A stretch of DNA of 64,000 bases. Origin: Halobacteriovorax sp. HLS (lineage in GTDB: Bacteria > Bdellovibrionota > Bacteriovoracia > Bacteriovoracales > Bacteriovoracaceae). Of the stretch, positions 1-64,000 are shown one piece after another. The DNA is taken from assembly GCF_004006665.1 (NCBI RefSeq), contig NZ_QOCL01000009.1, positions 434,001-498,000 on the forward strand, read 5' to 3'. Position numbers and translations under genes: made by a program. Position 1 is the stretch's first letter; the number at the start of each line of letters is the position of its first letter. The notes under the pieces are model-generated. The model ran no database searches. It saw only the letters and a list, made by a program, of their open reading frames with translations, and had not been told where the DNA came from.

Positions 1-1
1 T

Positions 2-841
2 GCTGAAATTGAAGAAGAATTTAAATTAAGTGCAGACAGTTTTATAATGTTTCTAATTTTTAAATATTTTGCTTTAGATGATTTAAAAGGTAGTGAGTTA
101 GCTTCTCAACTGTATTGGAAGATTAGATATCCTTTTTCAAAACTTGACTTTTCTGAAGTCGAATGGATTATTTTTAATCAAGGATTTAATGAGAAATTTG
201 ATACGGTTGAAGACTTTATCTTGCTAAATAGCCATTTAAAGAGTCCTGAGGTTGTATTAGAATACGTTTCAAGTATGCATTCGTGCAATGTATCTTCTGA
301 GATTTGTTTTCGTTTTAAAGAGTACTTTGTAAATAAGTTCAATAATATTGATGAAATAAGTAAGTATAATTTTTCTACTAATGATAGGAAGTTTATTTAT
401 CTTTACTTAGTTAACCCTAAAAAAACAATTGCTTTACTCGAAAAAGCTGGCGTTGCTTCAGAAACATTAAAACTTTTCAAGAAGTACGTTAAGTTAGCTG
501 GAAGTGAAATATGGTCAGTTGGGTCAAGTAATAAGAATGGACAAGGAGGAACTTCTTTTCATTTTAAGTTAAAAGGTAACAAAGAAAAGAGCTTTTCGGT
601 CAATGTTAACTCAAGATATTTTTCTTTAAATGCTGTTAATGTAGATACGTCAAAAAATGATGACCTAGATATTGTTGTGAAAGTGGGTGATAGAATTTTA
701 GACTATAGACCAGGTGTTTTTTTGAATAAATATAATATTTGTAATGATATTTCAGATTGTCGTGTAACTATGACAATCAAAAATAGAAAAAGTAAGTCTG
801 TAAAAGTTTGGGTGGATCAGTTTTATGGTTCAGAAATATAA
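2..841 (+). CDS. Hypothetical protein, 5' end outside window
   Basis: The frame is open to the first bases of the window, so the gene very likely begins upstream; the first in-frame ATG visible (position 47) is probably internal. About 279 residues are visible. The N-terminal part is helical and rich in aromatic and charged residues. The last ~110 residues look beta-rich, with many Lys, Asn and Ser. I see no transmembrane segment and do not recognise a family. It is followed by a non-coding stretch before a sensor kinase gene on the same strand. No obvious terminator follows the stop codon. Confidence 0.7.
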   Translation, partial: AEIEEEFKLSADSFIMFLIFKYFALDDLKGSELASQLYWKIRYPFSKLDFSEVEWIIFNQGFNEKFDTVEDFILLNSHLKSPEVVLEYVSSMHSCNVSSEICFRFKEYFVNKFNNIDEISKYNFSTNDRKFIYLYLVNPKKTIALLEKAGVASETLKLFKKYVKLAGSEIWSVGSSNKNGQGGTSFHFKLKGNKEKSFSVNVNSRYFSLNAVNVDTSKNDDLDIVVKVGDRILDYRPGVFLNKYNICNDISDCRVTMTIKNRKSKSVKVWVDQFYGSEI

Positions 842-1072
842 TGGTCAAACCTGATTCTGAATTATTTATACTCCTAAATTATATAGGATAAGTTATTGTA
901 ATGGCTAAGTGGCTACTTTTTTAAAAAATCTGACCGATCTATGAACTCATGTGAAGTTCAATTAAATAATGTGAAATAGATAAAGTTTGCGAAGACGAGT
1001 TTTAATTCGTAAGTATTAAAAAAAAAAACGACGAGAGTTGAAATTGTTTAGCCACCGGTTAGTTCGGGAATA

Positions 1073-1146
1073 GTGACAATAAGTGTCTGCAATGAAAGAA
1101 TAAAGTAACGAAATCAACTTAGCAAATTTGGTACTCAAGAGTACTC
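1073..1146 (+). repeat. Composite intergenic repeat, copy 1
   Basis: Two blocks here recur nearby in non-coding DNA. The block at 1073-1106 matches 5169-5202 at about 29 of 34 positions, sharing GTGACAATAAGT and AATGAAAGAATA exactly. The block at 1127-1149 (TTTGGTACTC then AGTACTC) matches the reverse strand at 4308-4330 at about 20 of 23 positions. The second block can fold as GTACTC-AA-GAGTAC. This could be a decayed dispersed element or a small RNA family; no function can be assigned. Confidence 0.5.
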
Positions 1147-1168
1147 GAGCTTAGTTATAGTTTCATCT

Positions 1169-1201
1169 CATGATATTCCCATGACATGAATTGGTTATAA
1201 A
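1169..1201 (+). promoter_or_regulatory. Response-regulator operator and promoter of the kinase operon
   Basis: CATGA occurs at 1169, 1180 and 1185, giving CATGA-N6-CATGACATGA. The identical arrangement recurs at 3293-3313 before the next transcription unit. Direct repeats about 11 bases apart are what OmpR-family dimers bind. The repeats straddle the expected -35 zone of a -10 element TATAAA at 1196-1201. Six bases then separate that -10 from the ATG, so the mRNA would be leaderless. The sequence match is direct; its use by this regulator is inference. Confidence 0.6.
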
Positions 1202-1207
1202 ATAGCA

Positions 1208-2659
1208 ATGAAGCAAAAAATATCGCTTATCATATTCATTTTAGGGCTGGTTCTAGTGATTTTCTCGTTCACACTTAGAGAGTCATACGAAAAAGAGATG
1301 TATCAGTTATATATAAACCAGCAAAAAGATAGTCTTGTTAAGGGGTGGACAAAAAGCTGGCAAGATTACCTAGTGCAAAACTATAAGCAAGAATCTGACT
1401 CAAATGTTATTACAGTAAAGGTTGATCGCAATGGGAAGCTGGTTGATAAGAGTTTTTTCCCTACTAAATCAAAAAGTGAAAGTGACTGGAAGCAGTTCAA
1501 TTCATTATCTAAGGTTAATCAAAAGAAGTTTCTTGAGTCCCAACTAGAAAAGAAGGGGAGCTGGGATAAGGCACTAGCTGTTAAGAGGTTGTATTCTCTG
1601 GATGGTTCTTATCAATTCAAAGAACTTAGCCTTTATGAAATGACTCTTGTTGACCAAAAAATAAAAGAGTCGGTTTCACTCATCTTTACGCAATTAAAAA
1701 ATAAATCTGATTTTAGTAATATAGAAAATCGCTATACTTTTGATGATGTCTTAATGATCGCTGATAAAGATGGAGTTGTATCATTATCAGTTCCATCGCT
1801 AAACTATCTAACAAAGACGATGTTTCAAGCTTTTAGAAGTGATGCCAATGTTACTGAGATAGAGTTATCCACAAACCCTTTCAATATTCAAGTCAAGCAA
1901 GGGTTTAATCCTTTTAAGTTCAATTCTGTTAGAGAAAAAACTCTAATGGGGCTTGGTTTTGTCTTACTCTTTTTAGCTGTAGGACTTTATTTATTGGAAC
2001 TTAAAAATAAACGCTTAGAGGTACTTAAAAAGGTTAGCTTCCTAAATCAGCTTGTTCATGAAGTTAAAACGCCAATAACAGGAATAAGACTTAATTCTGA
2101 ATTACTTTTAAAGCATGGTCATGATGAAGAGTTAATTACAGCACTAATGAAGTCATCCAAGCGACTGAATGACTTTTTTGAAGATATTGTCCTGATAAAT
2201 AAGGTAGATAAATCTCTAAATCTTTCGAGATTAAGTCTATCTGAGTTTCAGGATTACTTAGATGAAATAGTTTCTGAGTTTAAAAACAAGGTCGTTATAA
2301 CCAATTTTATTCAAGATTCGGTAAATATTGATAAGGGTAGATTAAGAGTCGTTCTTAGAAACTTACTTAAAAATGCCATTAGATATGGGAAACGTGGGAC
2401 ATTAAAAACAGAGTTGTCAGATAATATTTTGAAGTTTCAAGTCCAAGATGAAGGTCCAGGAATTGACTTGAATGATAGTGGGAAAATTTTTGAAGAGTTC
2501 TACCGTGCAACATCAGCTAAGAACACATCACCAGATGGCCTTGGAATTGGCCTATCTATTGTAAAGAATTTAGTGACTCAAATGAATGGTGAGATTGAGC
2601 TAAAGAATCCAGGAAAGGAGCATGCTCTCTTTGAATTAAGGGTTAAGAATGAGTCATAA
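1208..2659 (+). CDS. Membrane-bound sensor histidine kinase
   Basis: This is a 483-residue two-component sensor kinase. A transmembrane segment near residues 7-23 is followed by a periplasmic sensor region of about 220 residues with no recognised domain, and a second transmembrane segment near 246-263. The dimerisation domain carries the phospho-acceptor in LVHEVKTPI (His284). The ATPase domain shows the N box (RNLLKNAIRYG), DEGPGIDL, an F box (FEEFYR) and GLGIGLSIV. The gene overlaps the response regulator by 11 bases, so the pair is co-translated. The ATG at 1208 has no Shine-Dalgarno sequence and follows a -10 element by six bases. The signal it senses is unknown. Confidence 0.93.
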   Translation: MKQKISLIIFILGLVLVIFSFTLRESYEKEMYQLYINQQKDSLVKGWTKSWQDYLVQNYKQESDSNVITVKVDRNGKLVDKSFFPTKSKSESDWKQFNSLSKVNQKKFLESQLEKKGSWDKALAVKRLYSLDGSYQFKELSLYEMTLVDQKIKESVSLIFTQLKNKSDFSNIENRYTFDDVLMIADKDGVVSLSVPSLNYLTKTMFQAFRSDANVTEIELSTNPFNIQVKQGFNPFKFNSVREKTLMGLGFVLLFLAVGLYLLELKNKRLEVLKKVSFLNQLVHEVKTPITGIRLNSELLLKHGHDEELITALMKSSKRLNDFFEDIVLINKVDKSLNLSRLSLSEFQDYLDEIVSEFKNKVVITNFIQDSVNIDKGRLRVVLRNLLKNAIRYGKRGTLKTELSDNILKFQVQDEGPGIDLNDSGKIFEEFYRATSAKNTSPDGLGIGLSIVKNLVTQMNGEIELKNPGKEHALFELRVKNES

Positions 2660-3308
2660 AATACTAGTTATTGAAGATGATGAGAATATTCAATTAGGAC
2701 TTAAAAAGGCATTAGAAGCTGAATCTTTTATTGTTGAACAGGCTCTTGACGGTGAGGATGGAGTTTATCTTGCTAGAACTATTGCACCTGATTTAGTAAT
2801 TTTAGACATTATGATGCCTTTCATGAATGGTTTTGAAGTCATTTCAGAATTAAGAGGTGAAGGAAGTGAGATTCCAATAATTGTTCTTTCTGCAAGAGTT
2901 GAAACTGGGGATAAAGTCCGTGGCCTCAAATTAGGGGCGGATGACTATATGGAAAAACCTTTTGCTCTTGAAGAGTTACTTGCAAGAGTTCATCGCAAAT
3001 TAGGATCTTCAGTCAAAGAAGATGTCGTATTTGGAGAGTTTAATTACAGCTTAAAAACGTCTACCTTGAGAAAGTCAGATTCAGCGATTGAACTTTCAGG
3101 AAAAGAGATAAAACTAATAGAGTTTCTTTTAAAACGAGATGGACAAGTTGTTAATAGAGAACAGATTATTTCTGCGGTTTGGGGAAGTTCTTATGATGGA
3201 ACTGATCGAACAGTAGATAACTTCATATTGGGCCTTCGGAAAAAGATTGGGAAAGAGCATTTAGTAACAGTAAGGGGACTTGGCTATAGGTTCATGACAA
3301 AACCATGA
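2649..3308 (+). CDS. OmpR/PhoB-family response regulator
   Basis: This 219-residue regulator has a receiver domain (residues 3-115) with the acidic pair E9-D10-D11, the phosphorylation site Asp53 in LVILDIMMP, the switch residue in VLSAR and the conserved Lys in EKPF. A winged-helix DNA-binding domain follows (about 125-218; KLIEFLLKRDGQVVNREQI and TVRGLGYRF). It overlaps the sensor kinase gene by 11 bases. A likely binding site covers its own last codons and the start of the following intergenic region, and the same site lies before the kinase gene. Autoregulation plus control of the downstream secreted protein is therefore the simplest model. Confidence 0.95.
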   Translation: MSHKILVIEDDENIQLGLKKALEAESFIVEQALDGEDGVYLARTIAPDLVILDIMMPFMNGFEVISELRGEGSEIPIIVLSARVETGDKVRGLKLGADDYMEKPFALEELLARVHRKLGSSVKEDVVFGEFNYSLKTSTLRKSDSAIELSGKEIKLIEFLLKRDGQVVNREQIISAVWGSSYDGTDRTVDNFILGLRKKIGKEHLVTVRGLGYRFMTKP

Positions 3309-3347
3309 CATGACCGTGAAATTGTGGGGATAGAGACATTCGATAAT
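3293..3347 (+). promoter_or_regulatory. Second response-regulator operator and promoter
   Basis: CATGA at 3293, 3304 and 3309 repeats exactly the arrangement found at 1169-1189 (CATGA-N6-CATGACATGA). It overlaps the last codons of the regulator gene. A -10-like GATAAT lies at 3342-3347, and AGGAG at 3373-3377 precedes the ATG at 3384. Here the operator sits about 28 bases upstream of the -10, whereas before the kinase it sits 6 bases upstream, so the activation geometry would differ. Confidence 0.55.
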
Positions 3348-3383
3348 GGTTTTAACAACAAATCACTTATCGAGGAGAATAGA

Positions 3384-4268
3384 ATGAAAAAAATGATTAC
3401 AGTTACATTACTTGGCGTTGGAATGAATGTATTTGCTAACGGACTTGATGTTGCGCACCGATACCAAGATGCAATGGATGCTCATAAGGTTGAGCAAAAC
3501 ACCTCGCGGGCTAAAGTTATTCTTGAAGATATTCTTGGTGACATATCTAATGATCACCCATTATTTGAAGATATTTATAAGTCCTACCTTGAGTATAATG
3601 GTATGAAATCTAGTGATGACCTAGAAAAGGCCATTAAATTTGCAACAGGAAGAAAAGAATCAACATACTGTAAGGGTGTGGGTCTTGTTCACTCAAAACT
3701 ATTTCACAATGATAATACTGAATCTACATTAATTTTAGGTAATGGAAATAGATCATTCTTAGATAAAGATGCATATTCAGTAATGCATGAAGGAAGATGG
3801 ACTTATCAAGTTGATACTGGCTATAGAAAGCCTGTTAAGAGTGAAGTATGGATTAACTCTAGTGGCGAGAATCACTATGACATTCAAGAATTAAGACAAA
3901 GAGAGAACGGTAGAGATAAGGGTAAATACACTGCTAAATGGAGAGATGGGTCTATGTCATCATCTACGAGCAGTAATGGAAGTCCTAAAGAACCAATTCC
4001 GATGTTTTTAGGCATGGATCTTCATAGATGGGGAAATAGTGATCTTGGTTATAGAATTAATTTTAAAGTTGGAGAGACTGATAAGACTAACTCAGGTGAA
4101 GCTACATTTGGTCATGGAAGAATTCAACTAAGTGGTGAAAGGACTGTTAAAAAGCATCTTAAAAAGTACAGCGTAAAAGACTTTGATAACAAAGAAAGAA
4201 ATTATAGTGACTGCTTCCTAGTTGAAACTAAAGTTAAGTTTGCTGGGATTGAAAGAAGAAAAAAGTAA
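3384..4268 (+). CDS. Secreted protein, probable two-component target
   Basis: This 294-residue protein starts with a signal peptide (MKKMITVTLLGVGMNVFANG). I chose the ATG at 3384 because AGGAG lies just upstream; the longer GTG reading from 3324 would run through the promoter. The mature part is charged and polar, with an N-terminal helical section and a C-terminal beta-rich section ending in a basic tail. Two cysteines (in TYCKGVG and SDCFLVE) could form a disulphide. I do not recognise the family. It lies right after the two-component genes, behind the shared operator, and ends with a strong terminator. Confidence 0.8.
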   Translation: MKKMITVTLLGVGMNVFANGLDVAHRYQDAMDAHKVEQNTSRAKVILEDILGDISNDHPLFEDIYKSYLEYNGMKSSDDLEKAIKFATGRKESTYCKGVGLVHSKLFHNDNTESTLILGNGNRSFLDKDAYSVMHEGRWTYQVDTGYRKPVKSEVWINSSGENHYDIQELRQRENGRDKGKYTAKWRDGSMSSSTSSNGSPKEPIPMFLGMDLHRWGNSDLGYRINFKVGETDKTNSGEATFGHGRIQLSGERTVKKHLKKYSVKDFDNKERNYSDCFLVETKVKFAGIERRKK

Positions 4269-4279
4269 CTTATATTCTT

Positions 4280-4308
4280 AGGCGAGATCTTCGAGACTCG
4301 CCTTTTTC
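4280..4308 (+). terminator. Rho-independent terminator
   Basis: AGGCGAG (4280-4286) pairs perfectly with CTCGCCT (4297-4303) and runs into a T tract. It lies 11 bases after the stop codon of the secreted protein gene and closes the two-component locus. Confidence 0.85.
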
Positions 4309-4330
4309 TAGAGTACTTCGAGTACCAAAT
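4308..4330 (-). repeat. Intergenic repeat block, inverted copy
   Basis: Read on the minus strand this gives TTTGGTACTCGA-AGTACTC, matching 1127-1149 on the plus strand at about 20 of 23 positions. It begins directly after the terminator. A short stretch at 5212-5225 (GACACTC then TTGGT) resembles the flank of this copy. Confidence 0.45.
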
Positions 4331-4524
4331 GAGTGTCATTCCATAGAATAGAATGTACTTGAATTAAATAGAACGAAAATGCGAATTCCTATAATTAATT
4401 AATGATCCTAGCGTTTTTAAGAATTTAGATTATCTATTTGTTAATAATCTGGTAGTTCGGGCATTCTACATCGTCTTGATATTATAATTGCGAAGAATTA
4501 ATCAGCTCATACATAATAAAATAT

Positions 4525-5052
4525 TTAAATTAAATCTCTAAAATATTTAGGAATTTTATAATCCTTTAAGTCTTTAGGAATGAAAAACCTTTCTTGCTGA
4601 TTAAATAAATCGGCAGAAAGGTTTTTGTTATTTCGTGGCTCAGAATCTTGTGGATCTTTTGAGTTCACATCTACAAATATTAAGGGCATTGATAGGTCAT
4701 CAATAGATTCTTTTAGAATCATTAATTTACTATTTAGACTGTAAGGAGGTTTATAAAGTACAAACTCTTCAATATGTTCTTTTGGAATAACACCTGAAAA
4801 ACAAAGTCCATACTTACACGCGTGACTTTGCTCTCTCATATAAAGTTGTAATAGGTTGTTCTCGGATGACTTCAAGTCATCAATCCAAATATATTCAATA
4901 TAATTCTTTGGAAATAAAACAAATTGTGCACTTGTGCCCTGGCCTTTGTGACACCTCGGCCCATAAAGTATAAATCCTTGTTTAAGAAGCTCTTCTTTTT
5001 GAGGAAAAGATTCATCAATAAGTGTAAAATAGTGATTGAGTGCCATCGTCAC
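4525..5052 (-). CDS. Glyoxalase/VOC-like hypothetical protein
   Basis: This 175-residue cytoplasmic protein has no signal peptide. The N-terminal region (ALNHYFTLID, GPRCHKGQGT, then YIEYIWI) resembles the first beta-alpha-beta-beta unit of glyoxalase-like (VOC) proteins, where a His-Gly-x-Gly-Thr loop precedes a strand carrying Glu. The C-terminal half is less typical. The GTG at 5052 is preferred because GAGG sits seven bases before it; an in-frame ATG two codons later is the alternative. It stands alone between non-coding stretches. The family call is tentative. Confidence 0.5.
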   Translation of the reverse strand: MTMALNHYFTLIDESFPQKEELLKQGFILYGPRCHKGQGTSAQFVLFPKNYIEYIWIDDLKSSENNLLQLYMREQSHACKYGLCFSGVIPKEHIEEFVLYKPPYSLNSKLMILKESIDDLSMPLIFVDVNSKDPQDSEPRNNKNLSADLFNQQERFFIPKDLKDYKIPKYFRDLI

Positions 5053-5382
5053 AAAATAACCTCGTGAAAGTGTAATAACTAAAAACGATTATCTCAATTT
5101 GGCTACGAATTATAAAGCTTTAAGTGAGTGTTATTTATTATAAGTTTCGAATGTTCAGTTAAGCCTTCGTGACAATAAGTATTTGAAATGAAAGAATATA
5201 ATTATTTTTTAAGACACTCTTGGTTCTGATATAAATAATAGAATGACTGAAAAAAACAAAAGTATTAGCTTATATTTATCGTGAGTACAAAGGTGATTTT
5301 CAAGCTCTTGTCTTAGATCACCCAAGTTTTTTTTTTGAGCAAAATCTATAAGTACCATCAGTGTTTTTTAAAAAGGTTAAAG
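5053..5382. other. Non-coding stretch with repeat and possible gene remnant
   Basis: These 330 bases contain the second copy of the intergenic repeat at 5169-5202. Near 5243-5340 there is a short peptide-like reading: MTEKNKSISLYLS ends in a stop, and a shift of frame would continue as EYKGDFQALVLDHPS before another stop. This looks more like a decayed gene start than an active gene. Nothing else is recognisable. Confidence 0.4.
5169..5203 (+). repeat. Composite intergenic repeat, copy 2
   Basis: About 29 of 34 positions match 1073-1106, with GTGACAATAAGT and AATGAAAGAATA identical and the differences clustered between and after them. Both copies lie in non-coding DNA within 4.1 kb of each other in the same orientation. 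Confidence 0.5.
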
Positions 5383-5730
5383 ATGATTAAAGGTATTATT
5401 ACAAGTCTCATGTTTGTGGATAGTATACAAGAAAGTAGAGACTTTTATTGTCGCTTATTTAATATCGAACCATTTGAAGAAGATAAACTATTTTGTTCCT
5501 TCAAGTTCGCAAATACATACTTTAATCTTCATCTTGCTGATGAGAAATCTCCTAAGTCTAGAGGAGGTACTGTTGTATATTTGCATGTAGAGGATATCGA
5601 TGTATTTATAGATAATGCCAAACTATTAGATATGAAGATTTATAGAGGACCACTTATAGTAGAAGAAATTGGTCGAACTATATGTCAACTTGAAGATCCT
5701 TTTGGTAATATTATAGGTATTGAGGGATAG
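5383..5730 (+). CDS. VOC family (glyoxalase/dioxygenase-like) protein
   Basis: This is a 115-residue single VOC module with two beta-alpha-beta-beta-beta units (MIKGIITSLMFVDSIQESRDFY and VVYLHVEDIDVFI). It ends in the typical CQLEDPFGNIIGIEG, where the Glu is a usual metal ligand. I chose the ATG at 5383, with AAAAGG upstream, over a TTG 48 bases earlier because the homology begins here. Such small proteins are lyases, isomerases, resistance binders or unknown; the substrate cannot be told. A HIT-family gene follows 33 bases downstream and may be co-transcribed. Confidence 0.8.
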   Translation: MIKGIITSLMFVDSIQESRDFYCRLFNIEPFEEDKLFCSFKFANTYFNLHLADEKSPKSRGGTVVYLHVEDIDVFIDNAKLLDMKIYRGPLIVEEIGRTICQLEDPFGNIIGIEG

Positions 5731-5763
5731 TAAGCATCTTTACTTAGTGAATTAGGAGAGAAC

Positions 5764-6189
5764 TTGGAAGATTGTATATTTTGCAAAATTTTAAAAGAAG
5801 AGGCACCGGCCAGCTTTGTTTTTAGAGGAGATAGAGTCAGTGCATTTATGGACTTAAATCCTATAAATAAAGGACATGTTCTAGTAGTACCTAATGAACA
5901 TCATAAAAGATTTTCTAGTATCGACAATGAAACAGTTGGTGAAATGTTTAAAACTGCGCAAGTAATTCTGAAGTCTATTGAGAGCTCTAGGATACCTTGC
6001 GAAGGTGCAAATCTCTTTGTTTCTGATGGTGAAGTTGCAGGTCAAGAACCACCACATACACACTTGCATATAGCTCCACGATTTAAAGGTGATGGATATC
6101 GTATGGGATTTTCTGGTACTGCTGCTGATGAGTCGCCAAGAAATAAGCTAGACGAAACTGCTCGTTTGATCGTTGCAAATTTGTCATGA
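5764..6189 (+). CDS. HIT family nucleotide hydrolase/transferase
   Basis: This 141-residue histidine-triad protein has the signature His98-Thr-His100-Leu-His102 (HTHLHIAPR) near the C-terminus and the early CIFC pair (Cys4, Cys7) that helps bind zinc in the Hint/HinT-like branch. HIT proteins cleave phosphoramidate or phosphoanhydride bonds in nucleotides such as AMP-lysine. The start is a TTG at 5764, supported by AGGAG at 5754-5758 and by the family's usual N-terminus. Its neighbours are a VOC protein and an MccF-like peptidase. MccF also acts on aminoacyl nucleotides, so a shared detoxifying context is possible but only inferred. Confidence 0.9.
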   Translation: MEDCIFCKILKEEAPASFVFRGDRVSAFMDLNPINKGHVLVVPNEHHKRFSSIDNETVGEMFKTAQVILKSIESSRIPCEGANLFVSDGEVAGQEPPHTHLHIAPRFKGDGYRMGFSGTAADESPRNKLDETARLIVANLS

Positions 6190-6249
6190 ATTTCGAATCC
6201 TAAAATTTAGTAACTTAATTGTCACAAATATATAAAAACAGGAACCAAA

Positions 6250-7287
6250 ATGGCTAAACTACTAAAACCAAAGTCTCTTTCAATTGGCGATACTATAGGA
6301 ATTTTTACACCATCTTATCCGGCGTACATTCTAAATGAAGAAAAATTCCAATTAGGAATTAAAGTTATTCAAGATCTGGGCTTCAAAGTTAAACTAGGAA
6401 GTTTAACAGATCAAAGGGCGAATGAAGGTTATAGACCAGCAAGTGGTAAGGCAAGGGCCGATGAGTTTATGGCCTTATATAGAGACCCCGATGTTCGTTG
6501 CTTAATTGCGACGCTTGGTGGGATGAATTCAAATAGTATGATTCCTTACTTAGATTTTGAATATATTAGAAATAATCCTAAGATCGTTTGTGGCTATAGT
6601 GATGTGACTTCACTCCACTTAAGTATTCTTCATTATAGTGGACTAAGTACTTTCTATGGTCCTGCAATAATGAGTTGGTTTAGTGAATGGCCCAAGGGTG
6701 AGTTAGAGACTATTGAGAGTTTTTTGTCTGCTGTTTCTAAAGATACTGTTTACCCTCGTGACTTAACACCTTTTGATAAGTGGTCGAATCATTTTAGAGA
6801 CTGGTCAGATGGTAGTTGGAAGACACAGAAAAGAAAATGGGAGAATAATAGTGGATGGAAAGTTCTATCGACTGGCGATGTGACAGGGGAGATTGTTGTT
6901 TGTAATCTAAATACGCTCATCTCAGCAGCAGGCACAGAGTACTTTCCTAATGTAAAGAATCGAATTCTACTAATTGAAGAGATGGCAGCGCCTTATTCCA
7001 AAGAAGAGAGAAGCTTGACACAGCTAAAGCTCATGGGAGTTTTTGATGAAATTTCTGGTCTTATTATTGGTAAGCCTGAAGTTCCAAATAGTGAAAATGC
7101 ACCGTTTGATATGAATGAATTAATAATGGAGATAGTAGGTAAAAGAGACTATCCAATTGTTTCGGAGTTTGATTTGTCCCATACGTGCCCAATGCATACG
7201 CTTGCTCAACTTAGTAAAGTTCAACTTATTGCTAAGGGGAATTATGATGTTACCTTTAAGATATTGGAAAGAATGACGCTTGATTAA
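6250..7287 (+). CDS. S66 serine peptidase, MccF-like
   Basis: At 345 residues this matches MccF/LD-carboxypeptidase length. The nucleophile is Ser117 in CGYSDVTSLH, the acid is Glu243 in LLIEEM and the base is His311 in LSHTC. This spacing is almost identical to that of the E. coli microcin C7 immunity peptidase MccF. The MccF-type loop GGMNSN is also present. MccF hydrolyses the acyl-sulfamoyl or phosphoramidate-linked adenylates of microcin C; cytoplasmic LdcA instead trims muropeptides. No microcin genes are nearby, so a stand-alone detoxification role is likely. GGAACC precedes the ATG at 6250. Confidence 0.88.
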   Translation: MAKLLKPKSLSIGDTIGIFTPSYPAYILNEEKFQLGIKVIQDLGFKVKLGSLTDQRANEGYRPASGKARADEFMALYRDPDVRCLIATLGGMNSNSMIPYLDFEYIRNNPKIVCGYSDVTSLHLSILHYSGLSTFYGPAIMSWFSEWPKGELETIESFLSAVSKDTVYPRDLTPFDKWSNHFRDWSDGSWKTQKRKWENNSGWKVLSTGDVTGEIVVCNLNTLISAAGTEYFPNVKNRILLIEEMAAPYSKEERSLTQLKLMGVFDEISGLIIGKPEVPNSENAPFDMNELIMEIVGKRDYPIVSEFDLSHTCPMHTLAQLSKVQLIAKGNYDVTFKILERMTLD

Positions 7288-7338
7288 CATTATTTGTAGT
7301 ATATTCTAAACTTTTCATTTCACAATCTGTTTGCTAGC

Positions 7339-7370
7339 TTGACTCTGTACCATAGTACGGAGTGTATAGT
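7339..7370 (+). promoter_or_regulatory. MerR-type operator-promoter of the arsenic operon
   Basis: TTGACT (7339-7344) and TATAGT (7365-7370) are separated by 20 bases, longer than the 17 optimal for RNA polymerase. A dyad lies between them: ACTCTGTAC (7342-7350), CATA, then GTACGGAGT (7355-7363), with a single mismatch. This overlong spacer with a central dyad is the hallmark of MerR-family activation by DNA distortion, and the ACTC/GAGT ends match ZntR-type sites. Six bases after the -10 comes the ATG of the regulator. Confidence 0.88.
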
Positions 7371-7376
7371 ATGAAT

Positions 7377-7778
7377 ATGAATGAAGCCCTAACGATTGGA
7401 AAACTTGCCGTCGCATCAAATGTAAATGTAGAAACTGTTCGCTACTATGAGAGAACAGGTATACTTAAGCAACCTAAGAAACAAGGTAGCTTTCGTTACT
7501 ATTCGCAAGATTACGTGCTGAGAATAAAGTTTATTAAGCGATCTCAAGAGTTAGGATTTACTTTAAAAGAGACTAAAGAACTCTTAGATTTGAGAATTAA
7601 AGATCAGGCGAAATGCAGTGATATTCTGAATAAGACTGAAGAAAAAATCAGTGAAATAAATAAAAAAATTAAAGACTTAAAAAAAATGAAGAGATCTCTA
7701 GAAGGATTAGCTAATTGTTGTGTTGATGAAAATCAACCTTTAAGCGACTGTCCTATTCTAGATTGTTTTATCTCTTAG
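7377..7778 (+). CDS. MerR-family metal(loid)-responsive regulator
   Basis: This is a 133-residue MerR protein with an N-terminal winged helix (LTIGKLAVASNVNVETVRYYERTG), a coiled-coil dimerisation helix, and the effector-loop cysteines Cys80, Cys114, Cys115, Cys125 and Cys130. The spacing closely follows the Zn/Cd/Pb/Hg sensors: ZntR uses Cys79, Cys114, Cys115 and Cys124. It is the first gene of an operon with arsC, acr3 and arsH, where an ArsR repressor is usual, so the true inducer (arsenite or a divalent metal) is open. The ATG at 7377 is preferred. The earlier GTG lies inside the operator, and the predicted +1 coincides with this ATG. Confidence 0.9.
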   Translation: MNEALTIGKLAVASNVNVETVRYYERTGILKQPKKQGSFRYYSQDYVLRIKFIKRSQELGFTLKETKELLDLRIKDQAKCSDILNKTEEKISEINKKIKDLKKMKRSLEGLANCCVDENQPLSDCPILDCFIS

Positions 7779-7787
7779 AGGATCATT

Positions 7788-8219
7788 ATGAAAAAAAATA
7801 TACTATTTCTTTGTACTGGAAATTCTTGTCGTTCACAAATGGCCGAAGGTTGGGGAAAATTCTTAAAATCTGAAAAGTTTAATTTCTTTTCAGCTGGAAC
7901 AAAAAAGCATGGACTAAATCCTTATGCTATTAAAGTTATGAATGAAGTAGGAGTAGACATTTCTACGCACGAGTCAAATACTCCTGATGAACTTGGAGAC
8001 AATAAAATGGATATTGTCTTTACAGTTTGTTCTGATGCTCATGAATCATGTCCAATTTTTCCAGGAGGAAAGATTCTTCATGTTGGCTTCGATGACCCTC
8101 CTAGATTAACTAAGCAAATGAATGATGAAGAAGAAATTCTCGCGGTATATCGTAGAGTACGTGATGAAATTAGGACTTTTGTTTCTGAAATAGAAGTTTT
8201 CACGGAGAAAGAATCATGA
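7788..8219 (+). CDS. arsC: Arsenate reductase, low-molecular-weight phosphatase fold
   Basis: This 143-residue enzyme has the phosphatase-type loop Cys9-TGNSC-Arg15, plus Cys81 and Cys88 in VCSDAHESC. These are the three redox cysteines of thioredoxin-coupled ArsC (Cys10, Cys82 and Cys89 in the pI258 enzyme). It reduces arsenate to arsenite, which the downstream Acr3 pump exports. The start has AGAGGATC just upstream, nine bases after the regulator gene, and the stop overlaps acr3 by four bases (ATGA). Confidence in function is high. Confidence 0.94.
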   Translation: MKKNILFLCTGNSCRSQMAEGWGKFLKSEKFNFFSAGTKKHGLNPYAIKVMNEVGVDISTHESNTPDELGDNKMDIVFTVCSDAHESCPIFPGGKILHVGFDDPPRLTKQMNDEEEILAVYRRVRDEIRTFVSEIEVFTEKES

Positions 8220-9247
8220 GTAACGAAAGTAGCAATATGGGATTCTTTGAACGTTATTTAAGTGTATGGGTTGCTCTTTGTATTGTCGTTGGGGTTGTTC
8301 TTGGGAAAATTCTTGGAGATTCAATTGGATTTTTAAGTGAGATGAATATTGCATCTGTTAATATACCGGTTGCAATACTTGTTTGGCTTATGATTTTTCC
8401 AATGATGGTCCAAATCGATTTTAGCTCGATTTTAAAAGTAGGTAAGAACCCTAAAGGCCTTGCTTTAACGATCATTATTAATTGGGTTATTAAGCCTTTT
8501 TCAATGGCCTTCTTTGCTTGGATCTTTTTTGATAAACTCTTCTTGGCCTATTTATCTCCTGAGCTTGCAAGTGAATATATTGCTGGAGCTATCTTATTAG
8601 GAGCGGCCCCTTGTACCGCGATGGTCTTTGTTTGGTCATATCTTACGAAAGGGGATCCTGAATATACTCTTGTTCAAGTCGCGATTAATGACCTAATTCT
8701 TCTTTTTGCTTTCATACCAATTGTTAAATTTCTTTTAGGTGTAACGAATATTACAATACCTTACGATACCTTAATTTCTTCAGTCGTTATATTTGTGATC
8801 GTTCCGCTAATTGCAGGATTTTTATGTAATAAGATTTTAATAAGAACTAAAGGGTTGAACTGGTTTACTAATAGCTTTATGCCGAAGTTAAAGCCTCTTT
8901 CAATTTTTGCTCTTCTCACAACTTTAGTTCTTCTCTTTGCATTTCAAGGAGAGAAAATAATTTCTTCTCCATTTAATATTCTTCTAATTGCTATACCTTT
9001 AACATTGCAAACTTACTTCATCTTCTTTATCGCATGGATCATTGGTAAGAAGATAAATCTTCCTCATTGTATTCTTTCGCCTGGAGCAATGATAGGAGCG
9101 AGCAACTTCTTTGAACTTGCAGTTGCTGTTGCTATAGCATTATTTGGACTAAATTCAGGAGCTGCTTTAGTAACTGTCGTAGGTGTTCTAATTGAAGTTC
9201 CGGTGATGTTGAGCTTAGTTAAATTATCTAATAAGTGGAGATACTAA
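8216..9247 (+). CDS. acr3: Arsenite efflux transporter, ACR3 family
   Basis: This 343-residue inner-membrane protein has about ten transmembrane segments. The conserved Cys in [14 protein letters not shown] is the one essential for arsenite transport in Acr3, and the second signature [19 protein letters not shown] lies near the C-terminus. It starts with the overlapping ATGA of arsC, so translation is coupled. It exports arsenite using the proton-motive force. It is the bile/arsenite/riboflavin superfamily type, not ArsB. Confidence 0.95.
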
Positions 9248-9248
9248 A

Positions 9249-9899
9249 GTGAATTATTTAAAAGGTGAAAAATTTGAGCTTACTTTTGATCATAGCACCA
9301 CTCTAGATCATAAACCTCGAGTTTTAATCCTATATGGATCTCTTCGTGATAGGTCATATTCGCGACTGCTGGCCCAAGAGTCTGCAAAAATTCTCGAATT
9401 TATGGGCGCTGAAGTTAAGATATTTAACCCTTATGGGCTCCCACTTTTTGATAATGATAAATCAATCGATCACCCGAAAGTTCAAGAGCTTAGAGAGCTT
9501 AGTCTTTGGTCTGAAGCTCAAGTTTGGTCTTCACCAGAGTTACATGGGAATATGTCTGGTGTTATGAAAACTCAGATCGACTGGATCCCTTTAACTCTTG
9601 GAGCTGTTCGACCGACCCAAGGAAAAACCTTGGCAGTTATGCAAGTTAGTGGAGGTTCTCAAAGCTTTAATGCCGTAAATAATATGAGAATTCTTGGGCG
9701 TTGGATGAGAATGATTACAATTCCAAACCAATCTTCTGTTGCTAAGGCCTATCAAGAGTTTAATGAAGATGAGTCAATGAAGGACTCTTCTTTTAGAGAT
9801 AGAGTAGTAGATGTTATGGAGGAGCTTATGAGGTTTACATACCTGACAAGAAACCATTCTAAGCAACTGGTCGATCGCTACAGTGAGAGAAAAGCATAA
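9249..9899 (+). CDS. arsH: ArsH-type NADPH-dependent FMN reductase
   Basis: The 216-residue flavodoxin-like protein shows the ArsH pattern: [19 protein letters not shown] (phosphate loop), [35 protein letters not shown] and [15 protein letters not shown]. ArsH enzymes oxidise trivalent organoarsenicals to less toxic pentavalent forms and also reduce quinones or azo dyes. The start is GTG at 9249, one base after the acr3 stop codon and preceded by GGAG. It is the last gene of the arsenic operon; I see no clear hairpin terminator after it. Confidence 0.93.
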
Positions 9900-9979
9900 C
9901 TAGCATCTCTTGTCTTTAACTGTTTGTAATTACTCAGTTTTTAGACTTTTTTGCTATATATAATTAATTTAATATTAAT

Positions 9980-10007
9980 TTGCCTTTACCAAAATATATA
10001 ATATCAT
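9980..10007 (+). promoter_or_regulatory. Promoter abutting the binding-protein gene
   Basis: TTGCCT (9980-9985), a 16-base spacer and TATCAT (10002-10007) are followed by exactly six bases and the ATG at 10014. No Shine-Dalgarno sequence is present. The overlapping TATAAT at 9997-10002 is an alternative -10 that would leave a leader of only a few bases. Confidence 0.45.
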
Positions 10008-10013
10008 TTTACT

Positions 10014-10883
10014 ATGAAGTTATTGGTAATTTTGCTCATTTTTATTTCTACGAATATTGTCGCTTTAGATAAGATAATCTTATCGGGCGATGATCATGGC
10101 AAATATTCGAGACGAAGTTATCCGATTGAAATCCTTAAATTAGCACTGGAAAAAACTCAAAATAAGTATGGGCCGTATTCTATTAGCTACACATTGAAAA
10201 TGACTAGAGATAGAGCTCTATCACAATTAAAAAGTGGTCATATTAATGTTCATGAAGCTCCGACACGAACGCAGTGGGAGAAGGCCACGATTCCTATTTT
10301 AATTCCACTGACCAAAGGTTTGTTAGGCTATAGACTTTTCTTTATTCGTAGCAAAGATCAGAAATTATTTTCTAATATACAAAATATAGAAGACCTTAAG
10401 AAGTACAAGCCCGGACTAGGTTCTCAGTGGAGTACAACAAGGGTATTAAAAGCAGTTAAAGGTTTTGATATCGTCGAAGGCTCTACATATGAAGGCCTGT
10501 TTGCAATGCTTAACTCAGGAAGGTTTGATTTCTTTATAAGAGGTGTTAATGAAATATATGGGGAAGCGCTAAATATTGAGACAACTTATCCTGAGATATC
10601 TATTGAGAATGATTTAATCGTAAATATTCCAATGCCACTTTATCTCTTTGTTTCTAAAAAAACACCACGTTTAGCACAGAGAATTGAAGAAGGAATCCTT
10701 TTGGCCATCGATGATGGTAGTTTTGATGAAGTCTTTAATAAATATCATAAAGAGAGTATTTTAAAGGCCAACTTTTCAAAGAGACGTTTTATTCATATTG
10801 GTAACCCGTTACACGAAATATCCAAAAAGTATCAGGGTACCAAATATTGGCTAAGTGTCGAACAGTTAAAAAAGTATAAATAG
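10014..10883 (+). CDS. Periplasmic substrate-binding-like protein (SBP_bac_3 type)
   Basis: The 289-residue protein has a signal peptide (MKLLVILLIFISTNIVA) and the two-lobed solute-binding pattern. Its sections include VLKLALEK-like IEILKLALEKTQNKYG, a middle QNIEDLKKYKPGLGSQWSTTRVLK, and a hinge-return region with FDFFIRGVNEI. No permease or ATPase gene is nearby, so it is an orphan binding protein, perhaps a signalling or scavenging component. A comparable orphan lies at 16818-17549 on the other strand. The start has no ribosome-binding site and sits just after a promoter. Confidence 0.75.
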   Translation: MKLLVILLIFISTNIVALDKIILSGDDHGKYSRRSYPIEILKLALEKTQNKYGPYSISYTLKMTRDRALSQLKSGHINVHEAPTRTQWEKATIPILIPLTKGLLGYRLFFIRSKDQKLFSNIQNIEDLKKYKPGLGSQWSTTRVLKAVKGFDIVEGSTYEGLFAMLNSGRFDFFIRGVNEIYGEALNIETTYPEISIENDLIVNIPMPLYLFVSKKTPRLAQRIEEGILLAIDDGSFDEVFNKYHKESILKANFSKRRFIHIGNPLHEISKKYQGTKYWLSVEQLKKYK

Positions 10884-10917
10884 TCTCTAAGCTTACTCGC
10901 TAAAATTTGAATCTAAA

Positions 10918-11013
10918 CTAATTTGTCTTCTTCTTTTCGTTAAGTTTCTTTATCTCCTCTTCAATTCTAGAGATATTTAAAAGTAGTTTTTTTGAATTTC
11001 TAATAACCGCCAT
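10918..11013 (-). CDS. Small charged protein, 31 residues
   Basis: This short reading frame encodes MAVIRNSKKLLLNISRIEEE and then a Lys-rich end, with heptad-like spacing of Ile and Leu that suggests a short coiled coil. GGAG lies five bases before its ATG, an ideal ribosome-binding site. It fills most of the otherwise empty 259 bases between two plus-strand secreted-protein genes. Evidence is limited to the ribosome-binding site and composition; it could be a chance frame. Confidence 0.4.
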   Translation of the reverse strand: MAVIRNSKKLLLNISRIEEEIKKLNEKKKTN

Positions 11014-11142
11014 ATTTGCTCCATTTGTTTTGATGGTGATATTTTAGTTTGATCTTTCAAACAGTATCGGATACATTTCTACTAACTTTAGTTATTAAGC
11101 ATTATTTATTAAGTAAGTTATTGAAACTACATGGAGTTGATT

Positions 11143-11979
11143 ATGAAATTTTCCTTATTATGCCTTTCTCTTTTTCTAAGTTTATCGAGCTATTCACAAG
11201 TGAAGCTCATTGATATCGGAGTAATTGGCCTAGCGTCTCATGACATGTTTACTTGGGATAAGGATAGCCAGACGAATTTAGAAAATGGAAGACTAGACCT
11301 GAGTACTATATTTGATTACGAAAATGGAGGTCGTTGGGAGCAAGGTGGAAATCCAAAAAATGCAGAGAATGCTCCTGTGTGGTCTATAACTAAAAGACTA
11401 GTTAATTTTTATAAATCTCAACTTGAACAAGTAGATCCTGTAGAAGCGAGACTTAGGACTGTTGAACTTTTTCACAGCTTAATCGAAGAGTCTTTTACAA
11501 GAATGTCTGGCCTAGAGTTTCCTCATCAAGCAATAGATGATGATGTTACAAACACTGAACAAGCTGTGCTAAGAGCACTTCATGATATTCTTCCAGGAAG
11601 AGTTAAGACTTATAGAGGCAGATTATTTCCTCTAAAAGAATTTGCGTTGACTAATTTTGTTTTTGCAAAATTCTATCTTAACGAAGAAGAGCTAGATCAA
11701 AGTATTAGTTACTACAATGGTGACTATGATGAAGAATATAAGAAAATTAAAATTCCATTTAGTAGGAAGACTGTTAATTTAAAAGAGGTCGATAAATCTT
11801 TTATAGAGAACTTCTCAAGCTTTAGTCATCAAGAGATGCTAGATGAACTTGCAAGCGTTGGTAGGGGAGATTCTCGAATCTCTGAGGTTTCATTTATTAA
11901 TCATTTTAAAGAACTCTTTGCTAAAGGAGTTTGCTCTAAAGGCAATAAGTGGATTAGAAATAAATTAATCTGCTTATAA
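11143..11979 (+). CDS. Secreted protein of unknown function
   Basis: This 278-residue protein carries a signal peptide (MKFSLLCLSLFLSLSSYSQ). I chose the ATG at 11143 because GGAG lies six bases upstream; an ATG four codons earlier overlaps that site. The mature protein is acidic and mainly helical, with two Cys near the C-terminus (GVCSKGNK and NKLICL). I recognise no domain. A strong bidirectional terminator follows. Confidence 0.75.
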   Translation: MKFSLLCLSLFLSLSSYSQVKLIDIGVIGLASHDMFTWDKDSQTNLENGRLDLSTIFDYENGGRWEQGGNPKNAENAPVWSITKRLVNFYKSQLEQVDPVEARLRTVELFHSLIEESFTRMSGLEFPHQAIDDDVTNTEQAVLRALHDILPGRVKTYRGRLFPLKEFALTNFVFAKFYLNEEELDQSISYYNGDYDEEYKKIKIPFSRKTVNLKEVDKSFIENFSSFSHQEMLDELASVGRGDSRISEVSFINHFKELFAKGVCSKGNKWIRNKLICL

Positions 11980-11981
11980 TA

Positions 11982-12018
11982 AAAAAGGTAGGGGGTCTAA
12001 ACTCCCTACGCTTTTTTT
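11982..12018. terminator. Bidirectional terminator between convergent genes
   Basis: GTAGGGGGT (11988-11996) pairs with ACTCCCTAC (12001-12009), with one G-U-type mismatch. The stem is flanked by an A run on the left and a T run on the right, so it can stop transcription from both the secreted protein gene and the PhnA-like gene, whose stop codon lies in the stem. Confidence 0.8.
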
Positions 12019-12350
12019 ACAACTGAACACTTAAGATACATTGAACCGTGACCGTCAATTTTACAAGAAATATCATGGTCGTTAACTGGCTCATCTAGTA
12101 ATCTAATATTTTTAACTTTTGTTCCAGATTTAATAGTACTCTTACCAGCTTTGAGGTCTCTGATAACTGTGACGCTATCCCCATCTTGTAATTTGTTTCC
12201 ATTTGAATCCAAGAACTTTTCGAGCACTTCTTCTTCTGTCTCAACACTAAGGCTCCACTCGTGAAAGCACTCTGGGCAAATCCATAATTGACCGTCAGTA
12301 TATCCGTATTGAGAGTTACATTTTGGGCAGGGCTTATTATCATCAGACAT
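12006..12350 (-). CDS. yjdM: PhnA/YjdM zinc-ribbon protein
   Basis: The 114-residue protein matches the PhnA (YjdM) family throughout. It has an N-terminal zinc ribbon (CPKC then CPEC, residues 8-29) and a C-terminal SH3-like domain (DSNGNKLQDGDSVTVIRDLKAGKS). Despite the historical name, YjdM proteins are not proven phosphonate enzymes and are found in many bacteria outside phosphonate operons. GAGG precedes the ATG at 12350. It stands alone. This lineage is known for phosphonolipids, but a link is speculation. Confidence 0.92.
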   Translation of the reverse strand: MSDDNKPCPKCNSQYGYTDGQLWICPECFHEWSLSVETEEEVLEKFLDSNGNKLQDGDSVTVIRDLKAGKSTIKSGTKVKNIRLLDEPVNDHDISCKIDGHGSMYLKCSVVKKA

Positions 12351-12580
12351 TGTTATTTTCCTCTTTTTATTTTGAACAAATACTACCTACTCACCTAAAG
12401 ATCGTCTAGCTTGAATTGGGCCAGGTCATGAAGCCTGAATTTAGATAGTTGGCCATTTTATCATGTCTAAGACTTAGGCAATTTTTCTCTAATATGGTTA
12501 AATTTACATTTATATATATGCACAGATTGATTTCAAGTAGGATTTATTTAGCTTTTATAAATTAATCTAAGGAATCTATT

Positions 12581-13042
12581 GTGAAAAAAATGATCTTTTT
12601 TGGTTCTCTATTACTATCTACATACTCGTTGGCAGGCATTGATTCAATTGAAGTTGGTGGAACTTTCATTAATGATGAAGGTTGTAGAGTCTATCAGGTG
12701 AATTGTTCAAACTTTGAAGCTGAAGATGGTGAGAATTATAACTCATGTCGCTTTGAAGTTTTTGTTAAAGGGAAATCTGTCGCTAGACTTGGAAAAGGTG
12801 GAAAGATTGTATTTGCAAATAACAAGAAAATAATTGCAGAAGATAAGGGTTTTAGATCATCTCTTAGCATTCCAACATTTGTTAATGTTAAAGCTCAGAT
12901 GACGATTACAAACACATATATTGATCGCGGAACTTATCCTGAACTTTCGGTAAATGGATTTGACCTAGTGGTAACTAAAGGTGTTTTGGGCCGTGAAGTT
13001 GTTCGCTGTAATAATCTAGTTTGGGAAGAGAGCGAAATTTAG
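12581..13042 (+). CDS. Small secreted protein of unknown function
   Basis: This 153-residue protein has a signal peptide (MKKMIFFGSLLLSTYSLAG). Its predicted beta-rich mature part holds four or five cysteines (DEGCRVYQVNC, NSCRFEV and VVRCNNLV) that could form disulphides in the periplasm. The start is GTG, with AAGGA upstream. It is monocistronic and faces the OsmC-YcaO gene across a hairpin. I do not recognise a family. Confidence 0.7.
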   Translation: MKKMIFFGSLLLSTYSLAGIDSIEVGGTFINDEGCRVYQVNCSNFEAEDGENYNSCRFEVFVKGKSVARLGKGGKIVFANNKKIIAEDKGFRSSLSIPTFVNVKAQMTITNTYIDRGTYPELSVNGFDLVVTKGVLGREVVRCNNLVWEESEI

Positions 13043-13056
13043 TTTTCTTTATTAGT

Positions 13057-13086
13057 ACGAGGAGAGTTAACATTTAATCTCCTCGT
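13057..13086. terminator. Hairpin between convergent genes
   Basis: ACGAGGAGA (13057-13065) and TCTCCTCGT (13078-13086) form a perfect nine-base stem with a 12-base loop, between the stops of the small secreted protein and the OsmC-YcaO gene. The T tract is poor on both sides, so termination may be inefficient. Confidence 0.55.
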
Positions 13087-13094
13087 GTACCTTC

Positions 13095-15284
13095 TTAGTT
13101 ATTTAAAGAGTACTTCTTTCTAGCAATCTGCAGCTTCTTATAACTTTCAATTAGTTTTAAATGCTTATCAAGCCCTGTTAAGTTCATATCTGTTTTTGAA
13201 AGACCGTAGAATTTAACTTCTCCTGAAATGGTTTTTAAGACAGTACTAACTAAGTCTTCACCATACATTCTTGTAAGCGAAGGGAGGTAATTGTTCATGT
13301 CTAGTTCAGGCCCAATTTCGATATCAAGTACAATATTTAAAGCTTGGTAATACTTCTTTCTCTCAGATGAGTTATCATTAAAAGTTAAGAACATTTCAAC
13401 ATATTCTTTAGCTTCTTCAAACCTCTTTAAAGCTAGAAGACATAGGCACTTTAGTTCTCCAATATCTAATTGTCCCCAAACTGTATTTTCGTCAAACGCG
13501 ATACCTATGATCTCAGATATTCTTGTATAGTTGTCTATTTCGCTATTCTCAAGCTTCCACACTAATTTAGAAAGAACCTTATCACTCAGAGAGTGAACTT
13601 TTAGAATCTCTTCCCTAAACTCTAGAGATACGTTATGGTTGTCCCAAACTAGGTCTTCGACTTGGTAGATCTCTGAGTAGTTAGGAACTAGAATTCTACA
13701 GGCCTTTGAGCCAAGCTCCTCATAGTCAGCAATATAAACTTCTTTACCCATTTCTTTTAAGATATTCATTAAATATTCATATTCTTGGGCCGTTGTTCCA
13801 GAAAAGTCCCAATGAACAAAATCAAAATCACTCTCTTCGCTAAAAAACTTCCAAGAAACTACACCTGTAGAGTCGATGAAGTGATCAACAATATTATTAT
13901 GTTCTTTGACAGCAAATTCATTAAAAGTCGGTGCTGGGACGTCGTTTAGGCCTTCAAAACTTCTTCCTTGTAAAAGCTCAGTAAGGCTTCTCTCTAGTGC
14001 TACTTCAAACTTTGGATGGGCGCCAAAGGAAGCAAAAACTCCTCCATTTTTAGGATTCATGAGGGTTACACACATTACTGGAAACTTTCCACCAAGAGAG
14101 GCATCTTTAACTACGACTGGATAGCCAACCTCTTCAAGTTTCTTTATTCCTTCTAGGATCGATGGGTATTTTTCTAAAGTTTTTTGATCTACTGTAGGTA
14201 GAGTTATTTCATTTGAAATAATCTCATTCTTTACAGCTCTTTCAAATATTTCGGAAAGGCATTGTACTCGAGCTTCATAGATTGTATTACCTGCACTCAT
14301 ACCATTACTTACGAAAAGATTTCCTATTAGATTGACTGGTATAAAGACAGCTTCATTATCTGACTGTCTGTAGTATGGCAGGGCGCAAATACCTCGTTCT
14401 TTATTTCCAGAATTGGTATCGATGAGGTGATGTGCCTTCAGTTCTCCATCATTGTCATAACATTCAAGTAGATACTCATCCATTAGTCCGGCCGGAATAG
14501 AGTCATCACTTGGAGTCGGAAACCATTTTTCACTAGGGTAGTGTACAAACTCTGCGTTACTTAATTCTTCACCAAGATAGAAATCATTATAAAAATAATT
14601 TGTACTTATTCTCTCAAGGTATTCTCCAAGAGCAGAGCAAAGGGCAGAATCTTTAGATGCACCTTTACCGTTAGTAAAGCACATTGGAGAGTCAGCATCT
14701 CTTATGTGAACAGACCACACATTAGGAACTTGATTTCTCCATGAAGCAATCTCTATTTTGATCCCAAGATCAGATAGAAGTTTTGTCATCGTCTCAATTG
14801 TTTGTTCTAGGGAGCAGTCTTTCCCCAGAATCATTGTTTGTTCACCATCTTTTGAAGAAGTTTCATAGATTAATGTATCATCAACCCCTAAAGTATTTAA
14901 TGTTTCGATGTCAAACTTTGGAGATGCTTGTATTGTTTTCTTAACTGTGCATCTATCTATTGAGCGAAGAATTCCTTCACGATCCTTTTCTGAAATACTT
15001 TCAGGAAGCTCAACTTTTATGTGAAAAGTTTGATCGTATCTATTTTCAGGATTTATTATATTGTCTTGGCTTAGCTTTATATCTTCTGTTGGTATCCCTC
15101 TAGCGATACAATAGACTTTTACAAAGTATGCTGCACAAAGAGCAGAAGAAGCTAGGAAGTAGTCAAATGGACTTGGTGCTGTCCCATCGCCTTTGTATCG
15201 AATTGGTTGATCAGTTATGATGCTAAAGTCATCGAAGTTAGCTTCAAGCCTAAGGTTGTCTAAGAATTTTACGTTAATTTGCAT
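13095..15284 (-). CDS. ycaO: OsmC-YcaO fusion protein
   Basis: This 729-residue protein has an N-terminal OsmC-like domain (residues 1 to ~135; GTAPSPFDYFLASSALCAAYFVKVYC). A YcaO cyclodehydratase-type ATP-binding domain follows (about 175-560; GKGASKDSALCSALGEYLERIS and SAGNTIYEARVQCLSEIFERA), and then a helical C-terminal extension. YcaO domains activate backbone amides with ATP; in E. coli YcaO is linked to beta-methylthiolation of ribosomal protein S12. I chose the start MQINVKFLDNLRLEAN because the family begins there; a longer reading adds 16 unlike residues. It stands alone, with no azole-peptide precursor or modifying enzyme nearby. Confidence 0.92.
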   Translation of the reverse strand: MQINVKFLDNLRLEANFDDFSIITDQPIRYKGDGTAPSPFDYFLASSALCAAYFVKVYCIARGIPTEDIKLSQDNIINPENRYDQTFHIKVELPESISEKDREGILRSIDRCTVKKTIQASPKFDIETLNTLGVDDTLIYETSSKDGEQTMILGKDCSLEQTIETMTKLLSDLGIKIEIASWRNQVPNVWSVHIRDADSPMCFTNGKGASKDSALCSALGEYLERISTNYFYNDFYLGEELSNAEFVHYPSEKWFPTPSDDSIPAGLMDEYLLECYDNDGELKAHHLIDTNSGNKERGICALPYYRQSDNEAVFIPVNLIGNLFVSNGMSAGNTIYEARVQCLSEIFERAVKNEIISNEITLPTVDQKTLEKYPSILEGIKKLEEVGYPVVVKDASLGGKFPVMCVTLMNPKNGGVFASFGAHPKFEVALERSLTELLQGRSFEGLNDVPAPTFNEFAVKEHNNIVDHFIDSTGVVSWKFFSEESDFDFVHWDFSGTTAQEYEYLMNILKEMGKEVYIADYEELGSKACRILVPNYSEIYQVEDLVWDNHNVSLEFREEILKVHSLSDKVLSKLVWKLENSEIDNYTRISEIIGIAFDENTVWGQLDIGELKCLCLLALKRFEEAKEYVEMFLTFNDNSSERKKYYQALNIVLDIEIGPELDMNNYLPSLTRMYGEDLVSTVLKTISGEVKFYGLSKTDMNLTGLDKHLKLIESYKKLQIARKKYSLNN

Positions 15285-15357
15285 GATTATATCTATCTCT
15301 ATTGGTACAGACTTTACAGGGGGACAACTCAATAGAGTAATAATTACAGTTGTTTGT

Positions 15358-15394
15358 AAAGACTTACGTTTATTTGATTTAAACGTAAGTCTTT
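15358..15394 (-). terminator. Strong hairpin after the GNAT gene
   Basis: Arms 15358-15372 and 15380-15394 (AAAGACTTACGTTTA and its complement) pair perfectly over 15 bases with a seven-base loop. The hairpin begins six bases after the stop of the minus-strand acetyltransferase gene and lies between it and the promoter of the OsmC-YcaO gene. Confidence 0.75.
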
Positions 15395-15399
15395 GAATG

Positions 15400-16329
15400 T
15401 TAAAGGCCTACAAAGTTTTCAAAGCGGATTGGACGTCTTCCATTTGAGAAAGCTGTTTTGAATGATGGTAGATTGTCGGCATCTATCGTTCCCCACACAA
15501 ATTTCGCATCTTCTGAAAAACTAGTTAGAAATTTTCTCTGAATGGCCTTTGCTAGACCTTTTCCCTTCCATGTCTTTGAGATGAAGATTTCGTTAAAGTA
15601 AATCCCTGGCATCCCAAGAAAATCACTTCTTATTGCAGCAATTAGACCAATCAATTCTCCTTTGTAAAAAACGGATTTTAAGAGGTTTTGCTCGATGGAC
15701 TCTTGCATGGTTTCCATGGAATTCAGCGAAACTTTTTCTTTTAGATGAGAATTTTCTAGGTGAAATTCTTCATATCCTTTTGAAAACCATTCATAGTAAT
15801 CATTATTATCTATGTTCTTAAATGTTAAATTTCTCTCTTCTTTCCAGGCCGTTGTATCCTCTATCGTCTCCATCTTCGCTACCATATAGGTGCTACACAC
15901 AAGTTCACACTTTATAGGCATAGCTGTATGAAACGAGATATAGCGTGGAGCAAAACTCGATAGTTCTTCTTCGATCAACTGATAGCACTCTAGTGCTTGC
16001 TTAGAGGTTTCGATTGAGAAATTTGACCTAAGTTGAACAAATGGAAAATCCTTATTCCCATTAAAGTGTCTAATCCCATAAATGAAAGATTTTTTCTTGT
16101 CTATATTATAGATGTGCTCCTTATAAGAATCGGTTGTTGTTCCTTCTATTTTAAAGTAGTTAAATCTCGCCTCTTTTGTTTCTAAAGAATTTAGATCCTC
16201 AAAGTCCTCTTGAATTTCTTTTGAAAGATATTCAATTGCCAGACTCGTACTTATGTCTAAACCTTCTAAATTATACGTGTTAAATTCTGCTCTCGAAAAT
16301 GAAAGCAGCCGTTCATTGTTTAATGTCAA
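15400..16329 (-). CDS. GNAT-family acetyltransferase, long form
   Basis: The 309-residue protein carries a GNAT fold in its last ~150 residues. ELIGLIAAIRSDFLG is followed by IYFNEIFISKTWKGKGLAKAIQRKFL (the acetyl-CoA loop, motif A), WGTIDADNLPSFKTAFSNGRRPI and a closing beta strand. The N-terminal half has no recognised domain. The start is TTG at 16329, with AAGGG upstream. It ends in a strong hairpin and is not in an operon. The acetylated substrate is unknown. Confidence 0.75.
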   Translation of the reverse strand: MTLNNERLLSFSRAEFNTYNLEGLDISTSLAIEYLSKEIQEDFEDLNSLETKEARFNYFKIEGTTTDSYKEHIYNIDKKKSFIYGIRHFNGNKDFPFVQLRSNFSIETSKQALECYQLIEEELSSFAPRYISFHTAMPIKCELVCSTYMVAKMETIEDTTAWKEERNLTFKNIDNNDYYEWFSKGYEEFHLENSHLKEKVSLNSMETMQESIEQNLLKSVFYKGELIGLIAAIRSDFLGMPGIYFNEIFISKTWKGKGLAKAIQRKFLTSFSEDAKFVWGTIDADNLPSFKTAFSNGRRPIRFENFVGL

Positions 16330-16502
16330 TGTATTACCCTTGTTTAAATTTGATAACTTTGTTTAAGAGTAACTTGAATGAATTTTACTTTGAGAATTCC
16401 AAGTTAGCTCTGTCTAATTTTGAATAAATATTTGTCATAAGAGCCTCCTCGTTTGGAAAGAATCGTTAATAATTTTAGCACATATCTACAAGAATATTTT
16501 TA

Positions 16503-16790
16503 TTAAAGCAACTTATTTGAGTAAATAAGTATTTGAGAGTAAATATCCATTTGCTGTATTTGAATCGAAACTTGTACTTCTTTATCCATGTATAGTACTT
16601 GCAATTGCTTTTGATTATCTGCAAGGGCCTCCAGTCGTAGAGAGGCATCAGTAAAGTTCTTAAGTAGTAGGTCGCAATCTATTTCTTCGTTGAGCATTAT
16701 GTGAAGTTGCGTAGAAGATGGTGTCTCTATTTCACAAGACATTGAGTTGCATGAATACATTAAAAAGAGTGTCAAAATTATATATTTCAT
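16503..16790 (-). CDS. Small probable lipoprotein
   Basis: This 95-residue protein has a short hydrophobic leader ending at a Cys (FLMYSC), a weak lipobox, then a polar helical domain. I chose the ATG at 16790; an upstream TTG adds two residues. There is no ribosome-binding site, and a TATATT lies five bases before the ATG, so the mRNA may be leaderless. It follows the binding-protein gene at 16818 on the same strand, 27 bases away. Function unknown. Confidence 0.55.
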   Translation of the reverse strand: MKYIILTLFLMYSCNSMSCEIETPSSTQLHIMLNEEIDCDLLLKNFTDASLRLEALADNQKQLQVLYMDKEVQVSIQIQQMDIYSQILIYSNKLL

Positions 16791-16817
16791 ACACAAATAT
16801 ATAGCATATAGATTTTT

Positions 16818-17549
16818 TTATTTTAAGTATTTATTAATGATTGAATCATATAGACCACTTTTCTTTATCTCGACTAGGCCCGAATTAAAATCATCCCTTA
16901 AAGTAGGACTGTTGAAGATAGGTCTATAGTCTAGTGGATCAACTTTGCTAAAGGTATGAATAGTATATTCTTTGTCAGTGATTAACTTCTTTTGAAGTAA
17001 TTTAGCCTTATAGTATTTAAAAATACTTATATCTGTTAGGGCAAGATCGTAACGTTCTTTAAAGAGAAGTTTTACTTGTACTTCTTGGTCATTTTTTTCA
17101 AAGTAAAGTTGGTCGTCTAATTTTTGTGAAATCCAGTGCGGATATCTCTTATGCGCGCCTTGGAATGATATAATTGTTAAATTCTTAATATCTTCAGGGC
17201 GTTTAATAATAAAATTATTCTTTTTAAGTGATACGAAAACATTATTATAAAATACAGCAGGTTGAGCATAGTGACCATTAAAGTGAGTTAGGTCTACACC
17301 TAAATCAGACATGGTCGCATCTACTTCTTTTTGTTTGAATGCATAGGTAATTCGAGAAAGTGGATAGTATATTGGGATGAGCTTGTGTCCTTTGACAGCC
17401 AGGGCCGCTCTTATTACTTCAATTTCGATGCCGCTATCTGTTTCGGGAAAGCAAAATGGTGGAATCTTCTCACCAAATGCCATACGTACTTGGACTGCAT
17501 TGCTATGAAGCGATATAAGAAAGAAGAAAAAGAAAGTAATTAAGCGCAT
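16818..17549 (-). CDS. Orphan periplasmic binding protein (SBP_bac_3 family)
   Basis: This 243-residue protein has a signal peptide (MRLITFFFFFLISLHSNA) and the family 3 solute-binding layout. FPETDSGIEIEVIRAALAVKGH is followed by YPLSRITYAFKQKEVDATMSDLG, VSLKKNNFIIKRPEDIKN and the DLALTDISIFKYYKAK hinge. No ABC transporter genes adjoin it, as with the similar protein at 10014. AGGAACAC precedes the ATG. Its neighbour upstream is a membrane sensor without a kinase domain, so a sensing role is possible, but nothing in the sequence proves it. Confidence 0.78.
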   Translation of the reverse strand: MRLITFFFFFLISLHSNAVQVRMAFGEKIPPFCFPETDSGIEIEVIRAALAVKGHKLIPIYYPLSRITYAFKQKEVDATMSDLGVDLTHFNGHYAQPAVFYNNVFVSLKKNNFIIKRPEDIKNLTIISFQGAHKRYPHWISQKLDDQLYFEKNDQEVQVKLLFKERYDLALTDISIFKYYKAKLLQKKLITDKEYTIHTFSKVDPLDYRPIFNSPTLRDDFNSGLVEIKKSGLYDSIINKYLK

Positions 17550-17636
17550 TGTGTTCCTATTTGTTCACTCATTCTACGCTTCAGTGGTCTTAAGATAAAT
17601 GATATTTGTCATTTATTATGCGGAATTGAATATTTC

Positions 17637-18482
17637 TTAAGGTTGAGAGGATTGTTCTTTGTTTTGTAGAGAGCTTCTGTAGTCAGCGACAGCAACTTCT
17701 TTTTGATTCTTTAAGTTTTGAAGCTTTAGTAAAACTTCTTGAATTCTCTCTTGTGATTTGTAAGATTTTATTACCTTTTCATTTAGTGATGAATCAGCAA
17801 TGACTAATTCATTTTTTAAGATCTGTTTAGTAAGACCTTTTGAAATGAATAGTGGGTTATTTACCTGGTGACAGAGCTCTGAAAATATTGAGTCTACCTG
17901 CTTTCTATTTTCGATTTCTTGTTCTAGTTCAATTTTATCAAAGCTATCGAACATAAATTTTCGATATTGTTTAATTGCTATAAATTTAAATACTGCGTAG
18001 CTTGCATAATTTGAAATTTGCTTAATTAAAAGACTCGAAGAGTGATCAAAAGGTAAGTAGTTTAGTGTGAAGAAGACACTTGTTAGAAAAAGTTCTAGTG
18101 AAAGAGCATGCTTCATTCTAATGGGAGTAAATGTTAATTGTAATAGTGAGACAATTAAAAGACCAAAGTAATAGTCACTCGTAATTCCCCCTAGGAGATA
18201 GCTGATGACAGAGACACCAACTCCAGCAAATCCAAAAGTGATGAGCGACATGAGCTCAATATTATGAGTTTTGTTTTTTCGAAGAAAGAGATAAACGAAA
18301 AATGTCGGTAATATAAAGATAATTCGGACTGCAAGAAATAGAAATAAACTTCTATGAGATAAGGACGCGTCAATAAAGGCCAATAGTATAAAAACAACAC
18401 AAGCTATTGGTGCCATCGTTATAAAGTTGGTACGCAATAAATTATCTAGCATTAAACTTTTTTTATTTGCAACGAAGTCCAT
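17637..18482 (-). CDS. Membrane protein with histidine-kinase dimerisation segment but no ATPase domain
   Basis: The 281-residue protein has about six transmembrane segments (residues 17-170) followed by a cytoplasmic helix. That helix contains FSELCHQVNNPLFISKGLTKQIL, which resembles the phospho-accepting H box of histidine kinases (His205) with the HxxNNPL pattern. After about 50 more residues the protein ends in a Gln/Ser-rich tail; no N, G1 or G2 boxes follow in any downstream frame. It is therefore a kinase-less sensor, perhaps a phosphotransfer or dimerisation partner. AAGGA precedes the ATG. Confidence 0.7.
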   Translation of the reverse strand: MDFVANKKSLMLDNLLRTNFITMAPIACVVFILLAFIDASLSHRSLFLFLAVRIIFILPTFFVYLFLRKNKTHNIELMSLITFGFAGVGVSVISYLLGGITSDYYFGLLIVSLLQLTFTPIRMKHALSLELFLTSVFFTLNYLPFDHSSSLLIKQISNYASYAVFKFIAIKQYRKFMFDSFDKIELEQEIENRKQVDSIFSELCHQVNNPLFISKGLTKQILKNELVIADSSLNEKVIKSYKSQERIQEVLLKLQNLKNQKEVAVADYRSSLQNKEQSSQP

Positions 18483-18567
18483 CTAAGAGTAATCCTTCAA
18501 GCTGTATGAGAGCAGGGCATTTTATCGCTTCACTCTAAATAAGTCTTGTACTATTTTACAAGGTCTG

Positions 18568-18586
18568 GATTATGATAAATATTATG
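18568..18586. promoter_or_regulatory. Fur-box-like site before feoAB
   Basis: GATTATGATAAATATTATG agrees with the 19-base Fur consensus at about 15 positions. It lies directly upstream of a promoter reading TTGATA (18588-18593), 16 bases, TATATC (18610-18615), in front of the ferrous iron uptake genes. Repression by iron-loaded Fur is the usual control of feo operons. Confidence 0.6.
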
Positions 18587-18643
18587 TTTGATAAAGCAAA
18601 CAATTATTGTATATCTTATATATTAATATTAGTGGGGCAGCGG

Positions 18644-18880
18644 ATGAACTCTCAAGTACTTGTAAATATAAAAGTAGGCATTAAGGTTAAAATAGATGAA
18701 ATCAACTCTGATGAAGCTACGCAGTTGAAACTTCTATCATTAGGTATTCTTCCTGGAGACACTTTAGAAGTCACTGGGCGTAGCTTATTTGGTGGACCAA
18801 TCTCAATGAAACATGAGAATGGTACTTTCTTTGCTTTAAGACGTTCTCACGCTTCGTTAATAAAAGTTACTTCGATTTAA
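18644..18880 (+). CDS. feoA: Ferrous iron transport protein A
   Basis: This 78-residue SH3-like cytoplasmic protein has the FeoA pattern KVKIDEINSDEATQLKLLSLGILPGDTLEV, then GPISMKHENGTFFALRR. FeoA helps the FeoB transporter. The ATG at 18644, with GGGG upstream, gives the normal family length; the longer frame to 18572 would add unrelated residues and overlap the Fur-like box. feoB begins 15 bases after its stop. Confidence 0.92.
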   Translation: MNSQVLVNIKVGIKVKIDEINSDEATQLKLLSLGILPGDTLEVTGRSLFGGPISMKHENGTFFALRRSHASLIKVTSI

Positions 18881-18895
18881 TAAGGATACTTATAA

Positions 18896-20857
18896 GTGAA
18901 AACCGTTCTTTTAGTTGGATTTCCTAATTCTGGAAAATCTACTATTTTTAACTCTCTATCAGGTCAATTTCGTAAAGTTTCAAACTACTCAGGCATCACG
19001 GTTGATTCAGCTGTTGGTGATTTCGTAACTAATAAAAGTAATGAAACTAGGCTTCAAGTTGTTGATCTCCCAGGTATTTATAATCTCATCCCATCGAGTA
19101 TGGATGAAGCAGTCACTACCGCAAGTATTCTGGGTCTTAGTAAGAATATTGAGAATTATCATCTGATTGCTTTAACAATTGATTTGCATAGATTTGAGGC
19201 CAGTCTTTCTTTGGCCCTTGCACTAAAAGATGTTGTCGGAAGTAGGCTTGTCTTAATTGTTAATAAGGATGATAGTAAACAGATTCAACTAGACCAAAAG
19301 AAAAAGCTTGAAGAGCTTAGTGGCCTAAAAGTTATTACAATGTCGGCCAAACATGACTCGCCAAGTGATTTAGATACGTTCATTAGAGAGAATGTCGGTG
19401 AAGATCCGATTACTCCATCTCATGATTTTGTTATAGGTGGTGCTCATATTGATTTGCTTTCTAGTATCATCGATAGTGAGAAGGTTGTTGTAAAGTCAAA
19501 TTCTGAAATCTTTGATTCTGTAAGTTATCACCACCAAAGAGCGAGAGAAATTTCTCGTGAAGTTTTAAGTCGAAGTGAAGATGATTTAAAATTCACAACT
19601 AAATTAGATAAAATTCTTATACATCCTTTCTTTGGAAGTATTGTTTTCATCGCAATATTCTACCTTATCTTTCACTCCATCTACACTTGGTCTGGGCCAC
19701 TAATGGATCTTATCGATGGAGGAGTATCGAGTTTTGCTGAATATGTTGGAGCAATTGTTCCAGATGGTGCAATAAATAGCTTGCTTACTGATGGTATTAT
19801 CGCTGGAGTTGGAGGGGTCGTAATATTTCTTCCGCAGATCATGATTTTATTTTTCCTACTAAGTCTTTTAGAGCAATCTGGATATATTGCTAGGGCGGCG
19901 GTAATGACTGATAAGGTTATGGGGTACTTTGGATTAAATGGGAAGGCCTTTCTACCTTATATTTCTGGGTTTGCATGTTCTATTCCTGGTATCATGGCGG
20001 CAAGAACAATCCCTGATAAGAGAGAGAGAATGGCGACAATTATGACGTTGCCAATGATTACATGTAGTGCAAGGCTTCCTGTTTATGTTCTACTTATTGG
20101 GACTTTTGTTCCTGAAAAGACTGTTTTAGGCATATTTAATGCCCAAGCACTGTCTTTCTTTTTCTTGTATTTTCTAGGTAGCTTCTTTGCCTTAGTCGTC
20201 GCTAAAGTGTTTCGACTAACATTTTATAAGGGAGAGTCTTCAAACTTTATTATTGACCTGCCTGTGTATCAAAGACCTCAGTTCAGACTGGCCTTAAAAA
20301 ATTCATTTACAAAAGGTAAGCTATTTTTAAAGAAAGCTGGAACTGTAATCCTAGGACTATCTATCTTAATCTGGTTCGCCTCAACATATCCCTCTCCTAA
20401 TGTAGAGTTAGTTAAAGATAAGAGCGATAGTGAGGTTGCATCTATTACACTTGAACACTCTGCTCTAGGCTCAATCGGAAGATCTATCGAGCCAGTTCTT
20501 AAGCCAATTGGAATGGATTGGAAAATGGGCGTAGGCCTTCTCGTTGCGATGGGAGCAAGGGAGCTATTTGTTTCAACTTTAGGAACTATTTATGCTCTTG
20601 GTGATGTTGATGAGGAATCTACTGGACTAAGAGATAGAATGAAATCTGAAATAAATCCTGAGACAGGCCTACCAACTTATAACTTGGCCGTTGCGTGGTC
20701 GATTCTCATATTCTTTGTCTTTGCTCTACAATGTACTTCTACTTTGGCCATTTTAAAGAAAGAGACTGAAGGATGGAAAATTCCTACTATTATGTTCTCT
20801 TACATGACAGTTCTGGCCTATATAGGATCTTTTGTAGCTTATAATCTTTTATCTTAG
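18896..20857 (+). CDS. feoB: Ferrous iron transporter B
   Basis: This 653-residue inner-membrane transporter has an N-terminal G domain with G1 GFPNSGKST, G3 DLPG and G4 NKDD. The membrane region carries the two gate motifs in variant form: SGFACSIPGIMAARTIPDKRER, and a second near ALQCTSTLAILKKE. It is shorter than the ~770-residue E. coli protein, mainly through a compact regulatory segment and C-terminus. G1 reads GFPNSGKS where GNPNSGKT is typical. It imports Fe2+. The start is GTG at 18896, with AAGGA upstream. Confidence 0.95.
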   Translation: MKTVLLVGFPNSGKSTIFNSLSGQFRKVSNYSGITVDSAVGDFVTNKSNETRLQVVDLPGIYNLIPSSMDEAVTTASILGLSKNIENYHLIALTIDLHRFEASLSLALALKDVVGSRLVLIVNKDDSKQIQLDQKKKLEELSGLKVITMSAKHDSPSDLDTFIRENVGEDPITPSHDFVIGGAHIDLLSSIIDSEKVVVKSNSEIFDSVSYHHQRAREISREVLSRSEDDLKFTTKLDKILIHPFFGSIVFIAIFYLIFHSIYTWSGPLMDLIDGGVSSFAEYVGAIVPDGAINSLLTDGIIAGVGGVVIFLPQIMILFFLLSLLEQSGYIARAAVMTDKVMGYFGLNGKAFLPYISGFACSIPGIMAARTIPDKRERMATIMTLPMITCSARLPVYVLLIGTFVPEKTVLGIFNAQALSFFFLYFLGSFFALVVAKVFRLTFYKGESSNFIIDLPVYQRPQFRLALKNSFTKGKLFLKKAGTVILGLSILIWFASTYPSPNVELVKDKSDSEVASITLEHSALGSIGRSIEPVLKPIGMDWKMGVGLLVAMGARELFVSTLGTIYALGDVDEESTGLRDRMKSEINPETGLPTYNLAVAWSILIFFVFALQCTSTLAILKKETEGWKIPTIMFSYMTVLAYIGSFVAYNLLS

Positions 20858-20957
20858 ACATTCTCTTTTTTACTTTCTTGATTTTCGGTCAAGAAAGTAA
20901 AATTAAGTGTAACAAAATATGATTAATGTTCACTTATTTGAAACATATGGAGAGTCT

Positions 20958-21473
20958 ATGAAAATTGCACCTTTATTTAACAAAGAATCATTTGATAATG
21001 AAAATATAATTCTTGAAAGCTATAGAGGCCAGAAGGTCTGGCTAGCCTTTTTCCGATACGCGAGTTGTCCTTTATGCAATCTAAGAATTAATGAAATGAT
21101 TAGAAGGTATAAAGAACTTGAGGCCGAGGGACTGAAGATCATTACTGTCTTTCAAAGTCCCAGGACTAGTGTTGAGAAGTATGTAGCAAAGCAAGAACTT
21201 CCATTTCCTTTGATTTGTGATCCCCAGCAAGAGTTGTATCAATTGTACGGAGTAAAAGGTTCATATGGAGGATTAATGTCTCTAGGTGTTGTGCAAAATC
21301 TCGCTAAGGCCTCGGCAAAGGGATTTTTTCCAGGCGTTCCTGATGGGCCACTAAATACAATTCCTGCAGACTTTCTAATTAATGAGTTGGGTGAAATTGT
21401 GACAAGCTTTCATGGAAAAGACATAGGAGATCATATTCCTTTTGAGGAAGTCTTCAAATTTTTAAAAGCATAA
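20958..21473 (+). CDS. Peroxiredoxin-like (AhpC/TSA, PRX-like2) protein
   Basis: This 171-residue thioredoxin-fold protein has a CxxC motif in FFRYASCPLCNLRINEM, then VFQSPRTSVEKYV, the cis-Pro region LPFPLICDPQQELYQLYGV and PADFLINELGEIVTSFHGKDIGDHIPFEEV. This is the PRX-like2 branch, whose members are peroxide- or thiol-active. I chose the ATG at 20958, with GGAG six bases upstream; a longer frame to 20919 lacks a ribosome-binding site. It follows feoB, and iron-linked peroxide protection would be a sensible pairing, though a separate promoter is likely. Confidence 0.82.
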   Translation: MKIAPLFNKESFDNENIILESYRGQKVWLAFFRYASCPLCNLRINEMIRRYKELEAEGLKIITVFQSPRTSVEKYVAKQELPFPLICDPQQELYQLYGVKGSYGGLMSLGVVQNLAKASAKGFFPGVPDGPLNTIPADFLINELGEIVTSFHGKDIGDHIPFEEVFKFLKA

Positions 21474-21610
21474 TTTTACCACTTTAAGAGCAAAAGAAAC
21501 CTAATCTGCGTCAGTGATTCATATTTGATTGCTCTCACTTTTACTACTATTCAATATCAGTTAGTAAAATTTGGAAAGTAAAACTATCCTATATAAAGAA
21601 TAGGAGAGTT

Positions 21611-22111
21611 ATGAATTTTCTTGCCGTAGATATTACTTTTCAAGAAGTACCTAATCAGGTCTCTCTTGTTATTTCATTTACGGGGTGTCCGGTAAGATGT
21701 AAGGGATGTCATACCAAGGAAATGTGGAATGCTCGAAATGGAGTTGAATTCACAAATGCTACCTTTTTAAATTTGATGAAAAAGTATAGAGGTCTAATTT
21801 CATGTGTCTGTTTCTTTGGTGGCGAGTGGGACGAGGCACGTTTATTGGAATTGTTGATTATCGCAAAAAATCATAATCTCCTAAGATGTTTATACACGGG
21901 AGATGAAGCCGTTTCAAAAGAAATTTTAAGTGAGCTAGAGTATCTTAAAACAGGTCCATGGATCCAAGAGCTAGGTGGACTTGAGTCACCACTAACTAAT
22001 CAAAAATTTATTAATACGAGAACTGGAGAGCTTATGAATGAGCATTTCCAAAAACACACACATTTACATATGAGAGGTAGTCATGTTGAAACTCACGGAA
22101 GAACAAATTGA
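21611..22111 (+). CDS. nrdG: Anaerobic ribonucleotide reductase activating protein
   Basis: The 166-residue radical-SAM activase has the cluster motif Cys26-x3-Cys30-x2-Cys33 (FTGCPVRCKGCHTKEMW), which is typical of NrdG, plus FFGGEWDEARLLELL and a C-terminal region ending near RTGELMNEHFQKHTHLHM. It installs the glycyl radical on NrdD using S-adenosylmethionine. The order is nrdG before nrdD, the reverse of E. coli, and the two genes overlap by 29 bases. TATAAA and AGGAG precede the ATG. Confidence 0.9.
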   Translation: MNFLAVDITFQEVPNQVSLVISFTGCPVRCKGCHTKEMWNARNGVEFTNATFLNLMKKYRGLISCVCFFGGEWDEARLLELLIIAKNHNLLRCLYTGDEAVSKEILSELEYLKTGPWIQELGGLESPLTNQKFINTRTGELMNEHFQKHTHLHMRGSHVETHGRTN

Positions 22112-23861
22112 AAATAAAATCGACTTTATTAAAAAATACCAAGAGGCCACCAATGCAGCCTCGGGGTCAAAGTTTGATGCGAATGCCAATGTTTCCTTCA
22201 AAAATATCGCAACTTTAGAAGCAGAAATTAATAAGGATATAAACATTCAAGTTAATCGAAGATTAATTAGTAATGAGATTAGGGGTCTCTTTGGTGAAGA
22301 TCTAGCGAAAGAATATAATAGACAAATTGAAGAACACGAAATTTATGTTCATGATGAAACCTCTCTTAAACCTTATTGCGTTTCAATAAGTATGTACCCG
22401 TTCCTCTTAGATGGGATGAAAAAACTTGGTGGTGAGTCTCTTGCACCTGAGCATTTAGAAAGTTTCTGCGGGTCCTTTATTAATCTTATCTTTGCGGTGA
22501 GTTCACAGTTTGCAGGAGCTGTTGCGACTGTTGAGTTCTTAATGTATTTTGATCATTTCGCAAGAAAGGACTATGGAGATGCATACTTCGATACTCATAG
22601 GTCTATTATCGAGAACCACTTTCAACACGTTGTTTACTCTATAAATCAGCCGGCAGCTGCCAGAGGTTATCAAAGTGTCTTTTGGAATATTTCCCTTTTT
22701 GATGAAGAGTATTTTAATACTATGTTTGCTGATTTTTCATTTCCTAATTTTGATAAACCAAAGTGGGAGAGTGTATTCCAACTACAAAAGCTTTTTATGA
22801 AGTGGTTTAATCAGGAAAGGCAAAAGGCCGTTCTCACTTTTCCTGTCGTTACTGCGGCAATGTTGGTTGATGATGAAAAACCAATTGATGATAAATTTGC
22901 TGACTTTTGCTGTGAGGAGCTAGCACAGGGAAACTCGTTTTTTATCTATCAGTCTAAGAGTGCTGATAGTCTCGCTAGTTGTTGTAGATTACGAAATGAA
23001 ATATCTCAGAACACTTTTAGCTACTCTTTAGGAGCCGGTGGGGTTGCAACGGGCTCTATCAACGTGATTACAATTAATCTCAATAGGCTTATTCAGCAAG
23101 GACGAAGTCTCAAAGAACAAGTGAAGAATATTCATAAGTATCAAGTGGCCTATAGAAGCTTGATGCAGAAATATAAAGAGGCTTCATTGTTGCCCGTCTA
23201 TGACGCTGGTTTTATCGACTTGAATAAGCAGTTTCTAACAATTGGCATAAATGGAATGGTTGAAGCTGCTGAGTACTTGGGTATTCAGGCCAGCGATAAT
23301 ACAGAGTATACAGAATTTGTTAGGAGTCAGCTTAAAGTCATTTATGATGAAAATATAAGTGCTAAAAAAGAGTATGGTTATATGTTTAATACAGAATTTG
23401 TTCCCGCCGAAAACCTAGGGCCTAAGAATGCAAAGTGGGATAGTGAAGATGGATTCATAACAAAGAGAAGTTGCTATAACTCATATTTCTATCCCGTAGA
23501 GAGCCTTGAGCTAAATGCTCTCGATAAATTTAAAATGCATGGAAGAGAAATGAATGAGTTTCTTGATGGCGGATCTGCACTACATCTAAATCTTGAGGAG
23601 CATCTAAGTAAAGAAAATTATCGCAACTTACTCAATATTTCTGCTCGTACCGGTTGTAATTATTTTTGTACAAATATTTTAGTAACAATCTGTAATGACT
23701 GTCATTTCATTGATAAGAGAACTTTAAAGTCTTGCTCTAAATGTAGTAGTACAAATATTGATCATGGAACGAGAGTCATAGGATATCTGAAAAGAATATC
23801 TTCTTTTTCAAATCCACGACAGTCTGAGCATGATAGACGGTATTATTTAAACCATCGATAA
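22083..23861 (+). CDS. nrdD: Anaerobic (class III) ribonucleoside-triphosphate reductase
   Basis: This 592-residue glycyl radical enzyme lacks the N-terminal ATP-cone of the ~710-residue E. coli protein: the catalytic domain starts almost at once. It has the catalytic-region cysteines in SLASCCRLRNEIS, a C-terminal zinc site (CNDC and CSKC), and the glycyl radical loop RVIGYLKRI. It makes deoxynucleotides without oxygen. GAGGTAGTC precedes the ATG at 22083 inside nrdG. A bacteriohemerythrin gene faces it 11 bases downstream. The missing ATP-cone implies altered overall activity control. Confidence 0.93.
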   Translation: MLKLTEEQIENKIDFIKKYQEATNAASGSKFDANANVSFKNIATLEAEINKDINIQVNRRLISNEIRGLFGEDLAKEYNRQIEEHEIYVHDETSLKPYCVSISMYPFLLDGMKKLGGESLAPEHLESFCGSFINLIFAVSSQFAGAVATVEFLMYFDHFARKDYGDAYFDTHRSIIENHFQHVVYSINQPAAARGYQSVFWNISLFDEEYFNTMFADFSFPNFDKPKWESVFQLQKLFMKWFNQERQKAVLTFPVVTAAMLVDDEKPIDDKFADFCCEELAQGNSFFIYQSKSADSLASCCRLRNEISQNTFSYSLGAGGVATGSINVITINLNRLIQQGRSLKEQVKNIHKYQVAYRSLMQKYKEASLLPVYDAGFIDLNKQFLTIGINGMVEAAEYLGIQASDNTEYTEFVRSQLKVIYDENISAKKEYGYMFNTEFVPAENLGPKNAKWDSEDGFITKRSCYNSYFYPVESLELNALDKFKMHGREMNEFLDGGSALHLNLEEHLSKENYRNLLNISARTGCNYFCTNILVTICNDCHFIDKRTLKSCSKCSSTNIDHGTRVIGYLKRISSFSNPRQSEHDRRYYLNHR

Positions 23862-23872
23862 ATAGTTTTGTA

Positions 23873-24280
23873 TCAGGCAGTCTTTTGACTGTCTTGATAC
23901 TCTTGACCGTACTTCGTATCGATACCTACAATATGTGATCTAAGCCAAAACTTTAGAAAATCAAAGAATGTATGATCAACAGATCCATTTTCTTCATACT
24001 TTGCTAAATGTTCTCCAAAAGTCTCTAGAAGCTTTTTGTGAATTATTTTGTGAGTAGCAATGCCCGAAAAATTCATCTTTTCCATAAACTCTTCTTCGTT
24101 TGTAAAATGTTCTACTGTGGCATCTTTTAGAGATAGAAATAGGCCTCTAAATTCTGGATTGTTTGGGTTCTCTTTATACATATCGAACATGAGATTCATA
24201 ATATTTAACAAATTCTTATGTTCATTATTCATATCATCAACTTTTATGTCTAATTCTTCAGACCATTCCATTAAGCTCAT
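23873..24280 (-). CDS. Bacteriohemerythrin
   Basis: The 135-residue four-helix protein has all seven di-iron ligands of hemerythrin: His21, His58, Glu62, His77, His81, His116 and Asp121, with the usual N-terminal EWSEELDIKVDDMNNEH. Such proteins bind oxygen reversibly and can store, deliver or sense it. The gene runs convergently to the oxygen-sensitive anaerobic reductase, so buffering oxygen near NrdDG is an attractive idea. A tight hairpin overlapping its end (23871-23900) may end both transcripts. Confidence 0.95.
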   Translation of the reverse strand: MSLMEWSEELDIKVDDMNNEHKNLLNIMNLMFDMYKENPNNPEFRGLFLSLKDATVEHFTNEEEFMEKMNFSGIATHKIIHKKLLETFGEHLAKYEENGSVDHTFFDFLKFWLRSHIVGIDTKYGQEYQDSQKTA

Positions 24281-24326
24281 AATAACTCCTTTACTAACTT
24301 AACGACTTTTATGTAAATATTTTGAT

Positions 24327-24977
24327 TTAAGATTGGCCAAATATTTTGGATAAGTAAGCTTGATAAATATGTTGATAATTATCATCATATCTAGACTTTA
24401 GAAGATAGTGGTTGAGTACTTTTTTAAAGTAGTCTTCGCTGGATTTTGAGTGCAAGTTACTTCCAACATTGCAAATCTTATTTGAACCATTCTTAGAAAC
24501 ATAGAGTACTTCATAGAACCATTTACCGTCTTTAATAAGTTGCTCATCAATTGAAGTAAAACCTTCTTCGATTAGATATGTTCTCACTTCAAAGAGGTTA
24601 TAGTGAGGAGAGAGAAGAAAATCGACATTACTTAAGTCATTATTTTCTATAATTCCTTTTAGTATTTCAATAGTCTCCTTTCCTCCTACTCCACATATGC
24701 ATATAAGTTTAATATTACCATCATTAAGAACTTTAATTTTGGACGCATCAAGGACCTGGGAGTTTAACTTATTAGTAGAATTAGGAAAGTGATAATCTAG
24801 TGTTGCTCTTAGTTTCTCTATTATTGATGGAACAATATCTATGAAGTAAATATTCTTAGCTCTATTTTTCCTGAAAATCTCAATCCCAATCTTTCCATGA
24901 TCGCAACAGGTATCCCACGCTTCTTGGTAGTTCTTATTTAAAATAGAAATTAACTTCGATATTCTATTGTTGTGCAT
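24327..24977 (-). CDS. trmK: TrmK-like tRNA (adenine-N1) methyltransferase
   Basis: This 216-residue class I methyltransferase resembles the TrmK/COG2384 family. RISKLISILNKNYQEAWDTCCDHGKIGIEIF replaces the usual DVGTDHGYLP motif I, and CICGVGGKETIEIL corresponds to the GMGG-type motif IV, followed by LSPHYNLFEVRTYLIEEGF. TrmK makes m1A22 in tRNA. The gene overlaps the upstream methyltransferase gene by 14 bases, so two RNA-modification genes form one operon. The variant CCDHG in motif I lowers certainty about the exact product. Confidence 0.75.
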   Translation of the reverse strand: MHNNRISKLISILNKNYQEAWDTCCDHGKIGIEIFRKNRAKNIYFIDIVPSIIEKLRATLDYHFPNSTNKLNSQVLDASKIKVLNDGNIKLICICGVGGKETIEILKGIIENNDLSNVDFLLSPHYNLFEVRTYLIEEGFTSIDEQLIKDGKWFYEVLYVSKNGSNKICNVGSNLHSKSSEDYFKKVLNHYLLKSRYDDNYQHIYQAYLSKIFGQS

Positions 24978-25911
24978 GCTTTAGAATAATGACGTCTCTT
25001 ACAATTGATTCACTCATTCTATGAGCAATATTGAACTCTAATGCCAGCATAGAGTGTTTCTGTGCAAGTTCAATAACAACGTCTCTTTTAGGGTTATTAG
25101 AGTTATATCCAATTACTATTGAACCATCTTTTTTTAAACATTTCTTCCACTGGGCCAAGCTAATATCGATTGCATCAAAAGGATTATTTAAACCATTGTC
25201 GGTTCTATGTTGTATGCCATAAGGGATATCAGTAATGATCAGATCAAACCTTTCTGAGCTAAGTAACTCAGAACAATTCGCTGAATTTCCTGATATCATT
25301 TTAAAGTGATTTTTTTCATGAGATACTTCTATAAATTTCCCTAGGCCTAGCTTATTCTTTTTACCAACAAAACCATCCTTTATTGTGGTTCGAATGGAAC
25401 AAATTTTTGACCATTTCTTTACGATTTGAGTAACATCCATAATTGCGCGAGGGTCTAGCTCTATACCTTTAGAAATAATTCCATACCTAAGGCACCAAAG
25501 TAGAGTCGTTGCTCTACCGCACATTGGATCTAGTACTTTTATATTTTCTTTATTATTTATGGAGGCCTTACCTAAATTGATCATCAATTGTGTAAAGCGC
25601 TCATTCGTTTTGCCTTTAAATTTACTGCCGAAAATAAAATTATCATGTAGTGAAAATTGTGCTTTTAAATCAAGGGGCTTTAGTGTTCCATCAATTTGCT
25701 CAAAGGCGCCATGAAAGAATGACATATACGAAATTTCCTCAAGTGTTTCTTGATCTACTTCAATATCGATAAAATCTAGCAATCCAATACTATTTAATCT
25801 AGCTTCTAGGCCTGGAAAGCAAAACTGTAATTCTGCTAAGGCGCATTCAGTATATTGCGCAAAATAAGCGCTTTTGATTTCAGGTGAAATAAGTAGTGAG
25901 ATTTTCTTCAT
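24964..25911 (-). CDS. TRM11/TrmN-like RNA N2-guanine methyltransferase
   Basis: The 315-residue protein has a class I methyltransferase domain in its C-terminal two thirds: LDPMCGRATTLLWCLRYG (SAM loop), GIELDPRAIMD (acidic motif II) and LIITDIPYGIQHR. That last motif is the catalytic (D/N)PPY-type motif of N2-guanine tRNA methyltransferases. The N-terminal ~120 residues replace the THUMP domain and do not clearly match it. It overlaps the TrmK-like gene by 14 bases. The likely substrate is a tRNA guanine; the exact position cannot be predicted. Confidence 0.72.
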   Translation of the reverse strand: MKKISLLISPEIKSAYFAQYTECALAELQFCFPGLEARLNSIGLLDFIDIEVDQETLEEISYMSFFHGAFEQIDGTLKPLDLKAQFSLHDNFIFGSKFKGKTNERFTQLMINLGKASINNKENIKVLDPMCGRATTLLWCLRYGIISKGIELDPRAIMDVTQIVKKWSKICSIRTTIKDGFVGKKNKLGLGKFIEVSHEKNHFKMISGNSANCSELLSSERFDLIITDIPYGIQHRTDNGLNNPFDAIDISLAQWKKCLKKDGSIVIGYNSNNPKRDVVIELAQKHSMLALEFNIAHRMSESIVRDVIILKHAQQ

Positions 25912-25997
25912 GGATTCCTAAAATGTAAGACTGTTAAAGGATGGAGCTTAGCATTATTACTACGAATAGGGAATAGTTACCGGTGGTGTACTTTTGT

Positions 25998-26026
25998 TTG
26001 ACACTGCAAACTTCTGATTGTAGATA
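25998..26026 (+). promoter_or_regulatory. Consensus promoter of the cytochrome c peroxidase gene
   Basis: TTGACA (25998-26003), a 17-base spacer and TAGATA (26021-26026) form a near-consensus sigma-70 promoter. Exactly six bases then lead to the ATG at 26033, so transcription should begin at or next to the start codon. There is no Shine-Dalgarno sequence. This is the clearest leaderless case in the window. Confidence 0.7.
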
Positions 26027-26032
26027 CATATT

Positions 26033-27580
26033 ATGAAAAAACTACTTATACTTATATCACTATTATCTTTTAATACTCATGCCTCCGAAGAAGCTGCTGA
26101 AGCTTTAGGTGAGAGGCTATTCAATGATTTTCGCTTCTCTGCTTACTTTGCAAAGGTTTCTAAGGGCAATGTTAATCATGAATTGAAGAAGGGCTCTCCT
26201 GCAGTTGAAGTTATTGACACTTTAATTGGTCAGACCACTTCACCTTTTATGGGAAAGGCAACGAGTTGTTCTAGTTGCCATATGGTTGATCAGGGTCTTG
26301 AGATAGAAGGGCTTGGAATGCGTGGTTATAATGACGCCGCCAAGAGAACTCCTATTTGGTTTAGAGCAAAAGATCAGAAAACGACAACTCTAAGAAATAC
26401 TCCAGCTTTAATTGGAATTAACTCTAAGTACCTTCCTCATTCATTCGTACATTTTGATGGAGAGTTAGATGGTATTAAATCGACAGTACTAGGGAACTTT
26501 ACTGGTCGTAATATGGGTTGGCTTGCTTTTGAAAAAGAAGAGGCCCTTAAAAATGTTATAAGAGTATTAAAAGAAGATAATGGTGAAGGTGAACTTGCAA
26601 GCGAGTTCGGTGGTAGTTATAGAAAAATTTTAAAGGGAACTGATCCTTCTATTGAAGACGATTTTAGACTCTCAGCTGAATACCGCCTTGACTTAGATAC
26701 TGCTACTGATGAGGAAATTCTTAAAAAAGTAGAGGAGTATGTTTTTATTTATGTTAAAAATATTGATTTCTCTACTGATGAAGAAGGTAATTATAACGGT
26801 AGTGCCTATGATTTCTTCTTAAAAGAAAATGGTATTCCTACTGGACCTAGTAAGAATCAAAGTGTTGGATCTTATACTTCTGGGCTAAGAAGAGCGATTG
26901 CGAAATTAGATAAGCCTCGCTATATAGAAGCATTCTCATTAGATACACACGGACGTAAAACACAATTTAAAAAAGAAGAGCTTGATGGTCTAAAAATATT
27001 CTTAAACTTAAAGAATAATAGTAGATCAATGTGTCTTCAGTGTCACATGCCACCTTTATTTAGTGATGGTCTTTATCATAATGTAGGTGTGTCGCAAAAT
27101 GAATATGAAAACATTCATGGAAAGGGAAGCCTTTTAGCAAAGAAGATACCTTCACTTAAAGAGAAGGAAGCATCTAAGATTACTTTTTTAGATATTCCAA
27201 ATGTTAAAGATGATAATAAGGTTGATTTTGGAGCGTGGAACTTCTTCTCAAGCTCTAAGCAATCAAATTTTAGTAATTATATGCGTTCACTCTTTTGCTC
27301 TAGTCCAGCGAATTGTGACGATGAAGAAATTTCTTCTCGTATGGTTGGAAGAATCAAAACTCCAACTTTGAGAAACTTAGGACATTCTGCACCTTACTTT
27401 CATAATGGTAGTGAAAAGGATATTCTAGGGGTTTTAAAAGTATATAAGCGTAACTCTGAACTTGTAAGAAATAGAGAACTTGTAAATCCTGCACCTCAAT
27501 TAGGTCGCATGAATTTAAAGGATAGTGACTTAAAGAATTTAGAAAAATTCATTAAATCACTTGATGAAGAATACGAGTAG
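26033..27580 (+). CDS. Di-haem cytochrome c peroxidase family protein
   Basis: This 515-residue periplasmic protein has a signal peptide (MKKLLILISLLSFNTHAS) and two haem c sites, C79SSCH83 and C334LQCH338. It also has the peroxidase-family C-terminal block TPTLRNLGHSAPYFHNGSEKDILGVL and an N-terminal TLRNTPALIG repeat. It is longer than classical CcpA (about 330 residues) because of an insert between the haems. It reduces hydrogen peroxide with electrons from cytochromes, or in the MauG branch modifies proteins. The promoter lies against the start codon. A separate lipoxygenase-like operon follows. Confidence 0.9.
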   Translation: MKKLLILISLLSFNTHASEEAAEALGERLFNDFRFSAYFAKVSKGNVNHELKKGSPAVEVIDTLIGQTTSPFMGKATSCSSCHMVDQGLEIEGLGMRGYNDAAKRTPIWFRAKDQKTTTLRNTPALIGINSKYLPHSFVHFDGELDGIKSTVLGNFTGRNMGWLAFEKEEALKNVIRVLKEDNGEGELASEFGGSYRKILKGTDPSIEDDFRLSAEYRLDLDTATDEEILKKVEEYVFIYVKNIDFSTDEEGNYNGSAYDFFLKENGIPTGPSKNQSVGSYTSGLRRAIAKLDKPRYIEAFSLDTHGRKTQFKKEELDGLKIFLNLKNNSRSMCLQCHMPPLFSDGLYHNVGVSQNEYENIHGKGSLLAKKIPSLKEKEASKITFLDIPNVKDDNKVDFGAWNFFSSSKQSNFSNYMRSLFCSSPANCDDEEISSRMVGRIKTPTLRNLGHSAPYFHNGSEKDILGVLKVYKRNSELVRNRELVNPAPQLGRMNLKDSDLKNLEKFIKSLDEEYE

Positions 27581-27619
27581 TTTTATAGAATATCAGTGTT
27601 AATAATCCAATGAATCTGG

Positions 27620-27652
27620 CATAATTATCCTAAACTTTTAAGGATAATTATG
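27620..27652 (+). promoter_or_regulatory. Inverted repeat occluding ribosome-binding site and start codon
   Basis: CATAATTATCCT (27620-27631), a nine-base loop and AGGATAATTATG (27641-27652) pair perfectly over 12 bases. The right arm contains both the AGGA ribosome-binding site and the ATG of the lipoxygenase-like gene. As RNA this would hide the start. As DNA, the left half CATAAT could be a -10 element, in which case the palindrome would be an operator instead. Confidence 0.6.
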
Positions 27653-29113
27653 AAAATCAGAGAGAGAATTAAATCCCTAGTAAATAGTAGAACTTCTGGT
27701 GAGCATCAGTATCACCAGAATGACTTTATGTATTCAAGAAAAGGCCCTTGGCCTCAGCCGTCTCCTGTTCATCCATGGGGAGAGAGTCCTGCTGTCGTTC
27801 ATGTTCCATTTAGAGAAGTTGTTGATTGGTGGATATGGATCGGTTCTAGGTATGTAGCAACACTAGGTCTTTCGCCTTATTACTTGTTAAAAGGTTTTCT
27901 TTTTCCAGGCCTGAAAGAAGTCAGCGATGAAAAGTTTCAAGATCTCTTAAATTATTCGATGATGAGTAAATTTTTAACTGATCAGCTTGACCAAGCAGAT
28001 CGAGATATATTTAAAGATTACCTTGGAGAAGATCGCCAATGGTTTATTGTTGATTTACAAGCGGTTGAGGTTGTTGAAACATTTGAAGGTATTTACGTAA
28101 GTGCAACAAAAACGCTTTTATATAAAGAAGATGATAAATTTATTGTTCGTTGTATATATGTAGATAAAACAACTACTATTTTTGAAAGTACAGATGGGGA
28201 TGCTTGGGAACTTGCTAAGTACTTCGTTCTTCAAGGAGGTGCTCTTTGTGCAACTCTAGTCGTTCACCCGCTTCTTCATTTTCCATTTGATAGTATAAAT
28301 GCAATTTCTAAAACTTCTCTGCCAAAAGACCATGTGCTCTTTAGGTTATTAAGTCCTCATTTTCGTTTTACGTTGCCACTTGAAAATGCAGTACTAAATT
28401 ATAAATCATCATTACTACAAGAAAAGTGGTATATGACTTACGCTCCTTATCCTGGAGGACCTGCTGGCCTTAGAGACTTACTTGTTGAAGGTTATAAGGG
28501 AATAAAAGATAATTTATCCTATCCACCTTTTTCATATAGTTTAACTTCTCCTAAAATTGAAGGTAAGTACGGTGTCTATCTCGCAAAGTATTACGACGTA
28601 TTCTACTCCTATGTTTCGGAAGTTCTTAAAGATGTGGAGAAGAATGATTTTTGGATCTCAAAATGGGCAGATTATTGCCATAAGCACGTCGTTGACTTTC
28701 CAAACGGAGAGAAGATTTGGGAAGGGGATACCCTCATTCGGGCCGTAACAACATATTTGTTTACTGTGACTGTAGCACATTCGACTGATCACTATAATTA
28801 CGGCCAAATTAATAAGCGTGAAGTTCCATTGAGAATGAGGCAAGCTCCTCCTGAAAAAGGAGTGAAAATGATTAAGAGATCGAAGTTAGTAAAACCTTGG
28901 GACCTTATGAAGTACTATATGGCGGATAACTTATTCTTTTCACCAACAACTGTCACAAGCTTGATACAGGCACGATATAATTTTAAAGAGGCCCACAGAG
29001 TTAACGCTGCGACTAAGTTTAAAAAAGATTTAATTCAATTAGATTCTGATTTAAAGAAGATGGGGATTGAATATATGCCTTTGAAAAAGATAGCAGCGAG
29101 TATTCAATTTTAA
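27650..29113 (+). CDS. Lipoxygenase-like protein with altered metal ligands
   Basis: The 487-residue protein shows lipoxygenase-type blocks. W186ELAKYFV matches the start of the catalytic helix. HVLFRLLSPHFRFTLPLEN matches the HPI-KLL-PHFR block. HSTDHYNYGQ (residues 377-386) resembles the late HAA-N-GQ ligand segment. On this alignment the second iron His corresponds to His206, but the first is replaced by Ala or Thr. His377 and His381 are off the usual spacing, and the terminal Ile ligand is Phe. It may be a divergent or non-catalytic relative. It overlaps a TSUP exporter gene by one base. Confidence 0.5.
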   Translation: MKIRERIKSLVNSRTSGEHQYHQNDFMYSRKGPWPQPSPVHPWGESPAVVHVPFREVVDWWIWIGSRYVATLGLSPYYLLKGFLFPGLKEVSDEKFQDLLNYSMMSKFLTDQLDQADRDIFKDYLGEDRQWFIVDLQAVEVVETFEGIYVSATKTLLYKEDDKFIVRCIYVDKTTTIFESTDGDAWELAKYFVLQGGALCATLVVHPLLHFPFDSINAISKTSLPKDHVLFRLLSPHFRFTLPLENAVLNYKSSLLQEKWYMTYAPYPGGPAGLRDLLVEGYKGIKDNLSYPPFSYSLTSPKIEGKYGVYLAKYYDVFYSYVSEVLKDVEKNDFWISKWADYCHKHVVDFPNGEKIWEGDTLIRAVTTYLFTVTVAHSTDHYNYGQINKREVPLRMRQAPPEKGVKMIKRSKLVKPWDLMKYYMADNLFFSPTTVTSLIQARYNFKEAHRVNAATKFKKDLIQLDSDLKKMGIEYMPLKKIAASIQF

Positions 29114-29862
29114 TGAATGATATTTATATTCTAAGCACTTTATTCTTTGTTGTCGCTACTATTTACTCTATTGCAGGTTTTGGTGGAGGCTCTAGTTATA
29201 TAGCGCTGCTCATTTTGTTTTCTGTTAACTATACAGTTGCACCTACGATCGCTCTAAGCTGTAACCTCATTGTGGTCACAGTTGGAACGATTAGGTTTAT
29301 TAGAAATAAGAATGTTCTTTGGAGACTAATACTTCCTTTTATTTCAAGTTCTATTCTCTTTAGCTACATTGGCGGACTACAGAGTATTTCAAAATTTTCA
29401 TTTCAATTGATATTAGCTCTTTGTTTATTCGCAGCTTCGCTGAAAATGTTACTCTTTAAAAAGAGCGCAGTTGATTTAAAATATAATACTTCACCGCCTA
29501 TCTTAGGTTCTTTATTTATTGGGGCAGTTCTAGGATTTGTTTCTGGACTGGTTGGAATTGGTGGGGGAATTTTCTTGGCTCCGATCCTCTATATGCTACG
29601 ATGGGGGAGTCCGAAAAATATTGCCTCAAGCGCTTCTGTTTTCATTTTTGTAAACTCAATCGCAGGACTGATTGGGCATTATCACAAGTTTAATGGATTT
29701 ATTGATTATAAACCATTTCTTCCACTTCTCATTGCCGTGGGACTTGGTGGTTTTATTGGAAATCATCTAACGCTCAAGAAGATTTCACCAAGACAAATTG
29801 AGCTTGTGACAGCTATTCTTGTGCTCATTGTTTCTGTTCGCATCTTTTGGAATTTATTATGA
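29113..29862 (+). CDS. TauE/SafE (TSUP) family membrane exporter
   Basis: This 249-residue inner-membrane protein has about eight transmembrane segments. The two inverted half repeats are typical of TSUP proteins: AGFGGGSSYIALLILF in the first half and GLVGIGGGIFLAPILYML in the second. Family members move sulfite, sulfoacetate or other small organosulfur anions. The ATG overlaps the previous stop by one base (TAATG), and its own stop overlaps the FNT gene by four bases (ATGA), so the three genes are translationally coupled. Confidence 0.88.
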   Translation: MNDIYILSTLFFVVATIYSIAGFGGGSSYIALLILFSVNYTVAPTIALSCNLIVVTVGTIRFIRNKNVLWRLILPFISSSILFSYIGGLQSISKFSFQLILALCLFAASLKMLLFKKSAVDLKYNTSPPILGSLFIGAVLGFVSGLVGIGGGIFLAPILYMLRWGSPKNIASSASVFIFVNSIAGLIGHYHKFNGFIDYKPFLPLLIAVGLGGFIGNHLTLKKISPRQIELVTAILVLIVSVRIFWNLL

Positions 29863-30632
29863 AGCCCGATATTCTTGATCATAAAGTTCTAGAGTCTATG
29901 TACAGTAAAAGTGAACTAGGAAATTCATATAGCTTCTTACTGGGGATTGCTTCAGGTGTATTTATTAGTACTGGAGCTTTTATTTTTGTAATGATGCTTC
30001 ACCTTGATTTCTTTTCGAGTTTGAATAGGCTCTTTGCTAGCAGTACTTTTAGTATTGGACTGATTCTTATTATTTTTAGCAAGACTCAGCTCTTTACCGG
30101 TAATAACCTTATGATTCGAAATCTACTCTCAAAGAATATTTCTGGATATATGGTTCTAAAGAACTGGACATTTGTCTATCTTGGAAATTTAATTGGTGCT
30201 TTAGGATTTGTAGTTGCCCTTTATTTTTTGTCTCCAACTGTTCTTGACGAACGTTTTATAGAGATTGCGATTCATAAGCTCTCTCTTGGTACAATTACTA
30301 CAATATATAAAGCGATTCTTTGTAATATCCTTGTTTGTATTGCAGTGGCCTTGGCCATCTTTTTTGAAAAAAAATTATTCAAAGTGATTGCTATTGTCAT
30401 TCCTATTACATTATTTGTTTTTTTGGGTTTTGAGCACTCTGTCGCAAATATGTTCTTTGTCCCGATGGGTCTTATTTTGAAAGGTGATCTTTCTAATATG
30501 CAGCTTTTACTGCTACTAAGAAATCTTAGTCTTGTGACGTTTGGCAATATCGCAGGGGGAGCTTTAGTGTCCCTATCTCTGTACTTTTTTCTTGGTGCCA
30601 AAGTAGAACGGGCCGAGGACAAAGTGCACTAG
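29859..30632 (+). CDS. Formate/nitrite transporter (FNT) family channel
   Basis: The 257-residue membrane protein has six transmembrane segments and the FNT landmarks: ISTGAFIFVMM, KTQLFTGNNLM (the FocA-type ELFTGN loop), CNILVCIAVALA, GFEHSVANMFFVP (with the central-pore His) and GNIAGGALVS. FNT channels pass formate, nitrite, hydrosulfide or lactate. The Glu of ELFTGN is Gln here. Next to a sulfite-exporter-type gene, hydrosulfide is a reasonable guess, but the substrate is unproven. I chose the ATG at 29859 (ATGA overlap). Confidence 0.88.
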   Translation: MKPDILDHKVLESMYSKSELGNSYSFLLGIASGVFISTGAFIFVMMLHLDFFSSLNRLFASSTFSIGLILIIFSKTQLFTGNNLMIRNLLSKNISGYMVLKNWTFVYLGNLIGALGFVVALYFLSPTVLDERFIEIAIHKLSLGTITTIYKAILCNILVCIAVALAIFFEKKLFKVIAIVIPITLFVFLGFEHSVANMFFVPMGLILKGDLSNMQLLLLLRNLSLVTFGNIAGGALVSLSLYFFLGAKVERAEDKVH

Positions 30633-30689
30633 ATTCAAAACGAACTAGTTCATTATATCAAATTTTCAATAACTTAGGGTCCTTAGAAG

Positions 30690-30706
30690 TTGGCACGGAT
30701 TATGCT
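30690..30706 (+). promoter_or_regulatory. Sigma-54 promoter
   Basis: TTGGCACGGATTATGCT matches the sigma-54 consensus (YTGGCACGrNNNTTGCW) at all but one constrained position. The invariant GG (30692-30693) and GC (30704-30705) are spaced by ten bases as required. It reads rightward into a 114-base stretch with no gene on that strand, just before a strongly folded segment. The expected transcription start is at about 30717. A GAACTAGTTC palindrome at 30642-30651 is a possible enhancer-binding half. Confidence 0.75.
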
Positions 30707-30716
30707 TATAAGAAAG

Positions 30717-30832
30717 CAAGCTGATTGAAAGGGATCTTCATCCCGCCTCAACTCACTTCTTTGTTTAACCATAAATTTGGTTAATATCTAAAAAATCTAA
30801 AATTTCTTTTCCTTTTAATCAGCTAAACTTTA
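30717..30832 (+). ncRNA. Putative sigma-54-dependent structured RNA
   Basis: Starting two bases after the predicted sigma-54 start, AGCTGATTGAAAGG (30719-30732) pairs with CCTTTTAATCAGCT (30811-30824) over 14 bases with a single G-U pair, closing the whole segment. Inside are GGGAT-CTTC-ATCCC (30731-30744) and TTAACCA-TAAATT-TGGTTAA (30765-30784), giving a three-way-junction shape. No open reading frame explains it. The neighbours are the FNT gene end and the convergent protease gene end. The 3' end is not a classical T-run terminator, so its length is uncertain. No known RNA family is recognised. Confidence 0.55.
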
Positions 30833-31576
30833 TTCAATTGTTCTTTCCCAATCTAAACAACTCTTAATAGCGTCTTTAAAAACTTTATTCTTTGAGATCA
30901 ATGTTCCTTGATTTGATCCTTTTGAGTCGCAGCCACCATGAGTATGGATTCCAATAATTTTATTAGTTGAATTACTAATTATTGAAGAACCAGAGTTACC
31001 ACCCATAGTATCGACTAAGTGTTCAATCGCAGATGGTTTTAACCAACGACCAATTTTTTTAATTGATCCAGAGTTCGTTTGCTGAGAAAAAGATAGGTTC
31101 GGATCGTTTTGGTCAAGTCCGTAACCTGTTATTGTCACTTTATCTCCCAAACGAATAGGAGCTTCTAGGGCCACAGAATAATAACCTTGTACATCTCCTG
31201 GATATTTTCCTGTAACCTTATTAGGAAGTAATTTGATGACGGCCCAGTCGTTACCAACTCCGTTATTCTTATATCTTAGGTAATCTTTTGAACGAAGATA
31301 GATATCTTCTTTTATTGATTCCTTTAGTCCGGTCTCATCTGAGTCAGGAACGTTGAAAGAAGCTTTTTCGAGTGCATCAACACAATGACCAGCACTAACA
31401 GCACACGAACGTCCAATCATAGTAACTGTACATCCAGCAAGTCTATTTAGGCTTGATGCCCTCGCTATTTTTCTATCATTTGATAAGGTTCTATCATCGC
31501 TATCTCCACAAATCGACTTGTCACTTGCTTGCGAGTTCAGAGAAATAAATACTATTAAAAATAGAATACTTTTCAC
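30830..31576 (-). CDS. Secreted trypsin-like serine protease
   Basis: The 248-residue protein has a signal peptide (MKSILFLIVFISLNSQAS) and a chymotrypsin-fold catalytic triad: His in SCAVSAGHCVDAL, Asp in NDWAVIKLLP and Ser in DTMGGNSGSSIIS. It is of the V8/glutamyl-endopeptidase-like branch, with IIGIHTHGGC after the nucleophile. Several cysteines could form disulphides. It is probably exported to the periplasm or outside, fitting a proteolytic, prey-digesting lifestyle. It is monocistronic; its stop codon abuts the structured RNA candidate on the other strand. Confidence 0.92.
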   Translation of the reverse strand: MKSILFLIVFISLNSQASDKSICGDSDDRTLSNDRKIARASSLNRLAGCTVTMIGRSCAVSAGHCVDALEKASFNVPDSDETGLKESIKEDIYLRSKDYLRYKNNGVGNDWAVIKLLPNKVTGKYPGDVQGYYSVALEAPIRLGDKVTITGYGLDQNDPNLSFSQQTNSGSIKKIGRWLKPSAIEHLVDTMGGNSGSSIISNSTNKIIGIHTHGGCDSKGSNQGTLISKNKVFKDAIKSCLDWERTIE

Positions 31577-31694
31577 TTTTCATCCTTGAAATTAGTTTTA
31601 AATATTATCGCTGACAATTTCATTCATCGTCAAATATTGCTAGAGATCATTTACCAATTAAGCTATTCTAGTATTATACAAAATAAGGAAAATT

Positions 31695-32150
31695 ATGAGT
31701 CTTACTATTTGGATTGATGCAGATGCTTGCCCGAAACCAGTTAAAGAAGTTGTATTTAAAAATAGCTTCAGACTCAAAGTTCCTGTCATTCTGGTTGCTA
31801 ATAGTTATATGAGCATCCCGCTAGATCCACTTATTCGTTTTATTCAAGTAGATAAGGGGGCCGATGTAGCGGATCAATATATTGTTGATAACTGTAGCCC
31901 TGGAGATCTTGTTATTACCGCCGATATTCCTCTTGCAGATTTCGTTGTTAAAAAAGAAGCTATTGCAATAAATCCTAGAGGTGAAGAATATACTGAGGAC
32001 AATATTAGCGAGAGGCTTTCAATGAGAAATTTCATGCAAGACTTACGCGATAGTGGGATGGATACTGGTGGCCCTGCTCCGTATGGACCCAAGGACAAAG
32101 AAATGTTTACTAATGCCTTAAATCGGCTACTTACAAAATTGTTAAAATAA
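31695..32150 (+). CDS. yaiI: YaiI/YqxD family (UPF0178, DUF188) protein
   Basis: This 151-residue protein matches the UPF0178 family from end to end: IWIDADACPKPVKEVV, VKGADVADQYIV-like DKGADVADQYIVDNCSPGDLVITADIPLA, AINPRGEEYTEDNISERLSMR and the closing GGPAPYGPKDKEMFTNALNRLL. The aspartates lie in a PIN-like nuclease fold, but no activity is established for the family. AAGGAAAATT precedes the ATG. It is a single gene between the protease and the RNA helicase. Confidence 0.94.
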   Translation: MSLTIWIDADACPKPVKEVVFKNSFRLKVPVILVANSYMSIPLDPLIRFIQVDKGADVADQYIVDNCSPGDLVITADIPLADFVVKKEAIAINPRGEEYTEDNISERLSMRNFMQDLRDSGMDTGGPAPYGPKDKEMFTNALNRLLTKLLK

Positions 32151-32233
32151 CAGGTTTTTTCTATTTCATTGACTTTCATCCCAGTATTGTAGATAAACAT
32201 ATCTACATCTGAGCATATTATTTAACTTTAGAA

Positions 32234-32262
32234 AAATCACTGATGCTTGGATTAAGTGATTT
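32234..32262 (+). promoter_or_regulatory. Inverted repeat in the helicase leader
   Basis: AAATCACT (32234-32241) and AGTGATTT (32255-32262) pair perfectly with a 13-base loop, 20 bases before the helicase ATG. Leaders of DEAD-box helicase genes are often structured for cold or autoregulatory control, so this hairpin may be regulatory. A terminator function is less likely because the tract after it is TCTCTT. Confidence 0.35.
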
Positions 32263-32281
32263 CTCTTACAGAAGGAATAAT

Positions 32282-33529
32282 ATGTCTGATTTCAGTTCAT
32301 TGAACTTACACCCATCTATTTTAAGTGCACTTACAAAGAAAGGTTATACAACACCAACGCCTATACAGGCCCAAGCAATTCCTCATGTTATTGAAGGAAG
32401 AGATATTCTTGGTATTGCCCAAACTGGGACAGGGAAGACTGCTGCTTTTTCTTTGCCAATTATTCATAGAATGGCAATTGCGAAAGTTAAGATTAAACCA
32501 GCAAGAGTTCAGTGTTTAATACTCACGCCAACCCGTGAGCTTGCTCAGCAAATTGAAGATAATATTTCTACCTACGCTAAACAACTAAAGATCTCTAGTA
32601 AGGCAATTTTTGGAGGTGTAGGTTACAGACCTCAGGTTCAGGCCATGAGTAAAGGTCTCAACTTTTTAGTAGCAACTCCTGGTCGTTTGTTAGATCTAAT
32701 GGATGATGGGCATGTTCTTTTTGAGCAATTAGAATATTTTATCTTGGATGAAGCAGATAGAATGCTTGATATGGGTTTTCTAAGAGATGTTAAAAAAGTT
32801 ATTAAGAATCTACCACCTAAGAAACAAACACTTCTTTTTTCGGCAACTATGCCAAAAGATATTGCAGCACTATCAAAGGAGCTATTGCATGACCCAATTC
32901 GTGTAGAAGTTACTCCTGAATCATCGACTGTTGAGAAGATCTCTCAATCAGTTTGCATGGTTGAAAAATCTAATAAGCCTCTTCTTTTGAAAAGTATTTT
33001 AGATGACAAAGAAATTAAAAGTGTTCTTGTTTTTACAAGAACTAAGCATGGTGCAGACAGAGTTGTAAAACACCTTGATCGAAATGGTGTTACAGCTGCC
33101 GCTATTCATGGGAATAAGTCTCAAGGTGCACGAGAAAGAGCACTTAACGGATTTAGAGCGCAGAAATTAAGAGTGCTGGTAGCTACAGATATTGCTGCCA
33201 GAGGAATAGATGTTAATCATGTCTCTCATGTCATTAATTACCACCTTCCAGATGATCCTAAGAGTTATGTACATAGAATAGGTCGTACTGCGAGAGCAGG
33301 TAGAGAAGGTAGAGCTATTTCTTTCTGTGATAATGACGAATTAAAATTGCTTAAAGGAATCGAAAAAACGATTCAGACTAAATTATTTGTGGATACGGAG
33401 CATGAATATCACGGAGTAGCGCCACATATATCTAAGCAGGTTCAAAACAAACCTAAGACAAAGCATATTCATAATCAAAAAAAGAAAGTTCAAAAAAAGA
33501 AAATGCAAAGTAGAAATGTTAAAAGGTAG
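32282..33529 (+). CDS. DEAD-box RNA helicase, RhlE-like
   Basis: The 415-residue helicase has a Q motif (TPTPIQAQAIP), motif I AQTGTGKTA, Ia PTRELAQQ, TPGR, II DEAD, III SAT, then VFTRTKHGAD, ATDIAARGID and VI HRIGRTARAG. A short Lys-rich tail follows, as in RhlE-type enzymes. It remodels RNA in ribosome assembly, decay or cold adaptation. I chose the ATG at 32282 because AAGGA lies seven bases upstream; the 13 extra residues of the longer frame are unlike the family. Confidence 0.93.
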   Translation: MSDFSSLNLHPSILSALTKKGYTTPTPIQAQAIPHVIEGRDILGIAQTGTGKTAAFSLPIIHRMAIAKVKIKPARVQCLILTPTRELAQQIEDNISTYAKQLKISSKAIFGGVGYRPQVQAMSKGLNFLVATPGRLLDLMDDGHVLFEQLEYFILDEADRMLDMGFLRDVKKVIKNLPPKKQTLLFSATMPKDIAALSKELLHDPIRVEVTPESSTVEKISQSVCMVEKSNKPLLLKSILDDKEIKSVLVFTRTKHGADRVVKHLDRNGVTAAAIHGNKSQGARERALNGFRAQKLRVLVATDIAARGIDVNHVSHVINYHLPDDPKSYVHRIGRTARAGREGRAISFCDNDELKLLKGIEKTIQTKLFVDTEHEYHGVAPHISKQVQNKPKTKHIHNQKKKVQKKKMQSRNVKR

Positions 33530-33534
33530 ACGCC

Positions 33535-34101
33535 ATGAACTATGAAATTAGAGAGTTAAGTCATAGTGAATTTATGCCTCTTTATAGTCAATATAAAGAT
33601 ATTGTGTTCGAGGAAGACCATAGCTTTGTATTGTGGGATTTATTATCTAAGAAAGAATTAGAATCAATTACTTCTTTAAAAATGGAAGACGGACAAAGAA
33701 TTTACTTGGCCCTATTTACAAGTGAGAATGAATTTGTAGGATGGAGTTGGGGATTTCAGGAAAATCCAACGACTTTTTATATGTGTAATTCTGCTGTGTT
33801 AGAAGATCATAGACGTAAAGGTCAGTATAGCGCTCTTGTAGAGCGCTTTATTTCTCTCCTTTCTCAAAAAGGCTATCAACTCGTTTATTCTAGGCACTGC
33901 TGTACTAACAATGCTGTGATTATCCCTAAGTTAAAGCATGGTTTCATTATTTCTAAAATGGAAGTTGATGATAAGTTTGGAGTATTAATTCATTTGCATT
34001 ATTACTTCAATAAGACTCGTCGTAAAATTATGGACTACAGAAGTGGTCAATTAAAGCCTGATCTAGAAATAAAAAAAATCTTTAACATGGATAATGAATG
34101 A
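33535..34101 (+). CDS. GNAT-family N-acetyltransferase
   Basis: The 188-residue protein has the GNAT core: YLALFTSENEFVGWSWGFQ, then CNSAVLEDHRRKGQYSALVERFISLLSQKGY (motif A with the acetyl-CoA pyrophosphate loop) and NNAVIIPKLKHGFIIS. Its substrate is unknown. It begins six bases after the helicase gene and overlaps the JmjC-type gene by four bases (ATGA), so helicase, acetyltransferase, oxygenase and flavoprotein genes form a probable operon. Confidence 0.82.
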   Translation: MNYEIRELSHSEFMPLYSQYKDIVFEEDHSFVLWDLLSKKELESITSLKMEDGQRIYLALFTSENEFVGWSWGFQENPTTFYMCNSAVLEDHRRKGQYSALVERFISLLSQKGYQLVYSRHCCTNNAVIIPKLKHGFIISKMEVDDKFGVLIHLHYYFNKTRRKIMDYRSGQLKPDLEIKKIFNMDNE

Positions 34102-35006
34102 ACTCTTTCTTAGATCAATTTCTAACAAGTGAAGAAATATCTTCTTTAAAAAGAGCGTTTAATTCGAATGAACCTTTTTATATCCAAAAAACTAAGAGGC
34201 CATTTAACACAATTCCTTTTGCTCAGAACTTTATAGATATTACTAGTATTAAAAATAATTGGCATGGCCCTGTTGATGTTCATAGTAAGGAAATTCAAGA
34301 TGAATGTGACAGTATGACTGTCGATATTCATAGGGCCGCAGAGCATTTTGAGTCTGGTTGCGGTTTACTCATTAATGACATTAATAATACCTATCATTCA
34401 CATAATGAACTCATAGAGGAGCTAAAGGTATTTTTTGGTGTTTCTGCCCTTAGTTACGGCAGGAGCCTTATTTATGGAACTCCAAAAAATGGTGGAAGTG
34501 CTACTCATTTTGACCAGAATTTTAATCTCATTTTTCAGCTTTCTGGTAAAAAGAAGTGGAAGCTAGAAGAGAATAAAAGTGTAATTAATCCATTAACTAG
34601 GCATGCTTTAAATCAAGAGTGTGATCCAGAGTTACAAAGCTATCTTTTAGATGATTTTCCACAGAATATTGATGATTTCTCTTATGAGTTCGACTTGGAA
34701 GAAGGCTCGATGCTATTTGTTCCTATAGGACATTGGCACAATACTCATGCTAGTGATGATTCTTTCGCTTTAAATTTTACTTTTACCACACCGTCATGGG
34801 CAGATATTTTGTTAACTGCTATGAGGGCGAGAATTATAAGTTCTGACGAGTGGAGAAAAAGGGTTTCTGGATTAAATGACAAGGCCGTACTTGAGGATAA
34901 CTTAGTTCGGTTTCAATCACTTCTTGAAAACCTCGCAAAGGATTTAGAGGGCTGGAGTAGTATTGATGTTCTTTCGATGATTGAAGGGAGAGATTTAAGG
35001 CAATAA
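34098..35006 (+). CDS. JmjC/cupin-type 2-oxoglutarate oxygenase
   Basis: The 302-residue protein shows a JmjC-like double-stranded beta helix. THFDQNFNLIFQLSGKKKWKL supplies the His-x-Asp pair and IGHWHNT the distal His of the iron site, with the Lys of KKKWKL where oxoglutarate is usually held. It resembles the cupin_4 ribosomal-oxygenase group (RoxA/YcfD, which hydroxylates ribosomal protein L16 Arg) but is more divergent in the N-terminal third. It lies between a GNAT gene (4-base overlap) and a flavoprotein gene (1-base overlap). The substrate is not known. Confidence 0.75.
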   Translation: MNSFLDQFLTSEEISSLKRAFNSNEPFYIQKTKRPFNTIPFAQNFIDITSIKNNWHGPVDVHSKEIQDECDSMTVDIHRAAEHFESGCGLLINDINNTYHSHNELIEELKVFFGVSALSYGRSLIYGTPKNGGSATHFDQNFNLIFQLSGKKKWKLEENKSVINPLTRHALNQECDPELQSYLLDDFPQNIDDFSYEFDLEEGSMLFVPIGHWHNTHASDDSFALNFTFTTPSWADILLTAMRARIISSDEWRKRVSGLNDKAVLEDNLVRFQSLLENLAKDLEGWSSIDVLSMIEGRDLRQ

Positions 35007-36235
35007 TGAATAAAGCTAATTCTCTAACACATATTCATATCATTGGCGCAGGACCTAGTGGTTTATTTTGTAGTTACCTTCTCCTTAAAAGTGGATTTAA
35101 AGTATCGCTCTATGATCAGATGAGTGGAGTTGGTAAGAAGTTCTTAGTTGCTGGTAATGGTGGACTGAATTTAACTCACTCAGAAAAAGTAGGTTTATTT
35201 TCTAAGAAATATGGTGAAAATGAGCAATTATTTTATTCATTGTTACAAGACTTTTCAAATATTGATCTCCGTAGTTGGTGTGAAGAAATTGGTGTAGAGA
35301 CATTTGTCGGTAGCAGTGGAAGGGTTTTTCCAAAAGAATTCAAAGCAGCTCAATTACTCAGTCGATGGGTTAGTTCTCTTAAAGATTATCCAAACTTTTC
35401 TTTGCATCTGAAAACAAAATTTAAGTCCCTTACTGGAAATACTTTAGAATTTGAAAATCAAGATAAGTGTTTTTCTGTCGTTAGTGATAGAGCTATTTTT
35501 TGTCTCGGTGGTGCCAGTTGGTCTAAAACAGGTTCTGATGGAATGTGGACGAACTCGTTTAATCTAGCGAATGAAGATATCATACCATTTAGAGCTATGA
35601 ACTGCGGCTTCAATTCTTCATGGAGCACATTCTTTAAAGACTCATTTGATACTTTTCCACTTAAGAATATTTCACTATCTCATCAAGATCTTTTCACTAG
35701 GGGAGAGTTGATGGTGACTCAATATGGAATTGAAGGAGGCGCTATTTACGCCTTAAGTAGAAGTATTCAAGAAGAGCTCTGCAGTAAAGATGCTGTCATT
35801 GTTTTTCTTGATCTCTTACCAGATCTTAATGTTTCTGAAGTACATTTAAAACTTGATAGAAAGAGATCTAAAGACTCCATGAGTAACCATCTTAGAAAGA
35901 GTTTCAATTTTGATGGCCATACACGTACCTTAATCAAGGAGCTATGTTCAAAAGAGACATTTTCGAATATGGAAGCTTTAGCAAAAGCACTTAAGAAGTT
36001 ACCTATTAAAATAATCAGTGCAAGACCCCTTGATGAGGCGATCTCTACAAGTGGTGGAATCTCTCTAAATAGTGTTGATGAAAACTTTCAAGCGAAGAAG
36101 CTCTCGGGAGTCTATTTTGCTGGAGAAATGCTGAATTGGGATGCTCCAACAGGAGGCTATCTGTTGCAAGGGTGTTTTTCAATTGCCTATAGAATCGTGC
36201 AATCTATTAAAAAATCATATCAATACGAAAAGTAA
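35006..36235 (+). CDS. HI0933/BaiN-type flavoprotein
   Basis: This 409-residue FAD enzyme has an N-terminal dinucleotide-binding fold (IHIIGAGPSGLFCSYLLLKSG) and the family signature GVGKKFLVAGNGGLNLTH. The RVFPKEFKAAQLL-type substrate domain follows, then a C-terminal FAD-closing block ISTSGGISLNSVD and YFAGEMLNWDAPTGGYLLQGCFS. The family is annotated variously as aminoacetone oxidase or BaiN-like reductase; the true substrate is open. It starts within the previous stop (TAATG). Its last 29 bases overlap the end of the convergent outer-membrane gene. Confidence 0.88.
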   Translation: MNKANSLTHIHIIGAGPSGLFCSYLLLKSGFKVSLYDQMSGVGKKFLVAGNGGLNLTHSEKVGLFSKKYGENEQLFYSLLQDFSNIDLRSWCEEIGVETFVGSSGRVFPKEFKAAQLLSRWVSSLKDYPNFSLHLKTKFKSLTGNTLEFENQDKCFSVVSDRAIFCLGGASWSKTGSDGMWTNSFNLANEDIIPFRAMNCGFNSSWSTFFKDSFDTFPLKNISLSHQDLFTRGELMVTQYGIEGGAIYALSRSIQEELCSKDAVIVFLDLLPDLNVSEVHLKLDRKRSKDSMSNHLRKSFNFDGHTRTLIKELCSKETFSNMEALAKALKKLPIKIISARPLDEAISTSGGISLNSVDENFQAKKLSGVYFAGEMLNWDAPTGGYLLQGCFSIAYRIVQSIKKSYQYEK

Positions 36236-37183
36236 CAAATTCTTTAGATTTAAACTCAGATGTTTTGTCAAAGTTGGTACCAAGAGCAATTTCTCCAAAG
36301 AACCAATCTTTGAACAGTAGGCTACGATAGCCAGTCGAAAGCCCATAAGAATTATAGTAGAAAACACCATTTTCAATTACAGAGTTTGCCGACATATTCC
36401 ATGCTATTGCAATAGTGTCCGTAATCGAGTGGTAGAAATTTAAATTATGATTAACATTTTCTGCGTCTGAAACATGTGCCCAGTAAAAACTATTTCTTAA
36501 TTGTACTTTATTAAGCTCATTAAATTTATATTCAAAGTACAGAGAAGACTCGTTAAAGAGTCGATCAATTCTAAAATACTCATTATTTTGTATATAGTAT
36601 ATTGAGAACTTCTCCCAGTCCCATGACCTTCTGAATCTTATTTTTGCAAATGGATCAAGAGGAACATTCATCTTAATCCCTAAATCATAGCTAAAGTTAA
36701 TTTTTGCGGATTCAGTAATAAACTTTCTAACAGCTGCAGAATATCCTTCTGGTTGGGCCTGTTGTGCCGTTACGACTGGCGACTGGGCGGTGGAGTTTTG
36801 TGACGTAGCATTTTGACCTTCTAGAAGTGAAGTATTAGAGTCTTCTCCCTCTTGTTTAACAATAACTTTTGCATTCTTACTCAGAGCTGGAAACTTTGCT
36901 TGAAACTTGAAGTTTAGCTCAGTTGTCATATCTTCACTCTTTGTCTTATTAATATCAAAGTAAACTCTAAAGAAAGAAGTATTTACTTCGTCTTCGTAAG
37001 CTGAGGGAGCGAAGAAACGATCTATTTCTCCCATGAACCACTTTACTTGATCTCCAACATACTTGGTCCAGAGTCAACAGCAGTTGATGTTTCATCAATT
37101 AGTGAGCTTTGATCCTTTGACGTCTTTTCCTGGGCATTGGAAATCATTGAAATAAAGAATAAAAAGAAGATAAGAGCTTTAAT
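36207..37183 (-). pseudogene. Outer-membrane-like protein with apparent frameshift
   Basis: The longest open piece (36207-37034) starts mid-protein. Upstream, another frame encodes a clean signal peptide (KALIFFLFFISMISNAQEK) and continues to a stop at 37043-37045. The matching continuation TKYVGDQVKWFMGEIDRFF lies in the frame of the main piece, open back to a stop at 37074-37076. A one-base shift between 37043 and 37076 would fuse them into about 325 residues with a beta-rich C-terminus ending in Phe. AGGAG lies six bases before ATT-AAA at 37183, where ATG would be expected. A pseudogene, a sequencing error or recoding are all possible. Confidence 0.6.
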
Positions 37184-37763
37184 AGAAAACTCCTATTGAA
37201 ATAAATGTATCAATATTTGAAACTACTGAATTAGAATATCTGAAATGATAACCAAGGGTATAGCTTTTAACATATCCGTATATTCCAATCTCCGAAAATA
37301 ATATATTTTTTAAAGAGTAGGCGCTTACCCTGTCTCCAAGCCATGGGTCTTTTTGAACACTCGATTTTAGAGACCCGATTGTGGCAAATGGAGCGAGTCC
37401 ATAGCCTTTTCTCAGAGGATATACAACGCCAGCTTTAAATCCTAATTGTGCAGAGGAGAGGTCAGTATCTTCAGAGTTTCCTTCTATGAGAACACTTTTC
37501 TTAAATTGATAGTGCTCAATTAAGGCCGAAACAAATGCTTTAACTCTTCCTTTATTTAGAAAGTAACCAAACTGAAAGTTTCCACCGTAAATCTTATCAG
37601 TAGGTAGTCGAAGTCCAATTGAAGTGAAAAATTTGCCATCAAACTTCTTTAAGCGTTTCTTTTTTACTACAACTTCATCTTCCTTCTTCTCTGGTGATGG
37701 AGCAGCATCTTGAGAATAAGCAGAAAAATTGAAAATAAATATGAATAGAATGATAACTTTCAT
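37179..37763 (-). CDS. Outer-membrane beta-barrel-like protein
   Basis: This 194-residue protein has a signal peptide (MKVIILFIFIFNFSAYSQ) and a short charged linker (EKKEDEVVVKKKRLKK). A series of alternating beta strands ends in an aromatic residue (SIGVFY), as in outer-membrane barrels. It overlaps the CBS-domain gene by one base (TAATG), and its stop overlaps the ATT start of the frameshifted neighbour. The three genes form one minus-strand operon. No specific family is recognised. Confidence 0.65.
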   Translation of the reverse strand: MKVIILFIFIFNFSAYSQDAAPSPEKKEDEVVVKKKRLKKFDGKFFTSIGLRLPTDKIYGGNFQFGYFLNKGRVKAFVSALIEHYQFKKSVLIEGNSEDTDLSSAQLGFKAGVVYPLRKGYGLAPFATIGSLKSSVQKDPWLGDRVSAYSLKNILFSEIGIYGYVKSYTLGYHFRYSNSVVSNIDTFISIGVFY

Positions 37764-38380
37764 TAGATAAAGCAGTCGATTGGCATATTGTTAACAATAC
37801 ATTTTAGTAAGTCAGTTTTTGTTATAATACCGATAAGCAAATTTTGATCATTGACTACTGGTAGCGAAGAAATATCTTCTTCAATCATAATTTTACTTAC
37901 GATTCTAATATCAGTATTTGATTTAACGAGTATAACCTCGTGGGACATTATATCTTTAATAGGAGTAGAGGGGGACAGTTGTTTAGCCTGGGCCTTTAGT
38001 ATATCTGTCTTACTTACAATTCCAAGAATCTGTGAGTCTTCAACAATAGGGTAATGTCTCTTGTTAAACTTATCCATATCTTCTGAAGCTCTAGAGATGG
38101 ACTTATCAGGTTTAAATGTTACTAAAGGGCTACTCATGATATCTTTAACAAGAATAATTGATCGAGTTTTCTTGATATCTTTACTAGATTTGCCATAAGA
38201 GTTAAAGGCCTGCTTATTGGGCCTAGCACTTGAATCGTGGTTATTATGAGAAGTAATATTAAGTTGATCAAAATCTGAAACTTCTTTGGCGTAATTGGAT
38301 TTGAATGTTTTTGAAACTCCTGAGAGCTCTTTATGAAAATAAGATTGAATTTTACCATTCTTTGCAATTACTAGTGACAT
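37763..38380 (-). CDS. CBS-domain protein
   Basis: The 205-residue protein has a poorly conserved N-terminal ~75 residues followed by a pair of CBS motifs. The first is VKDIMSSPLVTFKPDKSISRA through HYPIVEDSQILGIVSKTDIL. The second is IKDIMSHEVILVKSNTDIRIVSKIM through SSLPVVNDQNLLIGIITKTDLL. Tandem CBS domains bind adenine nucleotides or SAM and regulate partners. GAGGT precedes the ATG. It heads an operon of outer-membrane-type genes, an unusual pairing. Confidence 0.88.
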   Translation of the reverse strand: MSLVIAKNGKIQSYFHKELSGVSKTFKSNYAKEVSDFDQLNITSHNNHDSSARPNKQAFNSYGKSSKDIKKTRSIILVKDIMSSPLVTFKPDKSISRASEDMDKFNKRHYPIVEDSQILGIVSKTDILKAQAKQLSPSTPIKDIMSHEVILVKSNTDIRIVSKIMIEEDISSLPVVNDQNLLIGIITKTDLLKCIVNNMPIDCFI

Positions 38381-38389
38381 TAAAACCTC

Positions 38390-38405
38390 TACTAATATAT
38401 TAGTA
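38390..38405. promoter_or_regulatory. Sixteen-base palindrome before the CBS gene
   Basis: TACTAATATATTAGTA is a perfect palindrome nine bases upstream of the CBS gene start and includes a -10-like TATATT on the minus strand. It could be an operator for the CBS/outer-membrane operon. The AT-rich composition makes chance occurrence possible. Confidence 0.3.
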
Positions 38406-38427
38406 CAAAAAAAGTAAATATCAAATA

Positions 38428-39480
38428 TTAGTGGTCATTTTTAGAGAATTCACGAACAAGACTTGTTGCGTAAGATCCTTTAGACAAGGTGAAAGAGAGG
38501 GTAATGTCATTCCCAGTTGCTGTGATATCTAATTGATTTAAAAATATATGAGCAAGCCTGCGTGATCCAGGTAGTTTTGCTAGTGTGAAGTTTTCCATTG
38601 TAACATTTTCTAATTCAAGGATTTCGTTTTCAATCTCTAGTGCCTTGGAACTTGGAGTTGAAACCTTTGCTCCATACATTGGTCCGGTAAAGGAAATTTC
38701 ACCTCTTTTAAATTCCTCTATATGCTCTTTTAGTGGATCGAAGGGAAAAGGGCGTTGTTGCTGAGTACTTTGCAGTAAGTCTCCTTCAACTAAAGTTGAA
38801 AATTGTCCATTGTTTATTCTCTTGCTAAGCCATATGTTAAATAGGTGTGATTGGTATGCAGAGAGCATTAACTTTCTCACCCAGTGGCGCTTTTCTTTCT
38901 TAGTTTTTAACAGAATTTCTTTACCTACTAACTGATTGGTTTGTTTGCTACCAAAACGTTGAGGCCCATAGTAGTTTGGAATACCATTTTTTAAAATTTC
39001 GTTCTTTAGTAAATTTGCAGTCTCAAGAGCACCATCTTTGCAGTCTCTAAGAGTAAGTGTAAATTTATTTCCGATAAGGTGCGAATTTTTAAGTTTATTA
39101 GTGTGTTTAGATATCTCTAGAATTGTGAGTTCGCTAAACTCATCTTCTATTCTTTGTTGAACTTGTGTCAGTTGTGCGTTTGCGCCAAGGGATAATGAAA
39201 ACCACTGTGTTACAGTTGCATTCTTATCCTTCAACCCTGCAAATCCAATATCTGTCTCATGTACTTTGAAGATTTTTTTAAGTCTATCAACAATCTCTTT
39301 CGTTGATAAGCCAGATCTTTTAATTAAAAGATAGATATGTTGACCTTCATTTGACGGGAGATATAGTGGAATCTCTTCAACAAGGAAGTCTTCATTAGTC
39401 GTCTTAAGAACTCCACCTATAGCGAGTTCCATGGAAGTTGTATAAGGAAGATTCAAAAAACTATTCCTGTTGAAGGGCAC
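38428..39480 (-). CDS. truD: tRNA pseudouridine synthase D
   Basis: The 350-residue enzyme carries the TruD signatures: KTTNEDFLVEEIP at the start, GFAGLKDKNATVTQWFSL with the catalytic Asp, NYYGPQRFG, and LMLSAYQSHLFN in the TRUD domain. It converts U13 of tRNA-Glu to pseudouridine. Its first 28 bases overlap the end of the upstream 388-residue gene, suggesting coupled translation. Confidence 0.95.
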   Translation of the reverse strand: MPFNRNSFLNLPYTTSMELAIGGVLKTTNEDFLVEEIPLYLPSNEGQHIYLLIKRSGLSTKEIVDRLKKIFKVHETDIGFAGLKDKNATVTQWFSLSLGANAQLTQVQQRIEDEFSELTILEISKHTNKLKNSHLIGNKFTLTLRDCKDGALETANLLKNEILKNGIPNYYGPQRFGSKQTNQLVGKEILLKTKKEKRHWVRKLMLSAYQSHLFNIWLSKRINNGQFSTLVEGDLLQSTQQQRPFPFDPLKEHIEEFKRGEISFTGPMYGAKVSTPSSKALEIENEILELENVTMENFTLAKLPGSRRLAHIFLNQLDITATGNDITLSFTLSKGSYATSLVREFSKNDH

Positions 39481-40619
39481 TCGAATTTAGAAAGACGATC
39501 AATATAAGACTGTTCGAATTCTTTTTTGCTTGTTAAAGATTCTTTGAAGAATTCAGAACTCTTTAATTCTGAAAGCACATCGAAGGAGATGAACTCTTCA
39601 AGCTCTTTTAAACCTCCATCTAATGTAGCGATAATTGCATGAAATGCTCTAATATATCCAAATGCCTCTTCTTGTCTTTTGTACCCATCGTATAAGGCGT
39701 TAACTATCTCTGCTTTTTCCTGAAGATCAAGCTTTTTAGAGTTACCAATTATTGACCCCCATTCATCCATAAAAGGACCTACGGGAATTAAGAAGTCACT
39801 TGATTTTCTTAAACATTTAGGTTGTCTCATGGCCATATGTCTATGGTTCTCTTTGGCAGTAAATTCTTTATTTACCTTTCCTGCATAGACTAGAAGCGGG
39901 TTGTACTGCGGATTTACAATATGACCTAACTTATAAATACTTTTACAAAATTCGTCACTCTCATGCATATCCCATTGAACCATGACTCGATCTAGGTCCC
40001 CAAAATTATGCGCGACAAGAGGTGCAGTTCTAATCATATTAATATGATCGCGATCTTTTCTCAATTGCTCTAATAAGTCTTCTTCTTTTTTTATTTCAGC
40101 GAGAATTACATCTTGTATGCTTTTGGCCAAGTCCTCCATCTCATATTTTTTAAGAGCACAGTAAGCTCCAATAGCAACACTTAACCAAGTTCCTTCATGG
40201 GTACTAAGGACTTGCTCATTATTAATATTGTAGGAGATTCTATTTGTAACTTGTCTATAATCCCAAGACCATGACTCGATTGTTAGTTCAGTCATGCGCT
40301 CGATATGTTTCTTAATTGATTTATGTTTCCAAAGGCCTTCTCGTATTTGATTATCTACATCAGTAGGTACAAATGTACCTGCCGTACTCCAATGCGCACT
40401 TAAGCATATATGAAAATACTCACTGAGATTAATTTGACTTAGGGACTTAAGGTTCTTCTTATATAAGCGTAACTTTTCAATATAGGCCCTCATTTGTCCA
40501 CTAGTGTCTAATTCTCCTGTGAATATAAAGGGGGCCGTATTTTCAACATGCTTTAAGAGTATATTTGGGGCTATGCCACCAAGTTCAAAACCGGACTGTA
40601 ATTTCTTTTTCTTTGCCAT
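39453..40619 (-). CDS. Conserved-looking cytoplasmic protein of unknown function
   Basis: This 388-residue protein has no signal peptide or membrane segment. It is rich in Trp and His in the middle (HEGTWLSVAIGAYCALKKYE, TAPLVAHNFGDLDRVMVQWD), mostly alpha-helical, and ends in a charged helix. I recognise no domain; the HNFGDLDRV and RHMAMRQP stretches could be active-site-like. The start may be ATG 40619 or ATG 40634. A good promoter (TTGACG-17-TAGACT on the minus strand) ends only a few bases before the latter. It overlaps truD by 28 bases. Confidence 0.75.
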   Translation of the reverse strand: MAKKKKLQSGFELGGIAPNILLKHVENTAPFIFTGELDTSGQMRAYIEKLRLYKKNLKSLSQINLSEYFHICLSAHWSTAGTFVPTDVDNQIREGLWKHKSIKKHIERMTELTIESWSWDYRQVTNRISYNINNEQVLSTHEGTWLSVAIGAYCALKKYEMEDLAKSIQDVILAEIKKEEDLLEQLRKDRDHINMIRTAPLVAHNFGDLDRVMVQWDMHESDEFCKSIYKLGHIVNPQYNPLLVYAGKVNKEFTAKENHRHMAMRQPKCLRKSSDFLIPVGPFMDEWGSIIGNSKKLDLQEKAEIVNALYDGYKRQEEAFGYIRAFHAIIATLDGGLKELEEFISFDVLSELKSSEFFKESLTSKKEFEQSYIDRLSKFECPSTGIVF

Positions 40620-40668
40620 AGCGATTGATAGCATAGAAGTCTAGAAATTGTATATATTAGCGTCAAAT

Positions 40669-41796
40669 TTATAGTCGCGGACTAAATAGTAACTTAGTGA
40701 AATTAAATAAATAAATAATAAAACCAAGTGTCCAAAATCCCATGGAAGTATGTAACCAAATATTAATGGCATCTCCCAGGAAAATAGGGTGAAATACTCT
40801 TAGAAGTGCTCCAAGCACTGTGCAAGCAAAAGCAAAGATCATCCAGCGTGAAGCCAGTATCTTTCTACCTGTGTGTCCAAGGCTTACTCGAGTGATCATC
40901 CCTAGCGTAATCAGCCCCAGCCCTCCTGCATAAAAGGCATGGATATCTGAACGTCCTATTGAAAAATCTTCGTTGAATAAAATAATAAATCTTAAAAAGA
41001 AATATATTGGTAAGAATACATGACCTAAATTTAAAATAAGTAGCATTGGGTCTTTCATGGTTTCTCTTGAGACTAGCTGATAAGTTCTAGCAGTAAGAAA
41101 TATTGCGGCAAATATGCTCGTATATAACTCATATTTACTATCAAGCATCAGAAGTACAATTGAGAGCAATGAAAATATAATTGATGCCAAATTTATGAAT
41201 GGCGCTATTGAGATTTTAGATTGTGGAAACTTATTATTCGAAAAGAATGTTATTAATTTTCCTGAGAAAATAAAGAGCAGAATAAATAAAGAAAATGTGG
41301 CAACTTTATAACTCAACTCAACCATCCCTTGGTTTGATTGCAAAGAGTTGTAGAGGTGTAAATAATTAGCTGTAGTTAATAGAGATAGAACTAAGCACAC
41401 TGGAATAATATTTCTCTGTCCCCTTAAGATAATTATCATTTTGATTAGAATGTAAATAAAAGGTAGAGGAACAATTGCCATAATTATTGTACTTGAAGGT
41501 TGAGCTATAAGAATAACTCTTGCAAGTATCCAGAGTATTAGTGATAGGAGTAGCTCCGCAGGAGTGAAAGTCTTCTTTCCCGTCCATTTTGCAGAAGCTG
41601 TTAGAAGAAATCCAGTTACAAGAGCACTTGTTAAACCAAAGACCATTTCGTGACCATGCCAGGCAAAGCTGGAAATAAGCTCTTCATTGATAGAGTAGTC
41701 ATTTACTAGTATACCCACAAAGTACATCGGAACGAATATTGCTACGAGTGCTGTTAGAATAAAATAGGGTCTAAACGGATCTTTTAATAAGTGCAT
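40669..41796 (-). CDS. nnrS: NnrS family haem-copper membrane protein
   Basis: The 375-residue protein has about twelve transmembrane segments. The NnrS hallmark WHGHEMVFGLTSALVTGFLLTASAKWTGKKTFT lies near the start, and a second His-rich helix (DIHAFYAGGLGLITLGMITRVSLGHTGR) lies later. NnrS proteins protect against nitric oxide and nitrosative stress. It overlaps the GST-like gene by one base (TAATG). No denitrification genes are visible, so detoxification of host or prey NO is a plausible role. Confidence 0.92.
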   Translation of the reverse strand: MHLLKDPFRPYFILTALVAIFVPMYFVGILVNDYSINEELISSFAWHGHEMVFGLTSALVTGFLLTASAKWTGKKTFTPAELLLSLILWILARVILIAQPSSTIIMAIVPLPFIYILIKMIIILRGQRNIIPVCLVLSLLTTANYLHLYNSLQSNQGMVELSYKVATFSLFILLFIFSGKLITFFSNNKFPQSKISIAPFINLASIIFSLLSIVLLMLDSKYELYTSIFAAIFLTARTYQLVSRETMKDPMLLILNLGHVFLPIYFFLRFIILFNEDFSIGRSDIHAFYAGGLGLITLGMITRVSLGHTGRKILASRWMIFAFACTVLGALLRVFHPIFLGDAINIWLHTSMGFWTLGFIIYLFNFTKLLFSPRL

Positions 41797-42530
41797 TATT
41801 TACTAAACCTTCTTACATTAGGGCCGGCAGTTAAACTATCCACTTGATGGGCCCAATTAATAATTGCTGGAAATCTTTTTTCTATATTTGTAAACTCTGA
41901 GATTATTGGATTAAACAAAGCATGAATGCCTGCAAATGTTGAAATATCACAGTGCGCAGGTTTATCACCAGTTAAGAATGTATTCTCTTTCAGCCTAGTC
42001 TCTAATGCACTTAAAATTTGTATGATATGGTTTAAGTGTTCTGAGTAATCTCTTTTCCAAGGGTGTGTAAGAGAGATGACTTCCTCAACAAATGAACTGT
42101 AGTTATCTAGCTTGACGTGATTGCTCGAATTTACATTACTATTTAAATAGTCCTGAAGCTTATCTAAGTTATCTTTAACCCCAAACATAAAGTAAAAATA
42201 TGATTGAGTAAGCTCTTTTAGGGACCATTGATGAAGAGTGAGAATCTCAAAATCTGTGAACTCAGTTGACATGCGTGGAGAAAGTCCTTCAACGCTTCTT
42301 TCTAGCATTGGAAGGGCCCTGTCAGGACCTAGAAATTGCCCATTAATATTAAAAATTGGAAGAGCGTCGTGCTCTTGCTTAATTTTATTCTTAGTGACAA
42401 TAGGCATAAGTTTTAGCTCATGAGGGATTTTTAAAAAGTTAAGATAACTGATAAGATAGATACCAATGATAGAAGCGGACTCAACTCTAGGAGTCCCAAA
42501 CCACGTGTAAAGCGTTAGTATTTTTTGCAT
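41796..42530 (-). CDS. Glutathione S-transferase-like protein
   Basis: The 244-residue protein has a thioredoxin-like N-terminal half (MQKILTLYTWFGTPRVES; the cis-Pro region LPIFNINGQFLGPDRALPML) and an all-helical C-terminal half. That half contains the GST N-capping motif region FLTGDKPAHCDISTFAGIHALF. It lacks an obvious catalytic Ser or Cys at the usual place. GAGG precedes the ATG. It is co-transcribed with nnrS (one-base overlap), pointing to nitrosative or electrophile stress, though this is inferred from position only. Confidence 0.75.
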   Translation of the reverse strand: MQKILTLYTWFGTPRVESASIIGIYLISYLNFLKIPHELKLMPIVTKNKIKQEHDALPIFNINGQFLGPDRALPMLERSVEGLSPRMSTEFTDFEILTLHQWSLKELTQSYFYFMFGVKDNLDKLQDYLNSNVNSSNHVKLDNYSSFVEEVISLTHPWKRDYSEHLNHIIQILSALETRLKENTFLTGDKPAHCDISTFAGIHALFNPIISEFTNIEKRFPAIINWAHQVDSLTAGPNVRRFSK

Positions 42531-42610
42531 TTTATCCTCTTGTTATTATGAAGAGATTTTATCGAACCTAGAGTCGTAAGACAAGATTAACCTATAGGGA
42601 TAAGAAATAT

Positions 42611-43456
42611 ATGATCTATCTCATCTGTCTTTCCATTTTATATTCTTTTAATAGTCATGCAGACTCTTTTAGTTTGGAATTGGATAATGATATTTTAACT
42701 CAGACGGATTATTATTACTCTAATGGGCTTCTTATAGAGTATGAAAGTGATAAGCTCGCCACGGCCAGGCCATGGAAATGGTTGGGGGATAAAAGTGAGA
42801 CAGGGGTAAGCTTTAAACATGAAATTTCTACTCCTGTTGATACAGGAACTTCTCTAGCTCAGCCTGGAGATCATCCTTACTCTGCCGTTCTATATACTTC
42901 TATGTTCAACAAATATATTGCTGAGGATAAGGAGAGTTCAAAAGAAGTCTTACTTGGTGTTATTGGTCCTCTTGCTTACGGTGAGAAGATACAAAATGGT
43001 ATTCATGACTTATTTCCCTCTCATCCAGTAAATGGTTGGGCCCACCAGCTCAAAAATGATCTTTTACTTAATTTTAATTATGAGCTTTGGACAAAAAATA
43101 GAGGTCATTCTTTTACTTATGGCCCTTGGTATCGTGCAGAGTTAGGGACATATTCAACTCAATTTCATTTTGCTTATAGATCAGAAGTCTTATTCTATAA
43201 GAATCATCAATTTGAGATTCAGTTTGGCGCCTATCTCAATTTCTTCGACGTAAAATTGCAAGGAGGTGTTTTTTCAGATGATGAGTATGGACTATCTTCG
43301 GATGAGGTGAAGACTTTGAACTATCTGGGAAAAATCTTTTATCGTTACCGTCGAAAAGCTCATGAAATTAGACTTGGCAACAGCTTTAAAGGAGTCCAGT
43401 TCAAAGGGGGCAAGCCGCACTCGTGGACTACTCTGGGTTATAAGTATCACTTCTAA
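42611..43456 (+). CDS. lpxR: Lipid A 3'-O-deacylase LpxR (DUF2219)
   Basis: This 281-residue outer-membrane protein has a signal peptide ending near SHADS. The LpxR blocks are LELDNDILTQTDYYYSNGLLIEYE (Asn-Asp and the Thr-Asp-x-x-Tyr-Ser/Thr-Asn-Gly turn), DHPYSAVLYTSMFN, and GPLAYGEKIQNGIHDLF with the catalytic His. The barrel ends in KYHF. The enzyme removes the 3'-acyloxyacyl group of lipid A in the outer leaflet. AGGG precedes the ATG. It is monocistronic. Confidence 0.88.
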   Translation: MIYLICLSILYSFNSHADSFSLELDNDILTQTDYYYSNGLLIEYESDKLATARPWKWLGDKSETGVSFKHEISTPVDTGTSLAQPGDHPYSAVLYTSMFNKYIAEDKESSKEVLLGVIGPLAYGEKIQNGIHDLFPSHPVNGWAHQLKNDLLLNFNYELWTKNRGHSFTYGPWYRAELGTYSTQFHFAYRSEVLFYKNHQFEIQFGAYLNFFDVKLQGGVFSDDEYGLSSDEVKTLNYLGKIFYRYRRKAHEIRLGNSFKGVQFKGGKPHSWTTLGYKYHF

Positions 43457-43531
43457 ACTGTCCGCTTCTTAGACACTATCTTTTATTTACACAATTTCTC
43501 CACTCTGATTTCAGTTAATTAGAGCATTTTT

Positions 43532-43548
43532 TTGGCATAGGTCTTGCT
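43532..43548 (+). promoter_or_regulatory. Sigma-54-type promoter of the envelope operon
   Basis: TTGGCATAGGTCTTGCT carries GG (43534-43535) and TTGC with GC (43546-43547) at the correct ten-base spacing. It agrees with the sigma-54 consensus at all but two of its constrained positions. The predicted start at about 43559 precedes CGGAG and the ATG at 43572. This is the second such site in the window. Confidence 0.65.
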
Positions 43549-43571
43549 CATATTGTCTTACGGAGAAACAT

Positions 43572-45110
43572 ATGAAAAATATTTTTAAAGCAGCTTTAAT
43601 TCTATCTATCTTTGCCTCGGCCTCTAGTTACGCAGAAAATTTTCGAGGAAGACTTTCTAAGAAAAATGATAAGACTTACTTCGAAACTGAAGGACAGTCA
43701 TTAATTGTCGAGATTGATAAGAGATTTAAGTATGCCCTCGATGATGTGGTTGTTAATTCTCCTGGATATATTTTCGAATTTGAAGGTGAAGTAATTGATG
43801 GTTCTTTACATACAAGTAAGGTCCCTACAATTTTTGCTGGAACCAAAGATCTCAATGGACACTTTACGAAAGACTCTAGTGGACAATTATTTATTAATGA
43901 ACAAAAAGTTAAATTTGGTCGCACTAAAGTTATTTATAATGACTCCTTTGATAAGTTCTCGAAAGAATACTATTTAAATAAAGATGTTGTTACTCAAGGA
44001 CACTACGAAGATGATACCTTTGTTATTAATGCTATTGTTGAAAAAGGACTAATCTCTGCTGAGGCCCAAAATCAGTATCCTCCTAGTGAAGAATTTTCTA
44101 AAGACCCTGAAGAGTTTATTCTTAAGAAGATGCCTTTGAATAAATACTCTCAATCTTCAACTCCTTTTAGAGGAACAATTATTAACAAGAAAAATTATGA
44201 TGTTGAAGTCGGTGAGTCAGTTCTTATTATAACACTCAGTGGAAGACAAGGAGATGCTCCCGGTTCAGCGGCAGGACATTTCACTGTTGGTATGGGTGAG
44301 GTTCAAGAAGATATGTCTATTAAAGGAGAGGTCTTTAACTTCTACTTTGTAGGCCCTAAAGAAGTTCTTGCGGGAAATACAGATCTAACAAGTTATTTTG
44401 GACATTTGATTCAAGGTCAGCAGAATTATCGTCCTACCTATACGCTATATGCTTATGGTGTTGATAAGAAAAAACTTAGAAGTGTTAGAGATCAGCTGGA
44501 AAAAGAAAATCACAAAGTGAGAACAGTTAAAGGATTAGAAATTACTCCTGGATATAACTGTACAACTACATCTACAAATGAACTTAAGAAAATAGGAATA
44601 GTTGGTAATCATCAAAATATTTTAAGATCAATTTTTGACGTTCAAAATATTTCCTATATTAACCCTTTTTCTTACGGGGCTAGAAACTCTAATGGGCAAG
44701 GGACTTTAGGTATGATTAGAACACTTAGTTATACTTTAAGTGAAGATCCTGAAAACTATATTCCAAGAGCGGCATTTGAGTCTTTTGTTAAGAATTTTTC
44801 TAGAAAGTCTCAGATCAAAAAAATGGGGATCAAAAAGGTAGATTATGTATTTATTCCTCAGACAAAGTCTAAGAGACAGGTTGGAGGAATTTCATACGAT
44901 GATCCAATAAAAGAGGGTAAGAAAGTTCTAGACTTTGATAAGTTACGCTCAGCTAGGATAGAAAATGAGCGTAAGGCAAGAGAAATACTAAATAACTCTA
45001 CCTCTACAGAAGAAGAAATTTTATGGGCCAGAGAAATCTCCGAAAATGAGGTATCATGGGAGGAGGATCAAAAAATGGTCCGAGAGTTTTTATATAATAC
45101 AATTGATTAG
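43572..45110 (+). CDS. Secreted protein, possible cysteine hydrolase
   Basis: The 512-residue protein has a signal peptide (MKNIFKAALILSIFASASSYA) and an N-terminal beta-rich part. The middle domain has GSAAGHFTVGMGEV (His236) and ITPGYNCTTTSTNELKKIG (Cys330), reminiscent of NlpC/P60 or DUF4105-type hydrolases, where a His and a Cys form the site. A basic, highly charged C-terminal region (~residues 420-512) follows. The His-Cys reading is tentative. The gene starts a group behind a sigma-54-type promoter and overlaps or touches an FtsH-extension-like gene. Confidence 0.6.
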   Translation: MKNIFKAALILSIFASASSYAENFRGRLSKKNDKTYFETEGQSLIVEIDKRFKYALDDVVVNSPGYIFEFEGEVIDGSLHTSKVPTIFAGTKDLNGHFTKDSSGQLFINEQKVKFGRTKVIYNDSFDKFSKEYYLNKDVVTQGHYEDDTFVINAIVEKGLISAEAQNQYPPSEEFSKDPEEFILKKMPLNKYSQSSTPFRGTIINKKNYDVEVGESVLIITLSGRQGDAPGSAAGHFTVGMGEVQEDMSIKGEVFNFYFVGPKEVLAGNTDLTSYFGHLIQGQQNYRPTYTLYAYGVDKKKLRSVRDQLEKENHKVRTVKGLEITPGYNCTTTSTNELKKIGIVGNHQNILRSIFDVQNISYINPFSYGARNSNGQGTLGMIRTLSYTLSEDPENYIPRAAFESFVKNFSRKSQIKKMGIKKVDYVFIPQTKSKRQVGGISYDDPIKEGKKVLDFDKLRSARIENERKAREILNNSTSTEEEILWAREISENEVSWEEDQKMVREFLYNTID

Positions 45111-45115
45111 TGCCT

Positions 45116-45514
45116 ATGACTAAAAGAAGTAAATTAAATGTTCTATTATTTGTTTTGCTATTCATTTCTATAGGATACAACTTCTTTAATGCAATGAAGT
45201 CTCTGGAGACGGAGACTTTTGAAAAACTAGACAATGTAGAAGCACTTTTTAATGGAAATAAAATTACCGGTATTCAATTTCTTGGAAATCTCCTCGTAGT
45301 CAAGGTCAACAAGAACCTACACACGTATCAAATCACAAAAGAACAAGCCGCAGAAGTTAATTTAGAGGCAAAGAAAAGAGGTCTTAGTACTTATATTTCA
45401 TCTAATAAAAGACCACCTACTTGGATTAGTGCTCTCATAAACTGGGGACCGCTCACAATTATTTATCTGATTATGTTATTGAGTATAAACCTTAGTAATC
45501 GTTTTAAGCTTTAG
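45116..45514 (+). CDS. Stand-alone FtsH extracellular-domain-like membrane protein
   Basis: The 132-residue protein has two transmembrane helices (about residues 9-25 and 106-126) flanking a ~75-residue periplasmic domain. The layout and text (an EALFNGNKITGIQFLGNLLVVKV strand pair, then KRPPTWISALINWGPLTIIYLIMLL) closely resemble the N-terminal FtsH_ext module and second helix of the AAA protease FtsH. The protein stops after the second helix, without ATPase or protease domains. A GTG at 45110 overlapping the previous stop is an alternative start. A regulator or decoy of FtsH is one idea. Confidence 0.6.
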   Translation: MTKRSKLNVLLFVLLFISIGYNFFNAMKSLETETFEKLDNVEALFNGNKITGIQFLGNLLVVKVNKNLHTYQITKEQAAEVNLEAKKRGLSTYISSNKRPPTWISALINWGPLTIIYLIMLLSINLSNRFKL

Positions 45515-45522
45515 GTTTTCTA

Positions 45523-45551
45523 TTGTCATAAGAAAATGCCACAAGTAATCT
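45523..45551 (+). promoter_or_regulatory. Promoter abutting the MipA-like gene
   Basis: TTGTCA (45523-45528), 17 bases and a weak TAATCT (45546-45551) are followed by six bases and the ATG at 45558, with no Shine-Dalgarno sequence. The geometry matches the other probable leaderless starts, but the -10 is poor. Confidence 0.35.
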
Positions 45552-45557
45552 AGCTGC

Positions 45558-46856
45558 ATGAAAAAAACTATCAACTACTCAATTATTTACACGTTATTTT
45601 TCCTTATTGCTGTCTCTCCTGTGTTGGGACAAGAGTCTGAACCTGAAGATTGGGGAGTTGGAATAGGTTTTAGAAATGCCAAAATCCCTTTCAATACTTC
45701 TCAACAAAGTGTATCTGACGTTCTTCCTTTATTCTTTTATAAGTCGGGAAATCTCGAAATTGAAGGTCTGAGTGTGGATTATAAAATTTTCGATTTAAAA
45801 GAGAATGGCTCTATTAGTGTAACTAGTAAGTATAGGTTCTTTGATATCCCGAAGGAATATCAAAATAGTATTAGGGGTAGTTCATTTGATGCAGGTTTAA
45901 AATATGCATATACTTTTAAAAACGATCTGCAGGCGGCTTCTTCACTTTTCTTTGACGGGTCAATGAGAAGTTATTTAGTTTTTGATGTCCAGAAGGATTT
46001 CTCTTTTGGAGGCCTTGATTTTAGACCGCGTGCCTTTGTCGAGCTGAGATCTGCTTCTTTTAACGACAGGTATTATGGGTTAAATATAGATTCCCCTGGG
46101 TTTGGAGCTTCAGTTGGTGCCGGTGTTAAGGCCAAATATCATATCTGGAGTAATTTGCACTTACTCGCAAATATTAACTATAAGAAATATGACTCTAGCA
46201 CATCTAAAATATCTACTATGAAGTCTAGCTCCCAAGTAGAGAGCTTTCTAGGATTTGGATTAATGAAGAGTAAATCGAAGAAAAAATCTTCGAAACTAAA
46301 GAGCAGACCTTATCTTAGAGTAGCATTTGCAGAAGCGACTCCTTCTAATATGAATCAAATTTTAAGCCTTCATACTCGCAAAGATCCCTATGAAAACACT
46401 TTAACAAGCTTTTCCTACGGAGTTCCTCTTAGCGATACTTTGCTAACACTACCTATACAGGTTTATCTACAGCCGATGCTCACACTGCATCAAAAAAGTG
46501 AGGTTCAAGATAGATCTCAGGAATTTGGACTTGTCTTTAAGGCCTATCTTCCGATTAAATGGCCATTTCTGTGGAGGCTTGGTGTTGGAGAAGGGCTCTC
46601 ATACATAAACTCTGTAACTTATATTGAAAAGACAGAGATGAATGAGAAGAACTATAGAGAGACTAAGATGATGAATTTCTTAGACTTTACTATAGATTTC
46701 AATCTTGGAAGTATCTTTAGGACACAAAAACTGAATAATTCATGGATTGGTGCGATGATTCATCACAGATCTTCTATTTTTGAAAGTTCTTCATTATTTG
46801 GTCGTATTAAAGGTGGCAGCAATTATATCGGCGGCTTCTATTTACATGATTTCTAA
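45558..46856 (+). CDS. MipA/OmpV-type outer-membrane protein with extra C-terminal barrel segment
   Basis: At 432 residues this is longer than the ~250-residue MipA/OmpV family. Residues 1-240 follow the MipA layout (signal peptide; WGVGIGFRNAKIPF, LPLFFYKSGNLEIEG, and the DRYYGL segment before GFGASVGAGVKAKY). A Lys/Ser linker (KSKSKKKSSKLKSR) leads to a second beta-rich half ending in IHHRSSIF, IKGGSNYIGGFYLHDF, which resembles the ends of other small barrels. It may be a fusion of two barrels or an unrelated large barrel. It ends in Phe as outer-membrane proteins do. Confidence 0.6.
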   Translation: MKKTINYSIIYTLFFLIAVSPVLGQESEPEDWGVGIGFRNAKIPFNTSQQSVSDVLPLFFYKSGNLEIEGLSVDYKIFDLKENGSISVTSKYRFFDIPKEYQNSIRGSSFDAGLKYAYTFKNDLQAASSLFFDGSMRSYLVFDVQKDFSFGGLDFRPRAFVELRSASFNDRYYGLNIDSPGFGASVGAGVKAKYHIWSNLHLLANINYKKYDSSTSKISTMKSSSQVESFLGFGLMKSKSKKKSSKLKSRPYLRVAFAEATPSNMNQILSLHTRKDPYENTLTSFSYGVPLSDTLLTLPIQVYLQPMLTLHQKSEVQDRSQEFGLVFKAYLPIKWPFLWRLGVGEGLSYINSVTYIEKTEMNEKNYRETKMMNFLDFTIDFNLGSIFRTQKLNNSWIGAMIHHRSSIFESSSLFGRIKGGSNYIGGFYLHDF

Positions 46857-46923
46857 GCACTTTCATGGACTTTTTAACATATCTCTCCTATGATGCCTCT
46901 TTTAAAAAAATAAAGGGGAAAAT

Positions 46924-47538
46924 ATGAGCGTTGATTGGAAGAACGTTAGTTATGTCTTAGGACAACAAATTGGTGGAGATTTTAAAGAGCAAAATATCGA
47001 AGTAGACGTAGAGTCTTTTTGTAACTCTTTTAAGGCCGCTTTTAATGGTGAAGCAATGACTATGGCACCAGAGTTAATGCAAGAAACTATGCAAAGTTTT
47101 CAAGCACATATGCAAGCTATTCACACTGAAAAAATGGGTAAAGCTTCTGCTGAAAACCTAATGATTGGTGCTGAGTATCTAACAAATAATGCCAAGAATG
47201 AAGGCGTTGTAACTCTTGAGAGTGGACTTCAGTATAGAGTAATCACTGAAGGTACAGGTAATTCTCCAAGTGCTACTGATACAGTTGAAACTCATTATGA
47301 GGGAAGACTAATTGATGGAAGTGTTTTTGATTCATCTTACCAAAGAGGTGAGACAGTTTCTTTCCCAGTTAATGGTGTTATTCCAGGTTGGACTGAAGCT
47401 CTTCAATTAATGAAAGAAGGAGCAAAGTGGGAGCTTTCTATTCCTGCGACTCTAGCTTATGGAGAGGCCGGTTCTCCTCCAGTAATTCCACCAAATGCTA
47501 CTTTAGTATTTGATGTTGAGCTAGTTGCTGTTAAGTAA
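46924..47538 (+). CDS. FKBP-type peptidyl-prolyl isomerase, FklB-like
   Basis: The 204-residue protein lacks a signal peptide. It has an N-terminal dimerisation helix domain (VSYVLGQQIGGDFKEQ through ESFCNSFKAAFNG) and a C-terminal FKBP domain (VETHYEGRLIDGSVFDSSYQRG, FPVNGVIPGWTEALQLMKEG, LAYGEAGSPPVIPPNATLVFDVEL). This is the FklB/FkpA/Mip layout; without a leader, FklB (cytoplasmic) fits best. AGGGG precedes the ATG. It has its own transcription unit with a hairpin after it. Confidence 0.93.
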   Translation: MSVDWKNVSYVLGQQIGGDFKEQNIEVDVESFCNSFKAAFNGEAMTMAPELMQETMQSFQAHMQAIHTEKMGKASAENLMIGAEYLTNNAKNEGVVTLESGLQYRVITEGTGNSPSATDTVETHYEGRLIDGSVFDSSYQRGETVSFPVNGVIPGWTEALQLMKEGAKWELSIPATLAYGEAGSPPVIPPNATLVFDVELVAVK

Positions 47539-47547
47539 TTATTCTCT

Positions 47548-47572
47548 ATCTCCCTCTTTCTTAGAGGGAGAT
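47548..47572 (+). terminator. Hairpin after the FKBP gene
   Basis: ATCTCCCTCT (47548-47557) and AGAGGGAGAT (47563-47572) form a perfect ten-base stem with a five-base loop, nine bases after the stop codon. The following TGTAAAAG is a poor T tract, so it may act as an mRNA-stabilising end as much as a terminator. Confidence 0.55.
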
Positions 47573-47700
47573 TGTAAAAGTTATATCAACTAAGTCATTG
47601 TTATTCTTACAAATATCCTTACTAAATAAAGTCGTTTTACAAAACGCGTTAAATATTGCTAGTATCCGAGCTCATCACCAATTCTAGAAGGGGAGTGACG

Positions 47701-48363
47701 ATGAAGTTAATTTCGATATTATCTTTAGTACTAATTGTATCTTGTGGGACAAAGAATGAACTTGATACTCCAGCTCCACAGGCCTTAGCTGGTACTCCTG
47801 AGCTAGTCGCTTTTGACGATACTCTAGACGTAGGTAACTTTGTTGAGTTTGTCTCTCCAAAAATTGTTCAAATAACATCTGGTGAGAATTGTTCTTATTC
47901 TGTGCGTACGAGGGTGGATATTACTAACTCCGATCATATCTCTAACACTATCGAACTCAAAATTCGCAAAAATGATAGAGCGAATAGAAGAAACTCTAGA
48001 ATTTGTCCGGAGAGTTTTGGAGTAAATGAAAATACGACTAAGTCATATAGCTATTCTTCTTTAGCAAAGACATATTCCGAGCGTAGAAGAGAGTCTCTAG
48101 ACGCTGAGTTCTTTTGTCTTAAGAATACTTGGTGTAAGCGTGCAGAGCTTTATAAGCAAAGAGAAACTTTCTACGAAGGTATTAAAGTAGATTACACTGA
48201 GTTTAGAATTGTGAACAAAAATGGCAGAGTATTTAAAAGAATCTCGTGGGTCGCAAAAGATAATCTCTTTTTAAATACAATTGCATTTCAATTAAAGACT
48301 TGGAGCGGAAGTCAATTGCTAGATTATAGAAGAGCAACTAAGTTTTCAGTGAAAAACCAATAG
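47701..48363 (+). CDS. Lipoprotein of unknown function
   Basis: This 220-residue protein has a lipobox (LVLIVSC, Cys19 as lipid anchor), then a Pro/Ala-rich linker and a basic mature domain with pairs of cysteines (GENCSYSV, RICPESFG, FFCLKNTWCKR). I chose the ATG at 47701, with AGGGGAG upstream, over a longer reading. It ends 10 bases before the stop of the convergent hydroxylase gene. No family is recognised. Confidence 0.72.
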   Translation: MKLISILSLVLIVSCGTKNELDTPAPQALAGTPELVAFDDTLDVGNFVEFVSPKIVQITSGENCSYSVRTRVDITNSDHISNTIELKIRKNDRANRRNSRICPESFGVNENTTKSYSYSSLAKTYSERRRESLDAEFFCLKNTWCKRAELYKQRETFYEGIKVDYTEFRIVNKNGRVFKRISWVAKDNLFLNTIAFQLKTWSGSQLLDYRRATKFSVKNQ

Positions 48364-48373
48364 TGGTTTTCAC

Positions 48374-49210
48374 TTAGAGTCCAAAACCTTCTATTTTCTG
48401 ATTCTTTGAAAGTAGAAGTGATCCAAATAACCTATCCCATATTGATAAGCAAATCCCATAGTTCTTGTTAAAGTGCTGTGGATTATTGCTGTGATGAAGC
48501 TGGTGTTGATAAGGTGATATGAAAACTTTTTCTAATACACCAAATGTGACCGGCACATTACTATGTCTTAAGTTTGATAAGCACATATTAAAAATAAATC
48601 CAATGATATTCACGCCTAGAATTTGGTAGCCACTTAAATTAGTTCGATACAAGTAAATAAAGAAAGCTATTGAAACAGAGTACGTAAAAATATTTCTAAA
48701 GAACATGATGATGGACTCAACTGGATGTGATCGATGTAAAGTCATGGGGGTTAAGACTTCTGCACTATGATGAACACGATGGAACTTCCATAAAAATGGA
48801 ATCTTGTGCAGGAGATAGTGTGTATAGAAGCGTGAGAAGTCATCGATAACAAAAGTTATAACCGTGAAAATTAAGATCGATCCGTAAAGTGGAAGGGGAG
48901 ATATTTCTGGAAGAACTGATCTTAAGAATCTTAGAAATAGAATTGTACTCTCTGGTAGTAGGTTTGCCCAAGTTAATAAGATAAGACCTTTGATAAGAGA
49001 GTTTAACGTGAATAAATAAAAGTCAGTTTTTGAAGAAGGATGTAGCCAAGTTTTAAGCGAAAAAAGCTCTTTTACACCTTTAGAATATAGTTTATTTTTT
49101 CGAATGATAAAGCAAAATAAAGCACACCCAAGTAGAACTGGTAGATAGAGCCTACTTTGGGCCGAAGTAAATGTTGAAGTGAGATCTTCTAAAAGCTTTA
49201 AAATCTGTAT
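48374..49210 (-). CDS. Sterol desaturase/fatty acid hydroxylase family membrane protein, non-canonical start
   Basis: Translating the minus strand gives a continuous ~278-residue hydroxylase. It has hydrophobic helices, then DDFSRFYTHYLLHKIPFLWKFHRVHHSAEVL, LHRSHPVES and YQHQLHHSNNPQHFNKNYG, the HxxxH/HxxHH iron motifs of the superfamily. No ATG, GTG or TTG exists in this frame until 48745, which lies after the first His clusters. A GGAGG six bases before an ATA at 49210 (or an ATT at 49204) suggests a rare start overlapping the receptor gene by about 13 bases. It is the last gene of the iron operon; its substrate is unknown. Confidence 0.7.
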   Translation of the reverse strand: MQILKLLEDLTSTFTSAQSRLYLPVLLGCALFCFIIRKNKLYSKGVKELFSLKTWLHPSSKTDFYLFTLNSLIKGLILLTWANLLPESTILFLRFLRSVLPEISPLPLYGSILIFTVITFVIDDFSRFYTHYLLHKIPFLWKFHRVHHSAEVLTPMTLHRSHPVESIIMFFRNIFTYSVSIAFFIYLYRTNLSGYQILGVNIIGFIFNMCLSNLRHSNVPVTFGVLEKVFISPYQHQLHHSNNPQHFNKNYGICLSIWDRLFGSLLLSKNQKIEGFGL

Positions 49211-51384
49211 TGTAGTCCTCCAGTAACGAGACGAGGCTTGCCTGGCCTTGCTCCGTAAGGTCTGTATGAAACCAGATAAGTATTATCAAAGATATTTTCA
49301 ACCTTTAAAAATAATCTTGCGTCACTTATCTTGTACTTCATGGCCAGATCAATAACACCGTAGGCTGGTATTTCCTTTCTTCCTACTTGAACTGCCTGAT
49401 CATACATCTTGCTTTGCCAGTTAAAAATCATACTAGTACTCAGGTTTTCTACTCTAAAGCCTGTTGAAAGGGAGTACCTTTGAAGTGGAATGTACGGAAG
49501 TGGGTCACCTGGGTTGATTTGACCGATTCCCCATTCTTCATTATTTGAAATTGTTGTAGAGTCAAACTCTGCTCTTGTTAGGGTGTAGTTAAGAGATACA
49601 GGAAAGGTCCACTTCTTATATCGTATATCTTTAGAAATAAGTGCTTCTATCCCTCTGATCTTTGCCTTCCCGCCATTATACTCTTCTGTTAGTTTCGAGT
49701 CATCACAGCCAGATGAGAAACTACAACTTCCTTTGATATTTTTATAATCACTGTAAAAGGCAATTGTTTCAGCGTAAATCACGCCATTGTACCTAACACC
49801 TGTTTCGTAATTAACACTTTCTCCTGGAGCGACGAGATCACTTTGACCTGGACCAACTATTGTTACACCCTTATTTATTCCAGCTAAGAGTCCAAAGTCT
49901 CTGTTAACTTCATAAAAAACTCCACCTCCAGGCACGAAGTAAGTGTCCTTTCTAGTGTGGGATTGTCCAATTAATTTATCCTCTCGCTTTACTGTAACGT
50001 TTTCAACTCTTGCACCAATATCTACTTTAAGATCATTAATTTGAATTTGATCATTAACAAAAGTCATTAAAGCTTGAGAATCGTCTTTATTTAAAGTTGT
50101 TGTTTTATATGTATCTGTGGCCTTTGAAAGATATCCTGAAGTCATATTGAATAGGTTTTCGCTATGATGTCTCTTTACTTGATCTTTATGAAATCTCATC
50201 CCAATATTTATATCATGCTCAAAGCCTAAAGCATCGTCTGCATAGTAGGTAACTTCGGTTTGAATACCTTGAGAGAAGTACTTTCTGTCATTATCTCCAA
50301 TAACAATTAAATCACTTCCGTTGCTGGCACTAGTGTCTTGTTCACCTTTGATAATACTGTAGTAATATTGGTTTATTCCAGACGTAGGATCATCTAATAT
50401 TTCGCTTACACTTGTATTATTATTAAGTCCGTTAAACTTTGACCAATTTCTTCTAAATTGATGATGATAGACCTTGGTGTTCAAATCAAGGTCACTATTT
50501 ACTTTTAAGTCATAGTGTAACTGAATCAATTGGTGATCATTAAGCATTCTATCATTTTGAGAAGCGCTATATCTTTGGTTAGGGTCACTTGAGAAGTCAC
50601 TATTAGCTAAACCTAGATAAGTCTCGTGTGAATCTTCATCACTGTAGCCAAGTTTAAGGACTAGGTTTTGCTTCTTGGCCGACTTACTTCCTTTAAATAA
50701 GCTTCCTTTTACTAAGAGATCATTCTTTTTAAAGCCTGTTTCTCCACCATTTGGAAGAGTCTTAAAGCCATCGCTACTGAGGTTATTATATTCTAAAAGC
50801 CATCCAGAACCATCTGAGCTAGAGCCTGTCTTTGCACCAATTCTTTTTAAAGAACCTGCTGATAGGTTTAGCTCGCCCATAGTTGTTGAAGGTATTGAAG
50901 AGCTGACTAGGTTAACAGCTCCACCAATTGAGTTAGGGCCATACTTAATTGATGACGGACCTTTAAAGACCTCTACTGATTGTGCTCTAATAGCTAATGG
51001 AAAGTAATATGCGGCAGGGGCACTGTATGGTGCTGGACCACTAAGGATTCCATCTTCCATTAAAGTCACTTTCTTTGATCTATGTGGATGAGTTCCACGC
51101 ATTCCAATATTCGGTCTAAGCCCATAACCATCTTCTTCCTGGATATTAACCCCAGGAACTTTCTTTAAGATTTTTCCAGCGTCCTCGTACTCAAATTCAG
51201 CTAACTCTTCCTTCGACACCACATGAGCGGAACCAGTTTGTGTAAAGGTTTCTTCCTTTGCCCCAAAAATATAAACTGTTCCATCTACTGGAGCAGAAGG
51301 AGTAAGTTCTTTTAGTGCGGGCGCAGGTGCTTGGATTACTTGAGCATTTGCAATTGTAATTAGGCCAAATAAAGTGAGTAACAT
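49198..51384 (-). CDS. TonB-dependent outer-membrane receptor, FecA-like
   Basis: The 728-residue receptor has a signal peptide (MLLTLFGLITIANA), a TonB-box-like stretch and a plug domain. The plug carries EDAGKILKKVPGVNIQEEDG, RPNIGMRGTHPHRSKKVTLMEDG and VEVFKGPSSIKYGPNSIGGAVN. A 22-strand barrel ends in GGLQYRF. The RPNIGMRG-type plug is common in ferric citrate-type receptors. It overlaps the imelysin-like gene by one base (TAATG) and belongs to an iron operon opposite tonB. The ligand is probably a ferric chelate. Confidence 0.93.
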   Translation of the reverse strand: MLLTLFGLITIANAQVIQAPAPALKELTPSAPVDGTVYIFGAKEETFTQTGSAHVVSKEELAEFEYEDAGKILKKVPGVNIQEEDGYGLRPNIGMRGTHPHRSKKVTLMEDGILSGPAPYSAPAAYYFPLAIRAQSVEVFKGPSSIKYGPNSIGGAVNLVSSSIPSTTMGELNLSAGSLKRIGAKTGSSSDGSGWLLEYNNLSSDGFKTLPNGGETGFKKNDLLVKGSLFKGSKSAKKQNLVLKLGYSDEDSHETYLGLANSDFSSDPNQRYSASQNDRMLNDHQLIQLHYDLKVNSDLDLNTKVYHHQFRRNWSKFNGLNNNTSVSEILDDPTSGINQYYYSIIKGEQDTSASNGSDLIVIGDNDRKYFSQGIQTEVTYYADDALGFEHDINIGMRFHKDQVKRHHSENLFNMTSGYLSKATDTYKTTTLNKDDSQALMTFVNDQIQINDLKVDIGARVENVTVKREDKLIGQSHTRKDTYFVPGGGVFYEVNRDFGLLAGINKGVTIVGPGQSDLVAPGESVNYETGVRYNGVIYAETIAFYSDYKNIKGSCSFSSGCDDSKLTEEYNGGKAKIRGIEALISKDIRYKKWTFPVSLNYTLTRAEFDSTTISNNEEWGIGQINPGDPLPYIPLQRYSLSTGFRVENLSTSMIFNWQSKMYDQAVQVGRKEIPAYGVIDLAMKYKISDARLFLKVENIFDNTYLVSYRPYGARPGKPRLVTGGLQYRF

Positions 51385-52673
51385 TAGTCATTATCTCCTT
51401 GAGCTTGACGAGGAGCTTTAAGGGCCAGGTATACAAGAAAGTCATTTTTTAGATCATCTGAGATCGACTTGATATCTTTGTGAATTGCACATATTTCAAC
51501 TTTTCTATCTTCTCGAGTTGTTGCCAAGCAATCTTCTTTGTTCATGCTATCAACAAGTGAAACTAGATCTTGATCACTTAACTGATCTAACTTAGTCAGA
51601 GTTAGGTCAATATTTGCATTCATTCTATTCTTAAGCTCTGTTGCACCATTCTCTTTAAGATAGTCGTCAAAGCCAAAACCGTTAATAGAGCGACTATTCA
51701 TATAGTCTTTTCCATTAAATAAGGCCTTGAAGCCTAAGAGGTTGTAGTACATGGCCTTGATAGAGAACTTACTCATTTGATGTTCTGCACTTTTAGAGCA
51801 ACTTGCTGTTGGACACAGGTCTGTTAAACCTAATGGCATAGCAAGTTTATTGTCTTTAAGAACTTTATCTAAATAGAAAAGAGAGTCAGAAAAATTATTA
51901 ATTGTTTGGTTCTCGTCACCAAGAACTCCATTTTCTAAAATTCTTTTAGTTAGATTTCCATAGTGTGGATTCCAAGAATCATTAAGTCTTTTTGCAATCT
52001 TAATTATATAGTCTGTAGATCTTTGTATGTATGCACATTTTGATATATTTCTGACCTGTAAACTTTGTTCAGACCAATTTATCATATTTCCTCTCGCTCT
52101 TGAACAAGAGTGAGTTGGTGGAGAGTGGTAGAGATACTCTAAGGCATCAAGCCCAGTAATATTAAAACTCTCTTTATAGACATAGTTAGGGTTATCAAAT
52201 AGCTTTACTATTTCTTTATCAATAGAGCAGGTATTTGTCTTAGTTAGTGCGTGAGAATACAGCTTATATCTTATTTCGTAATCTCTCTCTTGTATTGGAC
52301 CTATCATCATTGCCTCAAGGTAATGATAGCTCTCCATCGCTTTTTTCCAAGTTTGCTTTATTTCATCTTCTAGCTCTACTGTATCTGTTGCTGAACGATA
52401 GGCAGAACAAAGAAGTCTCGTTTTTACTTGAAGGTTAACCGTGTCATCATAAAAACGTTGGGTTGCAGGAACAAGAACATTAAGCCCAATATTCATTATG
52501 AGTTTTCTTTTTTCAAACTCCCCAGAGTTCATGTCCGATATTTCTTGCGCAGTAAATGGGTCTACTTGCGAGTATTCAATAGTAGAATTTTTATTCGTAT
52601 CAGGTAGGGAAGTATTAAAATCTCCACAGGCCGCTGATAGACAAAGTAGAGATATTAGTAAAAAATTTTTCAT
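51384..52673 (-). CDS. Imelysin-like lipoprotein (M75 family)
   Basis: The 429-residue protein has a lipobox (LCLSAAC, Cys16) and an imelysin-type helical domain: VPATQRFYDDTVNLQ, WKKAMESYHYLEAMMIGP, FNITGLDALEYLYHSP (the GxHxxE-like region, here GLDALE) and IIKIAKRLNDSW. Imelysin proteins are iron-regulated surface or periplasmic lipoproteins, often encoded with receptors. The classic His is replaced (Asp), so peptidase activity is doubtful. It lies between the DUF4856 and receptor genes, the usual iron-island arrangement. Confidence 0.85.
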   Translation of the reverse strand: MKNFLLISLLCLSAACGDFNTSLPDTNKNSTIEYSQVDPFTAQEISDMNSGEFEKRKLIMNIGLNVLVPATQRFYDDTVNLQVKTRLLCSAYRSATDTVELEDEIKQTWKKAMESYHYLEAMMIGPIQERDYEIRYKLYSHALTKTNTCSIDKEIVKLFDNPNYVYKESFNITGLDALEYLYHSPPTHSCSRARGNMINWSEQSLQVRNISKCAYIQRSTDYIIKIAKRLNDSWNPHYGNLTKRILENGVLGDENQTINNFSDSLFYLDKVLKDNKLAMPLGLTDLCPTASCSKSAEHQMSKFSIKAMYYNLLGFKALFNGKDYMNSRSINGFGFDDYLKENGATELKNRMNANIDLTLTKLDQLSDQDLVSLVDSMNKEDCLATTREDRKVEICAIHKDIKSISDDLKNDFLVYLALKAPRQAQGDND

Positions 52674-52723
52674 GTTAATCCATTTTTAAAATTGGGCCAG
52701 TTTCCTGACCCAATGAAATTAAA

Positions 52724-54226
52724 TTACCAGTTAGAAGATGTTGTTGGAAAAGCGTAGATACTATTAAGTAACTCTCTCGCTTTAGTCAAGTCTGACTTAT
52801 ACTTTACAACTGTATCAAGACCATTCTTATGAAGAGCTGGCTTATCAGCTAATAGAGTATGTAGCTCGTCGAACTGAGCATCACTCATGATCGATACAGG
52901 AGAGAATTGAAATGACAGTGCAAAACCTTTCATCTCTGACCAAAACTTTGCATGGTTAGTGAATAAGTAAGCTTTAGTTCCGTAAGCATCCATTTGAGAA
53001 ATTGTAGAATTAATATAATGAATAGTTACAGCTGCAAGTGTTTTTTCCCAGTTTCCTAATGCCTTATTTGCTAGGGCAACAACATATTTCTTGTAGTCGG
53101 CCGGTGCTTTAGTAATTAGTTGTCTACCTTGAATAAAAGCAGTCATTGTATTTCCACTTAGGTCCATTTCAAAACCGTAGTTTTTTGCAATTAAGTCCAT
53201 TCTAGAAAAGTTAGTTGAAAGACCTTGATTTAACTCACTTAAAACAGATATCTCACCATCGTTATTAGTATCGATTGAAAGTTTTGAAGCGATTTGAACG
53301 TCTGTGTAAGAGTTATAGTCTCTTGCTGCTCCAAAGTAACCAAAGGCCTCATCAAAGTGATGTTCCATTGAAGTATATGCCTTACCTGGTTTGTCCGGAG
53401 TAGTGTTACCTGAGTTTAGTCCACCTGTTACAGAAGTCGTTGTCGCTAGGTAATCTCCAGCTGCTTGAGAGTATGAAACTGCTCCATGAAATGTCTTTTG
53501 AACAAGTTGAGCAAGGTCAAGTCCGTCTTCAGTTATATATGCACCAGAAACTCTTTGAATTTCTAAGTCACCATTTTTAACACTGAATGCTTGCCCATTT
53601 TCTGCATTATTACTAATTGTTTGAAAGAATGCTTGTACTAAGTCTTCTGGCTCAGCAAAAGAGTCACCTTTGTTGTCAGCATTTACTTTTCTTAAGTCAA
53701 TGTTACCAACTTTGAATGAACTCCATCCCTTTAACTCTTTTCTTCTTAGAGGATTATCATTTCCAGCAATTTTAGATGAAAGGTTTTTACCAGGAGATTG
53801 AATATCAGAGTAGAAGTCACCTTCGTAGATATAAAGAGCTTGTCCATCAAGACCTTTTGCTTTTACTTTAAAGATGCTGTCTCCATTAATAATTTCGTCA
53901 ATATATGCATCAGTGTTCTCATTGTAAGCAAAGTAGCTATTTAGAGCAGTAAGTGTATCAACGCTGTCGTGTCCGCCTCTTTTTAAAGAAGTCATATAAG
54001 ACTTGATATCATTGATAAGAACTTGTCTGAAGGCCTGACCTGTGTAGCTTACACTGCTTGATCTTGAGAACTTGCTTGTGTAGTTGTACGTCGCAGGAGC
54101 ACTGTTCATTATATTTTTGATATGCGCTGGAGCATTTAGAAGAGTATTATTTGCACTCTCTAGTGAATTCATAGCGTTAGTGTTTAGCGTGATTGCCAAT
54201 GAGGCAAGCATTAGTTTCTTATACAT
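52724..54226 (-). CDS. DUF4856 (imelysin-associated) secreted protein
   Basis: The 500-residue protein has a leader (MYKKLMLASLAITLNTNA) and the DUF4856 features SSSVSYTGQAFRQVLINDIKSYM, TSMEHHFDEAFGYFGAARDY (imelysin-like metal/His motif) and DTNNDGEISVLSE, an EF-hand-like loop. Members often occur with imelysin lipoproteins and TonB receptors. AAGGAG precedes the ATG. It is the first gene of the minus-strand iron operon, facing tonB across a 157-base regulatory region. Confidence 0.88.
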   Translation of the reverse strand: MYKKLMLASLAITLNTNAMNSLESANNTLLNAPAHIKNIMNSAPATYNYTSKFSRSSSVSYTGQAFRQVLINDIKSYMTSLKRGGHDSVDTLTALNSYFAYNENTDAYIDEIINGDSIFKVKAKGLDGQALYIYEGDFYSDIQSPGKNLSSKIAGNDNPLRRKELKGWSSFKVGNIDLRKVNADNKGDSFAEPEDLVQAFFQTISNNAENGQAFSVKNGDLEIQRVSGAYITEDGLDLAQLVQKTFHGAVSYSQAAGDYLATTTSVTGGLNSGNTTPDKPGKAYTSMEHHFDEAFGYFGAARDYNSYTDVQIASKLSIDTNNDGEISVLSELNQGLSTNFSRMDLIAKNYGFEMDLSGNTMTAFIQGRQLITKAPADYKKYVVALANKALGNWEKTLAAVTIHYINSTISQMDAYGTKAYLFTNHAKFWSEMKGFALSFQFSPVSIMSDAQFDELHTLLADKPALHKNGLDTVVKYKSDLTKARELLNSIYAFPTTSSNW

Positions 54227-54318
54227 TAAGATCTCCTTTTGAATCTTGGGTATTAATTGGGCTTGTTATGTCAGGGATACAATAGTTTGGCAAGTCAAAC
54301 AATCGATTCGTATGTAGT

Positions 54319-54345
54319 TTTTATGTATTGTCGCTATACATAAAA
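54319..54345. promoter_or_regulatory. Large dyad between the divergent iron operons
   Basis: TTTTATGTAT (54319-54328) and ATACATAAAA (54336-54345) are perfect inverted arms of ten bases with a seven-base centre. The dyad lies about midway in the 157 bases between the DUF4856 gene and tonB and could control both directions. A weaker Fur-like stretch (AGTAATTATTCTC, 54355-54367) lies closer to tonB. The regulator is unknown. Confidence 0.55.
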
Positions 54346-54383
54346 TTAGGTATAAGTAATTATTCTCAATTGGAGTATCATAA

Positions 54384-54950
54384 GTGTTTGATTTATTAAA
54401 AGAAAAGAGCTTTAAAATAGCAATGGTCCTATCCATTGTGTTTCATTGTGGACTATTTTATAAGTCTCAAGAAAATATTTTTAGAAATCAGCAAGCTGCT
54501 GCAGTACAAAGTAGTAACCAAAAGTTAAGAATAAGTTTACGCAAGAGAACACCAAAGAAGAAAGTCGTACCTAAGAAGGTCGTTAAGTCAAAGAAGAAAA
54601 AGTCTCCTAAGAAAATTGTTAAAAAAGAAGTTGTCGAGCAAAGAATAGAAAAGGTTCAAGCGGCCATAATGAAAACGGTCTACAATCACCAGTCTAAGTT
54701 TTCTCCGACTCCTAGATATCCTAGAAGGGCACAGAAGAGGTCTCAGCAGGGAAAAGTTCTTGTTTCAATATTTATAGCTGAGAACGGTAGTGCTTATGAC
54801 GCAAAGATTATAGAATCTTCTGGTTACAAGCTACTTGATGATGCTGCGCTAAGGACTGCTTTAGAGTGGAAGTTTGCTCCGGCCATTCATAATGGTGTGC
54901 CTATCAAATCTGTTAACAATCAAAGCTTCGTTTTTTCCCTTCAAAACTAG
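54384..54950 (+). CDS. tonB: TonB energy-transducing protein
   Basis: The 188-residue protein has an N-terminal transmembrane anchor (residues 10-25). A very basic Lys/Pro-rich periplasmic linker follows (KKKVVPKKVVKSKKKKSPKK), then a TonB C-terminal domain (PRYPRRAQKRSQQGKVLVSIFIAENGSAYDAKIIESSG and LRTALEWKFAPA). It transmits proton-motive force to the receptor encoded opposite. The start is GTG, with GGAG nine bases upstream. No exbBD genes are visible in the window. Confidence 0.9.
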   Translation: MFDLLKEKSFKIAMVLSIVFHCGLFYKSQENIFRNQQAAAVQSSNQKLRISLRKRTPKKKVVPKKVVKSKKKKSPKKIVKKEVVEQRIEKVQAAIMKTVYNHQSKFSPTPRYPRRAQKRSQQGKVLVSIFIAENGSAYDAKIIESSGYKLLDDAALRTALEWKFAPAIHNGVPIKSVNNQSFVFSLQN

Positions 54951-55057
54951 TAAAAGGTGACTGACACCTGCGAGCTTTTCAACTATAATCACTCATAAAT
55001 TTATTACTAAAATGCGTAGAGATACGCTACATAGACCAACTTAAAGAGAGCTAAATT

Positions 55058-56494
55058 ATGAGTGTTAGAGTTAGATTTGCCCCATCTCCTACAGGGTATT
55101 TACATATTGGTGGAGCGAGAACAGCACTGTACTGTTACCTTATTGCTAAAGCAAAGAAGGGCTCTTTCGTTCTTAGAATTGAAGATACGGATCTTGAAAG
55201 AAGCAAGAAAGAGTATGAACTTGCTATGATTGATGACTTAAAATGGTGTGGTCTTACTCATAATGAAGGACCTGATATTGGTGGTGATTTTGGACCATAT
55301 CGTCAGTCAGAGAGAACTCATACATACCTAAAGTATGCCAATGAATTTGTTGCTAAAGGGCTCGCTTACCCATGTTTTTTAACAGGTGATGAACTAGAAG
55401 AGCTTACAGCTAAGGCCGAATCTGAAAAGAAGGCACCTCATACCTATCATGGAAAGTATCGTGATCTAGATCCTAAGGAAGCTGCTGAGCGTGTTGCTAA
55501 AGGCGAAGAGCACGTAATTAGATTTAAAAATCCTGGCAAAGAATGGGAGTTTAAAGATCTTGTGAGAGGAAATGTTAAATTTCCTGTGGACATGGTTGGA
55601 GACTTCGTCATTATCCGCTCTAACGGCATGCCTGTTTATAACTTCTGTTGCGTAATCGATGACTACTTAATGGAGATGACTCATGTTATTCGTGCAGAAG
55701 AACATCTAAATAATACTGTAAGACAATTAATGATTTATGAAGCAATAGGGGCGAAGCCACCTCAATTTGTTCATTGCTCGTTACTTGTTGGAGAAGATAG
55801 ACAAAAACTTTCAAAGAGACATGGCGCAACTTCTGTTAAGCAATATCGAGATCAAGATTACCTTCCAGGAGCTTTGATTAATTATCTTTGTTTATTAGGT
55901 TGGTCTCACCCAGAAGAGAAAGATATTTTTGATATCAACGCTCTTGATGATATTTTTAACTTAGATCGCTTTAATAAATCTCCGGCCTTCTATGATATCA
56001 ATAAGCTGAAATACTTCAATGAACAGTACTTAAGAGCGCTTCCTTTAGATGAACTTGTTGCAGGTTTTTCTAGAGCGATTGATGATTCACATGAATGGCA
56101 CACAAAAGATCAGCAGTGGAAGAATGATTTCAGTGAACTCTTTAGAGAAAAAGTTCAACTCTTCAGTGATATTGTTCCTCAACTTGGTTTGATCTTTGAT
56201 GAAGCAATTGAACAAACTGAAGATGTGGTTGAAGTTAATGGATGGGAAACAACTCCAACAATTAGAGATTATATTAAGTCGGAAGTTCAAAATATTAAGA
56301 ACTCTGGGTCGAGTTCTATTTCTAGTGAGCAGTTTAGCGAGATGATGAATCACTTGAAAAAAGGATTAAAAATTAAAGGAAAGCCATTGTTTATGGGCTT
56401 AAGAGTTGTTCTTACAGGGAAGACTCATGGACCAGATCTGTCTAAGGCCATTCCACTTACACCTATAAGTACTATTGAAAAAAGGTTGAATTAA
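55058..56494 (+). CDS. gltX: Glutamyl-tRNA synthetase
   Basis: The 478-residue class I synthetase has HIGH-type PSPTGYLHIGGARTALY and KMSKS-type KLSKRHGA motifs. Other typical stretches are VIRAEEHLNNTVRQLMIYEA-like region THVIRAEEHLNNT and LINYLCLLGWSHP. It charges tRNA-Glu, and possibly tRNA-Gln if an amidotransferase is present. GAGAG precedes the ATG. tyrS starts in its stop codon (TAATG overlap), so the two synthetases are coupled. Confidence 0.97.
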   Translation: MSVRVRFAPSPTGYLHIGGARTALYCYLIAKAKKGSFVLRIEDTDLERSKKEYELAMIDDLKWCGLTHNEGPDIGGDFGPYRQSERTHTYLKYANEFVAKGLAYPCFLTGDELEELTAKAESEKKAPHTYHGKYRDLDPKEAAERVAKGEEHVIRFKNPGKEWEFKDLVRGNVKFPVDMVGDFVIIRSNGMPVYNFCCVIDDYLMEMTHVIRAEEHLNNTVRQLMIYEAIGAKPPQFVHCSLLVGEDRQKLSKRHGATSVKQYRDQDYLPGALINYLCLLGWSHPEEKDIFDINALDDIFNLDRFNKSPAFYDINKLKYFNEQYLRALPLDELVAGFSRAIDDSHEWHTKDQQWKNDFSELFREKVQLFSDIVPQLGLIFDEAIEQTEDVVEVNGWETTPTIRDYIKSEVQNIKNSGSSSISSEQFSEMMNHLKKGLKIKGKPLFMGLRVVLTGKTHGPDLSKAIPLTPISTIEKRLN

Positions 56495-57765
56495 TGAATT
56501 GTTACGAAGATTTTAAAAAACGTGGACTTATCGAAACTGAGTCTCATGAAGAGATCAAAGATGCTTTAAATAATAAGAGTATCAGCTTTTACTGTGGCTA
56601 CGATCCGACAGCAAAATCTCTTCAAATTGGAAATCTCTTCGCTGTTATCACAATGATGAGATTGCAGAAATATGGGCATAAGCCTTATGTCCTAGTTGGT
56701 GGTGCGACAGGAATGATTGGAGATCCATCAGGAAAGAATGCTGAAAGAAATCTTTTAAATGAAGAGACTCTACAAGCTAATATAAATGGTCAAAAGGCAC
56801 AGCTAGAAAATCTTCTTGATTTTAACTGTGGTGAAAATAGTGCAGTTGTTGTTAACAATTATGATTGGATGAGTGGGTTTACTTTCTTAAATTTTCTACG
56901 AGACGTAGGTAAGAGATTTAGATTATCTGAGATGCTAGCAAAGGACTCCGTTAAATCGAGACTCAACTCGGAAGCAGGTATTTCATTTACAGAGTTTGCT
57001 TACCAAATGCTACAGGCCTATGACTTTTCTTATCTGAACGAGAAGTTTGGTGTATCTATGCAAATAGGTGGAGGCGATCAGTGGGGAAATATTACAGCAG
57101 GTATTGATCTCACGAGAAAGTTACATTCTAACCAAGTTTTTGGAATGACTATTCCTCTCGTTACAGACTCTCAAGGAAAGAAGTTTGGTAAGTCTGAAGG
57201 TGGAGCAACAATTTACCTAGACCCTCAAATGACTTCGCCTTATAAAATGTATCAGTACCTTATTAACACTGATGATTCTTGCGTAGAGAAGTATCTTAAT
57301 TACTTCACTTTCTTATCTCATGAAGAAATAGAAAGCATTGTTCAAGAGTCAAATGAGACTCCTCACTTGAGAATTGGTCAAAAGAAAATTGCAGAAGCTG
57401 TGACAGAATTAGTTCATGGTAAAGAGGGCCTAGATTCCGCGAAAAGAGCGACTCAGTTCTTCTTTGGTGAAAAAATTGAGAATGTAAGTGATGCAGATGT
57501 TGCTTCTATCTTTGAAGATATTCCCTCGGTAACACTTTCAGCTTCAATTTTAGAAGGCGGTCTTGTTATAGATATGCTCAGTGAAACACCACTATTTAAG
57601 AGTAAGAAAGAGGTGAGACGTTCAGTTGAACAAAAAGGTGTTTATATCAATAATGTTGCTGTTGCTAGTAGCGAGCAAACTCTCTCAAAAAGTGATTTGG
57701 CCTCTGAGACTTCTATGGTTCTTAGAAAAGGAAAGAAGAACTACTGTGTAGTTACCTTTTCATAA
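56494..57765 (+). CDS. tyrS: Tyrosyl-tRNA synthetase
   Basis: The 423-residue enzyme has YCGYDPTAKSLQIGNL (HIGH region), GATGMIGDPSGK, QIGGGDQWGNITAGIDL and KFGKSEGGATIYLD (KMSKS region). A C-terminal S4-like RNA-binding domain (FKSKKEVRRSVEQKGVYINN) completes it. Its ATG overlaps the gltX stop by one base. A strong Rho-independent terminator follows 24 bases downstream. Confidence 0.97.
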   Translation: MNCYEDFKKRGLIETESHEEIKDALNNKSISFYCGYDPTAKSLQIGNLFAVITMMRLQKYGHKPYVLVGGATGMIGDPSGKNAERNLLNEETLQANINGQKAQLENLLDFNCGENSAVVVNNYDWMSGFTFLNFLRDVGKRFRLSEMLAKDSVKSRLNSEAGISFTEFAYQMLQAYDFSYLNEKFGVSMQIGGGDQWGNITAGIDLTRKLHSNQVFGMTIPLVTDSQGKKFGKSEGGATIYLDPQMTSPYKMYQYLINTDDSCVEKYLNYFTFLSHEEIESIVQESNETPHLRIGQKKIAEAVTELVHGKEGLDSAKRATQFFFGEKIENVSDADVASIFEDIPSVTLSASILEGGLVIDMLSETPLFKSKKEVRRSVEQKGVYINNVAVASSEQTLSKSDLASETSMVLRKGKKNYCVVTFS

Positions 57766-57789
57766 TTGGTTTATCCTTAATATAATCTT

Positions 57790-57818
57790 AAAGACCACTT
57801 TATGTGGTCTTTTTTTTT
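57790..57818 (+). terminator. Rho-independent terminator of gltX-tyrS
   Basis: AAAGACCAC (57790-57798) and GTGGTCTTT (57804-57812) form a perfect nine-base stem with a five-base loop, followed by a run of T. Confidence 0.93.
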
Positions 57819-57922
57819 GTCTGCTAACTTCTCATAATTCAAGAGAGTTTTAATTTTCATTCATATTGTCCTAATACTCTGCCGATATGTTTATATAATC
57901 ATAAGCAATTGTAGGAGCTATT

Positions 57923-58270
57923 ATGTCATCATTTGACCAGAGTAAATTAAATGAATATTTCGAGGACGAAAAAGATATTCTTGGTGATTTGATTGTCGAT
58001 TTCTTTGAGGAACTCCCCGCTATGTTAGAGCCGATTAAGAAGTCGATTGAGGAGCTTGATGCTTCAGGGTTACAAATATCTGCTCATACTTTAAAAGGGT
58101 CTGTTTCAAATTTCTTTGCAGCTGAATGTGTTGAGCATGCATATTTTTTGGAAAAAATGGGAAGAGACGGAAGTGTGGACGCTTCAGTAGCAATGGAGTC
58201 ATTTAATAAATTAGATGATGCTCTGAAGGTTTTAAATACTGATTTAGTGAATTATTCAAAAGGATTTTAG
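57923..58270 (+). CDS. Histidine phosphotransfer (Hpt) domain protein
   Basis: The 115-residue all-helical protein consists of a single Hpt domain with the phospho-acceptor His55 in ISAHTLKGSVSNFFA, the classic H-x-L-K-G-S signature. It would shuttle phosphate between a hybrid kinase and response regulators; no partners are adjacent. TAGGAG precedes the ATG. It is monocistronic. Confidence 0.92.
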   Translation: MSSFDQSKLNEYFEDEKDILGDLIVDFFEELPAMLEPIKKSIEELDASGLQISAHTLKGSVSNFFAAECVEHAYFLEKMGRDGSVDASVAMESFNKLDDALKVLNTDLVNYSKGF

Positions 58271-58273
58271 AGC

Positions 58274-58316
58274 AAAAAAAAATCGACGACTGCTAAACGT
58301 CCTGTTGCTATCGCCG
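58274..58316 (-). terminator. Minus-strand terminator, possible end of a small RNA
   Basis: Read on the minus strand, CGGCGAT pairs with GTCGTCG, and the nested GACG-CGTC also pairs; a run of nine T follows, giving a Rho-independent terminator. It lies about 190-235 bases beyond the stop of the START-like gene, so it either ends a long 3' tail or a short separate RNA. A TAGAAT element on the minus strand near 58355-58360 could start such an RNA. Confidence 0.5.
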
Positions 58317-58509
58317 ACTCAAAGTGCTCAAATATTTTGTCTCTGCCTATTAAATATTCTAATCGAGGCCTGCGTTTTTTAAAAGAATTATTTTAAAAAA
58401 AAATAAATGAAGTCTATTCCTCGGTTAAAGATAAGTGTCTAAAATTTATCACATACCATCGATTCTATTGATTACTGTTTTTTTTTAGTCAGGTTTGTTT
58501 TTTCTGGCA

Positions 58510-59175
58510 TTATCTAACTTCGTATACTTTTTCGCCTGAAAGTGACCTTTGGATGTACGAAATGTATTTCTTTAGGATGGATTGATCTTCTTTTCTCACT
58601 CGTTCTACTTCATCTCTTATAGCAATGATTGAATCTGTTGTATCTTTAATCATAAAGCCTCTTACAATGCCAGATAAGGCCGATTTTGGAGATATGAGAG
58701 TCTGGTATTGCATGAGTGTCATGCCATTATTGTAGCGAGTGAAATAGACATTTCCATCCACTGAGTAAGCACTGTCAGACTCTACTAAGTACCATCTGGC
58801 CATATACTTATTTTCTGAAATTTTCTTAAAGTCACTACCATTAGTATACTTACTATTTGGAAGTGGCCATGGGAGCTCTAGTTCATAAGCGGTGTGAACT
58901 TCAGTTGCGCTAATGTGTTTAACTGGCGTTGATTTTATCAAGTTAGGAAGATAGTTTTTTTGATGATCAAGAGCTAGAAAAATCGCCAAGGCCTCAAGAG
59001 GGCTTGAATCGATTAAGATATTAACTCTCACTCTTGGCCATACATTACCTTTTACTTTTTCTTGATAAATTACGGCCTTCTTACTTTCTAGTTTTTTATG
59101 GTCCTCTTTTTTTATGACGCTTTGCGCGAGAGAGCTAGATGAAATTAAAATGAACACAATGAGAAAAATTTTCAT
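58510..59175 (-). CDS. Secreted START/SRPBCC-like lipid-binding protein
   Basis: The 221-residue protein has a signal peptide (MKIFLIVFILISSSSLAQS) and a domain with START-like features: RVRVNILIDSSPLEALAIFLALDHQKNYLPNLIKSTPV, a central WPLPNSKYTNG, and a long C-terminal helix with MIKDTTDSIIAIRDEVERVRK. These proteins hold hydrophobic ligands in a deep cavity. It lies beside a ceramide synthesis cluster, so periplasmic sphingolipid transfer is an appealing but unproven role. No ribosome-binding site is visible before its ATG. Confidence 0.6.
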   Translation of the reverse strand: MKIFLIVFILISSSSLAQSVIKKEDHKKLESKKAVIYQEKVKGNVWPRVRVNILIDSSPLEALAIFLALDHQKNYLPNLIKSTPVKHISATEVHTAYELELPWPLPNSKYTNGSDFKKISENKYMARWYLVESDSAYSVDGNVYFTRYNNGMTLMQYQTLISPKSALSGIVRGFMIKDTTDSIIAIRDEVERVRKEDQSILKKYISYIQRSLSGEKVYEVR

Positions 59176-59290
59176 GTTTTTACCAATATAAGCTGAGTTT
59201 TATTTCTATATTCTTTTACAAGCTTTTGTCGAATTTACAAGGTGAAAATTTTCTGGCAAAAAGGTCATAAATCAAAAAGCTAGGCATCCT

Positions 59291-59905
59291 ATGAAAAAAT
59301 ACGAATCAATACGAATTTTTAAGAATCCAATATTAGAGGCCTGTACTCATGTACATCCTGTTGTCCCTCTCTTATTATGGCTTCCTGTTGCTGTCTACTG
59401 TGCCATTGTAGGCTTTAACAGCAACAATCTAAGTATGGGGCAAGCTGTACTTTGGTTTGGTATTGGGTTGATTGTGTGGACTCTTACTGAGTATCTACTA
59501 CATAGATTTATGTTCCACTTTCCTGCTAAGAATAAGTGGACTAAGCAGTTTGTCTTCTTATTTCATGGTCTACACCATGACGATCCAAATGACCCAACTA
59601 GACTGGTAATGCCTCCAGTTCCAGCAGTTTTGATTATGGCGTTGTTATACTATGGATTTGGTCTTGTGGTACCAGCTCAGTTTCTACTTGTATTTATGTC
59701 GGCCTTCATAATCGGCTACTTATGCTACGACTATATTCACTATGCGACTCATCACTTTCCAATGAAAGGTGCTATCTCTAGATACCTCAAGAAGTTTCAC
59801 TTACAACACCACTTTAGACATGAGAAGGCCAAGTATGGTGTTTCTTCTCCGCTATGGGATATTATCTTCAGAACGATGGAAGGCCCAAAAGAAGATGGTC
59901 ATTAG
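59291..59905 (+). CDS. Fatty acid 2-hydroxylase (FA2H/Scs7-like)
   Basis: The 204-residue membrane enzyme has four helices and the FA2H histidine set: LLHRFMFHFP (HxxxxH), FHGLHHDDPNDPTRLVMPP, HYATHHFP and FHLQHHFRHEKAKYGVSSPLWD. It matches fatty acid 2-hydroxylases, which hydroxylate the N-acyl chain of ceramide using di-iron and oxygen. Its end overlaps the PAP2 gene start by 11 bases. Opposite lie serine palmitoyltransferase and ceramide synthase type genes, which supports sphingolipid hydroxylation. Confidence 0.9.
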   Translation: MKKYESIRIFKNPILEACTHVHPVVPLLLWLPVAVYCAIVGFNSNNLSMGQAVLWFGIGLIVWTLTEYLLHRFMFHFPAKNKWTKQFVFLFHGLHHDDPNDPTRLVMPPVPAVLIMALLYYGFGLVVPAQFLLVFMSAFIIGYLCYDYIHYATHHFPMKGAISRYLKKFHLQHHFRHEKAKYGVSSPLWDIIFRTMEGPKEDGH

Positions 59906-60710
59906 AGTGTTAAAGAAATCAGTTCTAATTATTTCAATTTTCTTAAGTTTAAGCTCATATAGTAAAGAACAGATAGGTCTTGATGCTTGGAGTGATATAA
60001 AGACTTCATTCAATTGGCTCTTAAAAGGCTCTCTAGAGCAATTTACAACACAGAATAACTTATATTATGCAGCCGCTTCTGTGCCGGCCCTTTGGTATAG
60101 TTTTGAAGAAGATGATCGACTATCTGATCACGCTAGGACAAAGAGTATTCCAAAACAGATGGAACTCGCAGGTGACTTTGGTGTTGTTTTGAGTTTTCCT
60201 ATTGTCCAAACTGGATTCTATATTTACGGTCGCTCTACAAAGAATAATCACCATGTTCAATTTGCTATGGAGTATGTTTCTTCTATGTACTTGGCCTTAG
60301 CTGAATCAGCACTTCTTAGTTTAGTTGATGTTCACCAAAGACCGGATGGATTAAATCTTTCAAAATGGGAAACTGGCTTTAGGGGAGATTCTTCTTTTCC
60401 TTCTGGACATGTCATTCCATATTACGGTCTATTTTTTAAAACACTACAATTCTATGGCCCATATTGGTCAATTGCTCCTGCTATTCTTTCGATTTGGACT
60501 GCTCAACAGAGAGTTCGTTCAGGAAAGCACTACACTTCTGATGTTGTAGGCTCATTCTTTTTGATGGCATTTGCATCTGAAGGGGTCAGAAAAGCGGCAG
60601 GTTACTCTAAGAATCATTCATTTTATAAATGGATCTTCGAGCATGAAGCCACTCTTTCTGTAATTGAACATAAGAATGTCTATGGACCAAAGGTTGTGTG
60701 GAAGTTCTAG
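59895..60710 (+). CDS. PAP2-family membrane phosphatase
   Basis: The 271-residue protein has a signal-like leader (MVIRVLKKSVLIISIFLSLSSYS). The PAP2 motifs are HQRPDG (motif 1 RP), SSFPSGHVIPYYG (motif 2) and RVRSGKHYTSDVVGSFF (motif 3 with the His nucleophile). It would dephosphorylate lipid phosphates in the envelope. I chose the ATG at 59895, inside the end of the hydroxylase gene; the longer frame overlaps it by 137 bases and lacks the leader at its start. It is convergent with, and overlaps by four bases, the reductase gene of the ceramide cluster. Confidence 0.85.
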   Translation: MVIRVLKKSVLIISIFLSLSSYSKEQIGLDAWSDIKTSFNWLLKGSLEQFTTQNNLYYAAASVPALWYSFEEDDRLSDHARTKSIPKQMELAGDFGVVLSFPIVQTGFYIYGRSTKNNHHVQFAMEYVSSMYLALAESALLSLVDVHQRPDGLNLSKWETGFRGDSSFPSGHVIPYYGLFFKTLQFYGPYWSIAPAILSIWTAQQRVRSGKHYTSDVVGSFFLMAFASEGVRKAAGYSKNHSFYKWIFEHEATLSVIEHKNVYGPKVVWKF

Positions 60711-61702
60711 AGCCAATTTCTCGTTTTATAATCTGAAAATGTCACTTGTATTGTACGCTCCAGATCCCAATCATATTCTTTAGCTAGGTCTTGTTGTGAC
60801 TTTGTTGAGTTACAAACCCAACCGTTAGGTAGGAGCTCATTTACTTTATCAGGAGTAAGTCTTATATCTAGTTTTACAAACTTAGAGAGGACTCCAATTG
60901 ATTTTCCAATGACTTTAATTAATGGAGCAGGAATTTTCACGTTAATAATATTTTTTTTATCAGATAGTTTCTTTATCGTTTTATACAGTTCATCGAGTGT
61001 GATTTTCTCTGGGTAAGATGCAAAGTAAGACTCAATTTTAGAGTTCTTCATCGATAGCGTTTTGATAATACAGTCTACTAAATCATAAACGCAAACAAAG
61101 CTATATTCGTTTTGTGTTCCTTGCATACCTGCTGTAACGACAAGTCCAGATTTAATCATTTTGAACACATCTAAAACAGCAGGGTCTCTTGGGCCAATCA
61201 CCATTGGTGGGCGAACAATATTACTTACCCATGAATCTTTAGCAAGCTCCACGAGGTAGTTTTCAGCTTTTAGTTTTGAGCGGCCATATTCGCTGACAGG
61301 AGCTGGAGTAGATGTCTCATCGACTCTATTGCTCACACCGGAAGGACCAACAGCGGCAAGAGAAGATATAAGTGTAAAATTTAGTTTATTATAGCGCGCT
61401 ACTAAGTCGAGAATTAATTGTTTTGTACACTCCGCATTGATTTCATAGAAAGCACTTGTGTCCATCGAGTGAACAATACCTGCGGTATGTACAACAGCAT
61501 CAAGATCAGAAGGAAGTTTTTCTAGCCAGGAGTTTTCCCCCGATGAACTTAAGGAACCTTCAATATAAGTTCCTTTTACATCGAACTCTTGTGCCTTTTT
61601 AGGAGATCTTATCAAAGAGAATACTTCATGGCCTTGTTCAGTCAATTGATCAGTAAGATGTGAACCAACAAAGCCGGTGGCCCCAGTAACTAAAACTTTC
61701 AT
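60707..61702 (-). CDS. cerR: NAD-dependent epimerase/reductase, ceramide reductase type
   Basis: The 331-residue short-chain dehydrogenase has a Rossmann start (VLVTGATGFVGSHLTDQL) and the catalytic YGRSK, then PPMVIGPRDPAVLDVFKMIKSG. In Caulobacter and relatives an enzyme of this family (CerR) next to serine palmitoyltransferase and the bacterial ceramide synthase reduces 3-oxo-ceramide to ceramide. Here it follows the acyltransferase gene with a one-base overlap (TAATG), the same genomic company. The symbol rests on context and family, not on a unique motif. Confidence 0.75.
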   Translation of the reverse strand: MKVLVTGATGFVGSHLTDQLTEQGHEVFSLIRSPKKAQEFDVKGTYIEGSLSSSGENSWLEKLPSDLDAVVHTAGIVHSMDTSAFYEINAECTKQLILDLVARYNKLNFTLISSLAAVGPSGVSNRVDETSTPAPVSEYGRSKLKAENYLVELAKDSWVSNIVRPPMVIGPRDPAVLDVFKMIKSGLVVTAGMQGTQNEYSFVCVYDLVDCIIKTLSMKNSKIESYFASYPEKITLDELYKTIKKLSDKKNIINVKIPAPLIKVIGKSIGVLSKFVKLDIRLTPDKVNELLPNGWVCNSTKSQQDLAKEYDWDLERTIQVTFSDYKTRNWL

Positions 61703-62826
61703 TATAAATTCTTTGAGAAAACTCTATAAGTCTTATAAGGCTTTGCGCCCATACGAATAAGAGGTTTATTCATATTGATATTATCTTCTAATATCCAACT
61801 CATTTCTACTTCATCGTAACCAGCATCAATACACATTTGTTGCGACTTTGTGTATAGGATTGTGTCTAACCCAATTTTTCTATATTCGGCCTTTACTCCC
61901 ATGGTTAGAACTCTTACTCGATTCATATATTTTTTAGCATTTAGTAACTTTAAAATACCAAATGGTAGAAGCTTTCCGTTTGGAACTTGCTTTAACGCTT
62001 GATTAACATCAGGTAGCGCTACAACAAAACCGGCAGGGTCACCATCAACTTCACAAATGAGAATTAGCTTAGGGTCAACGACTGACTTTAAGTCCTTACA
62101 AGTATGCTCCCATTCTTCTTTAAGCATTGGAACAAAGCCCCAATTGCTTTCCCAAGCACTATTATAGATATCCCACATGAGCTCAGTTTCTTGTTTCCAT
62201 TTCTTCATATTTACGAAGCGATAAGTAATCTTTTTGGATTTTTCAGCTCTTTTAGAAATTCTTTGAATTACCTCAGGCATTTCAAAATGAAGATTGAGAC
62301 TATAGGCAAGAAGGTCTTTAGATTTTTGATAACCACAATTTGCTGTTTTAGGTCCGTGGTACGGAAGATTATAGGTCATCATAATCTGTGGGTCGTCATT
62401 AAAACCATCAACTAATGTTCCTACAGTATAATTCGTTGAAGGATTCACTGGACCACGAATTTCAACCTTGCCAAAAGATTTTACATATTCTTCAGCTTTT
62501 CCTAGAAGTTGTTTAAAAACTTCTTCATCATCAATGGCCTCAAAGAAGCCATAGAAACCAATATTTTCTTTATGGAACTCATTATGCTTATGGTTGACTA
62601 TTGCTTGAATTCTTCCTACGTCTTTGCCGTCTAGGACTGCTATCCAAGCTTTGGTATCTGATGTTTTATAAAATGGATGTTTAGGATTGAATTGGTCTTT
62701 TAGAGCGAGTTTTAATTGAGGGACCCAGTGAGCATCATTTGCATAGAGGTCCCACTGGAGGTTGATAAATCTTTTTTGATCTTTCTTATTGTTGAGTATA
62801 TCAACCTCTTGAATTATTAAACTCAT
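61702..62826 (-). CDS. bcerS: N-acyltransferase, bacterial ceramide synthase type
   Basis: The 374-residue protein belongs to the GNAT-like N-acyltransferases (YghO-like). It has NLQWDLYANDAHWVPQLKLAL at the start, IEIRGPVNPSTNYTVGTLVDGF-like KVEIRGPVNPSTNYTVGTLV, TANCGYQKSKDLLAYSL and RVRVLTMGVKAEYRKIGLDTILY (acyl-CoA loop). The Caulobacter bacterial ceramide synthase is of this family and N-acylates 3-oxosphinganine. It starts nine bases after the serine palmitoyltransferase stop and overlaps the reductase gene, an operon matching the bacterial ceramide pathway order. Confidence 0.78.
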   Translation of the reverse strand: MSLIIQEVDILNNKKDQKRFINLQWDLYANDAHWVPQLKLALKDQFNPKHPFYKTSDTKAWIAVLDGKDVGRIQAIVNHKHNEFHKENIGFYGFFEAIDDEEVFKQLLGKAEEYVKSFGKVEIRGPVNPSTNYTVGTLVDGFNDDPQIMMTYNLPYHGPKTANCGYQKSKDLLAYSLNLHFEMPEVIQRISKRAEKSKKITYRFVNMKKWKQETELMWDIYNSAWESNWGFVPMLKEEWEHTCKDLKSVVDPKLILICEVDGDPAGFVVALPDVNQALKQVPNGKLLPFGILKLLNAKKYMNRVRVLTMGVKAEYRKIGLDTILYTKSQQMCIDAGYDEVEMSWILEDNINMNKPLIRMGAKPYKTYRVFSKNL

Positions 62827-62834
62827 TTTTTGCC

Positions 62835-64000
62835 TCAGTGATGTATACTAGGGATATCAAACTCTTTTTTCGCTATTGCAAAAATCTCTAATACTTTAGT
62901 TAATTCTTCAATTGAATGTGATGCCATATAGCTTGTTCTAATTAGGGCCTCTCCCTTCGGAACCGCTGGGGCCACAACTGGAGTGGCGAACACACCCATC
63001 TCTCCTAAGAACTTAGTAATCTGCATTGCTTTTAAGTCGTCTCCAACAAATACAGGAATAATTGGAGTTGTTGACTCATAAGTGTAGAAACCAATTTCTT
63101 TGAAACCTTTTTGCATGAAATCAACATTTCTCCAAAGGTTTTGATGAATAGTTTCATCGGCCAGGATTACTTCTAAACAAGCTCTAACCGTAGCAACGGA
63201 AGCCGGTGCCATTGAAGCAGAGAACATAAATGATCTCGCTGTATGTCTAATATAGTCAATATCTGCCTTTGAACCAGAAAGTACTCCACCAATAGAAGCA
63301 AATGACTTTGAAAAGGTACCCATGTTAAAGTTAACTTTTTCAGTTACTCCAAAGTGGTCCATTGTTCCACGACCTCTATCTCCCATAACACCAAGGCCAT
63401 GGGCATCGTCTACATAAACAATCGCTCCGTACTTGTCTGCTAATTCGATTACTTTATCAAGCTTAAGAACTTTACCTGTCATTGAGAAAACACCATCTGC
63501 AACAATGATAACATTCTTAAATCTATTTACGTTTGCCGCTAATTGTTCTTCAAGAGACTCCATATCATTGTGTCTATATTTAAATGTTGCACCAAGAGCT
63601 AATCTAGAAGCATCAATTAAAGAGGCATGATTTTCAGAATCAAATAGCATACAGTCTCTTGGACCACACATTGCTGAGAGAGCGCCTAGGTTAGTCTGCA
63701 TTCCTGTTGAAAAAACAAGAGCATCTTCATGACCTAAGTACTGAGCTAATTTCTCTTCAAGCTCTTCATGAATTGATAAGTTACCATTTAAAAATCTAGA
63801 ACCAGTACAACCTGTTCCATACTTCTCTAATGCCTGAATAGCAGCTTCTTTAACGTGTGGATGGTGAGTAAGACCTAGATAATTGTTAGAGCCGATCATG
63901 ATCTGATCTTTATTACCGTAAGTAATCACTGTACCTTCAGAAGCTTCAATCGCTCTAAAGAATGGGTAAATATCATGTTGCTTCATCACATTTACTCTAT
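62835..64000 (-). CDS. spt: Serine palmitoyltransferase, N-terminus outside window
   Basis: This PLP-dependent alpha-oxoamine synthase has at least 384 residues visible: GSNNYLGLTHHPHVKEAA, GTGCTGSRFLNGNLSIHEELE, DSENHASLIDASRLA, VDDAHGLGVMG and the Schiff-base Lys in MGTFSKSFASIGG. A GTG/ATG at 63989/63986 is available, but the frame stays open to the window edge. Bacterial serine palmitoyltransferases have about 30 more residues here, so the start is probably outside. It condenses serine with acyl-CoA (or acyl-ACP) to 3-oxosphinganine. Context (ceramide synthase and reductase genes) favours this over Kbl or BioF. Confidence 0.85.
   Translation of the reverse strand, partial: RVNVMKQHDIYPFFRAIEASEGTVITYGNKDQIMIGSNNYLGLTHHPHVKEAAIQALEKYGTGCTGSRFLNGNLSIHEELEEKLAQYLGHEDALVFSTGMQTNLGALSAMCGPRDCMLFDSENHASLIDASRLALGATFKYRHNDMESLEEQLAANVNRFKNVIIVADGVFSMTGKVLKLDKVIELADKYGAIVYVDDAHGLGVMGDRGRGTMDHFGVTEKVNFNMGTFSKSFASIGGVLSGSKADIDYIRHTARSFMFSASMAPASVATVRACLEVILADETIHQNLWRNVDFMQKGFKEIGFYTYESTTPIIPVFVGDDLKAMQITKFLGEMGVFATPVVAPAVPKGEALIRTSYMASHSIEELTKVLEIFAIAKKEFDIPSIHH

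Follow-up and report, generated by a model that had tools for sequence, protein, structure and literature searches.

Positions 30690-30832 of the window, as we call the whole 64-kb stretch of Halobacteriovorax sp. HLS DNA that was analysed (G000:C9:434001-498000, from a genome that is 99.98% complete), almost certainly hold a real gene for a structured RNA driven by sigma-54. Judged from sequence, this RNA belongs to an RNA family that had not been catalogued and that is shared within the Halobacteriovorax/Bacteriovorax lineage; the evidence for this family, and for its transcription unit, is strong. We observed a conserved promoter, an enhancer motif, a covarying structure, the strand of the RNA, the absence of an ORF and independence from the neighbouring genes. 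A first-pass annotation had proposed a dedicated regulatory RNA at this place, and the conserved promoter, its spacing and the covarying fold support that proposal; the expression of the RNA, the identity of its activator and its targets are inferred.

Locus and promoter

The element is flanked on one side by a formate/nitrite transporter gene, which is encoded on the + strand like the RNA and ends at 30632, and on the other by a convergent gene for a trypsin-like protease, which ends at 30830. The stretch had been described as gene-free, and no + strand ORF of at least 20 aa overlaps 30633-30830. No tRNA or tmRNA was found at the element, and a retron msr-msd RNA was rejected, as none of the seven ORFs scanned (26033-33529) contains a Pfam reverse transcriptase. 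Upstream of the transporter genes, ORF 27650-29113 gives a weak match to the Pfam lipoxygenase family (29.4 bits, E 4e-7); lipoxygenases are uncommon in bacteria.

The sigma-54 promoter TTGGCAC-N6-TGC (30690-30705, + strand) consists of a -24 element, TTGGCAC, at 30690-30696 and a -12 element, TGC, at 30703-30705, and it places the predicted +1 at about 30717. It had been called near-perfect, and it does differ from TGGCAC-N5-TTGC by a single mismatch; the genome has an RpoN gene. Taken alone, the promoter is weak evidence, and a chance reading, a random fold beside a random promoter-like sequence, could appeal to the fact that the number of sites with at most two mismatches in the window, 20, is about what shuffles lead one to expect (19). 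However, exact TTGGC-N8-TGCTT sites number 21 in the whole genome versus 0 for a reversed-pattern control, and promoter and fold are conserved together at non-syntenic loci; the promoter is therefore more than a chance occurrence. With the conservation, the covariation and the recurrence of the promoter described below, the chance reading can be practically dismissed.

Most of the exact sigma-54 sites of this genome (L144-L155, L161, L162 and L164) lie 1-80 nt 5' of ORFs. The beginnings of these ORFs look signal-peptide-like or secreted-like when judged by eye, and the leaders are often very short (1-40 nt).

Predicted structure

The transcript is predicted to be a small structured RNA of ~110-116 nt on the + strand (30717-30832), the exact 3' end of which is not fixed; no intrinsic terminator was found in the window stretch. 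The fold had been proposed together with a comparison against shuffled sequences, and that comparison bears it out: the energy of 30717-30832 is -26.4 kcal/mol, versus -11.3 ± 2.8 for the shuffles (z = -5.3), and 0 of 200 shuffles were as good.

The predicted 14-bp closing stem, P1, is formed by a 5' arm AGCTGATTGAAAGG at 30719-30732, the last two bases of which are common to P2, and a 3' arm CCTTTTAATCAGCT at 30811-30824; the arms are 93% complementary and have 78 nt between them. Both inner hairpins of the annotation are likewise found in the sequence, P2 (GGGAT-CTTC-ATCCC) at 30731-30744 and P3 (TTAACCA-TAAATT-TGGTTAA) at 30765-30784. In the single-sequence minimum-energy fold P1 is extended to 16 bp and P2 is displaced; the homologues instead favour a P1 of ~12 bp together with P2. 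Between P2 and P3 runs a C-rich, G-poor single strand, GCCTCAACTCACTTCTTTG (30745-30763), which is a candidate seed with inferred function. The candidate seed strand of the window RNA reads CCUCAACUCACUUCU, and its counterpart in the relatives is the CCUACC strands. The second single strand, TATCTAAAAAATCTAAAATTTCTTTT (30785-30810), is G-free; within it AATCTAAAATTTC is conserved in genomes G002 and G074, and TCTAAAA is enriched in the family.

Homologues and extent of the family

When 59 relatives were searched by BLASTN, the sole convincing match was in G002, a genome of the same genus, the others being short and mostly A/T-rich. The G002 copy, which lies in a different gene neighbourhood, has 79% identity over the whole span that begins with the -24 element and ends with the closing stem. 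A covariance model (R1) founded on the window and G002 RNAs, with the promoter left out, was then used on 129 genomes and gave eight new members at E <= 1e-4, in G074, G078 (two), G080 (two), G012, G149 and G102; all eight have TTGGC-N8-TGCT at a nearly constant distance before P1. Three weaker matches at E 0.03-0.08 (L075-L077) were inspected and rejected, being without the promoter. A second promoter-free model (R2) added seven members, six of them with the promoter; in the remaining one, from G021, it is at best decayed. The promoter-free models thus bring the family to 17 members, and 14 of the 15 found beyond the two founders, without knowledge of the promoter, have a sigma-54 promoter at the same spacing. 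The earlier argument that the coincidence of promoter and fold speaks for a dedicated RNA is upheld by this result.

A third model (R3), which includes the promoter, was searched in 129 genomes of 48 genera; the contribution of the promoter makes its count soft. Full-length matches (at least 140 nt, E <= 1e-5; counted from the listing) occur in ~60 of the 129 genomes and 22 of the 48 genera. Short matches (below ~100 nt, e.g. G000:C9:392853 and G270:C29) are sigma-54-like promoters 5' of protein genes and not RNAs, and among the R3 matches listed only short ones fall outside this bacterial family, the best being the one at G270:C29. Three weak full-length matches that were inspected (L171, L173 and L174) are other kinds of unit. 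A pattern match in IMG/VR (L143) was rejected as a chance match inside a phage gene.

Covariation and the RNA strand

To assess covariation, 16 members were aligned with MAFFT by sequence only, and 25 pairs were modelled in the alignment. Changes on both sides of the pair occur in 22 of the 25, versus a mean of 13.4 in shuffles, and 0 of 500 shuffles reached as high. The 22 comprise 11 of 12 pairs in P1, all eight modelled pairs in P3 and three of five in P2. P1 is 92% paired (91.6% before rounding) and P3 89%, whereas only 64% of the cells of P2 are paired, and P2 is conserved in only part of the family. A shift of the partners by one to three columns reduces the pairing from 85% to 30-49%, and RNAalifold recovered P1 and P3 unaided from another MAFFT alignment. 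The test named in advance for the closing stem, its preservation by compensatory changes at homologous loci, has thus been passed. P1 and P3 contain 33 G-U pairs versus 10 A-C mismatches, an excess that supports the + strand as the strand of the RNA.

The non-syntenic positions of the members, and an inverted repeat with 78 nt between its arms, would also suit a small mobile element (a MITE or its relic), in which the stem is the terminal inverted repeat and the promoter a coincidence. Yet the window's RNA type is present in a single copy in its own genome, its arms diverge through compensatory changes with a bias to G-U and not A-C, conservation of the repeat extends to the promoter and enhancer outside it, and the phage and plasmid collections hold no match to the element. 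We consider this explanation scarcely credible.

Candidate upstream activator motif

The regions upstream of 17 members were searched for palindromes by Gibbs sampling, with 332 sets taken from the flanks as controls. The search yielded sites resembling GG-N-CAAATTTG-N-CC at -70 to -141, with an information content of 10.9 versus 8.37 ± 0.26 in the controls (largest control, 9.29). When each member was scored with a matrix built from the others, site density was 19-fold that of the flanks (17.6 versus 0.94 per kb); the sites listed were, however, a product of the Gibbs run, and the comparison of information content is thus the cleaner control. The CA-N3-TG core is present in 15 of the 17 members, at a density of 16.4 versus 3.7 per kb, and its commonest position is -96 to -102. 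In the window, the candidate site for an activator (enhancer-binding protein) is GGACAAAGTGCACT at 30617-30630, which has its core at -97 and overlaps the last transporter codons, and among the exact sigma-54 sites of the genome the window RNA scores best for this motif. Upstream activator-binding sites are therefore indicated by a motif well above controls; binding is inferred from this motif.

In qrr1 of V. fischeri, the LuxO site TTGCAWWWTGCAA and the SypG site TTCTCANNNTG both contain the CA-N3-TG core and lie at comparable distances (PMC10162802). The shared core is a resemblance at the level of sequence and not a proof of a LuxO homologue. Between the activator site and the promoter, at ~-57 to -41, the homologue alignment reveals a conserved A/T-rich block, AAATTTTCAATAACTTA (ATTTTCAATAACTTA; 30660-30676); of the 10 homologues aligned, most have an ATTTCA/ACTTA-like block in the corresponding position.

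Gene context

The loci of the members are mostly non-syntenic. Seven members share one locus type, with lexA-like and HExxH lipoprotein genes (named from reading the sequences), and most of these seven loci also have a dinB gene and a uridine-kinase-like gene; the remaining members, that of the window included, are at other loci, where the downstream genes are mostly unrelated. On the one hand, the element could be taken for the 5' leader or riboswitch of the gene that follows it, as the next gene is codirectional in most members, starting ~50-330 nt from the start of the RNA, and the HExxH lipoprotein gene family follows in the seven. On the other hand, four members (the window, G102a, G102b and G021) are followed by a convergent gene, the mostly unrelated genes at the other loci do not fit a leader, and in G149b an intrinsic terminator, seen in the sequence after the RNA, separates it from the gene. 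The convergent genes and the G149b terminator indicate a free-standing gene and not a leader. A cis-leader or riboswitch would call for a conserved codirectional downstream gene, which the family as a whole does not have, and we regard this reading as very improbable.

Mode of action

Taken as a whole, we lean slightly towards an activator-controlled, Hfq-independent, trans-acting sRNA, with G-poor, C-rich strands that pair with mRNAs according to a Qrr-like logic; the expression, activator and targets in this picture are inferred. Judging from the motif, an NtrC-type activator on the palindrome near -100 would drive the sigma-54 polymerase when its signal is on. The transcript would then fold, and P1 might seal both ends and so protect the RNA without Hfq, for which one profile search found no match in the nearly complete genome (control genomes were positive). 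P3 would have an exposed single strand on each side, both G-poor and one also C-rich, and these strands are supposed to pair in trans with G-rich, Shine-Dalgarno-like parts of mRNAs, most simply ribosome-binding regions. The signal of the activator could in this manner be turned into fast post-transcriptional control, as with Qrr.

For pairing in trans as the mode of action, we put the chances at even. The unpaired parts of the family contain 5% G, versus 22% in the stems, and are C-rich, and CCTACC occurs 14 times in the family versus 0.6 expected. CCUACC repeats stand at the same place in most relatives, and several members, such as G016 and G102b, have two to three of them. Strongly C-over-G unpaired strands resemble the sites of C-preferring proteins; these repeats and the lack of a detected Hfq could therefore also mean that it is a protein, and not mRNAs, that the RNA binds by its repeated strands rich in C and free of G, as a decoy or sponge or as a Rho-type target. 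This is the main rival and remains possible, albeit unlikely. The copies of the window and G002 are without CCTACC, and the exact 15-nt strand CCTCAACTCACTTCT that is common to both looks more like a seed that is kept by pairing. Because the C-rich strand of the window, CCTCAACTCACTTC, differs from the CCTACC of the other genera, a common target is not demonstrated. Since the transcription unit of this conserved RNA is defined, and candidates exist for both its activator site and its seed, direct tests of the controlling signal and of the targets are possible.

Related sigma-54 units

At G000:C12:165313 (+ strand; L158:1501-1685), the window's genome encodes a second structured RNA that is driven by sigma-54 but is of another type; this type is also among the R3 matches. 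The RNA is apparently pseudoknotted, GGUUGG/CCAACC being interleaved with GGCCUUGAUC/GAUCAAGGCC; the long helix covaries and the short helix is nearly invariant. Relatives of this type are present in G001, G003, G004 and other genera. The R3 matches further contain related sigma-54 RNA units in tandem, ~320-350 bp apart and with a separate promoter for each copy (L128:2205-2685, L125:7477-7979, L127:7452-7959 and L129:6129-6609). A second pseudoknot is conceivable in genus g24, where the bases of the P3 loop (AAAACC, AACC) seem able to pair with those of the 3' tail (GGUUUU, GGUU). In a different sigma-54 unit, found at L171 and L173 (G088:C8 and G110:C108), the promoter is followed by GTGTGTGTG as the start, then by a short hairpin and finally by a strong intrinsic terminator; the unit measures ~100-120 nt in all and looks like another small RNA.

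The window, pseudoknotted and tandem types might form a lineage-wide superfamily of multi-copy, Hfq-independent sigma-54 RNAs, with a common kind of promoter, C-rich strands and a LuxO/SypG-like activator, which controls the Bacteriovorax-like predator lifestyle and would be an RNA circuit with an origin separate from that of Vibrio Qrr. We put this forward tentatively, as a conjecture that is rather doubtful at present.

Comparison with known systems

The annotation knew of no matching RNA family, and Rfam indeed gives no match for the window and 20 homologue loci at the gathering threshold, a relaxed scan also being empty. The closing stem and the large internal single-stranded region recall 6S RNA (RF00013). 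However, the element does not match RF00013; the sole 6S match of the genome, a canonical one of 61 bits, lies elsewhere (G000:C2:50409-50602), and identity with 6S is rejected on this ground. In B. bacteriovorus, eight attack-phase sRNAs were reported without homology outside that species, among them merRNA, which contains a c-di-GMP riboswitch (PMC3627812). They resemble the element in being non-coding and in coming from a predator within the same phylum, but the element, unlike merRNA, has no match to that riboswitch. In the literature searched, sRNAs are reported for Bdellovibrio and none were found for Bacteriovoracaceae, and there is no report of sigma-54 sRNAs in Bdellovibrio, Bacteriovorax or Halobacteriovorax.

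Enhancer-dependent transcription of a regulatory RNA by sigma-54 is also the case for GlmY, with GlrR, and for CrcZ/CrcY, with CbrB; the element differs from them in architecture and in its single strands, and has no Rfam match. By analogy, the closest working system would be Qrr of the Vibrionaceae, controlled by LuxO and in V. fischeri also by SypG: a free-standing sRNA of similar size with a sigma-54 promoter, sometimes in more than one copy per genome, and with upstream activator sites at comparable distances that have the CA-N3-TG core (PMC10162802). On the other hand, the element comes from a different phylum and bears no sequence resemblance to Qrr, its 5' and 3' ends are paired in one long stem, and the window is without a canonical terminator. 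As there is no Rfam match and no Hfq was detected in the genome, membership in Qrr is rejected. The RNA family is new, whereas its functional kind is known; should the proposed mechanism be true, the element would be a counterpart to the Qrr circuit that apparently works without Hfq.
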